DNA of 64,000 nucleotides from Polyangium fumosum. Its GTDB lineage: Bacteria; Myxococcota_A; Polyangia; Polyangiales; Polyangiaceae. Location: positions 1 through 64,000 of the forward strand of contig NZ_SSMQ01000048.1 in NCBI RefSeq assembly GCF_005144585.1, written 5' to 3'. Below are positions 1 through 64,000 of the stretch, piece after piece; the first letter of the stretch is position 1, and each line of letters begins with the position of its first letter. The notes beneath the pieces were generated by a model. It searched no databases, was not told the origin of the DNA, and saw only the letters and a list, made by a program, of their open reading frames with translations. The translations under genes were made by a program, and so were the position numbers.

Positions 1-317
1 GAAGGTCGCCTCCGGGGAGGGAAGGGTTGCTGGTTTCTTGGCGGATTCAGGATAGACGTCTACGTTGCTCACAGCTTGTGAACTCCAGCTCGATTGGGGT
101 TTGCAGGTCAGACGCCGGTCGGTGTTGATGGCGCCGGCTGGCGTCGCTTGTTTTGGTCTCATGAATCGGGGGGAAAAGCAATTGCGAAATGTGGGGATGG
201 GTTCGTCGCGGGACGAGCCACGATCCGCCGCAAAAGGCGCGAGGAGCATCGTTATGGATGCTGCGATCCAGGCCGTTTGGCGGGCCGTCCGGTGAGGGAC
301 GGCCCGCCTTGCGGGGG
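1..317. other. Window edge, no gene supported
   Basis: I see no convincing coding sequence here. Open frames exist on both strands, but none shows a recognisable domain or a good ribosome binding site. The part nearest the first gene holds a strong inverted repeat that is listed separately as a terminator. Confidence 0.5.
279..308 (-). terminator. Hairpin just after the four-helix-bundle gene
   Basis: A perfect 12-bp inverted repeat (arm GGCGGGCCGTCC) with a 6-nt loop lies about 10 nt past the stop codon of the minus-strand four-helix-bundle gene. There is no clear U-tract after it on that strand. It is therefore a good RNA hairpin and likely 3' end, but not a textbook intrinsic terminator. 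Confidence 0.5.
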
Positions 318-647
318 TCACGATGCGCGGCGGTAGACGAGGCGGCCGAGGGTGGCGATGACGTGGTCCATGCGATCGAGCACGCGGGCATCGACCGCGC
401 CGATGTAGTGCATGGCCTGTGCGACCTGGATGCAGGCGAGCACCTCCCGGGCGGAGCCGAGGGCCGTTTGATAACGCTGCCGTTTATGTCCCGCCGTGTT
501 CCCCGCGCCCTCGGCGACATTGAGGGCGACGCTATGCATGGCCCTGCGCAGTTGCCGAGCCAGATCGGAATCCCTCCGTTCAATCTGCTCCGCGATCCCC
601 GCCGCGTCCCCAGCCATAACCAAAATGACCTCGTAAATCCTCAGCAT
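318..647 (-). CDS. Four-helix bundle protein (23S rRNA intervening-sequence family)
   Basis: A 109-residue, mostly helical protein starting MLRIYEV. It has the family's characteristic stretch RRAMHSVALNVAEGAGN at about residues 34-50, followed by helices ending in HVIATLGRLVYRR. Family members are small all-alpha proteins of about 110-125 aa, first seen encoded in insertions of 23S rRNA but also common as free-standing genes in environmental bacteria; their biochemical role is unknown. The frame stays open further upstream, but the ATG at MLRIYEV matches the family length, and the upstream part is low-complexity Ala/Arg sequence that is probably not translated. The gene is transcribed in the same direction as the hybrid kinase upstream but is separated from it by a hexanucleotide tract. 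The family call is from recognition of the conserved motif. Confidence 0.8.
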   Translation of the reverse strand: MLRIYEVILVMAGDAAGIAEQIERRDSDLARQLRRAMHSVALNVAEGAGNTAGHKRQRYQTALGSAREVLACIQVAQAMHYIGAVDARVLDRMDHVIATLGRLVYRRAS

Positions 648-844
648 GACGAAACCCTCCGTCCGACGACCCTTTCGCCGGGACCCCCGTCCCACACCGT
701 CGCGCGGAGGCCTCTTCAAGGCTGCGCAGCACCGCCCGGAGCCGCCCGGAGCAGCACGCAGTGCTGCGAGGACGGCGAGGACGGCTTGGCCTTGAAGAGG
801 CCGAGCACGACGGTACGCTCGCCGTCCCCGAGCGGGTTCTCTGA

Positions 845-954
845 ATCCCGCTGCCGCTGCCGCTGCCGGTTCCGCTCCCGCTCCCGCTTCCGCAGCCGCT
901 CCCGCTGCCGCTCCCGCTTCCGCTCCCGCTTCCGCTCCCGCTCCCGCTCCCGCC
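845..954. repeat. Degenerate CCCGCT/TCCGCT hexanucleotide tract
   Basis: About 18 imperfect copies of a 6-bp unit (ccgctc, ccgctt, ccgctg) run without a gap right up to the stop codon of the hybrid kinase. Similar tracts occur near 8.82, 18.12, 21.41 and 39.55 kb. Translated, the tract gives only Ser/Arg or Pro/Ala runs, so it is best read as a simple-sequence repeat in the 3' flank. Confidence 0.85.
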
Positions 955-2742
955 TCACACCCGCCGAGGTTGCCCCAGCCTGGCGACCGTTTCCTTGAAC
1001 GACGTGGGATGGACGGGCTTCGCGATGTGCACCTGGTATCCCGCCGACAACGTCCGCTCGCGCGTGTGCTGATCGGCATAGGCCGTCAGCGCGGCCGCGG
1101 GCGTTCGCCCTCCCTGATCGACGGGCAGCGCCCGAATCTTTCGAATCAGCGCATACCCGTCCTCACCCGGCAGCCCGATATCACTCACGAGCACGTCCGG
1201 GCGCCACCGCTCGAAGATTTCAAAACCTTCCCGCGCGACCGTCGCCACGCGGACCTCCGCCCCGGCCTCCCCCAGGATGCACTTCATCAGCTCCCGCATG
1301 TCGGATTCGTCGTCCACCACGAGCACGCGCAGCCCGGCCAGGAGGGAAGGGAAGGGCCCTCTGCCGCGCTCCTCCGCGCCGGCCTTTGGTAAACCCGCGG
1401 TCTCCTCGCCCCCCAGCATCAGAGGCAAGTCCACGGTGAACACCGCGCCATGTCCCTCTCCGGCGCTCTCCCCATGCACCGTGCCGCCGTGCATTCTCAC
1501 GAGGTCCCGCACGATCGCCAAGCCCAGGCCAAGTCCGCCATGCCGACGCGTGGACGAGCTGTCGGCCTGGCGAAATGGATCAAAGACATAGGGAAGGACG
1601 TCGGCGCAGATGCCCTCGCCCGTATCGCTGATGCGGAGCCGCGCCATCGCCCCCACCTCGCGAAGCGACACCGCCACGCACCCGCCGGGCGGCGTGAATT
1701 TGATGGCGTTGCTCAAGAGGTTCCGAACGACCTGCTCCAACCTGCCGTGATCGCCCCACACCGCGCGGGTCGGCGCGCCGAGCGACTGCGAGAGGCAGAT
1801 GCATTTCGCCTCCGCGCTCGGGATGGCGGAGTCGACGACCGCCTGGATGAGCTGGGCGAGCTGGACCGGCCCGAGCTTCAGGTCCACCTTGCCGCGGAGG
1901 ATGGCGGAGACGTCGAGCAGCGCCTCGACGAGCCGCAGCTCGGCCATGCCATTGCGCTCGATGACCTCGAGGCCGCGCTGCACCTTGGCCGCGTCCAAGG
2001 GGTCCGTGCGGAGGAGCATCTGCGCCCAACCGAGGATGGCGGTCAAGGGGGTCCGTAGCTCGTGGCTGAGCGTGGAGAGGAACTCGTCCTTCAAGCGGTC
2101 GGCGGCCTCGGCCTTGGCGCGCGCCGCCTGCTCGCTCAGGAGGAGCGTCTCCCGCTCTTCCTCGACGCGCTTGCGATCGGCGATTTCTTGTTTCAGGACG
2201 TCATTGGCCGCGGCGAGCTCGACCGTACGCTCCTGGACCCGTTTCTCCAGCTTGTCGTGGGCGCGTCGTAGCTCGGCCGCGAGGTCCTCGCGCGTGGCGA
2301 CCTCCCGCCGGAGCTCTGCGTTCTGCGCTTCGAGCTGCGCGCGCATCGCATGCAAGGCCACGTGCGTCTCGATGCGCGCGATGACCTCGGTGATCTCGAG
2401 CGGCTTGACGACGTAATCGACGCCGCCCGCTTCGAACCCGGCGACCTTATGGGACGTCTCGCCGAGGGCGGTCATGAAAATCACCGGGATCCCTCTGGTT
2501 TTTTCGGACGCTTTCAGGCGCCGGCACGTCGCGAGGCCATCCATGCCCGGCATCAAGACATCGAGGAGGATCAGATCCGGCGAAAGGCGCTCGGCCAGAT
2601 CGAGCGCGTCTTCCCCGTCCTGCGCGATCGCCACCAGATAGCCGCGTTCTTCCAGATGCGCGATCGCCATGGCCAGGCTGGCGGGCAGATCATCGACGAT
2701 CAGGATCGTGTACGACACCGCATCAGGCGCTGTTCGGCTCAT
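955..2742 (-). CDS. Hybrid histidine kinase with N- and C-terminal receiver domains
   Basis: A soluble 595-aa signalling protein. Residues 12-130 are a receiver domain (acidic pair VDD at 16-18, phospho-acceptor D61 in LILLDVLMPGMDG). A coiled-coil linker at about 135-215 leads to a HisKA domain (SHELRTPL, phospho-His H226) and an HATPase domain with N, G1 and G2 boxes (NLLSNAIKF, DTGEGI, GLGLGLAI). A second receiver lies at about 470-590 (VVDDES, VSDIGLPGEDG). There is no membrane segment, so input must come through the first receiver or a partner. The gene follows the 1970-aa kinase gene by 51 nt on the same strand, which suggests one operon and a phosphorelay between the two. No DNA-binding output domain is present. 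Start: ATG, MSRTAPDAVSYTILIVDD. Confidence 0.93.
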   Translation of the reverse strand: MSRTAPDAVSYTILIVDDLPASLAMAIAHLEERGYLVAIAQDGEDALDLAERLSPDLILLDVLMPGMDGLATCRRLKASEKTRGIPVIFMTALGETSHKVAGFEAGGVDYVVKPLEITEVIARIETHVALHAMRAQLEAQNAELRREVATREDLAAELRRAHDKLEKRVQERTVELAAANDVLKQEIADRKRVEEERETLLLSEQAARAKAEAADRLKDEFLSTLSHELRTPLTAILGWAQMLLRTDPLDAAKVQRGLEVIERNGMAELRLVEALLDVSAILRGKVDLKLGPVQLAQLIQAVVDSAIPSAEAKCICLSQSLGAPTRAVWGDHGRLEQVVRNLLSNAIKFTPPGGCVAVSLREVGAMARLRISDTGEGICADVLPYVFDPFRQADSSSTRRHGGLGLGLAIVRDLVRMHGGTVHGESAGEGHGAVFTVDLPLMLGGEETAGLPKAGAEERGRGPFPSLLAGLRVLVVDDESDMRELMKCILGEAGAEVRVATVAREGFEIFERWRPDVLVSDIGLPGEDGYALIRKIRALPVDQGGRTPAAALTAYADQHTRERTLSAGYQVHIAKPVHPTSFKETVARLGQPRRV

Positions 2743-2793
2743 CGGTTCTCCCCGCCCTCACGTCGGTGGCGAATCCGTGTTCGGAGGATCCTA

Positions 2794-5700
2794 TCACGCA
2801 CGCACGCGCTGTGGCGTCGTATCGAGCTGAGCACGGAGCAGGGCGCGGAGCCGCTTGGTCTGGAAGTTTTTCGCCACCACGCGGATTTCGCCGATCCACG
2901 GGCCGAGCCGGGCGTCGCTCGTTTCGAGCCGGTCGAGCTCGCCGAGGACCCGGCTGACGAGCCCTCGCTCTGCCAGATCGAGGAGCCGCCCGAGCTCCTC
3001 GGCCGGCGGCGCCGTGAGCGCGTGGATCTCCGCATCGTTTCGGGGGGATGGAGGCGCGGCCACGCTCGGCTCCGCGCGGCGCACCCATGCGAGCTGAAGC
3101 GTCGCGCGGAGCAGCTCCAAGAGCGCGCCGGCCTGCACGGGTTTGGGCAAAAAGTCGTCGCATCCCGCGCGGAGGCTCGTGCGCCGCTCCGCCTCCGACG
3201 TACTGGCGGATGATGCGAGGATCGCGGTCCGGGCGAGCTCGGGCCTCTGCCGCAAGCGCCGGGTCGCCTCGTATCCATCCATGTTCGGCATGGACAGATC
3301 CATGACGATGACGTCCGGCGTCCGCTCGCGGGTCAGCGCGAGCGCGCGCTCGCCGCTCTCGGCCTCCAGCCATTCGAAGCCAATCGGCTGGAGCAGGTCG
3401 CGCAAGAGCGCGCGGTTGTCGGCGTTGTCGTCGACCACGAGGATCGAGCGGCGTTTGCCCTCGTACCCGAGGATGGACTCCCACGAGAGCCCCGCGCTCC
3501 CTTGGACGGAGGTCGCCTCGACCAAACGGAGCGTCACCGTGAACACGGTGCCTTGGCCGACCTGGCTCTGGACCTCGATGCGGCCTCCCATGCGCTCGAC
3601 GAGCTCCCGGGTAATGGCGAGCCCGAGCCCCGTGCCTTCGGTATGCCGTTTCGGATCACCGACCTGCTCGAAGGCCTCGAAGATACGCGTCAGGTCCTCG
3701 GGGGCGATGCCGGGGCCCGTGTCCTCGACCTGGAAGCGCACGACGCGCCGAGGGTCCTCGGGCGGCTCCAGCACCTCGACGCGCAAGGTCACCCCGCCGT
3801 GGGTCGTGAACTTGAGGGCATTGCCCAGCAGGTTGAGCAGCACCTGCATGAGGCGTTTCTCGTCGGCGCGTACCCCCAGTTGTTTGGGGCCGACATATTC
3901 GTACACGAAGGAGAGGCCCTTTTGCTCGGCGCGCACCGAGCAGAGGTTGGCGACGGTCCGGAGGAGCGTGTCGAGGTCGACGGCGGTCAGGTGGAAGGTA
4001 AGCTTGCCGGCCTCGATTTTGGCCAGATCGAGCACGTCATTGATGAGGCTCAAGAGGTGCGTGCCGGCGGTGTGAATGATGCGCGCCGATTCGGCGGCCT
4101 TCGGGGGCAGGTCGGAGAGCTTGCCGAGGACCTGGGCATACCCGAGGATGCTGTTCAGCGGCGTGCGCAGCTCGTGGCTCATGCTGGAGAGGAAGTCGCT
4201 CTTCGCGCGGTTCGCATTGTCGGCCGCCTCCTTGGCGGCCACGAGCTCGGCGGTGCGCTCTGCGACCTCGCGCGCGAGCCGCTCGCTGTAGGCGGACAGC
4301 TCGGTGGAGAACCTGGCGTTCTCCACCGCCGTCGCGGCCAGCGCGCCGAGGAGCGTGACCAGCTCGACGCGCGCTTCGGGGAAGGCGTCCTGCACGTGCG
4401 GGTGCTCCAGGTACATCACCCCGGAGAGGCGCCCCTGGTGCACGAGCGGCACGGCCAGCACGGAGCCGGGCCGGTGGGCGCGCAGGTAGGGGTCCTCATC
4501 GAAGCGGCTGTCGGAGGCCGCTTGCCCACACACGACCGGCTCCTTGCCGCGCGCGATGTACTGCACCAGCGTCGCCGGCAGCCGCGTCGAGCCGGCGACG
4601 GGCTCGTTCAACGAGAGCTCCAGGTGCTCGGGGTTGACCGAGAGCTCGGCGGCGAGGACGAGCTCGCCGCCTTGCACGAGGGCGAGCACCGCGCGCTCGG
4701 CGCCGGAGTACTCGGCGAGCAGGCGGAGCATACGGCCGATGAGCGATGCGAGGTTGCGGTCGCCGGAGAGCGCCTGCGTGGCGCGCAGCACGGAGGCGAT
4801 GTCCAGGGACGCGTGGAGCGTGCGGGCGGTGATGGTCGTGCTCTTCGGCAGGGAGGGGGTGTCCGGCGGCTCGCCGTCGAAACGCGCCGGGCGGCCCGAC
4901 GTCGCGATGCTGTCCGGGTAACGCTGGGCGAGCCACGCGGCGGCCGCGCGCGCCCCCCAGCGCAGGTAGGCGTCGTGCGCGGCCGTGAGATAGGCGCGCG
5001 CCAGGGCGTGGTGCCCGCGGGCGAGGCGGTGCTCGCCGGCGAGGCGCAGGCCGAGCGCCTCGGCGTTGAGCAGGTCGTGGTGGCGGGCCTGCTCGATGGC
5101 CTGGTCGTAGAGCCGTCCGGCCTCGTCGTGCGCGTCCCGGGCGCGGGCGTGGCCTGCGTCCATGAGCAGGCGCGCGGCCTCGAAGGTCTCGGGGCAACTC
5201 TCGGCCCAGAGGCGGAGGCGCGCGCCGTGGAAGGCGAGCCCGTCCGTGAGCCGCGCGCGCTGTTCGGTGGTGGCGGCGGGCAGGGCCTCCGCGCCGGCGA
5301 TGCAGAGCGTGAGCGTGAGGGCGATGAGCATGGGCGTGCCCCACGACACTTGCCAGTCCGGCTCGACGGCGAGGACCGCTTCGACCGCCCACGCATCGGC
5401 GCCGAGATGGAGCCCGGTCAAGCCCGCCATGGCCATCGTCGTGGCCCTGAACACCGTCGATGGCGTGTCCCGCGCGAGCTGCGTGATGTCCTGGAGCGTC
5501 TGCTCGACGGCGTGCGCGGCCTTGGCCTGCGAGAGCGCGGCGACCGAGCGGGCGAGGATGTTCCGGAAGTCCATGGCCATCGGGTCGCGGTAGGCCATGC
5601 GGTCGAGGTCGTGTGTGATGTGATCGAGGCCATCTCCAGCGATGAGCTGGAAGATCCCCCCATGGATCTCGCTGAAGGCCTCGGAGACGAGGTCACGCTC

Positions 5701-8700
5701 CTCGGCCGCGTCGCGCGTCGCGCGCGCGTAAAGCTCCCTCATCTTCGAGGGCGGCGTCCAGTACATGGAGGCCACCGTGGCGTTGAAGCGCGCGGTGGCG
5801 CGCGCGAAGTCGTACTGGTCGATGAGCGCCAGCATGGGCTCGTTCAGCCGGCGCCCGAGCGGCAGATTCCCGAGGAGGTAGGCCAGGAGCAAGGCCGTGA
5901 CCACGCACCCCGCGAACGAGTTTTTCGTCAGCCCGAACCGCAGCGTCTCCCGTACGAGCATCGGCCAGCAGCACCGGCTCAGCGAGGGCATCCAGAAGGA
6001 GGCGCAGGGCCCGAGCACCTCCAGGATCCTGCACCGCAGCCCGTGGGCGCGGTCGGTGCTCATCGGCAGCGCTTTCCAGTCCTCGACGGTCATGCGCTGC
6101 AGGGCAGGCTCGATCTCGGTGATGAGCGCGTCGAAGAGCGCCTGTTGCTCCTCCGGGGCCCGCGGCAGCGGGCGCCCGAGCCACGCGAGCGCCGAGAGGC
6201 CGAGCTCGATGCCCTGCGCGAAGCGGCCGGTGACATGAAAAAACACGATCGAGATGCTGGCCACGCGCGCGCGCTCGAAGGGGTCCTGCGCTCGCTCGAG
6301 GCAGCGCAGAAAGAGCCGCTCCGCTTCGTCCACCTGCGCCGCGAGCCAGAGCGCCTCGGCCATGACCAGGTGCACCTCGAAGGTCGTCTCCGGGGCCTCG
6401 GTCCACCCCGCCTCGCCGAGCAGCGACGCGGCCGTCCCGAGGAACGCCGCCGCCTGTGCGTCGGCCGCGCTGGCCTTGGCGCGTTGCCCGGCGCGCAGGT
6501 TCTGCTCGGCGAGATCGCGCTTTTCCTGGGCCTCGGTCAGCCGCTCTGCGGCCCGGTTGCGGTGGTAGAGCGTCTCGAAGAGCTCCCCGTCGGCGCAGGT
6601 GACGCCATACCTCGCCCGCAGCGTTCGGCCGATCCAGAGGTGCAGCGAGAGCCGCTCCTCGGCCGTGAGCGCTTCATAAGCGGCCTGCTGCACCCGGTCG
6701 TGCACGAACGCGTAAGCCTCGTGCGCCCGATCGGCCTCGTGCACCACGAGCCCCTCGCGTGATGCCTCTGCCAGGAGGGCGCTGACCGTCACCACGTCCT
6801 CTCCGAGCAGGTGCGCGAGCAGCTCCGCGTCGAACCGGTCGCCGACACACGCCGCGGTCTGGAGCGCGCGTCGCAGCTCCGGCGAGAGCCGCTGCAGCCG
6901 GCGGGTCAGCAGCGAGACGACGTTGTCCGTGATGCCCGCCCGCTCGATCGCGTCCCGTTGCCATTGCCACCGCCCCGTCTCCGCGTCCCGCACGAGCAGC
7001 TTCCGCTCGTGCAAGAGCTGCAGAAACTGCCCGACGAAAAAGGGGCTGCCGTCGGTTTTCTCCTTGATCAGCCGCGCGAGCGCCTCGACCTCGGGCAGGG
7101 GTCGATCGAGCATGTCCGCCACCATCGCCGCGACCGCCTCCTCGCCGAGCGGCGAGAGCACGATCCGCGCTGTGGCGGCGCCCGGGGCCGCGGGCGCCAA
7201 GAGCAGCGCATGGAGCGGGTGCTCGGGGCCCACCGCCTCGTCCCGGTAAGCTCCCACCACGAGCAGGTGCTGGTCCGCGGGCTCCTTCAAGAGCTCGCCC
7301 AGGAGCGAGAGCGACGCGGCATCCGCCCATTGCAGGTCGTCGATGAAGAGCACCAGCGGGTGCGGGGCGGTGGCCAGCGTCCGCACGAAGCGCAGCACCG
7401 TCGCTTGGAAGCGGAGCTTTTCCTCCATCGGCCCGAGCTCGACGAGCGGCTTCGGCTCGCCGAGGATGTGCAGGAGCTCGGGCATGAGCTCGACGAGGAT
7501 CTGCCCATTCGGCCCCGCGGCTTCCTGAAAGGCGAGCTTCCAGCGTTCCAGCACCTCGGCCGGATCCGAGAGCCGCCGCCGCACCACCGAGCGCAGCGCC
7601 TGCGCCACCGCGGCGTACGGCGTGCTGCGCTGAAGCTGGTCGAACTTGCCGGCGGCGAAAATGCCCCGGCGCGCGCGCACCTCGCCCTGGAGCGTCTGCA
7701 CCAGCGCCGACTTGCCCACGCCCGAGGGCCCTGCCACGAGCGAGAGCACTGTCGCGCCGGCGCAGGCCTGGTCGAAGAGCGCCGCGAGCGCGGCCGTCTC
7801 GTGTTCCCGACCAAACAGGCGCGAGGGCGCGCGGACCCGATCGTCCCAATCGCGCTTCGCCAGCGGGAACGGCGCCACCGTCCCCGTCTCGACCCAGGCC
7901 CGCGCCGCCCGCTCCAGATCCCAGGCGGCGCCGCTGGCGGTCTGGTAGCGGTCCTCGGGGCTCTTGGCCATCAGCTTGAGCACGATCGCGCTCACGGCCT
8001 CGGGGATGCCCCGCTCGGGCGCGCGCTCGTGGGGAGGCACGGGCGCTCGGGCGATGTGCGCGTGGATCAGCGAAAGCGGGTCGGTGGCGTCGAAGGGCAG
8101 GGCGCCGGTCAGCATCTGGTAGAGCGTGGCGCCGAGCGCGTAGAGGTCCGCCCGCGCGTCCGGCGCGCGGTTCATCCGGCCCGTTTGCTCGGGCGCCATG
8201 TACGCGAGGGTCCCTGAGATCGCCTCCACGGACGTCTGCTCGGCGAGCGTGGGCGTCCACCAGGTCGAAAGCTCGAAATCGATCAAGCAAGTCTGCGTGC
8301 GCTCGGCGTCGACGAGGATGTTGTGCGGCTTGATGTCGCGGTGCAGGATGCCGCGCCGGTGGACCTCGCCCAGGCTGCGCGCGAGCGTGGCGGCGAGGCG
8401 CAGGGCGACGCCGACGGGCAGGGGGCCCTGGTCGAGCACGCGGGCGAGCGAGGTGTCGCCCCAGGACGAGAGGACGAGGACCGGCTTTCGGTCGTGCTCT
8501 TCGAGGCCGAGCGCCCGGATGACGCCGGGGACTTCGAGGGCGCGCAAGACAGCGTATTCGTGCCGGAGCTCTTCGAGGGCGCGCTGGTTCGGGAGATCGC
8601 CATAGGGAAGCTTGAGGACGACCTGCGCGCCGCTCCTGGCCTCGGTGGCGCGCGCGATGCGCGTGTCCGTCCCGGTGTAGAGGATCTCGCCGACGACGTA

Positions 8701-8706
8701 CGGCAT
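2794..8706 (-). CDS. Ser/Thr kinase-AAA ATPase-GAF-histidine kinase-receiver giant sensor
   Basis: A 1970-aa multidomain signalling protein. Residues 1-270 are a Hanks-type kinase with catalytic residues kept: K32 (VVLK), HRD at 122-124, N129, DFE at 143-145 in place of DFG, and APEQTGR near 171. Next is an AAA/STAND-type ATPase (Walker A GPSGVGKS at 326-333, Walker B LVLFIDDLQWAD near 455), then a long helical, TPR-like region. A GAF domain follows at about 1290-1440, then HisKA (MSHELRTPLNS, H1511), HATPase, and a receiver domain (acceptor D1803 in IVMDLSMPNMDG) with a helical tail. The architecture is known from myxobacteria and cyanobacteria as a trifunctional Ser/Thr kinase/ATPase/sensor kinase. 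It is probably cytoplasmic, with GAF or TPR input. It is co-directional with the hybrid kinase downstream. Start: ATG with GAGAAT upstream. Confidence 0.93.
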   Translation of the reverse strand: MPYVVGEILYTGTDTRIARATEARSGAQVVLKLPYGDLPNQRALEELRHEYAVLRALEVPGVIRALGLEEHDRKPVLVLSSWGDTSLARVLDQGPLPVGVALRLAATLARSLGEVHRRGILHRDIKPHNILVDAERTQTCLIDFELSTWWTPTLAEQTSVEAISGTLAYMAPEQTGRMNRAPDARADLYALGATLYQMLTGALPFDATDPLSLIHAHIARAPVPPHERAPERGIPEAVSAIVLKLMAKSPEDRYQTASGAAWDLERAARAWVETGTVAPFPLAKRDWDDRVRAPSRLFGREHETAALAALFDQACAGATVLSLVAGPSGVGKSALVQTLQGEVRARRGIFAAGKFDQLQRSTPYAAVAQALRSVVRRRLSDPAEVLERWKLAFQEAAGPNGQILVELMPELLHILGEPKPLVELGPMEEKLRFQATVLRFVRTLATAPHPLVLFIDDLQWADAASLSLLGELLKEPADQHLLVVGAYRDEAVGPEHPLHALLLAPAAPGAATARIVLSPLGEEAVAAMVADMLDRPLPEVEALARLIKEKTDGSPFFVGQFLQLLHERKLLVRDAETGRWQWQRDAIERAGITDNVVSLLTRRLQRLSPELRRALQTAACVGDRFDAELLAHLLGEDVVTVSALLAEASREGLVVHEADRAHEAYAFVHDRVQQAAYEALTAEERLSLHLWIGRTLRARYGVTCADGELFETLYHRNRAAERLTEAQEKRDLAEQNLRAGQRAKASAADAQAAAFLGTAASLLGEAGWTEAPETTFEVHLVMAEALWLAAQVDEAERLFLRCLERAQDPFERARVASISIVFFHVTGRFAQGIELGLSALAWLGRPLPRAPEEQQALFDALITEIEPALQRMTVEDWKALPMSTDRAHGLRCRILEVLGPCASFWMPSLSRCCWPMLVRETLRFGLTKNSFAGCVVTALLLAYLLGNLPLGRRLNEPMLALIDQYDFARATARFNATVASMYWTPPSKMRELYARATRDAAEERDLVSEAFSEIHGGIFQLIAGDGLDHITHDLDRMAYRDPMAMDFRNILARSVAALSQAKAAHAVEQTLQDITQLARDTPSTVFRATTMAMAGLTGLHLGADAWAVEAVLAVEPDWQVSWGTPMLIALTLTLCIAGAEALPAATTEQRARLTDGLAFHGARLRLWAESCPETFEAARLLMDAGHARARDAHDEAGRLYDQAIEQARHHDLLNAEALGLRLAGEHRLARGHHALARAYLTAAHDAYLRWGARAAAAWLAQRYPDSIATSGRPARFDGEPPDTPSLPKSTTITARTLHASLDIASVLRATQALSGDRNLASLIGRMLRLLAEYSGAERAVLALVQGGELVLAAELSVNPEHLELSLNEPVAGSTRLPATLVQYIARGKEPVVCGQAASDSRFDEDPYLRAHRPGSVLAVPLVHQGRLSGVMYLEHPHVQDAFPEARVELVTLLGALAATAVENARFSTELSAYSERLAREVAERTAELVAAKEAADNANRAKSDFLSSMSHELRTPLNSILGYAQVLGKLSDLPPKAAESARIIHTAGTHLLSLINDVLDLAKIEAGKLTFHLTAVDLDTLLRTVANLCSVRAEQKGLSFVYEYVGPKQLGVRADEKRLMQVLLNLLGNALKFTTHGGVTLRVEVLEPPEDPRRVVRFQVEDTGPGIAPEDLTRIFEAFEQVGDPKRHTEGTGLGLAITRELVERMGGRIEVQSQVGQGTVFTVTLRLVEATSVQGSAGLSWESILGYEGKRRSILVVDDNADNRALLRDLLQPIGFEWLEAESGERALALTRERTPDVIVMDLSMPNMDGYEATRRLRQRPELARTAILASSASTSEAERRTSLRAGCDDFLPKPVQAGALLELLRATLQLAWVRRAEPSVAAPPSPRNDAEIHALTAPPAEELGRLLDLAERGLVSRVLGELDRLETSDARLGPWIGEIRVVAKNFQTKRLRALLRAQLDTTPQRVRA

Positions 8707-8815
8707 GCGTGATTCTCGACCACACCGCGGCGCGTGTCATGCGTTGTCGTCGATGAGCTCGATCGCGTGAGGGGTGGCGTTGAAGAGCCACGGACCGGCG
8801 GTCGCGCTCGCTGCC

Positions 8816-8897
8816 GCGGGAGCGGGGGCGGGGGCGGGAGCGGGAGCGGGAGCGGGGGCGGAAGCGGAAGCGGGAGCGGGAGCGGGAGCGGGAGGCG
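8816..8897. repeat. GGGAGC/GGGGGC hexanucleotide tract
   Basis: Thirteen or so near-perfect copies of a 6-bp unit (gggagc, with ggggc and ggaagc variants). It is the complement of the CCCGCT tracts elsewhere in the window. It lies about 110 bp upstream of the giant kinase start codon. Confidence 0.85.
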
Positions 8898-9049
8898 GGC
8901 GCGAGGGGCGTCGAGGCGCGCGAGAGCGAGGCGGAGGCGCGCGCGCACGACGTGGAGACCGTTCGAGAATGTCAGGAAGGCGTGCGCACGCGACGGGGAG
9001 ACGTGTGGGCACGAGAGGAAGACGCGTGCGCACGCCTTGGAGACGCGTG

Positions 9050-9428
9050 CGCACGTCTCCCAAGTCGCGCGGACGGGTCTCCAAGGCGCGCGGGCACGTG
9101 TCCAAGTCGCGCGGACGGGTCTCCAAGGCGCGCGGACGGGTCTCCAAGGCGCGCGGACGGGTCTCCAAGGCGCGCGGACGGGTCTCCAAGACGCGCGGGC
9201 ACGTCTCCCAAGTCGCGCGGACGGGTGTCCAAGACGCGCGGACGGGTGTCCAAGACGCGCGGACGGGTCTCCAAGGCGCGCGGACGGGTGTCCAAGACGC
9301 GCGGACGGGTCTCCAAGGCGCGCGGGCACGTCTCCCAAGTCGCGCGGACGGGTCTCCAAGGCGCGCGGGCACGTGTCCAAGTCGCGCGGACGGGTCTCCA
9401 AGGCGCGCGGGCACGTGTCCAAGGCGCG
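9050..9428. repeat. 21/22-bp tandem minisatellite (about 17 units)
   Basis: Tandem units built from gcgcgcgg followed by acgggtctccaa or gcacgtgtccaag. Most units are 21 bp, but at least three carry one extra base (tcccaag instead of tccaag, near 9060, 9205 and 9330). Those single-base insertions shift every reading frame, so the array is not under coding constraint despite being open on both strands. Confidence 0.85.
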
Positions 9429-9571
9429 CACACACGCCTCCACGTCGTGCGCGCGCGCCTCAACCTCGCTCGCGCGCGCCTCGGCCGGCGCGCCGACGCA
9501 ACTCGCCGCTTCCGCTGCCGCTCCCGTCCATTGACGCCTCGCCCCGCGAGTGGTCTCTTCTCCCGCTCGCC

Positions 9572-10027
9572 ATGCCCATTCTCCTGCCGCGCCCGCTCCT
9601 CCTCGTCCTCGCCGCGTCCCTCTTCGCCTGCGCCAGCCAAACGCCCCCGCCGCATCCGCCCGGCGCGCCTCTCGCCGCGGCCGCGCCTGCCAAGGGGTAC
9701 GACGCCCGCGGGCAGGCCAAGCCCTGCGAGCCTCCGCCGGCCGAGTGCCCCGCCGTCTCGCCCGATCGTGAGCTCGCCGATCGTTGCTCGCTCGGCGGCT
9801 TCCGCATGATCCAGTGCGGCTGCGAGATGCTCTGCGGCGGCAATCCGGGCAGCGGCGAGAAACAAGCCTACGACGCCGAGGGCCACGGCAAGGCCTGCGC
9901 CCCCGCGAAGGACGATTGCACGCCCGAGCCCGCCCGCGCCGCCTTCCAGGACGCTTGCTCCGAGAAGGGGCACAAGCTCCAGGTCTGCGGCTGTGAATGG
10001 CTTTGCTCGGGAAACCCCGCCCCATGA
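9572..10027 (+). CDS. Cys-rich lipoprotein with an internal duplication
   Basis: A 151-aa protein with a lipoprotein signal peptide (hydrophobic LLLVLAASLFAC, lipidated Cys in FAC-A). The mature part consists of two copies of a roughly 50-residue module. Each begins G/AYDAxGxxKxC and ends CGCExLCxGNP, with four conserved Cys between (residues about 45-95 and 102-150). The spacing suggests paired disulfides in each copy, as expected for an exported domain. I do not recognise the family. The start was chosen at the ATG that gives a clean signal peptide; the frame remains open upstream through the minisatellite, which is not part of the gene. The RNA ligase gene begins 7 bp downstream on the same strand. 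Confidence 0.8.
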   Translation: MPILLPRPLLLVLAASLFACASQTPPPHPPGAPLAAAAPAKGYDARGQAKPCEPPPAECPAVSPDRELADRCSLGGFRMIQCGCEMLCGGNPGSGEKQAYDAEGHGKACAPAKDDCTPEPARAAFQDACSEKGHKLQVCGCEWLCSGNPAP

Positions 10028-10034
10028 GTCGCCC

Positions 10035-11105
10035 ATGACGCCCCCGCCCATCCCCCCGTTTTCCCCGTACGAAAAGATCGCCGAGAGCCTCGCGGCCGCC
10101 CTGGGCGACGACGAGGCGGCCCACCGCGCGGCGAGCCGGGCCGAGTGGATCGTCACCGAGAAGATCCACGGCGCGAACTTCTGCTTCGTCACGGAGGGCG
10201 AGGAGGTGCGGTGCGCCAAACGAAAGGGCCTCCTGGCGGACGACGAGGACTTTTTTGGTCATCGCGGCGTCCTGCGCCGATGCGCGGGCGGCGTGCGGGA
10301 CGTGCTCGCCCGGGTCAAAACCCGCGCGCCGAAGGCGACGAGCGTCTTCGTGTATGGAGAGCTCTTCGGCGGCGGTTATCCGCACCCCGACGTCCCGCCC
10401 GTCCCCGGGGTGCAGCCCGTGCAAACCGGGTGCTGGTATGCCCCGGGGATCGAGTTCTGCGCGTTCGACGTGGGGTTCGTGCAGGAAGGGGGTCCGGAGC
10501 GCGTGTACCTCGATCAAGACGAGGCCCGCGAGGCGTGCGAGGAGGCCGGCATTCCCTTCGCGCGGCCGCTCTTCCGCGGCCGGTACGAGGACGCGTTTGC
10601 CTACCCCCTCGGCTTCGAGACGACGATCCCCGCGCGGCTCGGCCTGCCTTCGCTCGGGCCCTCGAACAAGGCCGAAGGCGTCGTCCTGAAGCCCGCCCGC
10701 GCGCTCGTCGTGCCGAGGCGCGCGGGCGTGGTGCGGCCCGTCGTGAAACGCAAGATTGCCGAGTTCGCCGAGGACGAGCGTTTTCACGAGGCCGAGAAAT
10801 GGTCCGGCCCGCGCGCGCCCGCCGCCTCGGCGCTCGATTGGCTCGTGCACGAGGCCTCGTCCCTTGTGAACGAGAATCGCCTGAACGCCGCCGTCTCCAA
10901 GGTCGGACCGACGCGGCCCGGGGACACGGCGCGGCTCGGCGAGGTGCTCGCCCTCGTCCGCGAGGACCTCGACGTCGAGCTCCACGCGCGCCACGCCGAC
11001 GCCCTGCGCGCCCTCTCGCCCGCCGATTCCCGCGCGCTCGCCGCCCACCTCGACAGCGAAGCCCGCGCCCTCGTGGAGCTCTACCTCGGCGCCGCGCCGC
11101 CCTGA
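10035..11105 (+). CDS. Rnl2-type RNA ligase
   Basis: A 356-aa protein with the nucleotidyltransferase motifs of T4 RNA ligase 2-like enzymes in order: motif I EKIHGANF (K43, predicted AMP-accepting lysine), motif III YGELFGG, motif IIIa FCAFDVGF, motif IV EGVVLKP, and motif V VKRKIAEF. Such enzymes seal nicked RNA, through a ligase-adenylate intermediate formed from ATP. The protein is cytoplasmic, with a helical C-terminal domain of about 120 residues. The start is the ATG giving MTPPPIPPFSPYEKI; an earlier in-frame start would overlap the lipoprotein gene. The 3' end overlaps the convergent ankyrin gene by 25 bp. The physiological substrate in myxobacteria is unknown; RNA repair is inference. 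Confidence 0.88.
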   Translation: MTPPPIPPFSPYEKIAESLAAALGDDEAAHRAASRAEWIVTEKIHGANFCFVTEGEEVRCAKRKGLLADDEDFFGHRGVLRRCAGGVRDVLARVKTRAPKATSVFVYGELFGGGYPHPDVPPVPGVQPVQTGCWYAPGIEFCAFDVGFVQEGGPERVYLDQDEAREACEEAGIPFARPLFRGRYEDAFAYPLGFETTIPARLGLPSLGPSNKAEGVVLKPARALVVPRRAGVVRPVVKRKIAEFAEDERFHEAEKWSGPRAPAASALDWLVHEASSLVNENRLNAAVSKVGPTRPGDTARLGEVLALVREDLDVELHARHADALRALSPADSRALAAHLDSEARALVELYLGAAPP

Positions 11106-11797
11106 TCGACCGGAATCCCGAGCCGCTCGGCGACCTTCTGCCGCCACGCTTCGAGCGGCGAATCCGCCGCCGGGATCGGCTTCTCCGCGAGCTTGCGCAC
11201 GGACAGGCCGACCTGATCTTTCGCCTCCGGATCGGCGCCGCGATCGAGCAGCTTGTGCACCTCGTCGTACCGATTGAGGTACGCGAGCCGCAGCGCGGGC
11301 GTCTGCTCCATCTTGTTTTTCACGTCCACGGGGACGCCCCGATCGAACAGGACCCCGAGGTGTTGCCATTGCCCGACGTTGAGGGCCTGGTGGGCGAGGG
11401 GAACGCCCTTGTCGTTCTCGAGGTTCGGATTGCCGCCATGGTCGAGCAGGAGGCCGAGGAAGCGCGGATCGGGGCTCGTCGCGGCCAGGAGCATCGGCGA
11501 GGTGCCGATCGGCGTGAGCACGTTCGGCTTCGCGCCGGCCGCGAGCAAGGCGCGCACGGCGAGCTCGTTCTTCGCGACGATCTCGTACATGAGCAGGTTC
11601 ACGCCCGAAGGCGCGACCTCATCGAGATCCGCGCCGCGATCGACGAGCGCGCGGAGCGTCGCCACGTCGCCACGCTCGGCGGCCGCGGCGGCCTCGCGCA
11701 GCCGCTCGCTCGGGAACACCTCGTTCGCGGGCGGGAGGGGCGGCCTCTCACCGACGAGCCCCGCGAGACCTGCGGCGAATCGCTTGACGTCCTTCAC
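11081..11797 (-). CDS. Ankyrin-repeat protein, candidate immunity partner of the PAAR lipase
   Basis: A 238-aa soluble protein made of about four to five ankyrin-like repeats between residues 30 and 210 (for example DVATLRALVDRGADLD, ELAVRALLAAGAKPN, RFLGLLLDHGGNPN, YDEVHKLLDRGADPEAKD). It has no signal peptide. The start is a GTG whose last two bases lie in the upstream stop codon (ATGTGA context), so translation is coupled to the PAAR-lipase gene. Ankyrin proteins encoded directly after secreted lipase or PAAR effectors often act as immunity proteins; applying that here is inference from position. The 3' end runs 25 bp into the convergent RNA ligase gene. Confidence 0.8.
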   Translation of the reverse strand: MKDVKRFAAGLAGLVGERPPLPPANEVFPSERLREAAAAAERGDVATLRALVDRGADLDEVAPSGVNLLMYEIVAKNELAVRALLAAGAKPNVLTPIGTSPMLLAATSPDPRFLGLLLDHGGNPNLENDKGVPLAHQALNVGQWQHLGVLFDRGVPVDVKNKMEQTPALRLAYLNRYDEVHKLLDRGADPEAKDQVGLSVRKLAEKPIPAADSPLEAWRQKVAERLGIPVDQGGAAPR

Positions 11798-13059
11798 ATC
11801 ATCCCCTGGATGGTCGCGATGTCCTGGCTCTTCTGTTGCTCGATGCCCGCTTCGTGGGTGCTGTGCCGCTCGGTCCGCTCGCCGAAGATGGCGAGCTCCT
11901 GCTCCGCCTCCGCCCGCGCCCACTCGCCGGTGCGCTTGCCCATGTCGAACGGATTGAGCCACCCCGTCCAGTGATCCGGCTGCTGGAACGTCGGCTCCGG
12001 CGGCCACCCGCGCGCCGTGAAGCTGCCGTCCGGATTCTGGTTCACCGCGTTCAAGTCGTACCGGTTGCCGATCGCGTCCGGCATCATCCCGGCGATGGGC
12101 GACTGCTCCTGCGCCCAGGTCAGGATCTCGCCGTCGACCCGGTACGCGTCGACGAGGTCGTTCGCCTGCGAAGCATCGAGGCCGTAACGATCGTACGTGT
12201 TGTTGTGGATGCCCGAGGCGTTGAAGGTGTTCGCGGGCAGGCCGGAGGCGAGGGAGCCGGCCGAGGCGAGGCCGCCGCCGAGGGAGTGCCCGGCGATGCT
12301 CGCGTTGTCGCCGTAGACCGCGGCGACCTGCCGCGAGAGCTCGACGGCCTGCGTGTACTGCGCCCCTTCGAGGCCCGAGCCCTGCGAGAGGTTGCCCCAG
12401 AGCCAGTCGTTGCCGTTCCACTGGTTCCAGGTCTCGAACTCCGTGCCGCGCATGATCAGCCGGTAGCTGCCATCGATGTCGGAGCGGTAGAGGTCGGAGT
12501 AAAACCCGGTGCTGTCGTCGTGGAAGGTGGCGTTGCGTAGCTCCGGCGGGAGGTCGTTCGGGCCGAGGCGCGTCCAGCCCTCGGGCGCGCCGCTCGTGCG
12601 GTAGACGTCGTTCACGAGGCGCGCGTCCTCGACGGCGTGGTTGTTCCGAGCAAGGCGCTCGGCCGCGTTTGAGAGGCGGTCCCTCTCGGCGCCGTTCGGC
12701 ATGGAGGCCGCGCGCTGGCGAGCCGCGTCGATGAGGCGCAAGCGTTCCATGAGGCGCATGCGTTTGTCCGCCGCGGTCATCTTGCCGATGATCACGGTGG
12801 GGCACCCCTCGTCGATGAGCCCGCCATGGGCCGTCCCATCACCAAAGCGCGCCGCCATCTTGCCTTCGAGGAGCACCGTGGGCTCGCCGATGCCGATGAT
12901 GTCGGGCGGCGAGCCCGTGCACTCGAGCAAGTCGGTCACGCGAGCCGCAGGCTCGCCGCCGACGAGGATGGTCGGCGCGCAAGCAGGCAAGATGTCCTTG
13001 CCGACGTGCTGCAAACAGAGGTGATGATCGCCTTTGCGTGCTGCGATGGGGTCGCTCAT
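11794..13059 (-). CDS. PAAR-domain lipase, candidate type VI secretion effector
   Basis: A 421-aa protein. Residues 1-95 form a PAAR domain (MSDPIAARKGDHH, CAPTILVGGEPAARVTD, PTVLLEGKMAARFGDGTAHGG, PTVIIGK), the sharp tip that caps VgrG spikes. A helical linker follows. Residues about 180-350 are a class 3 lipase-like alpha/beta hydrolase with nucleophile S259 in IAGHSLGGG. The C-terminal 70 residues are helical and charged. PAAR domains fused to lipases are well known as type VI effectors that attack target-cell lipids. No other type VI component is in the window, so the delivery route is inferred. The start is ATG, MSDPIAARK; sequence before it is unlike a PAAR N-terminus. It is coupled to the ankyrin gene. 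Confidence 0.85.
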   Translation of the reverse strand: MSDPIAARKGDHHLCLQHVGKDILPACAPTILVGGEPAARVTDLLECTGSPPDIIGIGEPTVLLEGKMAARFGDGTAHGGLIDEGCPTVIIGKMTAADKRMRLMERLRLIDAARQRAASMPNGAERDRLSNAAERLARNNHAVEDARLVNDVYRTSGAPEGWTRLGPNDLPPELRNATFHDDSTGFYSDLYRSDIDGSYRLIMRGTEFETWNQWNGNDWLWGNLSQGSGLEGAQYTQAVELSRQVAAVYGDNASIAGHSLGGGLASAGSLASGLPANTFNASGIHNNTYDRYGLDASQANDLVDAYRVDGEILTWAQEQSPIAGMMPDAIGNRYDLNAVNQNPDGSFTARGWPPEPTFQQPDHWTGWLNPFDMGKRTGEWARAEAEQELAIFGERTERHSTHEAGIEQQKSQDIATIQGMM

Positions 13060-13200
13060 CCGGGGCCTCGGGGTCGATCGGGCGCGGCCATGATCACCCG
13101 GGAGGCGAGGCGATGGGAAGCGCGAAATGGCAAAGGTGTGTGCTTCTTTGCGGCAGCATACCTCGCCTCCTCGCCGCATCCGCGCTAGCTTCGCGGGAAG

Positions 13201-13737
13201 ATGTGGTCCGGGCTCGATCGACCCCTCATCTTGCGGTCGTTGGCGCTGCTCCTCGGGGGCGCCGTGCTCGGCCTCGGCATCAACGCCGCGCGGCCCACAG
13301 GCGTCGCCCTCACCGGCTTCGAGCCACCCACGGCATGCACCGCAGCCGCCGCCGAAGAGGCGCCCGTGATCGAGATGACCCCGCGCGAGGCTTCGAGCCT
13401 GTGCGGTCAGTCGGGCACGCTCTTCGCCGACACCCGCACAGCCGAGAGCTTCGAGGCCGGGCACGTGGCCGACGCCATCCACCTGCCGTGCGACATGACC
13501 GCGAGCGGCGCCGAGGTGGCGATGAAGGAGCTCGGCCACGCGCAGACGATCGTGGTCTACGGCGCGTCGACCGAAGAAGCCGCCGAGGTGGCCGAGACGC
13601 TGCGCCGCCGCGGGCTGAAGATGGACGTGCGCGTGCTCCGCGGCGGCTTTTCCGCATGGGAGCAAGAGGGCCTGGCGTGCGCCTCGGGCCCATGCCCCGG
13701 CTGCGCCATCACCCACAAACAGGAGCCGAGCCCGTGA
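13201..13737 (+). CDS. Membrane-anchored rhodanese-like protein lacking the active-site Cys
   Basis: A 178-aa protein with an N-terminal hydrophobic anchor (residues about 9-28) and a rhodanese-like domain at about 55-160 (LFADTRTAESFEAGHVADAIHLP, VRVLRGGFSAWEQEG). At the catalytic loop position the expected Cys is replaced by Gly (VVYGAST, G121), so classic sulfurtransfer is unlikely. A short Cys cluster closes the protein (C160, C165, C168 in CASGPCPGC) and could bind a metal or exchange disulfides. The stop overlaps the GTG start of the next gene by 4 bp (GTGA), so the two are translationally coupled. The domain probably faces the periplasm, judging from the single N-terminal anchor. Confidence 0.8.
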   Translation: MWSGLDRPLILRSLALLLGGAVLGLGINAARPTGVALTGFEPPTACTAAAAEEAPVIEMTPREASSLCGQSGTLFADTRTAESFEAGHVADAIHLPCDMTASGAEVAMKELGHAQTIVVYGASTEEAAEVAETLRRRGLKMDVRVLRGGFSAWEQEGLACASGPCPGCAITHKQEPSP

Positions 13738-14171
13738 AAAAGACCGCGCTTCTTTGGCTTCTGCGCCTCGGCCTCGGCGGCATGTTCCTCGCGGCCGGCG
13801 CGCTCAAGTGGAGCGACCCGACGTCCTTCGCGCTGGAGATCCACAACTACCAGCTCCTGCCCGATCTCGCCCCGCTGCTCGCCGCGACGCTACCCGCCGT
13901 GGAGATCGTCCTCGGCCTCGCGATCCTCGTAGGCCCGCGGCCCTGGGTCCGCGCCAGCGCGCTCGCCTCCACGCTCGTGCTCGGCGTGTTCACGGTGGCC
14001 GTGGCATCCGTGGTCGCACGTGGCGTGAACATCACGTGTGGCTGCTTCGGCGAGGGATCAGGGCCCGTGACGATGTGGACCGTGCTGCGCGACGTGGTGC
14101 TCGTCGCCGCAGGCGTGCTGCTGTTTCGGCTTGCCTCGCCGCCGCCGGCGTCGGCTGTTCCTGCGGGCTGA
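13734..14171 (+). CDS. MauE/DoxX-like redox membrane protein
   Basis: A 145-aa integral membrane protein with four predicted helices (about residues 4-24, 44-64, 70-92 and 113-135). It has the short CGCFG motif between helices 3 and 4 that is typical of MauE/DoxX-type proteins. MauE is needed for maturation of disulfide-rich methylamine dehydrogenase; the broader family is linked to periplasmic thiol redox. The GTG start overlaps the stop of the rhodanese-like gene, so the two products are made together and probably work together on sulfur or disulfide chemistry (inference). The stop codon is followed immediately by one copy of the four-hairpin element. Confidence 0.82.
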   Translation: MKKTALLWLLRLGLGGMFLAAGALKWSDPTSFALEIHNYQLLPDLAPLLAATLPAVEIVLGLAILVGPRPWVRASALASTLVLGVFTVAVASVVARGVNITCGCFGEGSGPVTMWTVLRDVVLVAAGVLLFRLASPPPASAVPAG

Positions 14172-14320
14172 GGGCGTCGCGCCGGGGCGCTGCCCCGGAC
14201 CCCGCGGGGGCTGTCCGCCCCTCGACCCGGACCAGGCACGGCCTGGACCGAAGGTGGAAGAACTGCGCGATGCGCAGTTCTTCCAACGGGCCCGTGGCAA
14301 GACCCTGGAGGGGGTTTCAA
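14172..14320 (+). repeat. Four-hairpin 3' element, copy A
   Basis: This copy starts at the MauE-like stop codon and reads away from it. In order: hairpin 1 CCGGGGC/GCCCCGG; hairpin 2 GGGGC-TGTCC-GCCCC; hairpin 3 CCAGGC-ACG-GCCTGG; hairpin 4 with 13-bp arms GGAAGAACTGCGC and loop GAT (14256-14284); then a tail containing GGCAAGACC. It lies tail-to-tail with copy B. Confidence 0.85.
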
Positions 14321-14380
14321 GCTGGCGACGGGCACGTTGCCGGTGCAGCCGGCAGCGCTACCGTGTTGATTGGCAGGGTC

Positions 14381-14520
14381 GTCGCCAGTCTTGCCCCTGG
14401 CTGTTCGATGAACTGCGCATCGCGCAGTTCATCGACCCCGGGTCCAGCGCCTCGCTGGTCCGGGTCCAGGGGTGGACAACCCCTGGTCGGGGCCCGGGGT
14501 GAAACCCCGGCGCGACGCCC
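14381..14520 (-). repeat. Four-hairpin 3' element, copy B
   Basis: Inverted relative to copy A. Its leading edge lies 1-2 nt after the stop of the minus-strand papain-like gene. All four hairpins are kept with changed but still paired arms: hairpin 1 CCGGGGT/ACCCCGG, hairpin 2 GGGGT-TGTCC-ACCCC, hairpin 3 CCAGCG/CGCTGG, and hairpin 4 arms CGATGAACTGCGC/GCGCAGTTCATCG. Confidence 0.85.
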
Positions 14521-14521
14521 C

Positions 14522-15241
14522 TCAAGCTCCATCGCTGGAGGAGACGGCGGGCAAAAAGCCAATCGTGTTCCGCCCGGCCTCGTCTTTTCCGATGGCTTCG
14601 ACGTAGCGCTTCCAGTCGGCTTCTCCGGGGCGGATGATCTGGCTGCCGTCTTCGCGGGGGTAGGGATCGAAGATGAAGAGCCCGCGCGTGTCGCGGCCGA
14701 CGAGGATCCAGTGGTCGCCTTCGTCGCCGAATATCGAGATCTTTGCGGGCCAGCATTCGCCTTTGCGGTCGAGCGTGCGCGCGACGTCGTCGTCGTTCTG
14801 CTTTCGCGGCGGCGAGAAGCCTGCGCGTTGCATCAGGTGGAGCAGCTTGCGGTACTCCATTCCGCCGTCCATGCCGCGGTAGCGCCGGTAGAGGAGGATC
14901 GCGTAATCTGCGAGCGCGCCGTAGGTCGCGCCTGGGCCTCCGCCTGCGATGCCTTGCGCGAGCCGCGTGAGCTCGTTGCGCTTCTCGTCGTCGAGCTCGT
15001 CTGCGATCTGCTCGGCGAGCGCGACGAGCCCGGCGTAGCCTGCGGTCGCGAGCATCGCGCCCACGAGCGAGACGGCGCCGCATGCGTGTGCGCTTGCCGA
15101 GGGGCTCGAACCGTTCAGTTGGGTGAGCTTGTCGAGCGCCTCCATCGCGTCCCGCGGGAGCTGCTCCTCGTCCGCGACGACGGGCCAGTCCACGTGGTGG
15201 ATGCCGGAGGAAAACTCGTTCGAGCCGGAGGACGGGGGCAT
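14522..15241 (-). CDS. Papain-like (C39-like) cysteine peptidase-fold protein
   Basis: A 239-aa protein without signal peptide or membrane segment. C54 (SAHACGAVSLVGAML), H177 and D192 (GDHWILVGRD then FIFDPYP) match the Cys/His/Asp order of C39-like and other papain-fold peptidases, where an N-terminal helix begins at the Cys and HW(I/V)LVG then a D-P turn follow in the sheet. Between them lies a helical insertion of about 100 residues. Whether it is an active peptidase, a transglutaminase-like enzyme or a toxin is not clear from sequence. It is co-directional with the M20 peptidase, 44 nt downstream of it, so the two may share a transcript. It carries copy B of the four-hairpin element right after its stop. 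Confidence 0.6.
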   Translation of the reverse strand: MPPSSGSNEFSSGIHHVDWPVVADEEQLPRDAMEALDKLTQLNGSSPSASAHACGAVSLVGAMLATAGYAGLVALAEQIADELDDEKRNELTRLAQGIAGGGPGATYGALADYAILLYRRYRGMDGGMEYRKLLHLMQRAGFSPPRKQNDDDVARTLDRKGECWPAKISIFGDEGDHWILVGRDTRGLFIFDPYPREDGSQIIRPGEADWKRYVEAIGKDEAGRNTIGFLPAVSSSDGA

Positions 15242-15285
15242 GACACGAGGATACTACGACCCGCCTCTGCCGTGCCCCGATCTCT

Positions 15286-16710
15286 TCACGCGCCGCGGGT
15301 GAAATGATCCGCGATGACGCTGGCGACGCACGCCGTGAGCTTCTTGCCACAACGGATGTGCAAGAACTCGTTCGGGCCGTGTGCGTTCGACTGCGGGCCG
15401 AGCACGCCCGTGATGAGGTACTGGGCCTCGGGGAACTTCTCGCCGAGCATGGCCATGAACGGGATGGTCCCGCCCTCGCCGAAGGCCATCGCGGGCTGGC
15501 CGAAGAATGCTTGGCTCGCGCGCTGCATCGCCTCGTCGAGCCATGGCGCGAGCGGCGGCGCGTCCCAGCCCTCCGAGGGCTCCGAGAGCGTGAACGTCAC
15601 GTCGGCCCCGTAGGGCGGATTCGCTTCGAGGGCGCGCTTCAGCGCGTCGGCTGCGCGCCGCGGGTTCACGCGCGGCGGGATCCGCATCGAGAGTTTGACC
15701 TTCGTGAAGGGCCTGAGCACGTTGCCTGCGCTCGCGATCGGCGGGATCCCGTCCACGCCTGTGACGCTGAGCGCCGGGCGCCACGTCCGGTTCAGCAGGA
15801 GCTGCTTGTTGTCGTCGGCCATCGGCCGCGCGCCTGCGGCCCACGGCATCTCCGTGTAGACCGCGTCGCCGAGCACGGCGGCTGCGGCCTCGGCCTGGGC
15901 GATGCGCTGCTCGGGGACGACCGCGAAGAGCTCGTCGAGCAGGATTCGCCCGGTGCGCTCGTCCTCCACGCGTGAGAGGAGCTGGCGGAGGATGCGGAAG
16001 CTCGACGCCGCGACGCCGCTCGCCGATCCCGAGTGCACGCCCTCGCGCAGGATGCGGACTTCGAGCGTGCCTTGCACGAGGCCCCGCAGCGAGGTCGTGG
16101 TCCAGAGCTGATCGTAGTTGCCGCAGCCGGAGTCGAGGCAAACGACCAGGCTCGGCTTGCCGATGCGGGGGGCGAGCGCGTCGATGTACGCGGGCAGGTC
16201 GAAGCTGCCGCTCTCCTCGCACGCCTCGATCAGGACGACGCAACGCGCATGCGGGAGGCCTTGCTCGGCGAGCAGGCGGAGGGCGGCGACGGAGGCGAAG
16301 GCCGAGTAGCCGTCGTCCGCGCCGCCGCGGCCGTAGAGCTTGTCGCCTTCGCGCACGGGTTCCCAGGGGCCTTTGCCCTCGGCCCAGCCGGTCATCTCGG
16401 GCTGCTTGTCGAGGTGCCCGTAGAGCAGGACGGTGTCGTCGCCCTTGCCGGGGATCTCCATGAAGATGACGGGCGTGCGGCCTTCGAGGCGCACGACCTC
16501 GACCTGGAGGCCCGGGACGGGCTGCGCGCGGCACCACTGCTCGATGAGGGCGACGGCCCGCTCCATGTGACCGTTCTCGCGCCAGGCACGGTCGAACGAG
16601 GGGGATTTGCAGGGGATGCGGATGTAGTCGGTGAGGGCGGGGAGGATCTCCTGCTCCCAGATGCGCTCGGAGAAGGCTTCGGCGTGGGACTTGTCGAGCT
16701 TGGTGGTCAT
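15286..16710 (-). CDS. M20 family metallopeptidase (dipeptidase-like)
   Basis: A 474-aa cytoplasmic peptidase. Metal-binding and catalytic segments of clan MH are present: LLYGHLDKQPE (His and following Asp), GRGGADDGYS (bridging Asp), EACEESGS (Glu pair), CLDSGCG, and the C-terminal AHGPNEFLHI His. A dimerisation lid domain sits at about residues 215-340 (REGVHSGSASG onwards). The length fits M20 dipeptidases and carnosinase-like enzymes that cleave small peptides using two zinc ions. The start ATG (MTTKLDKSHAEAF) has AAGGAA upstream at good spacing. The papain-like gene follows by 44 nt. Confidence 0.92.
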   Translation of the reverse strand: MTTKLDKSHAEAFSERIWEQEILPALTDYIRIPCKSPSFDRAWRENGHMERAVALIEQWCRAQPVPGLQVEVVRLEGRTPVIFMEIPGKGDDTVLLYGHLDKQPEMTGWAEGKGPWEPVREGDKLYGRGGADDGYSAFASVAALRLLAEQGLPHARCVVLIEACEESGSFDLPAYIDALAPRIGKPSLVVCLDSGCGNYDQLWTTTSLRGLVQGTLEVRILREGVHSGSASGVAASSFRILRQLLSRVEDERTGRILLDELFAVVPEQRIAQAEAAAAVLGDAVYTEMPWAAGARPMADDNKQLLLNRTWRPALSVTGVDGIPPIASAGNVLRPFTKVKLSMRIPPRVNPRRAADALKRALEANPPYGADVTFTLSEPSEGWDAPPLAPWLDEAMQRASQAFFGQPAMAFGEGGTIPFMAMLGEKFPEAQYLITGVLGPQSNAHGPNEFLHIRCGKKLTACVASVIADHFTRGA

Positions 16711-16783
16711 GCGGGGTCGTTCCTTGGGCGGGACCTTAACGCCGAAGGGGGGGCCAGGTGAAGCCAGGTGCTCATCGTCGGCC

Positions 16784-16922
16784 GTCGCGCCGGGGCGCTG
16801 CCCCGGTCCCCGCGGGGGCTGTCCGCCCCTCGACCCGGACCAGGCACGGCCTGGACCGGGGTGGAAGAACTGCGCGATGCGCAGTTCTTCCAGCGAGCCG
16901 GTGGCAAGACCCTGGAGGGGGG
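16784..16922 (+). repeat. Four-hairpin element, copy C (orphan)
   Basis: All four hairpins are intact (for example hairpin 4 arms GGAAGAACTGCGC/GCGCAGTTCTTCC). Unlike the other copies it does not follow an intact stop codon. It sits in the gap upstream of the M20 peptidase and next to a DUF2252 gene remnant, with its far end facing the remnant. Confidence 0.82.
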
Positions 16923-16967
16923 TCTCGAGCCGGCGACGTGTACGCGACGTGGCCCGTTCCGAGGTAG

Positions 16968-17119
16968 GTCGCCCGAGCGCGCGTGGGCGCGTGCGAGGGG
17001 CCAGCCGCAGAGACTGCCGTACGTCGTCAAGGTGACCCGATCCAGCGCGGCGACGTCCACCGAGAACTTCCAGTCGCGGAGCTGGCGCAGGTCGTCGTCG
17101 CTCCCTCCCTCGGCGAGCG
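16968..17119 (-). pseudogene. C-terminal remnant of a DUF2252 gene
   Basis: The minus strand reads LRDWKFSVDVAALDRVTL then TYGSLCGWPLARAHARSGD. This matches the conserved C-terminal end of DUF2252 proteins (Trp-Lys, then YxxLCGWxLARAHARSGD). There is no upstream part of the gene: the DUF4239 coding sequence abuts directly. After HARSGD the frame runs into unrelated sequence and element copy C. The fragment of about 50 codons is too short to function and looks like deletion debris. Confidence 0.7.
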
Positions 17120-17123
17120 CCGC

Positions 17124-17903
17124 TCAATCGCCCATCAGGTGTTGCAAATCGATCATCGCCTGTTGGCTCACCCGGAGGGCCCCTTCCTGCGAGCGGTCGA
17201 GGTCGGCGGTCAACATCAGGAGGACCGAGAGGCCGATGACCAGCGTCGCGACCGCGGGGGACCGGGGCGTCTTGACCAGACCGGCGTGATATCCGACGGC
17301 CATCAGGTTCAGGACCGCGACCAAGTAGAGCGCCGCCCAGATGGCTTCGGGCATGCCGCTCCGGACGGCCACCTTGACGCGAATCGCGTGGAGCCCGATC
17401 ATCTTGTTCAGCGATTCGATGAAGATCTGCACGAGGGCCGAGGCGGGCTGCTCTCGTCCGGCGGCCTCCGCCTCCTTCCACAGCTCCCGGTGCAGCTCCA
17501 CCGAGCGCTGCACTGCGTGGTCGGCGTTGCCGAGCTTCACCGCCTCCAGGCGCACCGCCACGTATTCACGCAGCCGTCCGCGGACCTTCGCGCCGTGGTC
17601 GCCGGGGAGCAGGCCGGCGCGCAGGTAGGTCGTCTCGATGGCGTTGGCCTCGTCGACGACCATCTGTTTCCTGGCCTCGAAGCGGGATGCCGCGAAGCCA
17701 AACGTGAATGCCAGGACGAGCGCCAGCAAGCCCATCGTGGTGGTGACCAGGGCGAGCACGTGCGCCCCCTGCTCCTGCTCGGGGCTGCGCAGCCGGTACC
17801 GTCCCAGCCGATAACCGCCCTCGGCGGCGATCAGGAGGACCACGATGGTGACCCCCAAGAGCATCCAGAGCGGAAATCCATTCAGCAATGAAGCCATGAG
17901 CAT
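17124..17903 (-). CDS. DUF4239 (bestrophin-like domain) membrane protein
   Basis: A 259-aa membrane protein. Predicted helices lie at about residues 10-28 and 47-70 near the N-terminus, and two more at about 188-206 and 215-233. Between them is a long soluble helical region of about 110 residues starting FEARKQMVVDEANAIETTYLRAGLL, which is the recognisable DUF4239 signature. The family is distantly related to bestrophin channels; transport function is unproven. The ATG start has GAGGTG upstream. Its 3' end abuts a DUF2252 remnant, which suggests a rearrangement between this gene and the M20 peptidase. Confidence 0.85.
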   Translation of the reverse strand: MLMASLLNGFPLWMLLGVTIVVLLIAAEGGYRLGRYRLRSPEQEQGAHVLALVTTTMGLLALVLAFTFGFAASRFEARKQMVVDEANAIETTYLRAGLLPGDHGAKVRGRLREYVAVRLEAVKLGNADHAVQRSVELHRELWKEAEAAGREQPASALVQIFIESLNKMIGLHAIRVKVAVRSGMPEAIWAALYLVAVLNLMAVGYHAGLVKTPRSPAVATLVIGLSVLLMLTADLDRSQEGALRVSQQAMIDLQHLMGD

Positions 17904-18374
17904 GGGCGCACCTCGCCTCCATCACGGCGTTTGTCCGTCGCGAAAGGTTGTCGCGGCGCTGGCCGGCGTGGGCGGTCGGCGTGAGGCCGGCAGCCCGGCG
18001 GCATTGCCTCCATGGTCGCGATCCCGGGGGGAGGTCAACCAAGCCATCGTCGATTCGTCGAGTTCGTCAGGCCCGGAGAATCGAGAGCCTTTCCCGCGTT
18101 CCGTGCGTACCGCCTCCGCTTCCGCCCCCGCTCCCGCTCCCTGCCTCGCCGCCGAGCCCGGACCTCCTCCGGGGCCTCGTCGACGAGGGATCGGGTGAAC
18201 TCACGTTGTGGCTGCGTGCCCTTGCCGCCCGACCTCATTGCCTCGGGAGCGTCGGCTCGGAAGGTCGTGGGTTGACGCCGAGCACGAGCGCCAGCATCGG
18301 AATGAAAATTGCGCGGCCATCGCTTGCCTCCTCTTTCGCGCATCGCCACAACGCATGGGGAGTACGAATGGATC
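17904..18374. other. Divergent intergenic region with a short hexanucleotide tract
   Basis: About 470 bp between the DUF4239 gene and the MEDS kinase, which are transcribed apart. It holds a short degenerate CCGCTT/CCCGCT tract (about 18111-18142) and otherwise no gene that I can support. Promoters for both genes must lie here, but I see no clear consensus boxes. Confidence 0.6.
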
Positions 18375-19748
18375 ATGGTAGCAGCGGACGTTGACAGCGG
18401 TATCCCGGCAGTCGGTCTTCTCCCTTGGGGCTCGCATTTTTGCCAGTTCTACGATTCTCAGCGGGATCTCGCCGACGCGCTCGTTCCGTATTTCCTCGCG
18501 GGGATCCGCGGGAACGCGCAATGTGTCTGGGTCACGGCCGATCCACTCCGCGCCCACCAGGCGCGCGACCTGTTCAGGGCAGCCGTGCCCAACATCGACG
18601 CGCTCGAGCGCAGCGGTCAGCTCGAGATCATCGATTATCAGGACTGGTATCTGAAGACCGGGGGGCTCAAAACCGAGACCCTCCACCAGATGTGGATCGA
18701 GCGGCAGGCCATCGCGCTCCAGAAGGGCTATTCGGGGCTGCGGGCGAGCGGGAACACGTCCTTTCTCGAGGTATGCGACTGGAAGAGCTTCGCCGACTAC
18801 GAGGCGAGGCTGACCGGGGCGTTTCGGGGGCACCGGATCGTCGGCCTCTGCGCCTACTCCCTCGGCCGATGCAACTCCGACAGCGTCATCGACGTCGTGC
18901 GGAGCCATCAGTTCGCGCTCACCCGACGCGCCAACCAATGGGAGCTCATCGAGAGCTCGTCGCTCAAGATCGCCAAGGAGGAGCTTCGCCAGCTCAACGA
19001 GGAGCTCGAGGAGCGCGTCCGCCAGCGAACGGCGGAGCTCGAGGAGGCGCTGCGCATGCGAGAAGACTTCATCTCGGTCGCCTCCCACGAGCTGAAGACA
19101 CCGCTCACCTCGCTGCAGCTCTACATCGAGAGCTTGCTGCGGGCCGGCGCGAAAGGGACATGCTCGGCAGGGCAGCTCGCCGAGCGGCTGACGAAGGCCA
19201 AGGCGGAGTGCGGCAGGCTGGAGAAGCTCGTGAATTATCTCCTCGACTTCTCTCGCGCCTTGTCCGGTCAGCTCGCGCTCACGCCCGAGGAGGTGGACCT
19301 CTCCGACGTCGCACGAATGACCGCCGAGCGTTTCTCCGAGAACCTGGACAAGGCAGGCTGCAAGCTCTCGCTGCGCGCCGACGCGCCGATCACGGGCCTA
19401 TGGGACCGGCTGCGGGTCGAGCAGGTGCTGGTGAACATCCTCTCGAATGCAATCAAGTATGCGCCTGGAGCGCCGATCGAAGTCACCGTGACCGAGAAGG
19501 ACGGGCATGCCGTCATGTCGGTGCGCGACCATGGCCCCGGGATCCCGCCGCAGGATCAGGGCCGGATCTTCGATCGATTCGTCCAGCTCTCCCCGCCGGA
19601 GCACCACCGCGGCGGGTTCGGCCTCGGGCTTTGGATCGTGCGCAAGATCGTGGACGCGTTCCGTGGCTCGCTCGACCTCCAGAGCGAGCCTGGGGCAGGG
19701 ACGACCTTCCGCGTCACGCTGCCGCGCGTTCCGGTGCAATCGGAATGA
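18375..19748 (+). CDS. MEDS-domain sensor histidine kinase
   Basis: A 457-aa protein. Residues about 15-185 are a MEDS domain (GSHFCQFYDSQRDLADALVPYFLAGIRGNAQCVWVTADP, then CAYSLGR). That sensory fold is known from DcmR and similar proteins and is related to the RecA/KaiC fold. A coiled coil at about 195-230 leads to HisKA (VASHELKTPL, H238) and a complete HATPase domain (NILSNAIKY, DHGPGIP, FGLGLWI, GAGTTF). There is no membrane segment, so sensing is cytoplasmic. The chosen ATG gives MVAADVDSGIP, with GGGGAG about 13 nt upstream; the frame is open further upstream but without a better start. A receiver-only response regulator follows by 36 nt and is the likely phosphate acceptor. Confidence 0.9.
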   Translation: MVAADVDSGIPAVGLLPWGSHFCQFYDSQRDLADALVPYFLAGIRGNAQCVWVTADPLRAHQARDLFRAAVPNIDALERSGQLEIIDYQDWYLKTGGLKTETLHQMWIERQAIALQKGYSGLRASGNTSFLEVCDWKSFADYEARLTGAFRGHRIVGLCAYSLGRCNSDSVIDVVRSHQFALTRRANQWELIESSSLKIAKEELRQLNEELEERVRQRTAELEEALRMREDFISVASHELKTPLTSLQLYIESLLRAGAKGTCSAGQLAERLTKAKAECGRLEKLVNYLLDFSRALSGQLALTPEEVDLSDVARMTAERFSENLDKAGCKLSLRADAPITGLWDRLRVEQVLVNILSNAIKYAPGAPIEVTVTEKDGHAVMSVRDHGPGIPPQDQGRIFDRFVQLSPPEHHRGGFGLGLWIVRKIVDAFRGSLDLQSEPGAGTTFRVTLPRVPVQSE

Positions 19749-19784
19749 CCCGAAGGGCCGCCGCCCGCCGTCGAGGAGGATTGC

Positions 19785-20186
19785 GTGATCGACGATCAAC
19801 AGAATGCCATGTCGGAGGCCGACGGGTGTCGTCTCGGCACGATCCTCGTCGTCGATGACGATCCGGGGGTGCTCGAGGCCCTGGAGACGCTCCTCGTGGA
19901 CGAGGGGTATCACGTGGTGACGGCTTGTCATGGGCGCGCGGCGCTCTCGTATCTCGCGGAGCACGAGGCGCCCTGCGTCATTTTGCTCGACATGATGATG
20001 CCCATCATGGATGGCTACGGGTTCCTCGCGGAGCAACGCCAGCATCCGGCGTTTTCGAGGATTCCCGTCGTCGTCCTGACGGCCGGAGCGAACAGCAATC
20101 GCGTCCGCGCGCTCTGCCCGACCGGGTTCTTGAGCAAGCCGGTCGACGTCGACGCGCTGCTCGCATTCCTCGAGGAGTATTGTTGA
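19785..20186 (+). CDS. Single-domain response regulator
   Basis: A 133-aa stand-alone receiver domain: acidic pair LVVDDDP at 22-27, phospho-acceptor D69 in ILLDMMMP, conserved Thr in VVVLTAG, and Lys in FLSKPVD. There is no output domain, so it probably acts through protein contacts or as a relay. The GTG start is preceded by a strong GAGGAGGA ribosome binding site. It lies 36 nt behind the MEDS histidine kinase and is probably co-transcribed and phosphorylated by it. Confidence 0.93.
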   Translation: MIDDQQNAMSEADGCRLGTILVVDDDPGVLEALETLLVDEGYHVVTACHGRAALSYLAEHEAPCVILLDMMMPIMDGYGFLAEQRQHPAFSRIPVVVLTAGANSNRVRALCPTGFLSKPVDVDALLAFLEEYC

Positions 20187-20238
20187 CTCGGCTCGTGGGA
20201 CGGGCCGCCTCCGCTGCGCCTATGCGCCGACCATCTCT

Positions 20239-20273
20239 ACACGGGCGCGGCCTTGAAAGCGCTGCGCCCGTGT
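20239..20273. terminator. Bidirectional hairpin between convergent genes
   Basis: Perfect 10-bp arms (ACACGGGCGC/GCGCCCGTGT) around a 15-nt loop, in the gap between the convergent response regulator and MBL hydrolase genes. It lacks a U-tract on either strand, so it is a plausible shared 3' structure rather than a proven terminator. Confidence 0.5.
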
Positions 20274-20295
20274 TCGGCCCTAAGCCAACAAGCGC

Positions 20296-21219
20296 TCAGT
20301 AGTCCCAGGAGGCTGGTACAAAGCGAAAGGCGTCGCCATCGACCGCCACCCGACCGACGGACGGGAACGATAGGTGCGTGGCCACCAGCAGTTCGCGGGT
20401 CGCCGAAAGCTCGCGGAAAAGCCGGATCCGGACGTTGACCGACGCCTCGGGGTCGTGTTCGAAGCCATTGTGCCATTCGGGGTGCTCGAAGGAGACCGGG
20501 AACACGGCGTCGCCTGCGAACGTCAGCCGCTCGCCGCCGGACGCCAGGCGGACCACGCTATGCCCAGGGGTGTGACCGCCGGTTCGCCTGACGACCACCC
20601 CTGCTGCCACCTCGTGCTCCTCCTCGAACGGCCGCAGCAGGCTGTGGTACTCCTTCAGGAACCGCTGCGCGGTCGCCCGAAGCACGTCCGGTATCGGCGA
20701 CGGCATGGTGGTGCGGGAGAAATCGGGCGCCGCCCAGAAGTTGACCTCGGCGGCCGCCACGTGGATTCGCAGGTCCGGACGCAGCCGCTCTCGTATCCCG
20801 TCGCCGAGCAGCCCGCCAATATGGTCCATGTGCAGGTGGGTCAGCACCACGTCGGTCAGGTCGGCGAGATCGATGCCGGCGGCCTCCAGTCGCAGGGCCA
20901 ACTGCCCGGCCCGCGGGAAACCCGAGAACTCCTTCCCCAACCCGGAGTCGACGAGGATGGTGCGGCCGCCGCTGCGCACCACGATCACGTTCAACGCCCA
21001 ATCGAACTTGTCCGGCAGGAACAGGTTGTCCAGCCAGGCCGTGCGCACGGCCGGCTCGACATTGGTGGCCATCGTCGCGAAGGGCAGTGGCAGCACGCCA
21101 TCGCTGATCACCAGCACGTCGATCTCGCCGATCCGCAACGCGTAGCGCGACGGAACCAATTCGTCGGACGCTGGTTTCCCGCGGTGGGGGGTGTTGTCGA
21201 CGCTCATGTTTGCGTTCAT
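20296..21219 (-). CDS. MBL-fold metallohydrolase
   Basis: A 307-aa metallo-beta-lactamase-fold hydrolase with the dinuclear metal motif HLHMDH (residues 128-133). It also has the later metal ligands in GGHTPGHS and FAGDAVFP, and a C-terminal ATHLSFPSVG His. This layout resembles lactonase-like and related MBL hydrolases (TxxHxHxDH, GHTPGH). Substrate cannot be assigned. No signal peptide is evident. The ATG start (MNANMSVDN) has GAGGAG upstream at good spacing. It converges on the response regulator gene, with a hairpin between. Confidence 0.9.
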   Translation of the reverse strand: MNANMSVDNTPHRGKPASDELVPSRYALRIGEIDVLVISDGVLPLPFATMATNVEPAVRTAWLDNLFLPDKFDWALNVIVVRSGGRTILVDSGLGKEFSGFPRAGQLALRLEAAGIDLADLTDVVLTHLHMDHIGGLLGDGIRERLRPDLRIHVAAAEVNFWAAPDFSRTTMPSPIPDVLRATAQRFLKEYHSLLRPFEEEHEVAAGVVVRRTGGHTPGHSVVRLASGGERLTFAGDAVFPVSFEHPEWHNGFEHDPEASVNVRIRLFRELSATRELLVATHLSFPSVGRVAVDGDAFRFVPASWDY

Positions 21220-21986
21220 GTCTGTCTCCTCGAGAGTTCCGTCGAGACCGGCCTTGTCGATGCCATATGGCTTGTCGGCCGAGCCGGGCACGGCCTGCCC
21301 GTGGCCCTCTTGCCACTGGCGTTGCGGCCAGGACCGGGCAGCCCACCGTTTCGTGACGGGTCGTTGAAAAAAAGGATCGCAGGCGAGGTCCGCGCTGGTG
21401 GACCGCTCCCGCTCCCGCCCCCGCTCAAAGCGGCAGGCCGGTGCGCTGCCATGGAGCGGCGAGGTGCTCCAAAACGGATCGCTGGGTGCTCCAAAATGGA
21501 GCGGGATGGCCCCCAAGACAGGTCCGGGCGACCGGGAACGGTCATGGGGAGGCCCCAAAGGCAGGTCCCCGCACGCGGGAACGGTCATGGGGAGGCCCCA
21601 AAGGCAGGTCCGGGCGGCCGGGAAGGTCTTTGGGGAAGCCCCAAGGTCAGGTCCCCGCGCTCGGGAACGGTCATGGGGAGGCCCCAAAGCCAGGTCCGGG
21701 CGGCCGGGAGGGTCTTTGGGGAGGCCCCAAAGCCAGGTCCTCACACGCGGGAACGGTCATGGGGAGGCCCCAAGGTCAGGTCCCCGCGCTCGGAAGGGTC
21801 TTTGGGGAGGCCCCAAAGGGAAGGGGAGCCGGTCCGCAGGGTGTTCGGGCAGGCCCCCAAGCGGAACCTCCCGCTCTCCGCTGGGATCGGAGAGAATCGT
21901 CCACGAGGTCGACTCGTTCCTTCGCGACCCGCGCGCAGATCGGGCCGCGGGCTGGACACGGCCTGGGGAGTGTTCGATGGTGCGCC
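21220..21986. other. Divergent intergenic region dominated by a 43-bp minisatellite
   Basis: About 770 bp between the MBL hydrolase and the secreted beta-barrel-like protein. The first 180 bp hold a short CCCGCT tract (about 21406-21427) and probably the MBL promoter. The middle is a 43-bp tandem repeat listed separately. I see no supported gene: frames through the repeat are open on both strands but encode only repeats. Confidence 0.6.
21497..21840. repeat. 43-bp tandem minisatellite (about 8 units)
   Basis: Units follow the plan ggtcatggggaggccccaa, then a ggcaggtcc spacer, then a short variable GC block ending cgggaa. Core units start at 21539 with period 43; the first and last are degenerate. 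Two variants alternate irregularly (ggtcatgggg versus ggtctttgggg). The invariant part contains the palindrome GGGGAGGCCCC. Confidence 0.88.
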
Positions 21987-23267
21987 ATGTTATCTTTCCG
22001 TCCTACCTGCCGGGGTGCGCGCGGGAGCCGCGCGCTCCGCCCTGTCGGACCCTCGCTGCTAGGAGTGGCGCTCACGCTGACGACAGGCCTCGCCTTCGGG
22101 GAGGAGCCGAGGCGCGCGGACCCCAAGGTCGAGGACGCGGCGGCGCGGCCCGTGCTCGTGTTGCTCGTCGCGAAAGGCGGGAGTTCGCCGCTCGAAGAGC
22201 GGGCCGCGGCGCTCATCGCCGCGCATGTCCGCTCCGCGGGCGTGACGTTGAAGCGGGTCGAGCGCCCTGTAAGCTCCCCCGACGCGGGCGAACGCATCCC
22301 GGACGCACGCGTGGTCGCGGGCGACGAGGGCGCGAAGGGGGTGCTGTGGGCGGGGATCGGTCCGCAGGGCGCGTTCGTCCTCTACCTCCTCGAAAAGGAA
22401 GGGGGGCGCGTGTTTCGCCGCGACGTCCCCGCGCCCACCGGCCAGACGTCCGCGGCGCTGGAGGCGCTCGCGAACATCGCCGGGTCGGCCGCGGCGGAGC
22501 TGGTCATCGAGGGGCACGTCGTCACGATGGCCTCGCTGGAGAGCGCCGACGACGCGTCGCCCCCTGCGCCCGGCGTCGAAGCGGCCGCCCCCGCCCCGCT
22601 TCCACCGCCCGAACCGCCCCCTGCGCCGCCCCCGGCCGCGCCGGAGGTCGCGCCCGCGCTCGCACCGGCGCCTCCGGAGGGCCCCGCGGGCCCGCGCTGG
22701 CGGAGCTTGCTCCTCGCCGCGGGGTACACGGGCGGCACCTTCGCGCGCGAGGCCTCCTGGCAGAACGCCATCGCCCTCTCCGCGTGGTGGGCGCCCGCGC
22801 CGGACGCGCGGGTTGGCCTGGGGTATGAGGTGCTCTTCGAAGAACACGTCGAGCAAGCGGGGTTCGACGTCGACCTGTCCCGGCATCCCATCGTCCTGAG
22901 CGGCGGATATCGCTTCCACTTCGGCGGCGATCGCTGGGATGTCGATCTGGGCGCGCGCAGCACGATCGACATCGTCCTCCGCACCCCGCACCCCGCTCCC
23001 TCTGTCGAGACGCCGGCGACCCCGCTGCGGCACACGGTCGACGCGCTCGTGAGCCTCGCCCCCACCGTGGGCCTCGGCTTCCGCATCGTCGATCGGCTCC
23101 GCATCGGCGCCTGGGCCGGCGTGGACGTGCCGCTGAACCGGCTCTCCATGACGAACCAGCCCAAGGTCGACCTCCAGACCGCCCCGGCGCGTTTCCTCGG
23201 CGGGCTCGACCTCCAGGTGGATCTGATCGAGTCCACGATCCCGCGTCCTGCCCGGGCGGGGAGGTGA
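21987..23267 (+). CDS. Secreted protein with Pro/Ala linker and beta-barrel-like C-terminal domain
   Basis: A 426-aa protein. A signal peptide spans residues about 1-40 (hydrophobic LLGVALTLTTGLAFG, cleavage before EEP). Residues 55-185 are a folded domain; a Pro/Ala-rich linker follows at about 195-235. The C-terminal 190 residues have alternating patterns and aromatic ends (LLLAAGYTGG, ARVGLGYEVLF, IVLSGGYRFHF, VDLGARSTIDIVL, GLGFRIVDRLRIGAWAGVDVP) typical of outer-membrane beta strands. I recognise the layout from myxobacterial surface proteins but no named family. It lies 71 bp upstream of the sigma factor gene on the same strand. The ATG start was chosen for its signal peptide. Confidence 0.75.
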   Translation: MLSFRPTCRGARGSRALRPVGPSLLGVALTLTTGLAFGEEPRRADPKVEDAAARPVLVLLVAKGGSSPLEERAAALIAAHVRSAGVTLKRVERPVSSPDAGERIPDARVVAGDEGAKGVLWAGIGPQGAFVLYLLEKEGGRVFRRDVPAPTGQTSAALEALANIAGSAAAELVIEGHVVTMASLESADDASPPAPGVEAAAPAPLPPPEPPPAPPPAAPEVAPALAPAPPEGPAGPRWRSLLLAAGYTGGTFAREASWQNAIALSAWWAPAPDARVGLGYEVLFEEHVEQAGFDVDLSRHPIVLSGGYRFHFGGDRWDVDLGARSTIDIVLRTPHPAPSVETPATPLRHTVDALVSLAPTVGLGFRIVDRLRIGAWAGVDVPLNRLSMTNQPKVDLQTAPARFLGGLDLQVDLIESTIPRPARAGR

Positions 23268-23338
23268 AAAAAAAATGACCCGCTCCCGGGGGCGCGCGGA
23301 ACCATGCGCCCGTGCCTGTGGGTGGAAAGTCGAGCCTC

Positions 23339-23959
23339 ATGAGCGCGCGTGTCCTCGGGCGGCCACGCCCCGGCCCTGACGAGGCCGCGGTCGTGGCCTC
23401 GCCCCTGGATCTCGATCGGGCTCGCCGCGCCGGGGCGGGCGAGCCCGCGGCCCAGGCGTGGCTCGTGATGGAGCTGCTCCCGAGCGTCCGGCGGATCACG
23501 CGGGTCTTCCTGAAGAGCTCCGCCGACGCGGACGACGTCGCCCAGCTCGCGTTGCTCGCGATCCTGCGGAGCGCCGCGTCCTACCGGGGCGAGGCCAGCC
23601 TCGCGACCTGGGGGCGGCGCATCGCCGTGCGGACCGCGCTGAAGTACGTCCGCGCGCGGCGGCAGCGCGAGGCCTTGATCGCGGGGGACGAGTCTGCCGC
23701 CGACGACGTGCCCGCTTCCTCGCCCGGCCGCCCCGCCGAGGCCCTCCCGCGCCACGTGCGCGAGTACCTGGACGAGCTGCCCGAGGCCCAAGCCGAGGTG
23801 ATCCTCCTCCACGTCGCGCTGGAGCACACGGTGGACGAGATCGCCGAGATGACGGAAGTGAGTCGTGACACCGTGAAGAGCCGGCTGCGCCTCGGGATCG
23901 AGGCGCTGCGCAAGCAGGTCCGACAAGACATCGCCGTCGGCCGTAGGAGGTCCGCATGA
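23339..23959 (+). CDS. ECF-like RNA polymerase sigma factor
   Basis: A 206-aa sigma-70 family protein with only regions 2 and 4. Region 2 is at about residues 50-115 (SADADDVAQLALLAILRSAASYRGEASLATWGRRIA). Region 4 is at about 140-200 (LDELPEAQAEVILLHVALEHTVDEIAEMTEVSRDTVKSRL). It directs RNA polymerase to a specific promoter set. The chosen ATG (MSARVLGRP) has GGTGGAAAG about 10 nt upstream; a GTG nine codons earlier is possible. The stop overlaps the start of the next gene (ATGA), a common sign of a sigma factor with its cognate anti-sigma factor. Autoregulation is likely but no promoter motif is evident. Confidence 0.9.
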   Translation: MSARVLGRPRPGPDEAAVVASPLDLDRARRAGAGEPAAQAWLVMELLPSVRRITRVFLKSSADADDVAQLALLAILRSAASYRGEASLATWGRRIAVRTALKYVRARRQREALIAGDESAADDVPASSPGRPAEALPRHVREYLDELPEAQAEVILLHVALEHTVDEIAEMTEVSRDTVKSRLRLGIEALRKQVRQDIAVGRRRSA

Positions 23960-24894
23960 AGCCGGTGAAGCTTGCCTCGGACGAGGAGCGTTGGGTCGCC
24001 CTCGTCGCGGCCTCGGGGCGCGGGGAGGTGATCACGCCCGAGGACGCAGCGTTCCTTCGCCAGCAGGAAGAGGCCGATCCGCAGCTCGCCGAGGAAGCGG
24101 CGCTCTGGGCGGAGATCGCCCGGCTCGGCGCGCCACGCGGGGAGGCCGGAGAGCTCGACGACGGCGAGATCGCCGCGCGGGTCCTCGGGGAGATCGAGGG
24201 CGAGCGCGCCCCGGCGCCGCCGTCCGCGCAGCCCTTTTCGGCGTGGCGTACGCGGCCGAGGACGAGGCGCAGGGTCGCGGGCCTGGTCGCCGGGTTCGCG
24301 TTCGCGGCGGCGCTGGGCGCCTTCGCGGCCACGGTGGCGAACACACGTTTCAGGGGGCCGGAGCGCCCGATCGAGGGCCTCGACGCGGGGCCGCCTTCGC
24401 CCGCGCTCACGGGCGCGCCGCCGAAGCCCGTCGAGGGGGTCGCGCCGCCGATGCCCGTTGAGGTGGTCGCGCCGCCGAAGCCCGTCGAGGTGGTCGCGCC
24501 GCGTCCGCCTCCCAAGCCGAGCGAGGCGCCCGCGAAGAGCGCCGACGAGCTGCTTGGCGATGCGCAGGCCGCGCTCGCTGCGGGCCGCGCGGAGGAGGCG
24601 ATATCGACCTATCAAGCGCTGCTCGCGCGTTACCCCGGGAGCACCGAGGCGCGCGCCGCGCTGGTGTCCCTCGGCCGCCTCTCGCTCTCGGGCGGGAGCG
24701 CGGCCTCGGCGCTCGGTTATTTCGATCGTTACCTTTCGAGCGGGGGCGGCGCGCTCGGGATCGAGGCCCGCTATGGTCGCATCCAGGCGCTCCAGCAGCT
24801 CGGGCGCGCCGGGGAGGCGCAGGCCGCGATTGACGATTTCCTCGCCCGCCACGGCGACAGCGTCTACGCGACCCGGCTGCGCGAGCGTCGCTAG
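23956..24894 (+). CDS. Membrane TPR protein, probable anti-sigma partner
   Basis: A 312-aa protein. The N-terminal 100 residues are charged and probably cytoplasmic (LASDEERWVALVAASGRGEVITPEDAAFLRQQ). A single membrane helix lies at about 105-127. A Pro-rich stretch with a 9-residue repeat (APPKPVEVV type, about 150-185) follows, and then tetratricopeptide-like repeats at about 195-305 (ADELLGDAQAALAAGRAEEAISTYQALLARYPGSTEARAAL). The sigma-factor gene overlaps it by 4 bp, so I infer that the N-terminus binds the sigma factor and the periplasmic TPR part senses a signal. It lacks the zinc-binding HxxxCxxC motif of classic ZAS anti-sigma factors. Confidence 0.75.
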   Translation: MKPVKLASDEERWVALVAASGRGEVITPEDAAFLRQQEEADPQLAEEAALWAEIARLGAPRGEAGELDDGEIAARVLGEIEGERAPAPPSAQPFSAWRTRPRTRRRVAGLVAGFAFAAALGAFAATVANTRFRGPERPIEGLDAGPPSPALTGAPPKPVEGVAPPMPVEVVAPPKPVEVVAPRPPPKPSEAPAKSADELLGDAQAALAAGRAEEAISTYQALLARYPGSTEARAALVSLGRLSLSGGSAASALGYFDRYLSSGGGALGIEARYGRIQALQQLGRAGEAQAAIDDFLARHGDSVYATRLRERR

Positions 24895-24975
24895 AAAATC
24901 GACCGTCCCTTCGCTTTTCTTTTCACCCGCTCTTCCACCGGCCAGGCACGAGGGCAGCCAAAGGACCCGAAAGGC

Positions 24976-26955
24976 ATGGTCATGATGAACAAGTTCACGA
25001 CGCAGGGGATCTTTGCATTGGTGCTCGGTTCGTCGCTCGCCGCGTGTGGCGCGGCGGAGCCGGGCGCGGAGGACGGCGAGGAGGTCGGACAAGGCGCGCT
25101 TGCGCTTCAATCCTTCGCGGCTCCGTTCCGGGACACGTCGACGATGCGCGGCAGCACCACGGACTGGGCCAACTGCCACGGCAAAGCCTCGTGCGCCGTC
25201 GGCGAGGTGGTGAGTGGCATCAGCGTGTCGCCGAGTGATCACCAGGGTCGGTCCGCGCTCTGCAAGGAGGGGGACGCCGCGAAATTCACGGGGAACGTGA
25301 AGGCGACGCTGCTCGCGGGCGCGGATCGGCGCCGGGCATCGCGGCTCGGCGACTGGGCGCCCTGGTTCCACAAACTCGAGTGTGGTCTCGGCGAGTACGT
25401 GAGCGGCGTCAGCGAGGACGCGTCGTATTGCGACGGGGGCAACAAGTTCCACGGGATTCAATGCGCCCAGGGCGTGGGCTTCAACGAGGACACGGCCTGC
25501 ACCGCGCGGGTCTTCGACGCCGCCGATACCCGCGGCAGTACGGCGAGCGGGGATTGGGATGTCGGCGGGTACAAGGGGGAGTGCGCGATTGACGAGCACG
25601 TGGCCGGCGTCAGCGTCTCTCCCACGACCGGCGCGCCGCACTCGATCCTGTGCTGTCGGAGTTCCGGCCCGGCGCCCACGATGCTACCGAACCAATCGTT
25701 CTGGGGGACGGGCGCGCTCCGGGAGTTCCCCGTGAAGAACGCGGCGGAGTGTTATACCCCCTGCCTCGAAGACGCGTCGTGCTCGGGCGGTACCTACAAC
25801 GCGGCCAAGGCGAATTGTTGGCTCCGCACGGGGAGCGCGACGGTCGGCAGCGGGATCTCGTCGGACGCCGCGTTCACGGTGTCGTCGGGCCTGCGCGATG
25901 CGTACTACCAATCGCTGATGCACACGGGCCGGGGTTTCTGGGGAACGGGCGCGCTCCGGGAGTTCACGACGACGAGCGCAGCGGCGTGTTATCAGGCCTG
26001 TTTCAACGACAGCTCCTGCACGGGCGGCACCTTCAACCTGGGCAAACAGAACTGCTGGCTCCGCACCGGGAACACGAGCATGGGCAGCGGGATCCCGTCG
26101 GACAGCGGCTTCGAGATCAGCGCAGCCACGCGCGAGGAGGCCTTGCAGTCGCTGGTGGAGAGGTTCGCGCCGCGGCTGCGCTTCGATGGAGACGCTGGCA
26201 ATTACCCCATGTCCGCGCAGGTGTTCTACGACGCGGCCGTCGCCAAGCCGCAGACGGGTCGGGTCGACAACACCAATATCGCCTCCCTGTCCACGGGCGA
26301 TATCCCGACGTATACCCAGGCCACCACCTGCAGCGGGCAGGTGCGGATCCAATACTGGTTCTTCTACGGCCACCAGCCGACCTGCGACGGGGCGTCCGGC
26401 GACCACAACGGCGACTGGGAGAAGATCATGGTGACCTTGAGCGAGGATCGGAGCCAAATCGCAGCCGTCACCTACTGGATGCACGGCTACTACTACACGC
26501 GGCTCCCGGCGCGCGGCCATGTCGCCATCGAAGACGGCACCCACCCGGTCGTCTACGTGGGAAAGAAGTCGCACGCGAGTTTCTACAACCAGGGTGGGTC
26601 TGCCCACGTCTGCTGGCCTGTCTGGGGAGAGTGGCGCAACAACTCGAACGGCGCTCACCTCGACACATGGACCAACCTCGTCAGCCTCGCCGCGAACGAC
26701 GAGCCCTGGGTGATCCACGACCGGCAGGGCAACTTCATGTGGGGTGACGACGGCGTGAGCACCCACCCAACCCAGGCCGGGCCGAGCTGCAACATGCCCG
26801 CGGCCACGTGGAAAACCGGTGTGGAGACCTGGGAGCACACCGACTGCGAGTACGGGGACACGGAGGCGTTGGAGACCTGCTGGGCGGGTGCAGACTCGTA
26901 CACCAAAGCCTGGACCCTCGGCGTCACCGACCGGGGCCTCATCAAGCCGAACTGA
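24976..26955 (+). CDS. Lipoprotein with two PAN/Apple-like modules and a Vps62-like domain
   Basis: A 659-aa exported lipoprotein (signal LVLGSSLAACGAAEPG, lipidated Cys in LAAC). Residues about 45-230 form three Cys-containing repeats (MRGSTTDWANCHGKASC, ASRLGDWAPWFHKLECG, TRGSTASGDWDVGGYKGEC). Two PAN/Apple-like modules follow (FWGTGALREF, CSGGTYN or CTGGTFN, NCWLRTG), which in other proteins bind sugars or proteins. The C-terminal 270 residues resemble Vps62-related proteins (IQYWFFYGHQ, DHNGDWEKIMVTL, HPVVYVGKKSHASFY). It probably sits on the outer membrane and binds a polymer or another cell; its function is unknown. AAAGG precedes the ATG. Element copy D starts at its stop codon. Confidence 0.8.
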   Translation: MVMMNKFTTQGIFALVLGSSLAACGAAEPGAEDGEEVGQGALALQSFAAPFRDTSTMRGSTTDWANCHGKASCAVGEVVSGISVSPSDHQGRSALCKEGDAAKFTGNVKATLLAGADRRRASRLGDWAPWFHKLECGLGEYVSGVSEDASYCDGGNKFHGIQCAQGVGFNEDTACTARVFDAADTRGSTASGDWDVGGYKGECAIDEHVAGVSVSPTTGAPHSILCCRSSGPAPTMLPNQSFWGTGALREFPVKNAAECYTPCLEDASCSGGTYNAAKANCWLRTGSATVGSGISSDAAFTVSSGLRDAYYQSLMHTGRGFWGTGALREFTTTSAAACYQACFNDSSCTGGTFNLGKQNCWLRTGNTSMGSGIPSDSGFEISAATREEALQSLVERFAPRLRFDGDAGNYPMSAQVFYDAAVAKPQTGRVDNTNIASLSTGDIPTYTQATTCSGQVRIQYWFFYGHQPTCDGASGDHNGDWEKIMVTLSEDRSQIAAVTYWMHGYYYTRLPARGHVAIEDGTHPVVYVGKKSHASFYNQGGSAHVCWPVWGEWRNNSNGAHLDTWTNLVSLAANDEPWVIHDRQGNFMWGDDGVSTHPTQAGPSCNMPAATWKTGVETWEHTDCEYGDTEALETCWAGADSYTKAWTLGVTDRGLIKPN

Positions 26956-27098
26956 GCGCCGCGCCGGGGCGCCGCCCCGGTCCCCGCGGGGGGCTGTCCG
27001 CCCCCTCGACCCCGGACCAGCGAGGCGCTGGACCCAGGGTTGAAAAACTGCGCGATGCGCAGTTTTTCAAACAGGCCGACGAAGAAGCCGGGTTGCCA
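26956..27098 (+). repeat. Four-hairpin 3' element, copy D
   Basis: Begins directly at the stop codon of the PAN/Vps62 lipoprotein gene. Hairpin 4 is altered on both arms (TTGAAAAACTGCGC/GCGCAGTTTTTCAA) yet stays fully paired. Hairpin 3 is CCAGCG-AGG-CGCTGG and hairpin 2 is GGGGGC-TGTCC-GCCCCC. It is tail-to-tail with copy E. Confidence 0.85.
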
Positions 27099-27143
27099 GC
27101 CGAACCCGCAGCGCGGCTGTCTCGGTGGGCAACGCCGCTGCTG

Positions 27144-27276
27144 GTCTTGACCGGGCCTGTTCGATGAACTGCGCGGAGCGCAGTTCATCGAGCTTGGGTC
27201 CAGCCCCTGGCTGGTCCGGGGTGGAGGGGGCGGACAGCCCCCTCCTGGGGCCTGGGGCAAAGCCCCAGCGAGGCGA
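27144..27276 (-). repeat. Four-hairpin 3' element, copy E
   Basis: On the minus strand, starting right after the stop of the lipid kinase gene. Hairpin 1 is CTGGGGC-TTT-GCCCCAG; hairpin 2 has a 7-bp stem with the same TGTCC loop; hairpin 3 is CCAGCC-AGG-GGCTGG; hairpin 4 is CGATGAACTGCGC with loop TCC. All arms pair despite differing from copies A and D. Confidence 0.85.
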
Positions 27277-28245
27277 TCACGCCTCCGACGCTTCGATTTC
27301 GACCTTTGCCTCTGGGCTCGTCGGGAGCTTGATCTCGGGGCCGACCTTCGTGGGCTCGGCGGAAGGCGGCGCGAGGACCACGAGGCTTGCTGGCCTGCAT
27401 TCGATGGCGACGGGGGTCGTGCCTGCTGCTTCGCCGTCGATGAGCAAGTGTTGCGCGGGGTCGGCGAGGATGCGCAGGCGGCGGCACGGGAAATACCCGA
27501 CCTCGTCGCGTGTCGCGGGCTCGCCGCGCGCGGCCGTGAGAAAGAGGTGGATGCCTGTGGCCACGGCCGCGTTGAGCGTGGTGGCTGCGACGACTGTCAC
27601 GTCGAGCATGCCGTCGTCGCCGACGAGCGCGGAGGGGCCCTGGGCGAGCACCGTGCGGAGCGGCGCCATGTTCGCCACGGTGACGGCCACGGCGCGGCAC
27701 CGGACGATTTGCTCGTCGGTCTCCAGCTCGACCTCGAACGGCGCGAGCGTGCTGAGCTTGCGCACTGCCGTCGCGACATAGGCGAGCACGCCCCAGCGGT
27801 GTTTGTCCTCCGTCGACGTGTCGGCCACCGTGTCGGCGTGGAGGCCGACCGAGGCGTGGAGCACCATGCAGCGATGGTCGACGAGGGCGGTATCGATGAC
27901 CCGGCGGTGGTCTGCGAGCAGCGTGTCGCATGCGGCGATCGGGTCGCCTGGAATGCCGAGGGCCGCGGCCAGCGAATTCGACGTGCCACAGGGCAGGATC
28001 CCGAGCGGCACCTTGCTGCCTGCGAGCACCCCCGCTACGGACGAGACCGTCCCGTCGCCCCCTGCCGCGATCAACAACTCCGCGCCTGCGTCGAGCGCCT
28101 CGCGCGCGCATGCCGCCGGGTCCTGGTCGGGGCTCGCCCGCAGGACGTTCAGTTCGAAGCGGGGCGCGAGGATCGCGTGCACGCGGTCGAAGACGTCATC
28201 GGCGGCGCTGCCGGCGGCGGCGTTGTAGATGAGGCAGGCTTTCAT
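27277..28245 (-). CDS. Diacylglycerol kinase-like lipid kinase (YegS/BmrU family)
   Basis: A 322-aa soluble kinase of the DAGK catalytic fold: IYNAAAGS at the N-terminus, the nucleotide-binding GGDGTVSSV motif (62-69), and PLGILPCGTSNSLAAAL (80-96, where the usual GTxND/GTxN stands). C-terminal sheets include MLDVTVV and LLIDGEAAGTTP (the usual xDGE motif). Members phosphorylate diacylglycerol, sphingosine-like or other lipids using ATP. The product is presumably membrane-associated. The gene is convergent with the PAN/Vps62 lipoprotein, and each gene has its own copy of the four-hairpin element after its stop. Confidence 0.9.
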   Translation of the reverse strand: MKACLIYNAAAGSAADDVFDRVHAILAPRFELNVLRASPDQDPAACAREALDAGAELLIAAGGDGTVSSVAGVLAGSKVPLGILPCGTSNSLAAALGIPGDPIAACDTLLADHRRVIDTALVDHRCMVLHASVGLHADTVADTSTEDKHRWGVLAYVATAVRKLSTLAPFEVELETDEQIVRCRAVAVTVANMAPLRTVLAQGPSALVGDDGMLDVTVVAATTLNAAVATGIHLFLTAARGEPATRDEVGYFPCRRLRILADPAQHLLIDGEAAGTTPVAIECRPASLVVLAPPSAEPTKVGPEIKLPTSPEAKVEIEASEA

Positions 28246-28341
28246 GGCCCCGGCTTAGCACCTCTCCTCCCTCCTTGGAAAGCGGTACACCCCGGGGCAG
28301 CTCGTTTGCCGCGCCCGCGCCCTGGCGGCGCGCCCGGCGCA

Positions 28342-28357
28342 GAGCCGCGCGCGGCTC
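28342..28357 (-). terminator. Hairpin overlapping the small lipoprotein stop codon
   Basis: The palindrome GAGCCGC-GC-GCGGCTC begins within the TGA stop codon of the minus-strand 85-aa lipoprotein gene. It is a compact GC hairpin without a U-tract. Confidence 0.4.
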
Positions 28358-28613
28358 AGAAGTCGATGCAGGTGCCGCCGGTGCAGCGCCGGATCAATTG
28401 CCAGGCGCCGGACTGGCACTCGTAGGTGCTGGTGACCGTCGTGCTGCCGGGCTTCGTGGTGATGATGTGCGTGGCGCCCTCGTTGGCCGCGGTGCAGGGC
28501 GGCAGCGTCTCGGCCTGCTCCGTGAGGGTGGGGTCCTCGACGTCGAGGTCCACGTCTTCCTCGGCATAACAAGCAGCAAGGGCCAGCGCGGCGATCGCGA
28601 TCCGTCGTTTCAT
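28356..28613 (-). CDS. Small lipoprotein, Cys-containing
   Basis: An 85-aa protein with a short lipoprotein signal (MKRRIAIAALALAAC, lipidated Cys15), an acidic spacer (AEEDVDLDVEDPTLTEQAE) and a small domain with four Cys (PPC, YEC, RRCTGGTC) that could form two disulfides. I do not recognise the family; it resembles the many short Cys-containing lipoproteins of myxobacteria. The gene stands alone, upstream of and divergent from the Rieske oxygenase gene, so the 190-bp gap between them should hold both promoters. Confidence 0.75.
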   Translation of the reverse strand: MKRRIAIAALALAACYAEEDVDLDVEDPTLTEQAETLPPCTAANEGATHIITTKPGSTTVTSTYECQSGAWQLIRRCTGGTCIDF

Positions 28614-28799
28614 GGGTGCACCTTCATCCCTGTCCGGGGCTGTTCAAGGAAATGCGAGAGCTCTCGCTCCGTCTGCTCGGCTCGGTCTATCAGAGCCCGA
28701 CCGGCACGGGGATCGCCCGTTCGCCAATGGGATTCTCGAAATTGCGAGACGGGCGTCGAGGTCCCCGACCCGCGGCCGGATCGTGATAGGCTCCGGCCG

Positions 28800-29924
28800 G
28801 TGCGACAAGAGACCCAAATCGAGCTCTTGGGCCGGGCGCTCGACCACATCGATCGACGTCGGAGCGACGCGGACGGCGAGCCGTTCGAGCTCCCCGTCGA
28901 TCGGTATCTCGATCCTTCGATCCTCGAACGAGAGCGCGCGCTCCTCCGCTCGCGCCCGGTCGCTGTCGGCTTCGCGTCCCAGGTCGCTGCGCCCGGCGAC
29001 TTCCTCACGCATGACCACGCTGGTGTTCCTCTCGTCGTGACGCGTGATCACGACGGCGTCCTTCGCGCGTTCGTGAACGCCTGCCGCCATCGCGGGGCGC
29101 GGATCGCCGACGCGTGTGGCCACGCCCCGCGCCTGGTCTGCCCCTACCACGGGTGGTCCTACAACCTGTCGGGCCGCCTGGAAGGCGTGCCGCATCGACA
29201 GGAGTTCGCCGGCGTCGATCTCGAGCCACGCGGCCTGATCGAGCTGCCGGTGTGGCAGCGCTTCGGCCTGATCTTCGCGTGCCCCACGCCGGGCCCGGCG
29301 ACGCGCGTGTTTCCCTTCGCCGACGACCTGGAGGAGCTCTCCACCCACGTGCTCCACGCTCCCAGCGAGCGGAGCCGTCGCATGAACTGGAAGCTGATGA
29401 TGGACGGCTCCTGGGAGACGTACCATTTCCGGGTCACGCACGAGAAGACGATCGCGCCGTACTTTTTCGACAACCTCGGCGTCTTCGATTTCGTGGAGCC
29501 GGACCTCCGGATGGTGCTCCCCAAGCGGAGCATCGTCGACGTGCGCGACGACGATCCCGCGACGTTCCGGCTCCGCACGCACGCGAACCTGCTCTACGGC
29601 CTGTTCCCCAACACGATCGTGCTGGTGCAGCCCGATCACGCCATGGTGGTGACGATGTGGCCGACGGCGATCGATCGGACCACCCTCGTCGCGGGCATGC
29701 TGATCCCGGAGCCCCCGCAGACCGAGAAGGCGCGCGCGTATTGGCAAAAGAACGAGGCGATCTTCTGGAGCGCGATCGAGGAAGACATCGCGATGGGAGA
29801 GCGGATCCAGAGCACGCTCGCCTCCGGCGCGAATCGCTCCTTTCTGTTCGGCCGCTGCGAGCACCTGATTGGAAAGTTTCACCGGATCCTGGATCGCGCC
29901 CTCCTCGACGCCACGTCTCGTTGA
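28800..29924 (+). CDS. Rieske-type aromatic ring-hydroxylating oxygenase, alpha subunit
   Basis: A 374-aa protein. The Rieske [2Fe-2S] ligands are CRH (C95, H97) and CPYHGW (C114, H117). The mononuclear iron site appears as NWKLMMDGSWETYHFRVTH (H209, H214), followed by the C-terminal catalytic domain (FPNTIVLVQPDHAMVVTMWP). Such enzymes dioxygenate or demethylate aromatic and related substrates, needing a reductase that is not in this window. No beta subunit is adjacent, which suggests a homotrimeric type (choline- or carnitine-oxygenase-like members also have this layout). The start is inferred as GTG (VRQETQIELLG), with AGG 11 nt upstream; sequence before it is not family-like. Confidence 0.88.
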   Translation: MRQETQIELLGRALDHIDRRRSDADGEPFELPVDRYLDPSILERERALLRSRPVAVGFASQVAAPGDFLTHDHAGVPLVVTRDHDGVLRAFVNACRHRGARIADACGHAPRLVCPYHGWSYNLSGRLEGVPHRQEFAGVDLEPRGLIELPVWQRFGLIFACPTPGPATRVFPFADDLEELSTHVLHAPSERSRRMNWKLMMDGSWETYHFRVTHEKTIAPYFFDNLGVFDFVEPDLRMVLPKRSIVDVRDDDPATFRLRTHANLLYGLFPNTIVLVQPDHAMVVTMWPTAIDRTTLVAGMLIPEPPQTEKARAYWQKNEAIFWSAIEEDIAMGERIQSTLASGANRSFLFGRCEHLIGKFHRILDRALLDATSR

Positions 29925-30014
29925 GCTTCGCGAGGGGTGGAACGGCGAAAAGTCCCCCTGACGTTTATCGGCGGATGATAGAGTGGCGCAGCTTTTTACG
30001 ACGGAGGCTGTGTC

Positions 30015-31574
30015 ATGCGTTCGATGAGCCATTTTATCTTCGCGTCGCTTCTCGTTCTCGCCGCTGCGTGCTCGGGGGGCGGCGGCGACAGCGGCTCTGC
30101 GGCGGGGGAGGCCGGCGGCGGAGGCGGGAGTGCAGGGAACGGCGGCGGCCCGGGGAGCGGCGGATCCGGCACCGGCGGCGGCGGCGCGCTCGGCGGACCT
30201 TTTCGGCATGGGATCAACGCCGGCCACCGCCACCCCACCTGGAGCGACCCGGAGCTCGCGAAGCTCGCGCGCGAGGCCGGCGCGGACAGCCAGCGGATCT
30301 CGCTCCCCGAGCAGCATTTGGAGACGTGGGGGTACGAGATCGAGGTCGAGGACATCAAGCAATACGCGGCGCTCGGCATGTCGAATCACGTCGCCTTCTT
30401 GACGACCCCCATGGCCGAGCATTCGACGGCGCCCGCAGGCACGCCGAACTGGCAGGTCGCCGAATACATCCCGAAAAACCTGTATCAACCCGTGTTCCTC
30501 GCGAACGGCGAGATCAACCCCGAGAACTACTGGGGCGCGTATGTGTACAAGACGGTGAGCACGTACAAGGACTGGGTGAAGGTGTGGGAGGTGTGGAACG
30601 AGCCTGATTGGGTCGCCGACTGGCAGGTGACGGTCGACTGGGACAAGAACCCGCCCACGAAGGACGAGCTGCCGCGCTTTCATGGCTCGATCTTCGATTA
30701 CGTTCGCATGCTGCGCGTGTCGCGCGAGGCGGCGCAGAAGGCCGATCCGGACGCGAAGATCGCGCTCGGCGGGATCGGGTACCCGAATTTCCTCTCGGCC
30801 GTGCTCCGGTACACGGACAACCCCGAGGGCGGCGCCGTTTCCGCCGACTACCCCGAGACGGGCGCGACGTACTTCGACGTCCTCAGCTTTCATTATTATC
30901 CGGTCTTCAGCCCGGGCAGCTCGGACGTCGGCGTGAAGGGCCTCGTCGATTCCAGGAACACGCTGGCGAAGGTCCTCGACGCCGCGGGGGTCGGCGGCAA
31001 GTCGTGGGTGGTGACGGAGAGCGGGGCGCCGCACGAGCTCATCGGCGCAGGCCCGGGCGGGGTGGACTACGCGAAGAACTACATCCTCAAGGTGATGACC
31101 ACCGCGCAGGCCGAGGGGATCAGCGGCATCGATTGGTATCTCCTGACCGACAGCGCGGAGCTCGGCGCGAGCACGAGCTCCTTCGACTACATGGGCCTCT
31201 ATTACGATGTCCTGAAGCTCGGCGCGCCGGCCGAGGCAAAGATCACGGATACGGGCATCGCGTATCGAACGCACGGGCAGCTCCTCGCGGGCGCCGCGTT
31301 CGACGCCGGCGCGACGGAGGCGCTCGCGCTGCCGGAGGCGGTCGGCGGCGCGGCGTTCAAGCTCGCGAATGGGAAAGCGGCCTTCGTCCTGTGGGCGAAG
31401 ACGAGCGGCACCAACGAGGAGGCGAGCGCGACGTATTCGCTCGCCGCCTCCGGGCCGGTCAAGGCGTATGCGTGGGACCATGGCAAGACCGGCGCGGCCA
31501 CGGATCTCGCGCCGGAGGGGGGGAGCCTTTTGCTCTCGCTCACGGACACGCCGCAGATCTTCATCGCGCAATAG
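30015..31574 (+). CDS. Lipoprotein glycoside hydrolase of clan GH-A type
   Basis: A 519-aa lipoprotein (signal FIFASLLVLAAAC, lipidated Cys19) with a Gly/Ser linker of about 40 residues. It is followed by a (beta/alpha)8-type catalytic domain at about 60-400 and a small beta-sandwich tail at about 410-519. E196 in VWEVWNEPDW fits the acid/base Glu of clan GH-A, and E335 in SWVVTESGAP fits the nucleophile. GH39- or GH5-like families are closest by layout; substrate is not predictable. The linker suggests anchoring on the outer membrane with the enzyme facing outward. The start ATG gives a clean signal peptide. Confidence 0.82.
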   Translation: MRSMSHFIFASLLVLAAACSGGGGDSGSAAGEAGGGGGSAGNGGGPGSGGSGTGGGGALGGPFRHGINAGHRHPTWSDPELAKLAREAGADSQRISLPEQHLETWGYEIEVEDIKQYAALGMSNHVAFLTTPMAEHSTAPAGTPNWQVAEYIPKNLYQPVFLANGEINPENYWGAYVYKTVSTYKDWVKVWEVWNEPDWVADWQVTVDWDKNPPTKDELPRFHGSIFDYVRMLRVSREAAQKADPDAKIALGGIGYPNFLSAVLRYTDNPEGGAVSADYPETGATYFDVLSFHYYPVFSPGSSDVGVKGLVDSRNTLAKVLDAAGVGGKSWVVTESGAPHELIGAGPGGVDYAKNYILKVMTTAQAEGISGIDWYLLTDSAELGASTSSFDYMGLYYDVLKLGAPAEAKITDTGIAYRTHGQLLAGAAFDAGATEALALPEAVGGAAFKLANGKAAFVLWAKTSGTNEEASATYSLAASGPVKAYAWDHGKTGAATDLAPEGGSLLLSLTDTPQIFIAQ

Positions 31575-31602
31575 GCCCCGCCACGCCCGTCCGCTCGCAT
31601 CC

Positions 31603-32781
31603 TCACCGACAAGCCTTCTCCGCCGCCTCTTTCCCGCGCTCCCCCTCGATCATCTCGCGCGCCCCTTTCTCCGTCGCCAGGCACTCGCGCAGCGTCTCGG
31701 GCATCAACCCGTCGTAGCCGTAGGGGAGCGCGCTCACGCACCGGCTTGCCCGCGCGCACGCCTCCTCCAGCGCTGGCAATGCGGCCGTCTCTGCGAGCGC
31801 CGCCTCCGCCTCCGGCCCCGCGAGCCGCTCGAGCCACGCCGAGAACCCTCCACGCTGGAGGAGGATCTCGGGGGTCTCCTTCCGCAGCTCCATCATCTCG
31901 CGCGCCGCCTCGTTTCTGAAGACGATCCCCTCGGACGTCGACGACCACCGCGCCGGCCATGCGTCCCAGGGTGCGCCGACCGGCTTCATGAAGGCTTGGC
32001 CCTCCGTGAAGCAATACAGCGTGCCCACCCCAAATCCCTCCGGCTCGCGTGGCCCTCCCGGCGCCCTCACCCGGAAGCAGCCCGCGAGCGCGGCCGGAAG
32101 CGGCGCCTGGGACCATTGCGGAGGCGGCGGAGCGGGCGGCCGGAGGCGCTGGGCTTCCCGCAGTCGCCCGCAGAACCCCCCGCGCGCCTGATCTCGCTCG
32201 CAAATCTCCACGAGGATCTCGAGCTCGTCGCACGCGGTCTGCGCTCCCCGCGCGCACGCCTCGCCGAGCGTCTCGATGCCCCGCACCTCCGTGCGCGGAT
32301 CGAACGAGAGCCCCGATCCATACATCCAGCACCCGCACATCGGGTCTCGCCCGCAGGTTTCCGCGAGCCTGGCTTCGATCCGCGCGCGATCGTCTGTGGT
32401 CGCCTCCTTTTGCTGGGCGAGCGTGAGGCAACCCCAGGCGAACCCCTTTCCACACGTCATGCGCAGGAGCTCCATGCCCCGCTCCGGCTTGCCCCCCTCG
32501 TTCGGGGGCTTCTTGTGCCACTCCGCGAGCGCCACGCAGGCCGCCATGTCTCCATCGCCGCAGGCCGCCTCGCACGCCTCGGGGCCCGTGCTCGCACAAT
32601 CGCCGCTCTTGAGCGGGCAATCCACGACCTCGACGCCGGGCCGCGGGCGAAAGGCAATGCTCTTCTCGGCGGCGCTCGCTTTCGCGACGGGAGGCGGCGT
32701 CCCCCCGCCGCACGCTGCCGCGAGGCCCCCGATCGCGAGGGCGAGCTGCACGGTTCCACGGAGCGACGCGATGGGCTTCAC
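31603..32781 (-). CDS. Lipoprotein with Sel1-like Cys-containing repeats
   Basis: A 392-aa lipoprotein. Starting at GTG gives MKPIASLRGTVQLALAIGGLAAAC, an ideal lipoprotein signal with AAGGAT just upstream; an earlier ATG would place the lipobox 55 residues in, so it is less likely. Residues about 50-190 hold repeats with the pattern ACEAACGDGDMAACVALAE, MTCGKGFAWGCLTLAQ and ACARGAQTACDELE, like Sel1-type repeats of Cys-rich hcp-like proteins. A C-terminal domain of about 180 residues has no named family. The gene is convergent with the glycoside hydrolase gene and divergent from the PAS-STAS gene. Confidence 0.78.
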   Translation of the reverse strand: MKPIASLRGTVQLALAIGGLAAACGGGTPPPVAKASAAEKSIAFRPRPGVEVVDCPLKSGDCASTGPEACEAACGDGDMAACVALAEWHKKPPNEGGKPERGMELLRMTCGKGFAWGCLTLAQQKEATTDDRARIEARLAETCGRDPMCGCWMYGSGLSFDPRTEVRGIETLGEACARGAQTACDELEILVEICERDQARGGFCGRLREAQRLRPPAPPPPQWSQAPLPAALAGCFRVRAPGGPREPEGFGVGTLYCFTEGQAFMKPVGAPWDAWPARWSSTSEGIVFRNEAAREMMELRKETPEILLQRGGFSAWLERLAGPEAEAALAETAALPALEEACARASRCVSALPYGYDGLMPETLRECLATEKGAREMIEGERGKEAAEKACR

Positions 32782-32881
32782 GGGATCCTTGTATCGTTCC
32801 AGGGGGGAAACGTCGAGCGTCGGGGGCACGCCCGCGCGTTCGCGTGGCGGGATCTCCCGCACCTTTTCTGTCATCGAAGTC

Positions 32882-32911
32882 TTGTGTATCGCCTCACCGC
32901 CGATCTATGCT
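32882..32911 (+). promoter_or_regulatory. Candidate sigma-70-type promoter of the PAS-STAS gene
   Basis: TTGTGT and TATGCT are separated by 18 bp, about 30 bp before the PAS-STAS start codon and within the divergent gap. The match is moderate, and GC-rich myxobacterial promoters are often degenerate, so this is a suggestion only. Confidence 0.3.
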
Positions 32912-32941
32912 GAGCCACTTGCTCAAGGGGAGGGCACGAGC

Positions 32942-33832
32942 ATGTATAGGCATGCGATCACGGTCTCGGACGCCGAGACCCATCTTTTGTTCGATCCGAC
33001 GCGCGCCGCGCTGGAGCAGCGTATCTCCGAGCTCGAAGACAAGCTCGATGCGGCCGAGCATGGGCAGCGCCTCGAAGCGGAGCGCTTTCGGCTGACGGTC
33101 GACGGCGCTCCCATCGGGATGGCCCTCGTCGGGCTCGATGGCACCTTCATTCGCGCCAACCACGCGCTCGGCGAGCTTTTTGGCTTCGCGCCCGAGGAAC
33201 TCGTGAAGGTGCGCTTCCAGGACCTCACGCATCCGCAGGACCTGCAGAGCGACCTCGACCTCGTCGGCAGCGTGCTCCGGGGCGAGATCACGCGTTACGA
33301 GCTGCGCAAGCGATACTTCCGCAGGGACGGCGGCGTCATCCACGCCGATCTGCACGTCTCCATGGTGCGCGACGGGCGCGGCGAGCCGCTCCATTTCATC
33401 TCGCAGATCCTCGACGTCACCGAGAAGCTGCGCGCGGAAGAGACCCTGCGCGCGCGGCTCGCCGAGCTCTCCACGCCCCTCATTCCCATTCGTGATGACG
33501 TCATGGTGATGCCGCTCATCGGCGTGATCGATTTCGAGCGCGCGGAGCGGGTGCTCACGACCCTGCTCGCAGGTGTGAGCAAGACCGGCGCGCGCGTCGC
33601 GATCGTCGACGTGACGGGCGTAACCGCGGTGAACGAGCAGGTGGCGAGCGCCCTTTTGCGCGCCGCGCAGGCCGTGCGGCTGCTCGGCACGCGCATGATC
33701 CTGAGCGGCATTGGACCCGAGGTGGCGCGCACGCTGATCTCCATCGGCGCCGACCTGTCCGGCATCGTCACCTGCGGGAACCTGCAAGCGGCCGTCGCGC
33801 AAGCCGTCAAGCTCACGCGCCAGAGCAGCTAG
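32942..33832 (+). CDS. RsbR-like PAS-STAS regulator
   Basis: A 296-aa cytoplasmic protein. It has an N-terminal coiled coil (about 20-48), a PAS domain (about 50-165, FRLTVDGAPIGMALVGLDGTFIRANHALGELFG), and a C-terminal STAS domain (about 180-290). The STAS part follows RsbR co-antagonists closely (PLIGVIDFERAERVLTTLL, IVDVTGVTAVNEQVASALLRAAQAVRLLGTRMILSGIGPEVARTL). The two Thr positions that RsbT phosphorylates in Bacillus RsbRA, in DxTGV and in the PExAxT segment, are both conserved. It may form a stressosome-type complex, but no rsbS or rsbT gene is in the window. The ATG start follows AGGGGAGGG, a strong ribosome binding site. Confidence 0.88.
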   Translation: MYRHAITVSDAETHLLFDPTRAALEQRISELEDKLDAAEHGQRLEAERFRLTVDGAPIGMALVGLDGTFIRANHALGELFGFAPEELVKVRFQDLTHPQDLQSDLDLVGSVLRGEITRYELRKRYFRRDGGVIHADLHVSMVRDGRGEPLHFISQILDVTEKLRAEETLRARLAELSTPLIPIRDDVMVMPLIGVIDFERAERVLTTLLAGVSKTGARVAIVDVTGVTAVNEQVASALLRAAQAVRLLGTRMILSGIGPEVARTLISIGADLSGIVTCGNLQAAVAQAVKLTRQSS

Positions 33833-33842
33833 CCCCGGAAGC

Positions 33843-34535
33843 TCAATCGGTCGGTCGCTCGCACTCGAAGACGTGCCCCCAGCGTGGATCGAGCGACAAC
33901 CAGATCAGCGACGAGGAGGGGGAGAAGTTCCCTGTGCCCAGCGGAAGCGCGCCTTCCCAGACGCGCTCCTGGATGCATCCGTCGAGGCCGAGGTCCGCGG
34001 GGGTCGCGGCGAAGGTCGAGCCGTCGGGGCACACGAGCGTGAGGGGCAAGCCCGACATGAATGAAATCGCGGCGCCGGTCGGACCTTCGAGGACGTGTCG
34101 CCGGGGGGCGTCCGGCTTCGACGGCCCCGTCTCGGGGCCCGTGTCGTGATAACGGAAGCAGGTCTTGTTCGCGACGCGCACCTCGACGTCGAGGACCCAG
34201 GGGCTCCCTTTGGGCGCCTCGGGTCGAAACAAGACCTCCGCGTTCGGGGCCGTGCAGGTCTTGCCGTCGCGCGCGAGCATGCCTCCGATCGGCAGAGGGC
34301 CGAGGCAGGCGTGGATCTCGCGCTTCATCGTCTGCCAGCAGTTGTCCGTCTCGCGGAGCCATCCGCAATCGAGCGGCTTCGGGGGGTCGGTCGGGGTCGA
34401 AGGCGCGGATGCAGCGTCGGGCGGCGGGGGTGACGCGGGCGGCGCGCCCTGCGGAGCGGCGTCGCGCGCGCAGCCGGGCAGGGAAGGGGTGAGCCCGAGG
34501 AACGTAACGAGGAGGGCTTTCGAACGCGGATGCAT
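33843..34535 (-). CDS. Hypothetical lipoprotein with Pro-rich linker
   Basis: A 230-aa protein starting MHPRSKALLVTFLGLTPSLPGC, a lipoprotein signal (Cys22). A linker of about 40 residues rich in Pro, Ala and Ser follows. The folded part begins with CGWLRETDNCWQTMKREIHACLG and contains four further Cys. It ends in strands FSPSSSLIWLSLDPRWGHVFEC. I recognise no family. An upstream TTG could extend the frame by 15 codons but would spoil the signal peptide. It is convergent with the PAS-STAS gene, 10 bp away. Confidence 0.7.
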   Translation of the reverse strand: MHPRSKALLVTFLGLTPSLPGCARDAAPQGAPPASPPPPDAASAPSTPTDPPKPLDCGWLRETDNCWQTMKREIHACLGPLPIGGMLARDGKTCTAPNAEVLFRPEAPKGSPWVLDVEVRVANKTCFRYHDTGPETGPSKPDAPRRHVLEGPTGAAISFMSGLPLTLVCPDGSTFAATPADLGLDGCIQERVWEGALPLGTGNFSPSSSLIWLSLDPRWGHVFECERPTD

Positions 34536-34649
34536 GGGGGGTCGTGGCGCCTGAGGGGAGCGCGGGGCGGGGGTCTGCAAGAGGTTGGCAGTCCAGCTCC
34601 TTGTGCACGGCCTGGATGGATCTGCGCAAGATTTGGGAGCGGATGCCGC

Positions 34650-35675
34650 TCACCGCCCGCACGCCAGCATCGGGAGGATCGCGTCCTCGATCAGGTGCGT
34701 CGTCTGCTGGTGCATGCCGCGCATGTTGTAGTTCGTGCGGGTCACCACGACCGCCGCGTCGAGCGCCGGGAACATCACCACCGCGTTGCCACCGTTGCCG
34801 CCCATGAACCAGCCCGTCTGCGCGCCGCACGGCGTCTGGTACGCGCGCGTCCAGAACAGGTAGCCGTAGTGCTGCTCGGGCATCGCCTCGCGTTGCACCG
34901 TCACCGCCGCGTCGACGAAGGCCGCGGGCACGACCTGCGCCTCGCCCGCCCGGCCGTGCGCAAGAACGAGCCGCGCGAGCGCCGCGAGGTCGCGCGTGCG
35001 CAGCCGCAGCCCCCCGCCCGTCATGATCTCGCCGGTCGGCGATTTCGAGAACTCCCAGCGCGTGATCCCGAGCGGCGCGAACAGGTGCTCCGCCATGAAG
35101 CGGTCGATCGGCTGGTGCGCGGCGCGCTGGACGATCTGGCCGAGCAGGAACACCCCCGCGGTGCAGTAGTGCCACGGCCCGCGCCCGCTCGCGTCACGCT
35201 GGTAGTCCGCGCGCACCGGCAGGTCGACCGCCCAGCGCGCCCATACCTGCTTCGGGTACATCTTCTCCTCATTGCCGGGCGATGCCTCGTCGTCGTCGTT
35301 GCAATCGAGCGCCGACGACATCGTCAACAGATCCTCGATCGTAATCGCCGCCTTGCCCGGCTCGTCATGCGTGAACGGCACGAGGTTCGCCAGGTACGTG
35401 AACGCCGGCGCGTCGAGCCCCGGCAGCGCGTGGCGCTCGATGGCGATCCCGACCGCGAGTGCGGTCAACGATTTCGTCGCCGAGCGCGTGTCATGCAGCG
35501 TCTCCGGCGTCGCGCCGGCGAAGTATCGCTCGTACTCCACCTGACCGCCGCGCGTGACGAGCACGCTCGTTGTCTTCGGCGCGTCGCCACGCGCGAGCGC
35601 CCCGGCGATGCCGTCGTAACGCGCCGGGCTGGCGCCACACCCCCACAGAAACAAGGCGATGAGCAAGATCCACAT
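34650..35675 (-). CDS. Serine hydrolase of the beta-lactamase/DD-peptidase fold
   Basis: A 341-aa exported protein with a short lipoprotein-like signal (MWILLIALFLWGC). The class C beta-lactamase/esterase fold is shown by the SxxK motif RSATKS (S65, K68). HYCTAGVFLLG stands at the usual YxN position (Y170-C-T172), so the third residue departs from the norm. A late MGGNGG segment lies near the usual HxG/KTG motif. Members act as esterases, DD-peptidases or amide hydrolases rather than true antibiotic resistance enzymes. An AraC-type regulator gene lies 89 bp upstream on the same strand and may control or share its transcript. Confidence 0.85.
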   Translation of the reverse strand: MWILLIALFLWGCGASPARYDGIAGALARGDAPKTTSVLVTRGGQVEYERYFAGATPETLHDTRSATKSLTALAVGIAIERHALPGLDAPAFTYLANLVPFTHDEPGKAAITIEDLLTMSSALDCNDDDEASPGNEEKMYPKQVWARWAVDLPVRADYQRDASGRGPWHYCTAGVFLLGQIVQRAAHQPIDRFMAEHLFAPLGITRWEFSKSPTGEIMTGGGLRLRTRDLAALARLVLAHGRAGEAQVVPAAFVDAAVTVQREAMPEQHYGYLFWTRAYQTPCGAQTGWFMGGNGGNAVVMFPALDAAVVVTRTNYNMRGMHQQTTHLIEDAILPMLACGR

Positions 35676-35764
35676 GCCCTCGCCATGTCATGTCACGCCC
35701 TCCGCATCTTGTACGCGCGAAACCTCGTGCTCCGCCAGCGGGACGGTCGTCAGCGCCGTCGCAC

Positions 35765-36625
35765 CTAGCCACGGTACTGCCGGCGGTACGCGCCCGGGCT
35801 CGTCGCGAACGTGCGCGCGAACGTGCGCGTCATGTGGCTCTGGTCGACGAAGCCGCACGCCGTCGCGATCTCCGCGAGAGGCCGCCCGGTCGTGCGCACC
35901 AATTGCGCCGCGCGCTCGATCCGGCAGCGCCGCACGTACTCGCCCGGCGTGCAGCCAAAAAACCGACGGAACATGCGCGCGAGGTAGACCGGGTGCACCC
36001 CCGCCGCCGCCGCGACCTCCGCCATCGTCAGCTCGTCGCGCGACCGATCGTGCAGCACCTCGCGCGCCCGCGCGAGCCAGCGCGGCGGCCGCCGCTCCAC
36101 CACATGTGCGCGGCTGAACGCGCCGACCAGCTCCAGGCACAGCGCCTCGAGCGCCAGCGTGTCGCCCCCTTGTGCTGCGGACGCCGCGATCCGGTGCGCG
36201 ATCGCGAGGGCCCCCGGCTCCCACATGCGGATCGCCGCCTCGCTCGGCGCCGCCACCTCCGCCGCCTCCGCGAACCGCGCCGCCGACACGGACACCCCCG
36301 CAAACCGGCCGCAGTGCTCCGGGAACGTGTCCTCGTGCGTCGTCCCTGGCGGGTTGTAGATCAGCGCGGGCTCCGCGTGCAGGTGCCCCGCACCACGCGC
36401 CGACGACAGATAATGGCCGTCGAGCAGCAAGATGAAGTGCGCATCCTCGTGCGTGTGACGCGCGACCTGCCGCGCTGGATCCGCCGTCGCGATCGAGAGC
36501 GAGAAGCCCGCGACGTCGCGGCGCACCTCGCGCATACCGAAGAACTCACCGTGCTGCAGCGTCGGCTGGGCCACCACTTCAGGATCCGATATCGGGCGTG
36601 TATTGAATCCAAACGGGCGGAACAT
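35765..36625 (-). CDS. AraC-family transcriptional regulator
   Basis: A 286-aa regulator. Residues about 20-150 form a cupin-like sensory domain (RHTHEDAHFILLLDGHYLSS, then YNPPGTTHEDTF). Residues about 185-286 form the double helix-turn-helix DNA-binding domain (LTMAEVAAAAGVHPVYLARMFRRFFGCTPGEYVRRCRIERAAQLV, then LAEIATACGFVDQSHMTRTFARTFATSPGAYRRQY). The ATG giving MFRPFGFNT was chosen over a TTG three codons upstream. The target is probably the serine hydrolase gene 89 bp downstream (inference from adjacency). Confidence 0.9.
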   Translation of the reverse strand: MFRPFGFNTRPISDPEVVAQPTLQHGEFFGMREVRRDVAGFSLSIATADPARQVARHTHEDAHFILLLDGHYLSSARGAGHLHAEPALIYNPPGTTHEDTFPEHCGRFAGVSVSAARFAEAAEVAAPSEAAIRMWEPGALAIAHRIAASAAQGGDTLALEALCLELVGAFSRAHVVERRPPRWLARAREVLHDRSRDELTMAEVAAAAGVHPVYLARMFRRFFGCTPGEYVRRCRIERAAQLVRTTGRPLAEIATACGFVDQSHMTRTFARTFATSPGAYRRQYRG

Positions 36626-36769
36626 CAAGCACAATCGCCCCGCCCCCCCAGCATCGCCACGACGGCGTTTCCACCCGCGGCGACGTGGGCGTTCAAGACG
36701 CGGGCCGCATCACGCAGCCGCTCGGGTCCTTCCGGGGCCAGCTTCGGGGAGGGCGACGTACAGGCAGGT

Positions 36770-37486
36770 TCAGGGGGCGGCCGGCGTCATGCACACCGAG
36801 ACGGTCATGCTGCAGGCGTCGCAGGGCTGGTTGTGGCAGGGATCGATGCTCACCTCCTGGCACGTGCCGCCGGAGATGGGGCAATCGAAGTCGCCGGTGC
36901 AATTCGTCACGGCGAAGCAGCCCGCCTCCGGGAGGGCCGGCATCCCGCAGCCCGGGACGAGCCAGCGGCATCCTGCGTCCGCGGCGCACTCCGTCTCGTT
37001 CTTGTAGGAAACGCAATCATCGGGGGGCGGAGGATTGCAGGTCGATATGCCCTCGGTGGTCCAGACCGCGCCATCACACGAGGCCGTCTGCTCCTGCGGG
37101 CCGCAGCCGTAATCGACGGTGTAGCTGCACGTGGTCACGTAGCTGCAAAGGGCTCCCGACGCCGGCGCTTCGGGCGGGCATGGGTCGACGGGGGGCGGAT
37201 TGCACCCGCTCGTCATGTGCCATGTCCCCTCTTCGCAATAATATACCTCGACGCATGCGTTGTTGTACTCGCACGAGAGCGGCTCGGTGCACGGCGTGTT
37301 CGTGTCCGGCGGCGTCGCGGGGCACTCGGGCGTCTCGACAGGAGGCGGGTTCTCGGACTCGGTGGGAGGCGGGTTCGACGTGACGGTGGTGATACACCCA
37401 GGCAACAACACGACGGCGGTCGCGGCCTGGGCGACGGTGACGACAAAAGGCTTTCGGCGGGGCTTCTGCTTGCGGGGAAAAGACAT
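36770..37486 (-). CDS. Cys-rich lipoprotein
   Basis: A 238-aa lipoprotein (MSFPRKQKPRRKPFVVTVAQ then AATAVVLLPGC, strong GGAGAGGAAAA ribosome binding site). The mature protein has more than 20 Cys, spaced in CxxxxxC and CxxC-like pairs, and Pro-rich spacers repeated as CNPPP. Exported proteins of this type are numerous in myxobacteria and likely cross-linked by disulfides; no named domain is visible. It is divergent from the beta-helix lipoprotein gene, sharing a 133-bp promoter region, which suggests joint regulation. Confidence 0.78.
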   Translation of the reverse strand: MSFPRKQKPRRKPFVVTVAQAATAVVLLPGCITTVTSNPPPTESENPPPVETPECPATPPDTNTPCTEPLSCEYNNACVEVYYCEEGTWHMTSGCNPPPVDPCPPEAPASGALCSYVTTCSYTVDYGCGPQEQTASCDGAVWTTEGISTCNPPPPDDCVSYKNETECAADAGCRWLVPGCGMPALPEAGCFAVTNCTGDFDCPISGGTCQEVSIDPCHNQPCDACSMTVSVCMTPAAP

Positions 37487-37619
37487 GGTTTTCCTCTCCG
37501 GAGATGGCTCAGCATGGCGCAACCAGGCGCCAGGAGCGGTCAGGGTTCCTTGAACCTGCAACAATCGTGCACGGGCGCGCGACCTCTTGGCGTATGCTCC
37601 TGTCGGCGGCGGGAGGCGA

Positions 37620-39479
37620 ATGAAAAAGTGGAGGATTCGAATGCGTATACACCTCTTGTGGAGCATCGGTTTGGCACTGCTCATCGGGGTCGGGTGCGAC
37701 GGCGCTCCGAACCCTGATGCGACGAGCGGAGGTGGCGACGGAGGTTCGGGAAATGGCAGCGGAGGCAGCGGAGGCAGCGGAGGCAGCGGAGGACCGTCGG
37801 ACGATCACGAGCCGCCAACCGCGATCTTCGCCCCGGCCCTGCCGGCGTACTGGTATGTCGACGCGGGGCCGCTCTCGGCCGGCGTCGCCGGCGACGACGT
37901 CACCCACTACCGTTATGCCATCGACGACGGCGCCTTCAGCGACGAGCAGCCGGTGGCAACGCCGATCTCGATCCCATCCGTCGCGGCCGGCAAGCGCACG
38001 CTGAAGATCATCGGGCGCGACGCGGCCGGCAACTGGCAGGACACGCCGACCCAGGCGAGCTTCCACATGGCCACGACGGGCCCGGAGCCGACGGCGTGCA
38101 AGCTCGTGGCCGACGGCGGCACGTGCGACTTCCTCCTCACGACCTCGAGCGGCTTCTACGCGACCCCCAAGCACTTTTACGACGCGAACGGCGACGGCAA
38201 CCCCGACTACGAGAAGCTCCTCGACATCAAGCCGGGCTCGAAGGTTTGCCTCCAGGCCGGCGCCTACGACACGCTGAACATCCGCGGCTTCGAGGGCAGC
38301 CCGGAGGCGCCCGTCACCCTCGTGAACTGCGGCGGTCGGGTCGACTTCGCGCACAGCCACGCCAATGCGGCGCTGGGCGTGCTCGAGTCACGTTACGTGC
38401 GCATCGTGGGCGTCGGAGCCGCGGCGGAGCCGTATGGGATCACCCTTGCCACGTCGGGGAACCAGGGCGCGAACGGCCTCGAGATCACCGACGGGTCGTC
38501 CGACATCGAGGTCGCCTTCGTCGAGGTCAAGAAGGCAGCGTACGCGGGAATCGTGGCCCGCACGAACGTGAGCTGCAAGTGGCACCGCGAATCCTTCGTG
38601 CAAGAGAACACCTTCCTCCACCATAACAACGTGCACGATACCGGAGGCGAAGGGTTCTACATCGGCGGCTCGCATTGGGGCGCTCTGGAGCTGGTGGAGA
38701 ACGGCAATGCCCAGTGCGGCGTCAACGCCGGCAATGGCACCATGGTGTGCGAGAACGACTGCAAGTTCGAGCCCGAGCTGCACGGGGTTCGGGTGTACGC
38801 GAACCGGGTGGAGAGCACCGCCGCCGACGGCATCCAGGTCGGCAGTGCGTGGTCGGACAACGACGGCACGGTCGATTACGACACCGAGGTCTACGACAAC
38901 GTCGTGATCGCCGGGGCCACCGGCGACAGCCCCTACAACTCGGGCGCCCTCGACATCAACCCCGGGACTTCGGGCCGGGTGTACCGCAACTTCGTCCGTG
39001 GCACCGACGCTTATGCGGGCCTGTTCATCGCGGGTCCGGGCCACATCGACGTCTCCAACAACGTCATCATCACCGCGACGGACGTGGGCCTGGTGATCCA
39101 GGACAATGACGCGGGCGCGAAGAACGGGCCGTTCCGCATTCTCAACAACACGATCATCAACGACGGCCCCTACGGCATCTACATGTACCACACGCACAGC
39201 CAGGGGAACCTCTGCCACAACAACCTGCTCCTGCGCGCGTCCGAGGCCATCCACCTGCTCAACGCCAGCGTCGACTGGAAGGCGTCGAACAACGTCACGA
39301 CGGGCAGCCTCGAGAGCCACTTCGTGAACGCGGGCAAGGATGACTATCACCTCCTCTCGACGTCGAGCGCGGTCGACGCCGGGACCGACGTGTCCAGCCT
39401 GGGCCTCACCACCGACTTCGACAGGCTGCCCCGCGAGGTCGGCCCGTACGACGTCGGAGCCTTCGAATACAGGCCGTAA
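37620..39479 (+). CDS. Parallel beta-helix lipoprotein
   Basis: A 619-aa lipoprotein (signal IHLLWSIGLALLIGVGC) followed by a GSGGSGGSGG linker. A small beta domain lies at about 60-165 (HYRYAIDDGAF, KRTLKIIGRDAAGNW) that resembles a chitobiase/Big-like sandwich. A right-handed parallel beta-helix follows at about 200-580, seen as repeats such as HNNVHDTGGEGFYIGG, VYANRVESTAADGIQVG, VSNNVIITATDVGLVI and ILNNTIINDGPYGIYM. The end (SAVDAGTDVSSLGLTTDFDRLPREVGPYDVGAFEY) is the typical choice-of-anchor/beta-helix terminus. Such proteins are often polysaccharide lyases or binders; active-site residues cannot be named. GGGAGG precedes the ATG. Confidence 0.83.
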   Translation: MKKWRIRMRIHLLWSIGLALLIGVGCDGAPNPDATSGGGDGGSGNGSGGSGGSGGSGGPSDDHEPPTAIFAPALPAYWYVDAGPLSAGVAGDDVTHYRYAIDDGAFSDEQPVATPISIPSVAAGKRTLKIIGRDAAGNWQDTPTQASFHMATTGPEPTACKLVADGGTCDFLLTTSSGFYATPKHFYDANGDGNPDYEKLLDIKPGSKVCLQAGAYDTLNIRGFEGSPEAPVTLVNCGGRVDFAHSHANAALGVLESRYVRIVGVGAAAEPYGITLATSGNQGANGLEITDGSSDIEVAFVEVKKAAYAGIVARTNVSCKWHRESFVQENTFLHHNNVHDTGGEGFYIGGSHWGALELVENGNAQCGVNAGNGTMVCENDCKFEPELHGVRVYANRVESTAADGIQVGSAWSDNDGTVDYDTEVYDNVVIAGATGDSPYNSGALDINPGTSGRVYRNFVRGTDAYAGLFIAGPGHIDVSNNVIITATDVGLVIQDNDAGAKNGPFRILNNTIINDGPYGIYMYHTHSQGNLCHNNLLLRASEAIHLLNASVDWKASNNVTTGSLESHFVNAGKDDYHLLSTSSAVDAGTDVSSLGLTTDFDRLPREVGPYDVGAFEYRP

Positions 39480-39513
39480 GCGCATTGCCGGTCACCTCCG
39501 ACACGTCGTGGGC

Positions 39514-39624
39514 GTAGACCCCGCTCCCGCCCCCGCTCCCGCTTCCGCTCCCGCGCCCGCTCCCGCTCCCGCGCCCGCTTCCGCTCCCGCTCCCGCTTCC
39601 GCTCCCGCTCCCGCTTTTGCGTCG
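39514..39624. repeat. CCCGCT/CCCGCC hexanucleotide tract
   Basis: About 18 copies of a 6-bp unit (cccgct, cccgcc, tccgct, cgcccg) starting 35 bp after the beta-helix stop codon. The remaining 170 bp of this gap, up to the giant pseudokinase gene, shows no gene. Confidence 0.85.
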
Positions 39625-39796
39625 AGGTAGATTGATCCGTCGGAGCCCCACGGCGAACGTGCCGAGCACGTGTCGACGTGCCAACCCATCCTGCGTGCTC
39701 GCGCCTGCACGTTCGCCGCGATGATTGACGCGGATTCCACGCGGCGTATAGCCTGGTGGTTCGGTGACGAGGGGGGGTGGCATGTGAGGCATCGAC

Positions 39797-42700
39797 ATGA
39801 CCCGGCTGGAAGACGTTACGATCACAGAAGAACTCGCGAGGACCGCGAGGTCACGGCTGTTTCGTGGTCGCAGGGAGAGCGACGGCCTTCCGGTGCGCGT
39901 GAAGGTGCTCCGCGCCGAGTCCAATCGCGTCGCTGACGTCGCCAGCTTCAAGCACGACTATCAACGCCTGTCGCGCCTGCACGACCCTGGCGTGGTGCGC
40001 GTGCACGGCTTCGAGCCGACCGGCGAGGGCATGGCCCTGGTCCTCGCCGAGGTCGAGGGCGAGCCCCTGTCAGCCCGCCTGACGTCGCCCGCTGGCGCGC
40101 GCGCTCTCCTGGACCTCGCCATCCCGCTCACCACGGCGCTCGGCGCGATCCACGCGGCCGGCGTCGTGCACCGGGGGCTTTCGGCGGCGAGCATCGTCGT
40201 CGACGCGAGCGGCCGCCCCACCATCGCGAGCTTCGGCGCGGATGCGGCGCTGAGTCGTGAACATGACGCACTTTACGAACCGCATTTCGTCGTCGAGACC
40301 CTGCCCTTCTTCGCCCCCGAGCAGACCGGGCGCATGAACCGCGGCGTCGACGAGCGCTCCGACCTCTATTCGCTGGGCGTCATCTTCTATGCGCTCCTCA
40401 CCGGGCAATTGCCATTCCGATCCCGGGACCCGCTGGAGCTCATCCACGCGCACCTCGCCCTCGCGCCCGAGCGGCCTTCCAAGATCGTTTTCGACGTGCC
40501 GCCGCCGCTCGAGGCGATCGTGCTGAGGCTGCTCGAAAAGAACCCCGAGGATCGCTACCAGAGCACGAAGAGCCTCCTCGCCGACCTCGAGGCTTGCCGG
40601 CAGCGGCTCCGCCCCGAGGGGGGCATCGACGAATTCCCGCTCGGAGCGCTGCACGAGAACGCCCTCCTGCTGCTCCGGAACAAGCTCTACGGGCGCGAAA
40701 ACGACGTCGCGGAGCTCGTCGCGTCCTTCGAGCGGGTGCTCGGCCAGGCGCGCGAGATCGTGCTCGTCTCGGGCTACTCGGGCGTCGGGAAGTCCTCGCT
40801 GGTCGCGGAGATCTTGAAGCCGCTCGCGCGGGCCAGGGGCTATTACATCACGGGCAAGTACGACCAGTTGAACCGCGAGGCGCCCTACAGCGCCATCCTC
40901 CAGGCGTTCGACGGGCTCGTCCGGACCATCCTATGCGAGAGCGAGGGACGCGTGCGCGCGTGGAAAGAGGCGCTCCTCGCCGCGCTCGGCCCGAACGCGC
41001 CCGTCGTCTGCGAGGTGCTCCCCTCGCTCGCGCACGTCCTCGGCGATCTGCCGCCCGCGCCGGCCCTCGGGCCCCTCGAGGCCCAGAATCGATTCACCCT
41101 CGCGATGCGGAGGTTCGTCTCGGTATTCGCCCGGCGCGCCCATCCGCTGGTGCTCTTCCTCGACGACCTGCAATGGACCGACGCGGCGAGCCTGCGCCTG
41201 CTGACCACGCTCCTGCTCGACGACAGCATCGAGGCACTCTTTTTCACGGGCGCTTACCGCGACAACGAGGTGAATGTCGCGCACCCGCTCCGCACGACAC
41301 TCGCGGAGCTGCGAAAGGGCGGCCTCGGCCTGCGGGAGATCGTGCTCGGCCCGCTCCGGATCGAGCACGTGAAAGAGCTGCTCGCGGACAGCCTGCGCGC
41401 GCCGAGCCCCGAGGGCGCGGCCGAGCTCGTGCTGCAAAAGACAGGAGGCAATCCATTTTTCGTGCGTCAGCTCTTGCGGTCGCTCCACGAAAAGGGGGCC
41501 CTCGAGCCCGGACCGGACGGATCGCTCGGCTGGAGCTCGCTCGAGGCGATCACCGCGATGCCACACATGGCCAATGTGGTGGACTTGATGCTCGACGCGA
41601 TCCGGCATCTGCCCCGGGTCACGCAGGAGGCGCTGGAGATCGGCGCCGCCATTGGCAGCCCGTTCGAGCTCCGCACGCTCAGCATCGTCGCCGCATGCGC
41701 GCCGGAGGAGGCCTACGGCCGCCTCGCCCCGGCCCTCGAGGCAGGGCTCGTGGCGCGCGCCGGCGAGTTCTACCGTTTCACCCACGACAAGATCCAGGAG
41801 GCCGCCTATGCGATGCTCGCCGAGGACGAGCGGGTCGCGCTCCACCTGCGCATCGGGCGCCTCTTTTCGAAGAAGAGCGACGCGCAGAGCCTGTTCGACG
41901 CCACGGGTCACCTGAACAGCGCGCGCGCGCTGGTGCAGGAGGCCGCGGAGCTCCTCGCGCTCTGCAAAATGAACCTCGCCGCCGCCGAGCGTGCCGAGGG
42001 GGCAGCCGCGTTCCCAGCCGCTCTCCGCTACCTCGAGCACGGCATCGTCCTGCTCCCCGCGGACGCCTGGGACGCCCATTACGATCTCGCGCTCCGTTAT
42101 TTCATGAAGAAGGGCGAGATGGAGGCTTTGTGCGAGCGTCACGCGCAGGCGCGGGAGACGCTCGGCCAGGCCTTCACGCACGCCCGGAGCCGCCTCGAGC
42201 GCACCCAGGTCCGGCGGCTCGTGATGAACGCCCACGTCTTGACGAACGATCTCCTCGCCGCCCTCGATGAGGGCCTCGCCGCGCTCGAGCCCTTCGGCAT
42301 TCATCTGCCGCGCTTTCCGAGCGATGAGGCGAGCAGCGCCGAGCTCGACGCGACGCTCGCCGCGCTCGAGGGCCGCCCCATCGATTCGCTGGTCGAGCTG
42401 CCGCTCCTTTCGGATCCCGAGATCATGGTCCTCCAGGACGTGCTCGAGGACATGCTCTCGCCCTGCTACTTCGTCTCGCCGAACAACCACGCGATCACGG
42501 TGGCGAAGATGGTGCAGCAGGCGCTCGCGCACGGGCTGTCGAAGCACACGATCTATGCGTTCGTGAATTTCGGGATGTTCCTCTGCGTGCGGGGGGACAT
42601 CGAGCTCGGCTACCAGTTCGGAAAGCTCGCGGTGCGGGTGAGCGAGCGTTATCCGGAGAAGAAATCCGAATCGATGCTCTGCAACATGTGGGGCGCGTTC

Positions 42701-44674
42701 GTGCAGCACTGGAAGGAGCCCTATTCGAAGTACAAGGAGAACTTCCCGCGGGGCGTGCACGTGGGCCTCGAGACGGGCCAGTACGTCTGGGCCTTTTACA
42801 ATGCGACGAACATCCCCACGAACAGCCTGCTGCGGGGCGCGCGCCTCGAGGAGGTCGTCGAGGAGGCGGCGGCGCTCGCGCCGGTGTGCAAGCTCGACAT
42901 CTCGGGCGGCTTCACCTGGATCGTGAACGCCGCTGCCCAGATCGCGCAGAACCTTTCCACTCCGTCCGCGCGCAGCGACAGGCTGGTGGGGGATTGGCTC
43001 GACATCGACGCCGTCCGGAGCACGGCGACCGCGATGGGCAACCGCGCCGTGCTGTTCTTCGCGGATAACTTCGCCATCATGCACGACGTCTTCCAAGGCC
43101 GTTACGCCGAGGCGGCGGAGGTGGCCCTCGGGGCCGAGCCCGACATCCCCTCGGTCAAGAGCTGGCACGTGAGCGTCGTCTATCACTTCTATGCCTCCCT
43201 GGCGCTGCTGCTGGCCGCGGAAGAGGCCACGCCCGAGGTGCGCGCGAGAAACCTGGCCCGCGCCGAGGCCTCCGCCGAAAAGCTCTCTTGCTGGGCCGAT
43301 CTGTGCCCGGACAACCACCGGCACCGCGCGCTCCTCTTGCGCGCCGAGATTGCCCGGGCCCGCGGCGAGCGCCTTTCGGCCGTCGATCTCTACGATGAGG
43401 GCATCGCGGCGGCGGCCGCGGGAGGTTTCGTGCAGGACGAGGCGCTCGGCAACGAGCTGTGCGCGCGTTATCACCTGCGCCTCGGAAAGCCGAAGGTCGC
43501 GCGCACGTACCTGCACGAGGCGCACGCGCTCTACGGTCAATGGGGGGCGGCCGTGGTGACGGAGCGCCTCGAAAAGAGCTTCTTCGCGCTCATGCCGCGC
43601 GCCGCCCACGGGCCGCACGTGGGCGCCAACGCAGGGGCGGAGGACGGGAACGCGCGGGCGCTCGACGTGCACGCGGCCATCAAGGCCATGCAAGCCATCT
43701 CCGGCGAGGTGGTGCTCTCGCGCCTGCTCTCGAGGCTCTTGCGGATCGCCCTCGAGAGCGCCGGGGCGACGCGGGGCATTTTGATCCTCAAAGAGAATGA
43801 CGATCTCTTGATCCAGGCCGAGGAAGAGCTCCAGCGCGGAAAGGTCACCCTGCTTGCGGGCGTGCCCCTGGATACGCGCGAGGATTTGCCCACGGGAATC
43901 GTGCATTACGTGGCGCGGACGGGCGAGAGCATGGTCCTCGGGGACGCGGCGAGCGCGGAGCCGTTCTCCGGCGATCGCTGGCTCGCGCAGGGCAAGGCGC
44001 GGTCGCTCCTGGCGGCGCCGGTGGGCAAGCGCGGGCAGATCGTGGGGGTGCTCTATCTCGAGAACGAGCTCGCCGCCTTCGCATTCACGCCCGATCGCGT
44101 GGAGCTCTTGCGGATGCTCTCCACGCAGATGGCGATATCCATCGAGAATGCGCTGCTCTACGCGAGCCTGGAGCGCAAGGTGGAGGACCGGACCCGGGCG
44201 CTCGAGGAGGCGCATGCGGAGATCGTGACCTTGAGCGACGAGCGCGAGCGCAGCCAGGCGGAGATGCTCGAGCGCAGCCATGCCCTCATCGCGCGCCAGG
44301 AAGAGCTCATCCGGGCACTCTCGACGCCCATCCTCCAGGTCTGGGACGGGGTCCTGGCATTGCCCCTCATTGGCGCGCTCGACGGCCCGCGGGCCGCGGA
44401 GATCACCGAGCGGCTGCTTTCGCGCGTGGCGAGCTCGGCGACGCGCTTCGCGATCATCGACGTGACCGGCGTGGACACGCTGGATGGGCAGGCGGCCGAA
44501 TTGCTGGTGCGCATCGGGCGCGCCGTGGAGCTGCTCGGCGCGCGGACGCTCATCACCGGGCTTCACGCGAGCGCCGCCCGCACGCTGGTCTCCCACTGCG
44601 TCGATCTGCGCGGGATCGAGACGCGCGCCAACCTGCGCGACGGGTTGCGGCTCTGCCTCCGGCGCCTTGCCTGA
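39797..44674 (+). CDS. Giant pseudokinase-AAA ATPase-TPR-GAF-STAS sensor
   Basis: A 1625-aa protein. Residues 1-270 have the Ser/Thr kinase fold with K36 kept, but the catalytic loop reads HRGLSAAS (G127 in place of the catalytic Asp, S132 in place of Asn) and DFG is SFG (145-147). It should therefore be a pseudokinase. A STAND/AAA ATPase follows (GYSGVGKS at 326-333, LVLFLDDLQWTD), then a long helical TPR-like region, a GAF domain (about 1290-1440) and a coiled coil. The C-terminal STAS domain resembles RsbR (IPLIGALDGPRAAEITERL type, IIDVTGVDTLDGQAAELLVRIGRAVELLGARTLITG), with both phospho-Thr positions present. It is a paralogue of the kinase at 2.8-8.7 kb, with STAS output replacing the histidine kinase. 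It is probably cytoplasmic and linked to a stressosome-like pathway. Confidence 0.9.
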   Translation: MTRLEDVTITEELARTARSRLFRGRRESDGLPVRVKVLRAESNRVADVASFKHDYQRLSRLHDPGVVRVHGFEPTGEGMALVLAEVEGEPLSARLTSPAGARALLDLAIPLTTALGAIHAAGVVHRGLSAASIVVDASGRPTIASFGADAALSREHDALYEPHFVVETLPFFAPEQTGRMNRGVDERSDLYSLGVIFYALLTGQLPFRSRDPLELIHAHLALAPERPSKIVFDVPPPLEAIVLRLLEKNPEDRYQSTKSLLADLEACRQRLRPEGGIDEFPLGALHENALLLLRNKLYGRENDVAELVASFERVLGQAREIVLVSGYSGVGKSSLVAEILKPLARARGYYITGKYDQLNREAPYSAILQAFDGLVRTILCESEGRVRAWKEALLAALGPNAPVVCEVLPSLAHVLGDLPPAPALGPLEAQNRFTLAMRRFVSVFARRAHPLVLFLDDLQWTDAASLRLLTTLLLDDSIEALFFTGAYRDNEVNVAHPLRTTLAELRKGGLGLREIVLGPLRIEHVKELLADSLRAPSPEGAAELVLQKTGGNPFFVRQLLRSLHEKGALEPGPDGSLGWSSLEAITAMPHMANVVDLMLDAIRHLPRVTQEALEIGAAIGSPFELRTLSIVAACAPEEAYGRLAPALEAGLVARAGEFYRFTHDKIQEAAYAMLAEDERVALHLRIGRLFSKKSDAQSLFDATGHLNSARALVQEAAELLALCKMNLAAAERAEGAAAFPAALRYLEHGIVLLPADAWDAHYDLALRYFMKKGEMEALCERHAQARETLGQAFTHARSRLERTQVRRLVMNAHVLTNDLLAALDEGLAALEPFGIHLPRFPSDEASSAELDATLAALEGRPIDSLVELPLLSDPEIMVLQDVLEDMLSPCYFVSPNNHAITVAKMVQQALAHGLSKHTIYAFVNFGMFLCVRGDIELGYQFGKLAVRVSERYPEKKSESMLCNMWGAFVQHWKEPYSKYKENFPRGVHVGLETGQYVWAFYNATNIPTNSLLRGARLEEVVEEAAALAPVCKLDISGGFTWIVNAAAQIAQNLSTPSARSDRLVGDWLDIDAVRSTATAMGNRAVLFFADNFAIMHDVFQGRYAEAAEVALGAEPDIPSVKSWHVSVVYHFYASLALLLAAEEATPEVRARNLARAEASAEKLSCWADLCPDNHRHRALLLRAEIARARGERLSAVDLYDEGIAAAAAGGFVQDEALGNELCARYHLRLGKPKVARTYLHEAHALYGQWGAAVVTERLEKSFFALMPRAAHGPHVGANAGAEDGNARALDVHAAIKAMQAISGEVVLSRLLSRLLRIALESAGATRGILILKENDDLLIQAEEELQRGKVTLLAGVPLDTREDLPTGIVHYVARTGESMVLGDAASAEPFSGDRWLAQGKARSLLAAPVGKRGQIVGVLYLENELAAFAFTPDRVELLRMLSTQMAISIENALLYASLERKVEDRTRALEEAHAEIVTLSDERERSQAEMLERSHALIARQEELIRALSTPILQVWDGVLALPLIGALDGPRAAEITERLLSRVASSATRFAIIDVTGVDTLDGQAAELLVRIGRAVELLGARTLITGLHASAARTLVSHCVDLRGIETRANLRDGLRLCLRRLA

Positions 44675-44716
44675 ACTGCCTGCGAGGAGCCGGTCTCCTG
44701 TCTCCTCCGCGGGGCT

Positions 44717-45619
44717 TCAGGATTTTCCGGCGCGCATCCGGTGGTGCGCCAGGCGGTCGCTCGTGCTCAGGGTCTCGGGATGACGCTCCCCCAGCGTCTT
44801 TTCTTGAAGGTCGAGCAGCCTCCGCGCGCACGCCTCCGCCTCCTCGTGTTTCTCCTGCACGGCCAGCATGTATTCGAGCAGGAACAACGATTTCAAATGG
44901 TCCGGGTGGCGTTCGCCCAGCGTCGCCTCTTTCAGGGCCGCCACCCTGCGTAGGAGCCCCTCGGCTTCGCCTGCATTCCCCTGCTTCTGCAAGACGCTCG
45001 CGAGCCCGCTCGCCGCCGACCAGAACGCGGGATGGTTTGGGCCCACCGCGCGCTCCTCCAGGACGAGCGCCCTCCGGTGGACCGCCACGGCCTCGTCCAC
45101 CTTGCCCCCGATGCCCAGCACACCGCCGAACAAGCCGAGCAGCGACCGATAAGAGGGCCTTCCGCCGTCCCGCGCGTCGTCCTTTTGGGAGAGGGCGCGC
45201 GAGAGGCTCACCTCGGCCTCCGCGTCTTTTTCGTATTTCCCGAGGACGTTCACGAGGACGTGCAGCGACGCCTCGGTCCGAGGCTCGTCGGGCCCCAGGA
45301 CCTTCTCGTGGAGCGCCAGCACCTCCCGGAGCAAGGCGACCGTTTCTTCGGGTCTGTCCTGGCTCGTCAGGACGGCCGAGAGGAGGTTCAGCGACACCGG
45401 ATAGGCGACATGGCGCGGGTCGAGCGCGTGGCCTTCGAGGGCCAGCGTTCGGCGCAGGAGCGCCTCGATCTCGGCGAACTTCCGTTGCACCAGGAGCGGC
45501 TCGACTTGCTTGACCAGCGCGGCGTCGTCCAGCGCGAAGGCCGCAGGTGCGCCCGTCGATGCTCGTTCCGTGGCGACCTGCTCCGTTTTTTTGCCCTTGA
45601 ACCAGTCGAAAATGCCCAT
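44717..45619 (-). CDS. Tetratricopeptide (kinesin-light-chain-like) repeat protein
   Basis: A 300-aa soluble helical protein (MGIFDWFKGKKTEQ) with about five TPR-like units of 42 residues. The pattern is EALLRRTLALEGHALDPRHVAYPVSLNLLS, VALLREVLALHEKVLGPDEPRTEASLHVL, VAVHRRALVLEERAVGPNHPAFWSAASGL and ACARRLLDLQEKTLGERHPETLSTSDRLA, typical of kinesin-light-chain-type TPRs. It probably mediates protein contacts. It is convergent with the giant pseudokinase, 42 bp apart. No partner is evident. Confidence 0.85.
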   Translation of the reverse strand: MGIFDWFKGKKTEQVATERASTGAPAAFALDDAALVKQVEPLLVQRKFAEIEALLRRTLALEGHALDPRHVAYPVSLNLLSAVLTSQDRPEETVALLREVLALHEKVLGPDEPRTEASLHVLVNVLGKYEKDAEAEVSLSRALSQKDDARDGGRPSYRSLLGLFGGVLGIGGKVDEAVAVHRRALVLEERAVGPNHPAFWSAASGLASVLQKQGNAGEAEGLLRRVAALKEATLGERHPDHLKSLFLLEYMLAVQEKHEEAEACARRLLDLQEKTLGERHPETLSTSDRLAHHRMRAGKS

Positions 45620-45984
45620 GGCGTAGCGAACCTACCCACAAATCCCCCCTCGGTTCAACCCGCGTCGTCCCGTACGACCCCGTCTCTCCGGCCGAAGCTG
45701 CGCGTCGCTCGATGGCGCCACCTCGCCAGGACGAGCAGGTTTCGGGCGCTCGTGGGTGCTCGGGCGTTCGAGGGGTGGCGGGAGACGGTGACGCGTGGGT
45801 GTTCGAAACGTTCGAACACCCTCGCGTCACGGTGACGCGTGGGTGCTGGGGCGGTTGGAGACGCAGAGGAGATGGTGGCACGTGGGTGTTTTGAACGTTC
45901 GAACACCCTCGCGTCACGTCGACGCGCGGGGGTCGCGACGTTTGAAGACGCCGGAGCCAAGCCGGCGGCGCTGCCCGTTGCCTG
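45620..45984. other. Gap with TTCGAA palindrome array
   Basis: This stretch upstream of the TPR gene contains no gene I can support. Its main content is tandem copies of the palindromic repeat listed next. The array is followed directly by element copy F. Confidence 0.6.
45788..45960 (-). repeat. TTCGAA-centred palindromic repeat array, locus 1
   Basis: The first unit (45788-45830) is a nearly perfect inverted repeat: a 20-nt arm starting GTGACGCGTGGGTG and ending TTCGAA, a 3-nt centre, and the mirror arm with one mismatch. A second unit (about 45872-45919) has one decayed arm (TTTTGAACGTTCGAA). The units are joined by a spacer containing GAGACGCAGAGGAGA, whose complement forms the spacer at locus 2 near 58.8 kb, so this array is an inverted relative of that one. 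Confidence 0.82.
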
Positions 45985-46139
45985 TTGAACCCCCCTCCAA
46001 GGTCTTGCCACGGGCCCGTTGGAAGAACTGCGCGCTGCGCAGTTCTTCCACCTTCGGTCCAGGCCGTGCCTGGTCCGGGTCGAGGGGCGGACAGCCCCCG
46101 CGGGGTCCGGGGCAGCGCCCCGGCGGCGCGACGCTCCCC
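45985..46139 (-). repeat. Four-hairpin 3' element, copy F
   Basis: On the minus strand, with its leading edge about 5 nt after the GDPD lipoprotein stop codon. Hairpin 4 has arms GGAAGAACTGCGC/GCGCAGTTCTTCC with loop AGC. Hairpins 1-3 match copy A, with GGCGGCGCGACGC at the leading edge. Confidence 0.85.
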
Positions 46140-46140
46140 G

Positions 46141-47352
46141 TCACGGGCTCAAACGGGCGCGTGCCTTCACGGCTTCGTCGGGGAAATCGCTGAAGACGCC
46201 GTCGATGCCGAGGCGGTAGAAGACATCGTATTCGCTTGCTGGGGTCGCCTTGTAGTCTCCGGCGAGGAACATCCCTTCGCTGCGGAACGTCCACGTGTGC
46301 ACGAACAGGCCCTTTCCGTGCGCGCGCGTGATGAGATCCGTTGGCGCCAGGGAGGTTCGATCGGCGTCGTCCACGGTGCCGTCGCCGTTGACGTCGTCGG
46401 CGGCGCCGTCGTTGTCCGCGTCCACGCCTTCCACCGACACGATGTATCGCTTCCACGGCGACACGCCGTCGGCATAACCTGCGAGGAATGCGAGACCTTC
46501 GTCGGTGAGCAGGTCTGCGAACGTGCGCGGGTCGTTCTTCTTGGCGAAATCGTACGGTTTGTCGTAGGGCGGCGCGAGCAGGATGGAGCCGTCCAGCGCG
46601 ACGCCGTCTGCGTCGATGAGCTGCACCAGGGGCAACGACGTCTTTTGCCGCAGGGCTTGCAGGTTTCCGACCTCGAAGGACTGGATGATCACCTTCGCGT
46701 TGGGGCCTGTGAGCCCGGCTTGGTCGAGGGCGGCGAGGAGTTTGTCTTCGAGCGGGAGGCCGAGCTCTTCGTGGTAGGTCGGGTGCTTCGTCTCCGGGTA
46801 GATGCCGATCACGCGCCCGGTTTCCTCGGACTTCGCCTTGGCGAGCGCGAGGACCTCTTCGAACGTCGGGATCTCGTACTTGCCGTTGTGCTCCTGCGGC
46901 CGGTAGCTGCGCGGCTGCACGGCGCGGAGCTGCTTGATCTCCGCCAGCGTGAAATCACTCGCGAAAAAACCTTCCACGGAGACGCCGTCGACGAGCTTTG
47001 TCGTCTTCCGGTCTGCGAACTCGGGTTTCGAGGCGACGTCGGTCGTCGAGCCGATCTCGGGCTCGTGGCGTGCGATGAGGTGGCCGTCCTTTGTGGCGAC
47101 GAGGTCTGGCTCGATGAAATCGGCGCCTTGCTCGATCGCCAGCGTGTAGCTCTCGAGCGTGTGCTCGGGCAGGTAGCCGGAGGCCCCGCGATGGCCTGTC
47201 ACGAGCGGCGCCTCGCCGTGCAGCGTCTTCCAGGGCTCGGGCGGGGTCGTCGCGGGAGGACGCGGGCTCCCGCCGTCGCCGCAGCCCACCACCAAGGCCG
47301 AGAGGAACACCCCGAGGAGGGCCGTACGCGCTTGGATGCTCGATGTCTTCAT
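46141..47352 (-). CDS. Glycerophosphodiester phosphodiesterase lipoprotein
   Basis: A 403-aa lipoprotein (Cys24 in ALVVGC). It is a GDPD TIM-barrel enzyme: VTGHRGASGYLPEHTLESY (H54, and H64 in PEHT), FIEPDLVATKDGHLIARHEPE (E81, D83, H96), YPETKHP, IIQSFE, and the C-terminal GIDGVFSDFPDEAV. It cleaves glycerophosphodiesters to glycerol-3-phosphate and an alcohol using a divalent metal. A calcium-loop-like insert (DADNDGAADDVNGDGTVDDAD, seen near residue 310) resembles dockerin or thrombospondin type 3 repeats and is unusual in this family. The ATG MKTSSIQ was chosen because ACGAGGAAAA lies just before it; an ATG five codons upstream is possible. Copy F of the four-hairpin element follows its stop. 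Confidence 0.92.
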   Translation of the reverse strand: MKTSSIQARTALLGVFLSALVVGCGDGGSPRPPATTPPEPWKTLHGEAPLVTGHRGASGYLPEHTLESYTLAIEQGADFIEPDLVATKDGHLIARHEPEIGSTTDVASKPEFADRKTTKLVDGVSVEGFFASDFTLAEIKQLRAVQPRSYRPQEHNGKYEIPTFEEVLALAKAKSEETGRVIGIYPETKHPTYHEELGLPLEDKLLAALDQAGLTGPNAKVIIQSFEVGNLQALRQKTSLPLVQLIDADGVALDGSILLAPPYDKPYDFAKKNDPRTFADLLTDEGLAFLAGYADGVSPWKRYIVSVEGVDADNDGAADDVNGDGTVDDADRTSLAPTDLITRAHGKGLFVHTWTFRSEGMFLAGDYKATPASEYDVFYRLGIDGVFSDFPDEAVKARARLSP

Positions 47353-47495
47353 GGTTTTCCTCGTCATGGATTGTATTCGTGTTGCCTTCGTGGATACGCC
47401 GATCTCGTTGGGGGGCGCGAGGATGCGCGGGCAAGTTGACGATCCTGCGACGGTCACGAAACACTCTGCCGCCTGCGCCGGAGCGTCGCCGGGGC

Positions 47496-48026
47496 TCACG
47501 TCCCGCCGCAGGCCTCGTACTCCGCCTTGCACGCGCCCATCGCCGCCTGCTGCGCGCACGGCGCGCAATCGCCCGTGATTCCCTCGCCGGCGCACTCCAC
47601 CTTGCACGCGTCGGCGCATACGCCTGCCGCGCAGATGCAGGTGATGAACGCGTCCGTCGGGGGAGCCTCCGCGGCCAGATCGCAGCCTTGCACGCATGGA
47701 CAGCAGATGCCGTCCCCCGGGCAACACCCGTCGCTGCGCCCCGCGGGGCACGTGCATTCGGCGCCCCCGAGCTCCGCCTTGCAAGGACCAAAGCCGCTGC
47801 CGTCGTCGAGGCACCACGCGATGCCCGGCGGGCTCACGGCGTGGCATGTGCACGAGGTGGTCTCGCCGGGAACACAAACCGTCCCGCCGCCGCCGCCGCC
47901 CGTGCCCGTCGCGCTCGTCGAGCTCGCCGCGGAACCGCCGCTGCCCGACGGGTTCGGGGCCTCCACGGTGGAGCCACAGGCGGCGAACACGGCCGTGATC
48001 AGAGCAAAAGCCAAAAAGGTTCGCAT
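47496..48026 (-). CDS. Cys-rich lipoprotein with Gly/Ser linker
   Basis: A 176-aa lipoprotein (MRTFLAFALITAVFAAC) with a GSGGSAASSTSATGTGGGGGG linker and a Cys-rich domain of about 120 residues holding more than 20 Cys, arranged as CTCHAV, GCCPGDGICCPCVQGCD and CICAAGVCADACKVEC. This is a disulfide-rich surface protein of unknown function, of a type common in myxobacteria. The start was chosen at the ATG that gives a standard lipoprotein signal; upstream ATG codons are not signal-like. It is co-directional with the GDPD gene downstream, 143 bp away. Confidence 0.78.
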   Translation of the reverse strand: MRTFLAFALITAVFAACGSTVEAPNPSGSGGSAASSTSATGTGGGGGGTVCVPGETTSCTCHAVSPPGIAWCLDDGSGFGPCKAELGGAECTCPAGRSDGCCPGDGICCPCVQGCDLAAEAPPTDAFITCICAAGVCADACKVECAGEGITGDCAPCAQQAAMGACKAEYEACGGT

Positions 48027-48086
48027 GGGGTCCCATACCACCGATCGCGACGCCTGCGGAATCCCTCTCAAGAGGCATTCCTCGGA

Positions 48087-48782
48087 TCACTTGCCGAGGA
48101 GCTGCGCGCGCATGTCGTCGAGCATCGTGCCGAGTCGCAAGGCCGCGGCTTCGACGGCTGCGCGATCCGGCGGCTCGGGCCGCTCGAATGCGTCGCGCAC
48201 CGTGGCGGCCAGGATGTCCGCTTGCCGCTCCAGCGTGGGCCCCTCGTGCGACGGGAGCTTCGATAGCAAAAACGAACCCGCCAGGATGGCCTCGATGGCG
48301 TGGGCCTGATCGGGGAGCGGGCGCTCCACGCGGATCAGCCCGTGATCCCGAAAGACCTGCAACATCCGGGTGAGGTGGTCCGCGAGCCCGAGGACGCGGG
48401 CCAAGGACGGCGCCGATCGGTCCGGCGCGAGCGCGCCCAGGATATCGGCTTCCTCTCCGAAAATGGCCCGCGCGAGCGGGCGCCCCGTGTGGAGCAGGAA
48501 CATCGAGCGAAACATCCGGTGCGGCAGCACCATCCTCGGCTCCTCGCGAATCTCGTGGATCTGCGCGTCGAGCATGGCGGCGACCTCGCGGCGCAAAAGC
48601 TCCATGAAGAGCGCCTCCTTGGACTTCCAGTGGAGGTAGATGGTGCCTTTCCCTACACGAGCACGACGCGCGATGTCGTCGATCGTGACCCGCTTGTAGC
48701 CCCACCCGAGGAGGAGCTCCTGGGCCACCACGAGGATCCGCTCGCCGCGCCCTCGGTGCTGCTCGTCATCCTGCGCCGCCAT
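48087..48782 (-). CDS. TetR-family transcriptional regulator
   Basis: A 231-aa regulator with an N-terminal TetR DNA-binding domain (ERILVVAQELLLGWGYKRVTIDDIARRARVGKGTIYLHWKSKEALFMELL, residues about 14-62) and a helical C-terminal ligand-binding domain. It is divergent from the PEP-synthase-like/MFS operon with 232 bp between. TetR proteins in that position usually repress the divergent operon and respond to the exported or modified compound. An imperfect palindrome in the gap (ATGACC/GGTCAT) is a candidate operator. Confidence 0.9.
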   Translation of the reverse strand: MAAQDDEQHRGRGERILVVAQELLLGWGYKRVTIDDIARRARVGKGTIYLHWKSKEALFMELLRREVAAMLDAQIHEIREEPRMVLPHRMFRSMFLLHTGRPLARAIFGEEADILGALAPDRSAPSLARVLGLADHLTRMLQVFRDHGLIRVERPLPDQAHAIEAILAGSFLLSKLPSHEGPTLERQADILAATVRDAFERPEPPDRAAVEAAALRLGTMLDDMRAQLLGK

Positions 48783-48836
48783 CGCGCCGCACTCTACAGC
48801 GACCCAAGGCGGAGGACCAACACCGACGGGTACTGG

Positions 48837-48861
48837 ATGACCAACTTTCCAAACGGGTCAT
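48837..48861. promoter_or_regulatory. Candidate TetR operator
   Basis: Inverted repeat ATGACC-N13-GGTCAT in the divergent gap, nearer the TetR start codon. It is a candidate only: 6-bp arms with a 13-bp spacer can arise by chance. Confidence 0.3.
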
Positions 48862-49014
48862 GGAGTCCTGGACAGCACGCCGGGGATCCCCTAGCCTCGC
48901 GATCGTCACGCTTCCGTAACGAGATCGTCACCGAGGAGCGAGGCGCCCCCTCGAACGAGAGCGAGCGGGTCCGGCTCCTCAGGCAATCGCTTCCATCAGG
49001 ACGAGGTGAAGGCA

Positions 49015-50799
49015 ATGAAGGTCCATCCGATGTTCGCCGACGTCAGGTTCGAACCACCCGGCCCCGGCCCGTGGGAGCTCGAAAATTCGCATTTCTCGCG
49101 CCCTGCGACGCGGTTCGGCGCGGACGCCCTGAAGGAGGGCATGCCGATCGGGTTCGCCAAGGGAATGGAGCGATACGGGCTTCCCATGAAAGGGATCAGC
49201 CTCGTCATGGTGAATGGCTTCGCCTACGCCCAGATGCAGCCTCTCGGCGTCCCGGCGGGCGTCGCGAGCCTGGGCAGCGGGCCGCCGCCGAAGCCCGTGA
49301 TGTGGCTCCTTTTCCGCCTGCATCCCCAGATCCGCGCGCGGTTCAAGCGATGCGAGCAGGTGTTCGAATCGAAGCTCTGGCGCGCGGATCTCGGGCACTG
49401 GGACAGGGTCGACAAACCACGCGCCATCGAGAAACACCTGGCCCTCCAGGCGATCGATCCGGCCTCGCTCGACCTCGGCGCGCTCCGGGAACACCTGAAG
49501 CGCACGCGGACGCACATGGCGGAGATGATCACGCTCCACCACGAATACAACTTCACGGTCATGCTGCCGACGGGCGATTACATCGCGCACGTCCGCGAAT
49601 GGACGGGCGTGAGCTCGGGCGAGGCGCTCGCGCTCTTGCGAGGCACGTCGCCGCTCGCCCGCGGCATCGCCATCGACGAGCTCGAAGCGCTGGCGAAGGC
49701 GCTCCGCGCAAGCGAGGAGGGGCGCCGGGTGCTCACGCGGCAGGGCGATGCGCAGGCCACGCTCGACGCGCTCGTGGCGATGCCGGGGGAGGTCGGGACG
49801 GCGGCGCGTGCGTACCTGGATCTCGTGCGGTGCCGGTCGATCGGATACGACATCTCGGACAAGACCGCGGGCGAGCTGCCGGACATGCTCGTCCGGGCGA
49901 TTCGAGCGACGGTCGAGGAGAACCGTGCGGACGACGCGCTCGCCACGCGTGACGCGAAGGAGCGGGAGATCCGCGCGCGCGTGCCGGCTGCACACCGGTC
50001 GCATTTCGACGAGCTGCTCGGCGAGGCGCGGCGCGTGAACCGGCTGCGCGACGAGCGAGGCATTTACGGCGATAGCTGGGGGACCGGGCTCGCGCGCAGG
50101 GCCGTGCTCGAAGTGGGGCGCCGGCTCGCCTCTGCCGGGAAGATCGAGGATCCCGAGCGCGCCACGGACCTCACGATCGACGAGATGGTCGCGCTCCTCG
50201 AAGGCCGCTCGGGCCCTTCTGCGGCGGAGCTCTCCAAGCGCGCGCTTTATCGAGCGACGATGACCCTCGACCACGCGCCGCCGTGGTTGAATGCGCCGCC
50301 CGGCGAACCACCGCCTCTCGACGTCTTCCCGGCCGCGGCGCGCCGCGCGATGAAGGCCATGAACGTGCTCATGGACGACATGACCGCGGAGCACACGAAC
50401 ACGAGCAAATCGCCCGAACCCGAAATCAAGAACGCCGCCGCGCGTGTCCAGGGCCTCACCATCAATGCGGGCGTGTACGAAGGAACGGCGCGTGTCGTGC
50501 TCGATCCTGCGGATTTCGGGCGAATCCAGAAAGGCGACGTGCTCGTGACGCGGTCGACCTCGGCCTATTTCAACGTCGTGCTCCCGCTGCTCGGCGCGAT
50601 CGTGACCGATCGGGGAGGGCAGCTCTCCCACGCGGCGATCGTGGCGCGCGAATACGGCATCCCCGGGATCGTCGGCACGAAGGCGGCGACGGCGACGATC
50701 CCCGACGGCGCGCGCGTACGCGTGGACGGTGAAACCGGCGAAGTGACGATCCTCGCCGCCGCGCCCGCGCCCTCGCTCGCGCCGGAGGTGGCGTTGTGA
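49015..50799 (+). CDS. PEP-utilising enzyme, His-domain subunit (rifampicin phosphotransferase-/phenylphosphate synthase-like)
   Basis: A 594-aa protein. Residues about 1-420 are a substrate domain (PPGPGPWELENSHFSRPATRF at the start, then helical) without an ATP-grasp fold. Residues about 480-585 are the mobile phosphohistidine domain of PEP synthase (ATIVTDRGGQLSHAAIVAREYGIPGIVGT type; predicted phospho-His H539). This layout equals the C-terminal two thirds of rifampicin phosphotransferase or the alpha subunit of phenylphosphate synthase. The ATP-binding part is a separate gene overlapping downstream (GTGA). I infer a two-subunit enzyme that phosphorylates a small molecule, with an ATP beta-phosphate donor. 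The ATG giving MKVHPMFADV has AGGTGAAGG before it; a GTG three codons earlier is possible. Confidence 0.85.
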   Translation: MKVHPMFADVRFEPPGPGPWELENSHFSRPATRFGADALKEGMPIGFAKGMERYGLPMKGISLVMVNGFAYAQMQPLGVPAGVASLGSGPPPKPVMWLLFRLHPQIRARFKRCEQVFESKLWRADLGHWDRVDKPRAIEKHLALQAIDPASLDLGALREHLKRTRTHMAEMITLHHEYNFTVMLPTGDYIAHVREWTGVSSGEALALLRGTSPLARGIAIDELEALAKALRASEEGRRVLTRQGDAQATLDALVAMPGEVGTAARAYLDLVRCRSIGYDISDKTAGELPDMLVRAIRATVEENRADDALATRDAKEREIRARVPAAHRSHFDELLGEARRVNRLRDERGIYGDSWGTGLARRAVLEVGRRLASAGKIEDPERATDLTIDEMVALLEGRSGPSAAELSKRALYRATMTLDHAPPWLNAPPGEPPPLDVFPAAARRAMKAMNVLMDDMTAEHTNTSKSPEPEIKNAAARVQGLTINAGVYEGTARVVLDPADFGRIQKGDVLVTRSTSAYFNVVLPLLGAIVTDRGGQLSHAAIVAREYGIPGIVGTKAATATIPDGARVRVDGETGEVTILAAAPAPSLAPEVAL

Positions 50800-51602
50800 T
50801 CGCCGCGCTCGACGCACACCTGCCGGAGGCCGAGTTCGGCGGAAAGGCCGCGCAGCTCGGGCAAGCGCATCGAAGCGGCCTGCCCGTGCCGCCGGCGTTT
50901 GCGCTCTCGTCCGACTTCGTGGATCACGTCGTCGCGGGGGACGAAGCGCGGCTCGGCCGGCTCTTCGACGCGTTCGCGACGCTCGCCGGGCCCGTGGCGG
51001 TCCGGTCCTCCGGGATCGGCGAGGACGGCGCCGCGGCGAGTTTTGCCGGGCAACACGCGACGGTCTTGAACGTGCGCAGCCCGCACCAGTTGCGAGGCGC
51101 GCTCGCGACCGTGCACGGCTCGGCACGCACGGCGTCGGCGCTCGCCTATCGACGCAAGCTCGGGCTCCCGCCGGAGCCTCGGATGGGCGTCGTCGTGCAG
51201 CGGCTCGTCCTCGCCGAGTGCGCGGGCGTGCTCTTCACCCGCCACCCGACGACGGGCGCCGACGAGCGCGTCATCGAGGCGACCTGGGGCCTCGGCGAGG
51301 CGGTCGTCGCGGGGATCGTCACGCCGGACCATTATCGCGTGGCCCGCGGCGGGCGTGTCCTCGAAAAGAGGCCCGGCGAGAAGGATTGCGCGATCGCGTG
51401 GAGCGAGGACGGCGGAACGATCGAGGTCCCCGTCCCGGCGCATCGGGTCGAAGCCTTTTGCCTCGACGACGCGCGCCTCGTGGCCCTCGACGCGCTGGCC
51501 TCGGCGTGTGAAGCGGCCTTCGGCGGGACGCAGGATCTCGAATGGGCGTTCGCCGAGGATCGCCTGTATCTGCTCCAGAGGAGAGCGATCACCCGTGGCT
51601 GA
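50796..51602 (+). CDS. PEP/pyruvate-binding (ATP-grasp) subunit
   Basis: A 268-aa protein equal to the ATP-grasp PPDK N-terminal domain of PEP synthase: FGGKAAQLGQAHRSGLPVPPAFAL at the start, VAVRSSGIGEDGAAASFAGQHATVLNV (nucleotide/phosphate loop), ECAGVLFTRHP, ATWGLGEAVVAGIVTPDHY, and the closing QDLEWAFAEDRLYLLQRR. It probably phosphorylates H539 of the upstream subunit from ATP. In PEP synthase and rifampicin phosphotransferase this domain is at the N-terminus of one chain; here it is the second gene. The GTG start overlaps the previous stop by 4 bp, and its own stop overlaps the MFS gene start by 8 bp, so all three are coupled. Confidence 0.88.
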   Translation: MIAALDAHLPEAEFGGKAAQLGQAHRSGLPVPPAFALSSDFVDHVVAGDEARLGRLFDAFATLAGPVAVRSSGIGEDGAAASFAGQHATVLNVRSPHQLRGALATVHGSARTASALAYRRKLGLPPEPRMGVVVQRLVLAECAGVLFTRHPTTGADERVIEATWGLGEAVVAGIVTPDHYRVARGGRVLEKRPGEKDCAIAWSEDGGTIEVPVPAHRVEAFCLDDARLVALDALASACEAAFGGTQDLEWAFAEDRLYLLQRRAITRG

Positions 51603-52971
51603 ACAAGGGCCTCGTGTGCCCACACGCTTGCTCGTCGCGATTGCCTTGTCGGCCTCGCTCGCGCCGCTCAACTCCACGATGGTCGCCGTCGCGCTGCCCG
51701 AAATGTCGCGCGACCTCGGCGCCGAGTCGAGCGTGCTCCGGCAGGGGCTCGTGACGAGTTATCTGCTCACGAACATCGTCCTGCAGAGCCCGGGCGGCAA
51801 GCTCGGCGATCGGCTCGGGTACCGGCGGGCGCTCGCGATGGGCCAGATCCTCTTCGCGCTCGGCGCCACGCTCGCCTACGTCTGGCCCCTCCTCCCGGGG
51901 CTCACGGCGGCGCGGATTCTCATGGCCGCGGGCGGCGCGATCCTCGCCCCGAGCGCGTTCGCCATGCTGCGCACCGAGCTGCCGCCGGAGGTGCGCGCCC
52001 GCGCGTTCGGCGCGATGGGCGCCATGATGGGGCTCTCGGCGGGCCTCGGCCCGAAGGTCGGGGCGCTGCTCGTGACGCATTTCGGGTGGACGTCCATTTT
52101 CCTCGCGAACGTCCCGGTCCTCCTCCTCTCCGCCGCGCTCGTGCATCTCGGCGCGCCCGCGGCCGCGCCGCCGAAAGAGGCCGCGCCGCGACCCCGCTTC
52201 GACGTGCTCGGCTCCGTGCTCCTCGGGGCCTCGCTGCTCGGGCTCGTGATCGGCCTCGAAAACAAGGATCTCCGGTGGGCCGCCGCGCTCGGCGTGGTCG
52301 GGCTCGTTCCTTTTGCGTGGTGGGAGCAGCGCGCCGCGGATCCCATCATCGATTTCTCGTTGTTCAAGCGCCGGAGCTTCGTCGCGGGCAGCTTGCTCAT
52401 CGCCATCCAGAACTTCGCCATGTACTCGATGCTGTTCGAGCTTCCGCAGGTCGCGGGGCGGCTCTTCGTCGCGGGGCCACGTGACGTCGGCAATACGCTG
52501 GTGACGATGATGGCCATGATGATCGTCGCGTCCCCCCTCGCCGGGCGCGCGTCCGAGCGCTTCGGGGCGCGCGCCGTGGCGCTCGCCGGATCTGCGCTTG
52601 CGCTCGTGGGAATGACGCTGCTCGTGTTCCTCCCTTGGAATGCCGTGACGGACGCGGTGCCTGCGCTCGGCTTGCTCGGCCTGGGCCTTGGCCTCACGTC
52701 GGCGCCCTCGCAAGCCTCCTCGATCAGCGACGTGCCCCGGGAAAAAAGCGGAATGGCGGCGGGCCTCACCTCCACCATGCGTTACCTCGGCGGCATTGCC
52801 GGCTTGACCGTGCTCGGCTTCGTCCTCACGGAGAGCCCGGTCCCCGAGATCGCCCGGCGCGAGCATGCCACTTCGATCGTGATCTTCTGCGCATCCCTCG
52901 TCGTGACCCTCGGCTGCGCGGCGCTCCTCCCGGGCCGCCTCCCGCCGCCCGTGCCCGCAGCCTCGCGCTGA
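51595..52971 (+). CDS. MFS exporter (DHA-type, drug efflux-like)
   Basis: A 458-aa integral membrane protein with about 12 or more predicted helices. It has the DHA-family signatures LNSTMVAVALPEMSRDLG (motif D1 region), GGKLGDRLGYRRALA (motif A) and PSAFAMLRTELPP. A cytoplasmic Pro/Ala stretch around 195-210 separates the halves. DHA proteins export drugs or cations by proton antiport. The start is GTG (VAEQGPRVPTR) behind GAGGAGAG. It overlaps the preceding gene by 8 bp and ends 7 bp before the convergent ABC/peptidase gene. In context it probably exports the substrate or product of the PEP-synthase-like pair (inference). Confidence 0.9.
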   Translation: MAEQGPRVPTRLLVAIALSASLAPLNSTMVAVALPEMSRDLGAESSVLRQGLVTSYLLTNIVLQSPGGKLGDRLGYRRALAMGQILFALGATLAYVWPLLPGLTAARILMAAGGAILAPSAFAMLRTELPPEVRARAFGAMGAMMGLSAGLGPKVGALLVTHFGWTSIFLANVPVLLLSAALVHLGAPAAAPPKEAAPRPRFDVLGSVLLGASLLGLVIGLENKDLRWAAALGVVGLVPFAWWEQRAADPIIDFSLFKRRSFVAGSLLIAIQNFAMYSMLFELPQVAGRLFVAGPRDVGNTLVTMMAMMIVASPLAGRASERFGARAVALAGSALALVGMTLLVFLPWNAVTDAVPALGLLGLGLGLTSAPSQASSISDVPREKSGMAAGLTSTMRYLGGIAGLTVLGFVLTESPVPEIARREHATSIVIFCASLVVTLGCAALLPGRLPPPVPAASR

Positions 52972-52978
52972 GCCCGCC

Positions 52979-55900
52979 TCAGAGATCGACCCGCTTGCGG
53001 TTGTCCGACGACACGCGGTCGATGAGCTTGTTGTTCGGATCGAAGCCAGCTTCATAAGGCTCCGCGTCGACCACGACGGTCACCTGCTCGTGCTGCTTCG
53101 TCACGTGGTGCCGCTCCAGGTACAGCACCTCCTCGTCCGCCTCCTTGCCTGACTTGCCGCGCGCGAACACGCCGACCTCGATCCAGTCATCGAGCTCGCC
53201 CGGCGTCTCCTTGCCCGTGCCGTCGGCGTAACGCTTGTCCGCGAACAGGTCGAGCGTCACCTCGTACTTGCCGTCGTCGCGCTTGCGTGCGGTCGCCGCC
53301 TCGACCCGGTTGTCATAGAAGCAGATCTTCTCGAACAGATCGGTGATCAGCGCCTCGTGCGCCGGGCCGGCCTCGGCGCGGATGTACGCCAGAAGCTCGG
53401 CCGACGTCGTGTACGGCGGCTGCTGGTACCCTTTGTCTTGCAAGAACTTCTTCAGCGCGCGGTTCAGCGCGGCCTCGCCGATCTCCTCGCGCAGGCGGTA
53501 GAACACCAGCGATCCCTTCTGGTAGTGGATGTATTGCTGGTTCTCCACCCGGTAGAGCGGCAGCTCCTCGACCCGCTCGCCGCCGCGGCCGGCGAGGTAC
53601 TTGTCGAGCTCGTCCTTGAGGAAACGTCGCATCTTGGGGCGGCCGTATTCCTGCTCCATCACCATCAACGCCGAGTACTGCGAAAGCGACTCCGACAGCA
53701 CGGTCGCCCCCTGCACGTTGGCGCCGATCACCTGGTGCGCCCACCACTGGTGCGCGATCTCGTGCGCGGTCACGTAAAACACGTAATCGACGGCGTTCGC
53801 GTCGCGCAGGTCGGCGATGAAGCCGATCGACTCCGAATAGGGGATGGTGTTGGCGAAGCTCTGGGCGAAGCTCGCGTACCCCGGAAACTCGATGATCCGC
53901 ACCTGGCGGTGCTGGTAGGGCGTGAAGTTGGCCTCGTAATAGGCCAGCGACTTCTGCACCGCCTCGATCATGCGATCGACGTTGTACGGATGTTTGGGGT
54001 CGTAATAGATTTCGATCGGGATCTGCCCGGGCGTGCCTTCCTTGTAAAACGCCTTCTTCACCTGCCAGCGCGCCGACAGGAAGGCGTAGAAGTTCAGCAT
54101 CGGCCGGTCCATGGCATAGCTGAAGCAGCGACGGCCGTCGCGCTGGAACTCCTCCTTCAGGTAGCCCGGCGCGAGCGCGGTCTGATCCGGCGCGGTGCAA
54201 ATGGTGGTCTTGAAGTCGAGCCAATCGGCGTCGTCGTCGACATAGGTGCTCGCGCGCGCCGCCTCGTCTTCGAGCTTCGGCATGCGGGTGGGCTCGCCGA
54301 GCCCGCGCTTGCGGCGGTCGTTCCGGTCGTCGATCTGCACGCGCTCGTCGTAGCCGAGCTGCGGGAACATGCGGTTGTTGAAGAAGCTCCCGTTCTCGAC
54401 GATCTGCGTCTGCGCGAGCTCGTTCGTGATGCCTCTCGGGTGGTAATCGAGCTGGAAGCGCACCTCGCGCTCCTCGCCCGGCTGCATCGGCCGCGCGAGA
54501 CGATAGATGCGGTAGCCCAGCGGGGCATCGTGTTTCACGAGCTCGGCGCCGCCGAAATCGATGGACACGAGCGCCTTGTCGTCGGTGACGTTGATGTGCA
54601 CCTCCTCGATCGGCGCGGCGTGGGGGTTGTGCACGCGGTAGACCCCGTCGATGCGCACCACCTGCGTCTCGGGACGTAGGTCGATCTGCGTGGACGAGGC
54701 CCGGATCCTCGGCTGCGGCAGATGCTTGTAGCGGCCGTATTCGTTTTCGTACCGCGCCGCGAGGTCGAGGTTCTGCTCCGGCGAGCGGTACTCGTTGCGG
54801 ATGTTCGTGTTCCAGAACAGGAAGCCGCCCACGGCCACGAACGAGAGCAGGCCGAGCCCGAAGGCCACGCCCAGCCGGCCGCGCAGCCGCTGCCGCGCGA
54901 CCACGAAGCGCTCGCGCCGGCTGTTGACGCTGCCGCGCACCCAGAATGCCACCGACAGGAGCAGCAGCGAAAGCAGGAGCAGGCCCCAGTACCCCTGGAA
55001 CCAGAGCTGCGCCGACAGGAAATGGCCATAGCCATTCATGTCCGAGTACGGCGCGTTCGGCCAGCTCCCGAAGTTGTAGAGGTGATGGGTGAAGTCCAGC
55101 AGGCCGAGCGCGGTCTGCAGGGCGAGCACCAGGATCAGCAGCGCATACCCGACGAACTTGTTGTTGCAGAACACCTGCAGCGTCAATGCCAGGCCGCCCA
55201 TCAGCACGTACACGCCGGCGTCGAGCGTGAGCGTCTTCAGGTACAGGAGCGGTTCGAGCTGGGTATACCCCTTGGCGAGCTGGATCAGCATCGCGGCGAT
55301 TGCGCCGATCGCCTGGAAGGTGGCGATCACGGCCAGGAGCGCCCCGAACTTCGCGAGGAGCGGCACCCAGCTCGGCACGGGCATCGCGTCGGTGACCTCG
55401 TGCATCTTCGCGCCGCGCTCCTTCCACACGAGCTCGCCGGCGTAGAACAGCACGATGATCACCAGCAGGAAGCTGTAGCTGCCCTGCAGCGCGGACAGCA
55501 TCTGCGAGGTCACCGGGTGAATCGGCGTCTCGTACATGGTGTGGCGGAGCAGCGCGCTCGGGATGAAATTGGCGATTCCGAACGCGAGCATCACCAGGAA
55601 CGGCACGCTCCGAAACACGCCCACGGTGTCGAAGCGCAATTGACGCAGAAACTGCCGCCCCACCGTGGAGGTCGTGAAGACGGGCTCGGGCCTGTGCACC
55701 GCCGCGGCGGCGGGCCGGGCCGCGCGCTCCGGCGCGGCGAGCGCCTCTCCCTTCGCCTTTCGGCCCCAGCGCCTGCGGCCGGTGCCGCTGCGCTCGGTCT
55801 TGAACAGCGCGAAGGTCGCCGCGAACAACGCCGCGGCGATGGCCGTCCAGAGCACGCGGTTGGCGAGGAGGTAGCCCCCGAGGGCCGGCAGGCCGGTGTT

Positions 55901-56584
55901 GCGCTCCTCGGCCGACCAGTAGCGGATGGTGCGTTCGAGGGCGCGCGCGCCGAGCGGCTCCATCAGCGTGGCGATCCAGACGTTGTCGAGGTCGCGCAAG
56001 AGCGCCGAGCTCGTGCCGTACAGCACGAAGAACGCGATCACGCCGATGTAGACCCACAGAATGCTGCGTGTCACCACCGCCATCAGCGAGAGCAGCGCGC
56101 CGGTGAAGAGCAGATTCGGAACGACGAAGACCACGAACGCCCAGAAGTAAGGCTTCAGCGAGACCGGCCCGAGGCGCGCAGGGTCGATCCACGGCATGAA
56201 CTGGGCGATGAACATGCCCAGGCCAATCGCGATGTACACGACCAAACTTGCCGTGAGCGCCGCGCCGAGACGCCCGAGGAGGTAATCGCGTTTGCGGATG
56301 GGGCTCGCGAAGAAGAGCTCCGCGGTGCCCTGTTCGAAGTCGCGCAAAAGGGCGCTGTTGATGAAGATCGTGATGACCAGCATTCCGAACAGCGTGAAGA
56401 GCGCGAACCAGGTGGCGAGGACCGTCGGCGCGTTCCGGAAGACGTTGCCGATGCTCCCGCCCATCCGGACGGCCTCGCTGCTGGCCGCCCCGAAGGCCAG
56501 GAGCCCGAACAAGCCGGCGATGAGCCAGAGCAGGGGCGCACGGAGCTGCTCGCGCAGCTCGAAGCGGAAGAGTTCACGGATCAT
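52979..56584 (-). CDS. ABC permease fused to an M1-family aminopeptidase
   Basis: A 1201-aa membrane protein. Residues about 1-570 form an ABC-2-type permease region with about 12 helices (FELREQLRAPLLWLIAGLFG at the start; a second block of helices from about 320). Residues about 600-1200 form an M1 peptidase: an N-terminal beta domain (HNPHAAPIEEVHINVTDDKALVSIDFG), then the zinc site HEIAHQWW (HEIAH at 941-945) with the later Glu in LSESLSQY. The peptidase part should lie on the outer face of the membrane. Fusions of this type are known in several phyla next to an ABC ATPase, as here: the ATPase gene lies 8 nt upstream. Their substrate is unknown. Confidence 0.93.
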   Translation of the reverse strand: MIRELFRFELREQLRAPLLWLIAGLFGLLAFGAASSEAVRMGGSIGNVFRNAPTVLATWFALFTLFGMLVITIFINSALLRDFEQGTAELFFASPIRKRDYLLGRLGAALTASLVVYIAIGLGMFIAQFMPWIDPARLGPVSLKPYFWAFVVFVVPNLLFTGALLSLMAVVTRSILWVYIGVIAFFVLYGTSSALLRDLDNVWIATLMEPLGARALERTIRYWSAEERNTGLPALGGYLLANRVLWTAIAAALFAATFALFKTERSGTGRRRWGRKAKGEALAAPERAARPAAAAVHRPEPVFTTSTVGRQFLRQLRFDTVGVFRSVPFLVMLAFGIANFIPSALLRHTMYETPIHPVTSQMLSALQGSYSFLLVIIVLFYAGELVWKERGAKMHEVTDAMPVPSWVPLLAKFGALLAVIATFQAIGAIAAMLIQLAKGYTQLEPLLYLKTLTLDAGVYVLMGGLALTLQVFCNNKFVGYALLILVLALQTALGLLDFTHHLYNFGSWPNAPYSDMNGYGHFLSAQLWFQGYWGLLLLSLLLLSVAFWVRGSVNSRRERFVVARQRLRGRLGVAFGLGLLSFVAVGGFLFWNTNIRNEYRSPEQNLDLAARYENEYGRYKHLPQPRIRASSTQIDLRPETQVVRIDGVYRVHNPHAAPIEEVHINVTDDKALVSIDFGGAELVKHDAPLGYRIYRLARPMQPGEEREVRFQLDYHPRGITNELAQTQIVENGSFFNNRMFPQLGYDERVQIDDRNDRRKRGLGEPTRMPKLEDEAARASTYVDDDADWLDFKTTICTAPDQTALAPGYLKEEFQRDGRRCFSYAMDRPMLNFYAFLSARWQVKKAFYKEGTPGQIPIEIYYDPKHPYNVDRMIEAVQKSLAYYEANFTPYQHRQVRIIEFPGYASFAQSFANTIPYSESIGFIADLRDANAVDYVFYVTAHEIAHQWWAHQVIGANVQGATVLSESLSQYSALMVMEQEYGRPKMRRFLKDELDKYLAGRGGERVEELPLYRVENQQYIHYQKGSLVFYRLREEIGEAALNRALKKFLQDKGYQQPPYTTSAELLAYIRAEAGPAHEALITDLFEKICFYDNRVEAATARKRDDGKYEVTLDLFADKRYADGTGKETPGELDDWIEVGVFARGKSGKEADEEVLYLERHHVTKQHEQVTVVVDAEPYEAGFDPNNKLIDRVSSDNRKRVDL

Positions 56585-56592
56585 GACGGCGC

Positions 56593-57480
56593 TCAGGCGG
56601 CCTGCGCGCGCAGGAGCTGGAAGTAAACGTCTTCGAGGTTCGGCGCGACCTGCTCGAAGCCGTCGCCCGGGTCCTCGCCGCTGAACACGTGGATCACCGG
56701 CCGACCGGCGACGAGCCGCGTCGAGAGCACGGTATGGCGCGCCTCGTAGTCGGAGAGCGTCGCTTTCGTCACCTGCTTGCGCCAGACCTGGTTTTCGAGC
56801 GCGGCAATCGCGTCACTCGGCTTTCCGGTCAAGAGCACCTTGCCCTTGTTCAGGATGGCCATGGTCGGGCACAGGTCGGTGACGTCTTCCACGATGTGCG
56901 TGGAGAGGATCACGGCGACGTTTTCGCCGATCTCGGCGAGCAGGTTGAGGAACCGATTGCGCTCCTCGGGATCGAGGCCGGCCGTGGGCTCGTCGACGAT
57001 CACGAGGCGCGGGCGTCCGAGGAGCGCCTGCGCGACGCCGAAGCGCTGCCGCATGCCGCCCGAGTACGTGCCGAGCTTGCGCTTGCGCACGTCCCACAGG
57101 TTCACTTGCTGGAGCAGGCCGTCCACGACCTCGCGGCGTTGCTTGCGCTCGGCGAGCCCCTTGAGCACGGCGAAATGCTCGAGCAGGTCCTCCGCGCTCA
57201 CCTTGGGATACACCCCGAAATCCTGCGGCAGATAACCGAGCTGGCGCCGCACGGCGTCCTTGTCGCGCAGCACGTCGATGGTCTTGCCGTCGACGCCTTC
57301 CAGGGTGGCGGTGCCGCTGTCGGCCTCCTGCAAGGTCGCGAGCGTGCGCATCAGCGACGATTTGCCGGCGCCGTTCGGGCCGAGCAAGCCGAACATACCG
57401 CGCGGGATGTCGAGGGTGACGTCGTTCAGCGCGTGGACGCCGTTTTCGTAGGTCTTGCTGAGGTTGCGGATGGCGAGCAT
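56593..57480 (-). CDS. ABC transporter ATP-binding protein
   Basis: A 295-aa ATPase with Walker A GPNGAGKS (34-41), Q-loop LPQDFG, ABC signature TYSGGMRQR, Walker B LVIVDEPTAGLDP and the H-loop STHIVEDV. It belongs to the ABC-2 class that drives permeases of the adjacent type. The ATG giving MLAIRNLSK was chosen because AGGGAG precedes it and the family begins there; an ATG eight codons upstream has no good site. It ends 8 nt before the permease-peptidase gene, so the two form an operon. Confidence 0.93.
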   Translation of the reverse strand: MLAIRNLSKTYENGVHALNDVTLDIPRGMFGLLGPNGAGKSSLMRTLATLQEADSGTATLEGVDGKTIDVLRDKDAVRRQLGYLPQDFGVYPKVSAEDLLEHFAVLKGLAERKQRREVVDGLLQQVNLWDVRKRKLGTYSGGMRQRFGVAQALLGRPRLVIVDEPTAGLDPEERNRFLNLLAEIGENVAVILSTHIVEDVTDLCPTMAILNKGKVLLTGKPSDAIAALENQVWRKQVTKATLSDYEARHTVLSTRLVAGRPVIHVFSGEDPGDGFEQVAPNLEDVYFQLLRAQAA

Positions 57481-57643
57481 GGCTCCCTGCACGAGAAAGC
57501 CCATGGACAGCGCGCCGTCCTGGGGCGATTGAACCGGGAATTGCCGTGTTCGCGTACCACGCTCCTCGCGCGGCGGTCAACGGGGCTCGGGGCGCCGAGC
57601 AAAGGAGCGTCGAGCACGGAGATGGCGGGTGATTTCCGTATTC

Positions 57644-58552
57644 TCAGCGGAGGGCCGTGATCTCGTGGAGCGCGTGCTCCGCCGGGCCTCGTTTGGCCGC
57701 GATGCGCGCCGTCCGCCCGACCGAGACCTTGTCCGCCACGGCGCGGTAGACGGGCTCTGAGACGAGGAGCCGGCTGCCGACCTCCGCATTCGTGGCCTCG
57801 ACGCGGCAAGCGAAGTCGACCGCGCCGCCCATCGCGGCGACGAGCTTCGTGTCGCTCGCGCCCGCGGGCCCCACGACGACCTCGTCGAGATGCATGCCGA
57901 TGCCGATGTCGAAGGCCCGGCCATGGCTCGTCACGAGGTACGGTTCGAGCTGCTTCACGGCCTCGAACATGCCGAGGGCCGCCCGCACCGCGCGCAAGGG
58001 CGCCTCTGGCTGCCCGTCCGCGCCGAAGAGCGCGGTCAGGCCATCGCCCATGTAATTGTTGATGAAGCCTCCCTCGGCGGCGACGACGCGCCCCATGGCC
58101 TCGAAATAACGATTCAGCACGTAGATCACGTCGTAGGGCTGGAGCGCCTCGGAGAACGCCGTGAAGCCGCGGATATCGGCGACGAGGACCACGACGGGGA
58201 GCTTGGCGCCGAGCGCGGCCGTTTTCCCCGCGCGGAGGCGGCTGATGATCTGCACGTCCTCTTGATCGAGCGCGAGCCTGCGGACGCGGACGGGGCCGCG
58301 CACGGTCGTCTGGCAGGCCATGCGGACGCTCGGCGGCAGCCCGAACCATTCGGCGAGCGATTGCTCCCGCTCGTTCCGAGGGTCGACGTGTTCGAGGCCT
58401 TCGAGCACGACGACGCGGCACGTGGAGCAGCGCGAATTGCCGCCGCAGGCGCGAATGTGCGGGACGCCGGCGGCGAGCGCGGCGGCGAGGAGCGTCTGTC
58501 CTTCCGGGGCATCGAGGGTGATCCCGTCGGGCGCGTAGTGGACCGTGGGCAT
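57644..58552 (-). CDS. Ferredoxin-adenylate cyclase fusion (class III)
   Basis: A 302-aa soluble protein. Residues 1-95 are a plant-type [2Fe-2S] ferredoxin with Cys ligands C36, C42, C45 (CGGNSRCSTC) and C80 (RMACQT). Residues about 130-295 are a class III nucleotide cyclase: VVVLVADIRGFTAFSEAL (metal Asp and hinge), NNYMGDGLTALFG (second metal Asp), AFDIGIGMHLDEVVVGPAG, and ARVEATNA-like CRVEATNAEV. Such fusions are known in several bacteria and link cyclic AMP to redox or iron-sulfur status (inference for regulation). The start ATG MPTVHYAPDG lies at the ferredoxin beginning; the ribosome binding site is weak. It lies upstream of the ABC ATPase gene with 163 bp between. Confidence 0.9.
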   Translation of the reverse strand: MPTVHYAPDGITLDAPEGQTLLAAALAAGVPHIRACGGNSRCSTCRVVVLEGLEHVDPRNEREQSLAEWFGLPPSVRMACQTTVRGPVRVRRLALDQEDVQIISRLRAGKTAALGAKLPVVVLVADIRGFTAFSEALQPYDVIYVLNRYFEAMGRVVAAEGGFINNYMGDGLTALFGADGQPEAPLRAVRAALGMFEAVKQLEPYLVTSHGRAFDIGIGMHLDEVVVGPAGASDTKLVAAMGGAVDFACRVEATNAEVGSRLLVSEPVYRAVADKVSVGRTARIAAKRGPAEHALHEITALR

Positions 58553-58639
58553 TGCCGGCCGACTGTACACCGCGCGTCGGGGCGAGACGCGAGAATTTCG
58601 CATGCAGCGGGGAGCCGCGGCGGGGAGGGGAGGCGGGGG

Positions 58640-58925
58640 TCGTGTCGCCTTCGGGTCTCCAAACGTCCGACCCCCCGCTCGTCACGGGGACGCGAGGCTG
58701 TTCGAACGTTCGACCACCCTCGCGTCACGTTTTCCTCTGCGTCTCCAAGCGCCCGACCCCGCGCGCGTCACGGGGACGCGCGCCCGTTCGAGCCTTCGAA
58801 CCCCCCACGCGTCACCGTCTCCTCTGCGTCTCCCAACGCTCGACCCCATGCACGTCACGGTGACGCGCGCCCGTTCGAACGTTCGAACACCCTCGCGTCA
58901 CGTTCTCCCGCGTGGCTTCGAACGT
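58640..58925 (+). repeat. TTCGAA-centred palindromic repeat array, locus 2
   Basis: About three units of roughly 85 bp. Each has a TCTCC-N-AACG-TCCGACCC-like spacer, then GTCACGGGGACGCG, a TTCGAACGTTCGAA-type palindrome (58700-58715, 58793-58806, 58876-58890) and the mirror CACCCTCGCGTCAC. The last unit has the best arms. The array sits in the 514-bp divergent gap between the cyclase and the 235-aa protein; I see no gene in that gap. Confidence 0.82.
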
Positions 58926-59066
58926 CCAGCCACCCGCAAGCGACCAAAACCTGCTCCCGCTGAATGGCCGTTTCCCCCGCGCGTTCAACGACAACCCCGA
59001 CGTTGCATCGCCCGCGTCGCGGCAGATCACCCACCACCACCGGGCCATCGGCCCAGGGAGCCCCTC

Positions 59067-59774
59067 ATGCGCAAGTATCGCAGCAATGCCTCGTCCGCCG
59101 TCCGTTTCGAGTATGGCGTCGAGCTCGCGGCCGGCCTCGCTCACTTCCCGGAGACCACCTCCGCCGCCCTCGACATCCAGACCATCAACGACGCGCTCGG
59201 CGGCCAGCACGACAAGCGCCTCGCCCTCCGGATCCCCGTCGTCAAGACGCGCGCGGCCGCGCGCTTCGCCGAATACAACGCGGAACGTGTCATCCGCTCC
59301 GCCCTCCGCGCCGCCGAGATCGAGGACGGCGGGCGCCGCGGGAGGATCTGCGCGGCCGTGTTCCCGAAAGGCTCGACCCCGGTCGTCACGCCCAAGGGCA
59401 GGGCGCAGGTCAAGCCGATGCAAGACCTGTTCGACCGGCTCAATCTCGCGAAGGTCGCCGGCATCGAGGGATATCGCAATGCCTGGGCGCCCAAGCTCGC
59501 CGCCGCGCTCGGGGGCCTGGAGGCCGCTCTCGCCGTCCATGAGGAGGCCCTCGCCGCCTACGAGGACGCCTTCAAGGCAGAGCTCGCGCTGCGCGACGCG
59601 CACCACGACGCGATCGACCGCGCGATGGGCGTGGTGCGAGCGGCCTTCCCGCGGGATCGCGAGCGGCAGGATGTGATCTTCCCGGTGCTGGAGGCCGCGT
59701 CCAAGAAGGGCGAGGTCGTGCCTGCCGAGGATGCGGACGCGCGCGGGGCGTCTGCCGTCGCGGCGCAGGGCTGA
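59067..59774 (+). CDS. Hypothetical 235-aa helical protein
   Basis: A soluble protein without signal peptide or membrane segment (MRKYRSNASSAVRFEYGVELAAGLAHF). The first half has mixed structure; the second half (about 120-225) is long helices rich in Ala, Glu and Leu (EAALAVHEEALAAYEDAFKAELALRDAHHDAIDRAMGVVR), probably a coiled coil. I do not recognise the family. The ATG start has AGGGAG upstream. It converges on the lipase gene, with element copy G between the two. Confidence 0.7.
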   Translation: MRKYRSNASSAVRFEYGVELAAGLAHFPETTSAALDIQTINDALGGQHDKRLALRIPVVKTRAAARFAEYNAERVIRSALRAAEIEDGGRRGRICAAVFPKGSTPVVTPKGRAQVKPMQDLFDRLNLAKVAGIEGYRNAWAPKLAAALGGLEAALAVHEEALAAYEDAFKAELALRDAHHDAIDRAMGVVRAAFPRDRERQDVIFPVLEAASKKGEVVPAEDADARGASAVAAQG

Positions 59775-59819
59775 ACGAGGGGCGCTTACGATTCGACCGG
59801 CAATGCCCGTCGATGCGTG

Positions 59820-59964
59820 AACCGCCCCTTGTGGTCTTGCCAGCGGCCCGTGGGAAGAACTGCGCATTGCGCAGTTCTTCCCCCTTCGGTCCAGGCCGTG
59901 CCTGGTCCGGGTCGAGGGGCGGACAGCCCCCGCGGGGTCCGGGGCAGCGCCCCGGCGCGACGCC
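59820..59964 (-). repeat. Four-hairpin 3' element, copy G
   Basis: On the minus strand, about 20 nt after the stop of the lipase gene. Hairpin 4 has arms GGGAAGAACTGCGC/GCGCAGTTCTTCCC (14 bp) with loop AAT. Hairpins 1-3 match copy A. The tail has GTGGTCTTGCCAGC in plus orientation, equal to the far end of copy F. Confidence 0.85.
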
Positions 59965-59984
59965 TTCGCGAGCAGGCTGCTAGC

Positions 59985-60818
59985 TCAGCCCTGCCCCGGA
60001 ATCCGCGCCGAAATCCACTCCACGATATCGCCGAGCACGCCTTCCTTGCCGACGTCGTTCAAGAGGTCGTGGAAGTGCCCCTCGTAGAGCTTCAGCGTCT
60101 TGTCCGTCGAGCCGGCCTTCTCGTGGAAGAGCTGGCTGCCGTGCGGCACCGTCACCTTGTCCAGCGTGCCGTGCAGGATCAGCAGCGGCCGCGTGATCTG
60201 CGGGAACTCTCGCTTCAGCCGCTCGTCCGCGCGCACCATCTCGGCCACCGTCTGCGTCGGGTAACCCTCGCGCGGGATGAGCGGGTCCGACTTCATCTTC
60301 TCGACGAAGCTCGTGTCGCGTGAGAAGTCGTTGTCCTCGAGCTTCAGCACGTGCGCGTGCGGCACGATGTGGCTGAGGCCCTTCAGGATGGCCAGCGCGA
60401 AGTCCGGCGCGGGCACCTCGTGCGCGAAGCTCTCGCAGATGAAGCCTGCGATCTCCTCGCCGTGCTCGAGCGTGTAGATCGACGAGATCACGCCGCCCGC
60501 GCTGTGCCCGAGCAGGAACACCGAGAGCCCGGGCTCCCGCGACTTCGCCAGCGTCACGAACGTGTGCAGATCCTCCACGTAGTCGCTGAACTTGTCGACG
60601 TAGAGCCGCTCGCCCTCCGATTGCCCATGCCCGCGGTGGTCGAGCGCGTAGACCGAAAACCCTTGCGCGACGAGCTGCTCCGCCGCCCACACGTACAGCC
60701 CGCTGTGGGCCTTGAAGCCGTGGACCAGCAACACCACGGCGCGCGGCTTCGTCTCCGGACGCCACGAGCGCACGAAAATCTTCAGCCCACCTTTGCCCTC
60801 GAACGTCTCTTCCTTCAT
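59985..60818 (-). CDS. Monoacylglycerol lipase-like alpha/beta hydrolase
   Basis: A 277-aa soluble hydrolase close to monoacylglycerol lipase and lysophospholipase. It has VVLLVHGFKAHSGLY (oxyanion loop HGF), YALDHRGHGQSEGERLYVDKFSDYVEDL, nucleophile elbow LLGHSAGG, HGTLDKVTVPHGSQLF (catalytic Asp) and YEGHFHDLLND (catalytic His). A lid-like helical stretch lies at about 140-190. The start ATG MKEETFEGKGGL has AAAGGG about 10 nt upstream; a GTG ten codons earlier is possible. It carries copy G of the four-hairpin element after its stop. Confidence 0.92.
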   Translation of the reverse strand: MKEETFEGKGGLKIFVRSWRPETKPRAVVLLVHGFKAHSGLYVWAAEQLVAQGFSVYALDHRGHGQSEGERLYVDKFSDYVEDLHTFVTLAKSREPGLSVFLLGHSAGGVISSIYTLEHGEEIAGFICESFAHEVPAPDFALAILKGLSHIVPHAHVLKLEDNDFSRDTSFVEKMKSDPLIPREGYPTQTVAEMVRADERLKREFPQITRPLLILHGTLDKVTVPHGSQLFHEKAGSTDKTLKLYEGHFHDLLNDVGKEGVLGDIVEWISARIPGQG

Positions 60819-60980
60819 CTCGACCAACCCTTTCGTTGCCCCGCGCACACGTAGGCGCCGCCGGCGCGTGTATGGACGGGATCTCCGGCGGACGGAACCC
60901 GACCAAAGGTGGGTGTTCGCGTCCGTCCGAACAACGCCCGTACAGCTCGGGAGGAAAACGAGATAGGCTACAGGGCGGTG

Positions 60981-62999
60981 ATGAGCCGCGTTTCGGTAGC
61001 CTCAGAACCCCGCCCGCAGGCCGAAGGCGAGCTGCGAGGCATCCTCGACATGCTGCCGGGCCTCGTCTGGAGCGCCGGCGCTGACGGATCGATCGAGTTT
61101 TTGAGCCGGCGGTGGCGCGACTACACCGGCAAGGACGAGGCGGAGCTCGTCGGCTGGGCGTGGACGACGTCGGACGTGATCCACCCTGACGATCTCGCGA
61201 CGGTCGTCGAGATCTGGGCCGCGCTGCGCGCCGCCGGCAAGGAGGGGCGCATGGAGGCGCGCTTGCGGCGCGCCGACGGCGTTTACCGGTGGTTCCAGAT
61301 CCAGGCCGGGCCCGTGCGCGACGACCAGGGCGAGGTCGCGCGGTGGTGGGGCCTGAACGGCGACATCGACGACGAGAAGCAGGCCCGGGCGCGGGTCGTC
61401 GACGAGCGGCGCCTCCTCGAGATGATCGCCCGCGGCGAGCCGAGCTCCGTCATCCTCGAAGGCGTCGTCCGCCTCGTGGAGAGCGCTTCGAGCGGGCAAC
61501 GCGCCTCGATCCTCTTGCTCGACGAGGACAAGCTGACGTTACGACACGCCGCGGCGTTGACGCTTCCGCGCAGCTACACCGAGGTCATCGACGGCGCCGC
61601 GATCGGGCCCGAGGCGTTTTCGTGTGGCACGGCGGCGTGGCGGCGGGAGCTCGTGGTCATCGCCGACATCGAGGCGGATCCGCTCGGCGCCATGTTTCGC
61701 GCGAGCGCGCTCGCCCACGGCCTGCGCGCGTGCTGGTCGATGCCCATGCTCTCGTCCGACGGCAGGGTGCTCGGCGCGTTCGGCATCTACGCCACGGAGC
61801 CACGAACGCCGGCGAAGGCCGACCTCGAGCTGCTCGAACGGTGCTCCCACATCACGAGCATCGCCATCGAGCGCAGCCAATCCGAAGAGGCGCTGCGGCG
61901 CAGCGAGGCCTACCGCGTCGAGGCCGAGCGCCTCAGCGGCACCGGCAGCTTCGGCTGCGACCTCCTGCGCCGCGATTTCAGCATGTCCGACGGCATCGGC
62001 GAGATCCTCGGGTTGCCGATCCATCCCCGGCCCACGATCGAGCAAATCCTGAGCCGCATCCACGAAGGCGACCGCGAGCGGGTCGGGGACCTCGTGCGGC
62101 AGGCGCTCTCCGACGGCAGGACCTTCGACTACGAGCACCGCCTCGTGATGGAGGACGGAGCGGTGAAGCTCGTCCGCGTCGTCGGCCGATTCCGCGTCAA
62201 CGCCGCGGGGCACCCCGAGATCGTCGGCGCCGCGACGGACATCACCGCGACGCGGCGCGCCGCCGACGAGCTCGAGCGCGCGCAGGCGACCCTTACGCAC
62301 GTCGCGCGCGTCACGACCCTCGGCGAGCTCGTGGCGTCCATCGCCCACGAGGTCAACCAGCCGCTCGCGGCGATCGTCGCCGACGCGAACGCCGCGCTGA
62401 ACTGGCTCGCCGCCGATCCGCCCGACCTCGGCCGGGTGCGGGAGTCGCTCACCGCGATCCTCGGCGACGGCGAGCGCGCCGCCCAGGTGCTCCACCGGAT
62501 CCGCTCGCTCCTGTCCCGCTCGCCGCCGCGTCATCAACCGTGTTGCCTCAACGACGTCATCCGCGACGTCGTCCGGCTCGTCGCGCCCGAGCTCACGCGC
62601 CAGGGCATCGTCGTGCAGCAGGCGTTGCTCGCCGATCTGCCGCATGTGCTGGGGGATCCGGTGCAGCTTCAGCAGGTGGTGCTGAACCTGATGCTCAACG
62701 CCGCCGAGGCCTCGAAGGACGTGCCGCCGGAGCGGCGCCGCGTCGTGCTCAGCACCTTCGTCACGCGGCGATCGAGCGGGGCCTTCGTGCACCTCGCGGT
62801 CGAGGACGCCGGCGTCGGGCTCGACGCCATCGACAGCGCGCGCCTGTTCGACGCGTTTTACACGACCAAGGAGAACGGGCTCGGCATGGGCCTGCCCATC
62901 AGCCGCTCCATCCTCGAGCGGCACGGCGGCACGTTGTGGGCCCGACCGAACGAGGGCTTCGGCGCGATCTTCGAGCTTTCGATCGAGGTGCCCGCGTGA
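60981..62999 (+). CDS. PAS-GAF-PAS sensor histidine kinase (FixL-like)
   Basis: A 672-aa cytoplasmic kinase with a PAS domain (about 18-135, VWSAGADGSIEFLSRRWRDYTGKD), a GAF domain (about 150-300), a second PAS (about 315-430), and HisKA of the FixL-like type (VASIAHEVNQPLAAI, H456). The HATPase domain has N, G1 and G2 boxes (NLMLNAAEASKD, VEDAGVGLD, GLGMGLPISRSIL). FixL-type kinases of this layout pair with FixJ-type regulators, as here: the stop overlaps the GTG of the regulator gene by 4 bp. No heme-binding His in the PAS domains can be assigned by eye. The chosen ATG is MSRVSVASEPR; an earlier one would add 24 residues without homology. Confidence 0.9.
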   Translation: MSRVSVASEPRPQAEGELRGILDMLPGLVWSAGADGSIEFLSRRWRDYTGKDEAELVGWAWTTSDVIHPDDLATVVEIWAALRAAGKEGRMEARLRRADGVYRWFQIQAGPVRDDQGEVARWWGLNGDIDDEKQARARVVDERRLLEMIARGEPSSVILEGVVRLVESASSGQRASILLLDEDKLTLRHAAALTLPRSYTEVIDGAAIGPEAFSCGTAAWRRELVVIADIEADPLGAMFRASALAHGLRACWSMPMLSSDGRVLGAFGIYATEPRTPAKADLELLERCSHITSIAIERSQSEEALRRSEAYRVEAERLSGTGSFGCDLLRRDFSMSDGIGEILGLPIHPRPTIEQILSRIHEGDRERVGDLVRQALSDGRTFDYEHRLVMEDGAVKLVRVVGRFRVNAAGHPEIVGAATDITATRRAADELERAQATLTHVARVTTLGELVASIAHEVNQPLAAIVADANAALNWLAADPPDLGRVRESLTAILGDGERAAQVLHRIRSLLSRSPPRHQPCCLNDVIRDVVRLVAPELTRQGIVVQQALLADLPHVLGDPVQLQQVVLNLMLNAAEASKDVPPERRRVVLSTFVTRRSSGAFVHLAVEDAGVGLDAIDSARLFDAFYTTKENGLGMGLPISRSILERHGGTLWARPNEGFGAIFELSIEVPA

Positions 63000-63640
63000 G
63001 CCCGACGGCGCCCGTGGTCTTCATCGTCGACGACGACGCGTCCGTGCGCGAAGGGCTCGGGCGCCTGCTCGGCTCGATCGGGCTCGCGGTCGAGGCCTTT
63101 TCGACGGCGCGGGCGTTCCTCGACGCCCAGCGGGACGATCTCCCGGGCTGCCTCGTGCTCGACGTCCGGCTGCCGGATCTGAATGGGCTGGAACTCCAGC
63201 AGCGGCTGCTCGAAGCCGACGTCCCGCGGCCCATCGTGTTCCTCACGGGGCACGGCGACATCCCCATGTCGGTCCGCGCGATGAAGGCCGGCGCGGTCGA
63301 GTTTTTGACGAAGCCTTTCCGCGCCGAGGAGCTCGTCCACGCCATTCGCGAGGCGCTCGCGCAGGATCGGGTCGCGCGCGAGGAGGCCGAGCGGCTCGCG
63401 GAGCTGCGGCGCCGCTACGAGAGCCTCTCGGCGCGCGAGCGCGACGTGATGGCGGGGGTCGTCGCGGGACGATTGAACAAGCAGATCGCCGCGGAGTTCG
63501 GGACACGCGAGGCGACGGTGAAGGAGCAACGCGCGCAGGTCATGCAGAAGATGCAGGCCTCTTCGGTCGCCGAGCTCGTGCGACTCGCCGAGAAGCTCGT
63601 GGAGGATCCGCGCAGGTCCACGGCGTCGCGGCGCCTGTAG
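62996..63640 (+). CDS. FixJ-like response regulator
   Basis: A 214-aa regulator: receiver domain (VVFIVDDDASVREGL, acceptor D56 in CLVLDVRLPD, LTGHGDI, KPF) and a C-terminal LuxR-type helix-turn-helix (LSARERDVMAGVVAGRLNKQIAAEFGTREATVKEQRAQVMQKM). It is the cognate DNA-binding partner of the upstream kinase, with which it is coupled by a GTGA overlap. The recognition helix has EATVKEQRAQ where the usual is TVKVHR, a variation seen in FixJ relatives. It probably controls nearby genes such as the protoglobin downstream (inference). Confidence 0.93.
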   Translation: MSPTAPVVFIVDDDASVREGLGRLLGSIGLAVEAFSTARAFLDAQRDDLPGCLVLDVRLPDLNGLELQQRLLEADVPRPIVFLTGHGDIPMSVRAMKAGAVEFLTKPFRAEELVHAIREALAQDRVAREEAERLAELRRRYESLSARERDVMAGVVAGRLNKQIAAEFGTREATVKEQRAQVMQKMQASSVAELVRLAEKLVEDPRRSTASRRL

Positions 63641-63652
63641 CCTTTTCCCGAC

Positions 63653-63670
63653 ACCCGACCTTGGTCGGGT
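63653..63670 (+). terminator. Hairpin after the FixJ-like gene
   Basis: ACCCGAC-CTTG-GTCGGGT: a 7-bp stem with a tetraloop, 12 nt past the stop codon. No U-tract follows. Confidence 0.5.
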
Positions 63671-63776
63671 TCACGGGTCCGGTCGGGCTGCGATACACGA
63701 GCGGCGCTGTCCGACACGGAGCGAGCGCACGCAGCATGGCCACGCGCGCCGTCCGAGCCCATCCAAGGAACCCTCG

Positions 63777-64000
63777 ATGACCACTCCCGCGATCCCCGGC
63801 TACACCCTCGGCACCTCGAACGTCGCGCGCTCGCCGCTCAGCGACGAGGAGTTCGCGCTGCTCAAGCAGACCGTGCTGCTCGGCGAGGACGACGTGCGTT
63901 CCCTGCGTTTGGCGGGCGAGGTGCTCGACGACCAGATCGAGGCCGTGCTCGACGTCTGGTACGGCTTCGTCGGGTCGCACCCGCACCTCGTGTATTACTT
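63777..64000 (+). CDS. Protoglobin-domain protein (partial, runs off the window)
   Basis: The first 74 residues are visible: MTTPAIPGYTLGTSNVARSP, then LSDEEFALLKQTVLLGEDDVRSL and VLDDQIEAVLDVWYGFVGSHPHLVYY. This matches the start of the protoglobin family (IPGYxxGTxxVAxSP, LxxLKQTVLxxEDD, VWYGFVGSHPHLxYYF). Protoglobins are single-domain heme proteins, related to globin-coupled sensors, that bind oxygen or nitric oxide. The heme His lies beyond the edge. AAGGAA precedes the ATG at good spacing. It lies 136 bp after the FixJ-like gene, with a hairpin between. Confidence 0.85.
   Translation, partial: MTTPAIPGYTLGTSNVARSPLSDEEFALLKQTVLLGEDDVRSLRLAGEVLDDQIEAVLDVWYGFVGSHPHLVYY

Follow-up and report, generated by a model that had tools for sequence, protein, structure and literature searches.

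Among myxobacterial repeats, the RMX repeat of Myxococcus xanthus has a core of 87 bp. This is close to two units of the Polyangium arrays described here, the two elements being compared by length alone, and a literature search of open-licence papers found none on RMX. The BOX elements of Streptococcus pneumoniae are described as intergenic composites of boxA, tandem boxB and boxC modules, 67 to 637 bp in size with a variable number of boxB, which can affect downstream genes (PMC3049150). REPs are described as palindromes of 20-40 bp carrying an unpaired tag of the GTAG or CGTC family, the CGTC elements being mainly head-to-head dimers (PMC3733652).

Like BOX, the Polyangium arrays have distinct end modules around a tandem core; unlike BOX, they number seven units in 29 of 35 cases, and the 43-bp period is shared by arrays of unrelated sequence. 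They resemble REPs and BIMEs in being palindromic, intergenic and multicopy and in having CGTC within the unit, while they differ from REPs in that the units are 43 bp long and run head to tail, and from the REP/RAYT system in that the Y1 transposase is absent from three of the six Polyangium genomes. A CRISPR array was considered and rejected, the units being contiguous, without unique spacers between the repeats. No open-licence paper in the search was recognised as describing the 43-bp arrays. We class them with the intergenic modular repeats, a kind already known; what is unusual is that the geometry is kept and the sequence is not.

Arrays in the window

The window, that is, the whole 64-kb stretch of DNA that was analysed, contains two arrays of one family and a third array of the same period but unrelated sequence (Table 1).

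Table 1. Positions of the arrays, their parts and the downstream genes in the window, and contigs of the arrays in the own genome.
Feature	Position	Strand	Description	Basis
Array 1	45745..45961	minus	five tandem 43/44-bp units	profile segmentation and repeat search
Units of array 1, in array order	45919-45961, 45876-45918, 45832-45874, 45788-45830, 45745-45787	minus		
Palindromic unit	45788..45830	minus	inverted repeat; one unit of array 1	
Tail motif of array 1	45735..45742	minus	AAACCTGC, right after the last unit	sequence
Gene downstream of array 1	44717..45619	minus	300-aa tetratricopeptide-repeat protein	ORF list; Pfam TPR_10, TPR_12
Array 2	58643..58944	plus	seven 43-bp units, same family as array 1	segmentation, tandem repeats
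Tail motif of array 2	58947..58954	plus	AAACCTGC; opens a block common to the upstream regions of related genes	
Gene downstream of array 2	59067..59774	plus	235-aa protein, "MRKYRSN"	family members carry arrays upstream
Array 3	21495..21872	none	about nine period-43 units, sequence unrelated to arrays 1 and 2	period scan, tandem repeats
Own-genome arrays of the family	C143 (window contig), C149 and C167, two each; C116, C127, C133, C159 and C187, one each			
Diverged own-genome arrays	C3 and C134, one each			

An earlier note on this DNA had described, at the first locus, a 43-bp inverted repeat with 20-nt arms and one mismatch, followed by a decayed unit, and both features are present. The arms (45788-45807 and 45811-45830) enclose a 3-nt centre and are stretched by the repeat search to 23 nt at 91%, and the decayed second copy (45875-45917) lies 87 bp from the first, with direct repeats of 84 bp that are 81% identical. 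The palindrome is thus real; what had been missed is that it forms one unit of a five-unit array and that the window holds the third array as well. Locus 1 had also been called the reverse complement of the array at 58.6-58.9 kb, including the spacer. The two arrays do belong to the same family, and GAGACGCAGAGGAGA, which sits between the two palindrome copies of array 1, has its reverse complement in the other array, but this "spacer" is the left part of the unit neighbouring the palindrome. Both palindromic units of array 1 score low in the profile (9 bits each) because each has one extra base. The motif ACGTTCGAACACCC, with at most two mismatches, matches the window five times, more than expected by chance: shuffled sequences average 0.44 matches, and none had as many as five.

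In array 2, palindromic units alternate with non-palindromic ones. In array 3, CTTTGGGGAGGCCCCAAAG is present in alternate units, and the unit consensus has no significant dyad. Other features of the window may be mentioned here. A perfect 14-bp inverted repeat, TGGAAGAACTGCGC, with a 3-nt loop lies just upstream of array 1 (46020-46050), and a similar hairpin is found near an array of genome G004 at 5.397 Mb. An intergenic tandem array with a period of about 21, roughly half of 43 bp, is located at 8935-9498 (127 = 6 x 21.2). The divergent gene upstream of array 2 (57647-58552) encodes a 2Fe-2S ferredoxin domain fused to an adenylate/guanylate cyclase domain.

Unit anatomy and array geometry

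The arrays follow a common geometry. Profile segmentation of 35 arrays from six Polyangium genomes (the own genome, G000, and G001-G005) gives seven units in 29 arrays, six in three, five in two and eight in one. The spacing between units is 43 bp in 182 cases, 44 in 20 and 45 in two, and it is never below 43, the segmentation penalty for a spacing of 42 being the same as that for 44.

The right half of the 43-bp unit is well conserved and ends in CGTTCGAACACCC(T/A)CGCGTCAC, while the left half is either of a complementary type, GTGACGCG...GTTCGAACG, or of a non-complementary type, GTCTCC...GGGTCTCCAAACG. In the 29 seven-unit arrays, the self-complementarity of units 2, 4 and 6 amounts to 0.60-0.72 for the inner and 0.59-0.76 for the outer part, compared with 0.34-0.47 and 0.38-0.49, respectively, for units 1, 3 and 5. 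The former units are thus mostly palindromic and the latter are not, which results in a higher period of 86/87 bp. The two end units are unlike those inside the array, and the tail AAACCTGC, with at most one mismatch, is found in 21 of the 35 arrays versus 5% of random 130-nt windows. Columns 16 and 29 of units 2, 4 and 6 form a T-A pair in 50 of 60 cases in G000 and G004, and an A-T pair, absent from these two genomes, in 9 of 24 cases in G002 and G005. Strong covariation within the units was looked for and not found; the pairing is mostly that predicted by the composition of the columns, so the covariation is weak.

We propose that the arrays may serve as phased protein-binding platforms of fixed geometry, with about four helical turns per unit, and we assign to this reading a rough probability of 0.45. 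It is favoured because 43 bp corresponds to about four turns of the helix, because a spacing that is never shorter suggests a constraint, and because the dyads offer sites for a dimer. It also draws on the modal number of seven units, the alternating self-complementarity, the T-A/A-T difference at columns 16 and 29, the arrays kept at shared loci, the recurrence of the period in varied sequences and the array classes upstream of the MRKYRSN genes (see below). Each unit would be bound by a protein, probably as a dimer that sits on the dyad, and about 300 bp would become an evenly phased protein-DNA platform, which at loci preceding a gene start would act on the adjacent promoter. Exchange of units between arrays, together with their homogenisation inside each array, would let the sequence turn over at constant spacing and number. 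Several observations count against the platform reading, namely that 43 bp is no whole number of 10.5-bp turns, that array 1 has five units only rather than a fixed seven, that the covariation within units is weak, that the downstream genes have no common function, and that a promoter scan around array 1 found nothing.

Loci, neighbouring genes and spread of the family

The earlier note had taken the two distant copies to point to a dispersed element family, and the genome-wide search that it proposed returned further copies rather than none. The own genome (13.0 Mb) holds 11 arrays of the family and two diverged ones, and relatives occur in the five other Polyangium genomes. With at most three mismatches, TTCGAACACCCTCGCGTCAC has 46 matches in the own genome (37 forward, 9 reverse) versus none for the reversed control. 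A 22-base pattern is found in 5 of 108 genomes of the bacterial family, all of them Polyangium, the sixth Polyangium genome, G003, being without it. A looser spaced pattern gives 54, 73, 21, 9, 8 and 4 matches in the six Polyangium genomes, G004 having the highest number, and at most 11 outside Polyangium among 183 genomes of the order (in G036, where the reversed control gives 3), single matches being common there and near the control level. Four exact matches in genomes other than Polyangium (Natrialba, a Chitinophagaceae MAG, Halorubrum and Haloarcula) are all single sites and were taken as chance. A plasmid or phage origin was rejected, since plasmids and phages gave no match; one match in a viral contig is lone, without a period-43 repeat around it.

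Arrays persist at common loci: nine loci have a counterpart array in a different species that matches in one flank or both, and at such sites the spacing and the unit number last even where almost none of the sequence does. In several cross-species pairs the downstream flank matches directly and the upstream flank is changed, while in two pairs the match is confined to the upstream flank (window array 1/G4_7327 and C149a/G2_C168). The family has also spread by copying, as seen from near-identical G004 arrays in unrelated flanks (9072 and 9927, 94%; 9072 and 5125, 91%). In most comparisons of copies, homology sets in 8-26 bp ahead of the array and stops no more than about 12 bp from its end; in some pairs it reaches further. 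As to their placement, the 12 full arrays of G004 (C1) lie at 3.6-9.9 Mb, avoiding the part of the chromosome around dnaA (11.65 Mb). Many of the fetched loci also have in their vicinity a dispersed repeat of another kind, about 310 bp long and with copies up to 94% identical (e.g., at about L130:6995-7300 and L119:2833-3145).

The earlier note had also stressed the inversion of the two copies and proposed to look for a transposase or recombinase recognising the palindrome. The inversion is not a sign of a mobile copy, since each window array points toward the start of a same-strand gene, as do 9 of the 11 own-genome arrays according to a crude gene caller. A transposase or recombinase is not supported either by the search, which covered the RAYT-type Y1 transposase family (PF01797). 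This family has one match in the own genome, one in G005 and two in G001, and none in G004, G002 and G003. A linked transposase of this kind was therefore rejected, the family being scarce and absent from G004 despite the largest number of pattern matches. The downstream and neighbouring genes have no common function, and the idea of a regulon was rejected for that reason.

The gene downstream of array 2 belongs to a gene family whose members carry arrays upstream. The MRKYRSN protein has no Pfam or NCBIfam match, and its sequence finds nothing better than E 0.49 among solved structures. Its AlphaFold model (mean pLDDT 82.3) is all-helical, with long helices, and a DNA-binding fold was rejected, Foldseek giving no match in the PDB at E 0.001 or better (best 0.069). 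Of the 31 matches to the protein in the genus, those with an identity of 58% or more, 16 in all, were examined. Fifteen of them have an upstream period of 43, 86 or 87, with identities of 0.63-0.91 and a start 309-433 bp before the gene, though as paralogues sharing ancestry these are not 15 independent cases; the sixteenth, a divergent partial match, has no array worth the name (0.47). Read by eye, the arrays contain about seven units. Three array classes (A, B and C), labelled by eye before the protein tree was made, match three protein clades with support of 95/95 to 100/99. The identity of the arrays is 0.69-0.77 within classes and 0.60-0.63 between them, compared with 0.58-0.60 for shuffles. 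In 13 of the 15 genes a block, GAACTCCTGCTC, lies at -121 to -129 from the start codon; that it is promoter-like is only a guess. Homologues of the protein are present in 12 of the 183 genomes from the order. Among these are G053, G054, G091 and G181, as well as G036, which has period-41 arrays, and G043, which has no such arrays in 140 kb.

It is worth considering here a further reading, in which the arrays would be a cis-acting element defined by geometry rather than by sequence, about seven dyad modules at 43 bp being kept through sequence turnover and every MRKYRSN clade retaining a particular array class. Taken furthest, this would mean that MRKYRSN proteins, or partners diversifying with them, recognise the arrays of their own genes, protein and array changing together. 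We consider this unlikely.

We have also considered that the array could act as RNA, the transcript forming a chain of hairpins that would serve as an attenuator, a terminator or a small RNA. Both family arrays of the window fold better than shuffles (z = -5.1 and -5.6), and the orientation of most own-genome arrays toward a same-strand gene agrees with such a role. Palindromes, however, fold well on both strands, the 64-kb window has no Rfam match at gathering scores, the covariation is weak, and the block between array and gene suggests a promoter after the array. We judge an RNA element to be highly improbable.

A somewhat unlikely but less remote alternative is that the arrays are selfish or neutral modular repeats, similar to BOX or REP, that spread without host function, their constant length reflecting recent copying and conversion. 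This would account for the near-identical arrays in unrelated flanks, the confinement of homology mostly to the array edges, the unrelated neighbouring genes and the placement of some arrays between convergent genes (see below). It is less easily reconciled with the same period and number in arrays that hardly resemble each other, upstream of three protein clades, with a spacing that is never below 43, with loci that are stable across species, and with the lack of copies in plasmids and phages.

Period 43 in unrelated sequences

The period is independent of any particular sequence. A first sequence-blind period scan, of 571 kb of DNA selected around family matches and related genes, yields 40 segments with a period of 43 and 35 with one of 86; no other period has more than 11. 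Away from known arrays, 1.2 Mb of Polyangium DNA was sampled, consisting of 400 kb of G000, which is not a random sample but stretches picked away from known places on ten contigs with a known family match, and 800 kb of G004 in evenly spaced pieces. Leaving aside periods divisible by three, these samples contain 11 tandem arrays: eight of 43, one of 44, one of 128 and one of 103, the last resembling a duplicated tRNA gene. The unit sequences of the period-43/44 arrays are varied, and block-shuffle controls, run on the first 800 kb of the 1.2 Mb, gave no arrays. Extrapolation from four arrays in 400 kb and five in 800 kb, a partly non-random sample, suggests about 80-130 arrays per genome.

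Half of the eight period-43 arrays of the first Polyangium samples lie between convergent genes, and a promoter role can therefore not be general. In four of the eight, the unit consensus is without a significant dyad, which also counts against the platform. Sixteen of the 18 arrays checked lie clear of genes according to crude codon-score gene calls; the overlap is 2 bases in L266 and 101 in L267.

Outside the genus, 440 kb of three other genomes of the same bacterial family (G024, G043 and G055) contain no arrays of period 41-44, a weak result given that the Polyangium rate predicts about three. In G036, which belongs to another family, 360 kb contain eight segments: four of period 41, two of which are adjacent, and one each of 43, 85, 91 and 125. 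One of the period-41 arrays in the G036 samples (L235, L266, L267 and L268) has a CATCGATTCGATG dyad.

Such findings raise the possibility of a mutational ruler, in which an enzyme or the replication process would duplicate about 43 bp in tandem whatever the sequence, with a product that is not selected. The occurrence of period 43 in seemingly unrelated sequences is what such a process would yield, and the predominance of period 41 in G036 (four of eight segments) is consistent with it. A ruler should, however, give a wide range of unit numbers, which is found only outside the main family, and it does not explain why array position and number are conserved upstream of the MRKYRSN gene family or why arrays are retained at common loci across species. 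We therefore regard it as improbable.

Intergenic repeats of bacteria are usually classed by sequence, whereas here it is the period and the number of units that appear to be preserved while the sequence changes. Should the geometry be under selection, the arrays would form a natural experiment on the working and evolution of evenly phased protein-DNA assemblies beside genes. If, on the other hand, a copying process sets the period, they would represent a sequence-independent ruler for tandem duplication.
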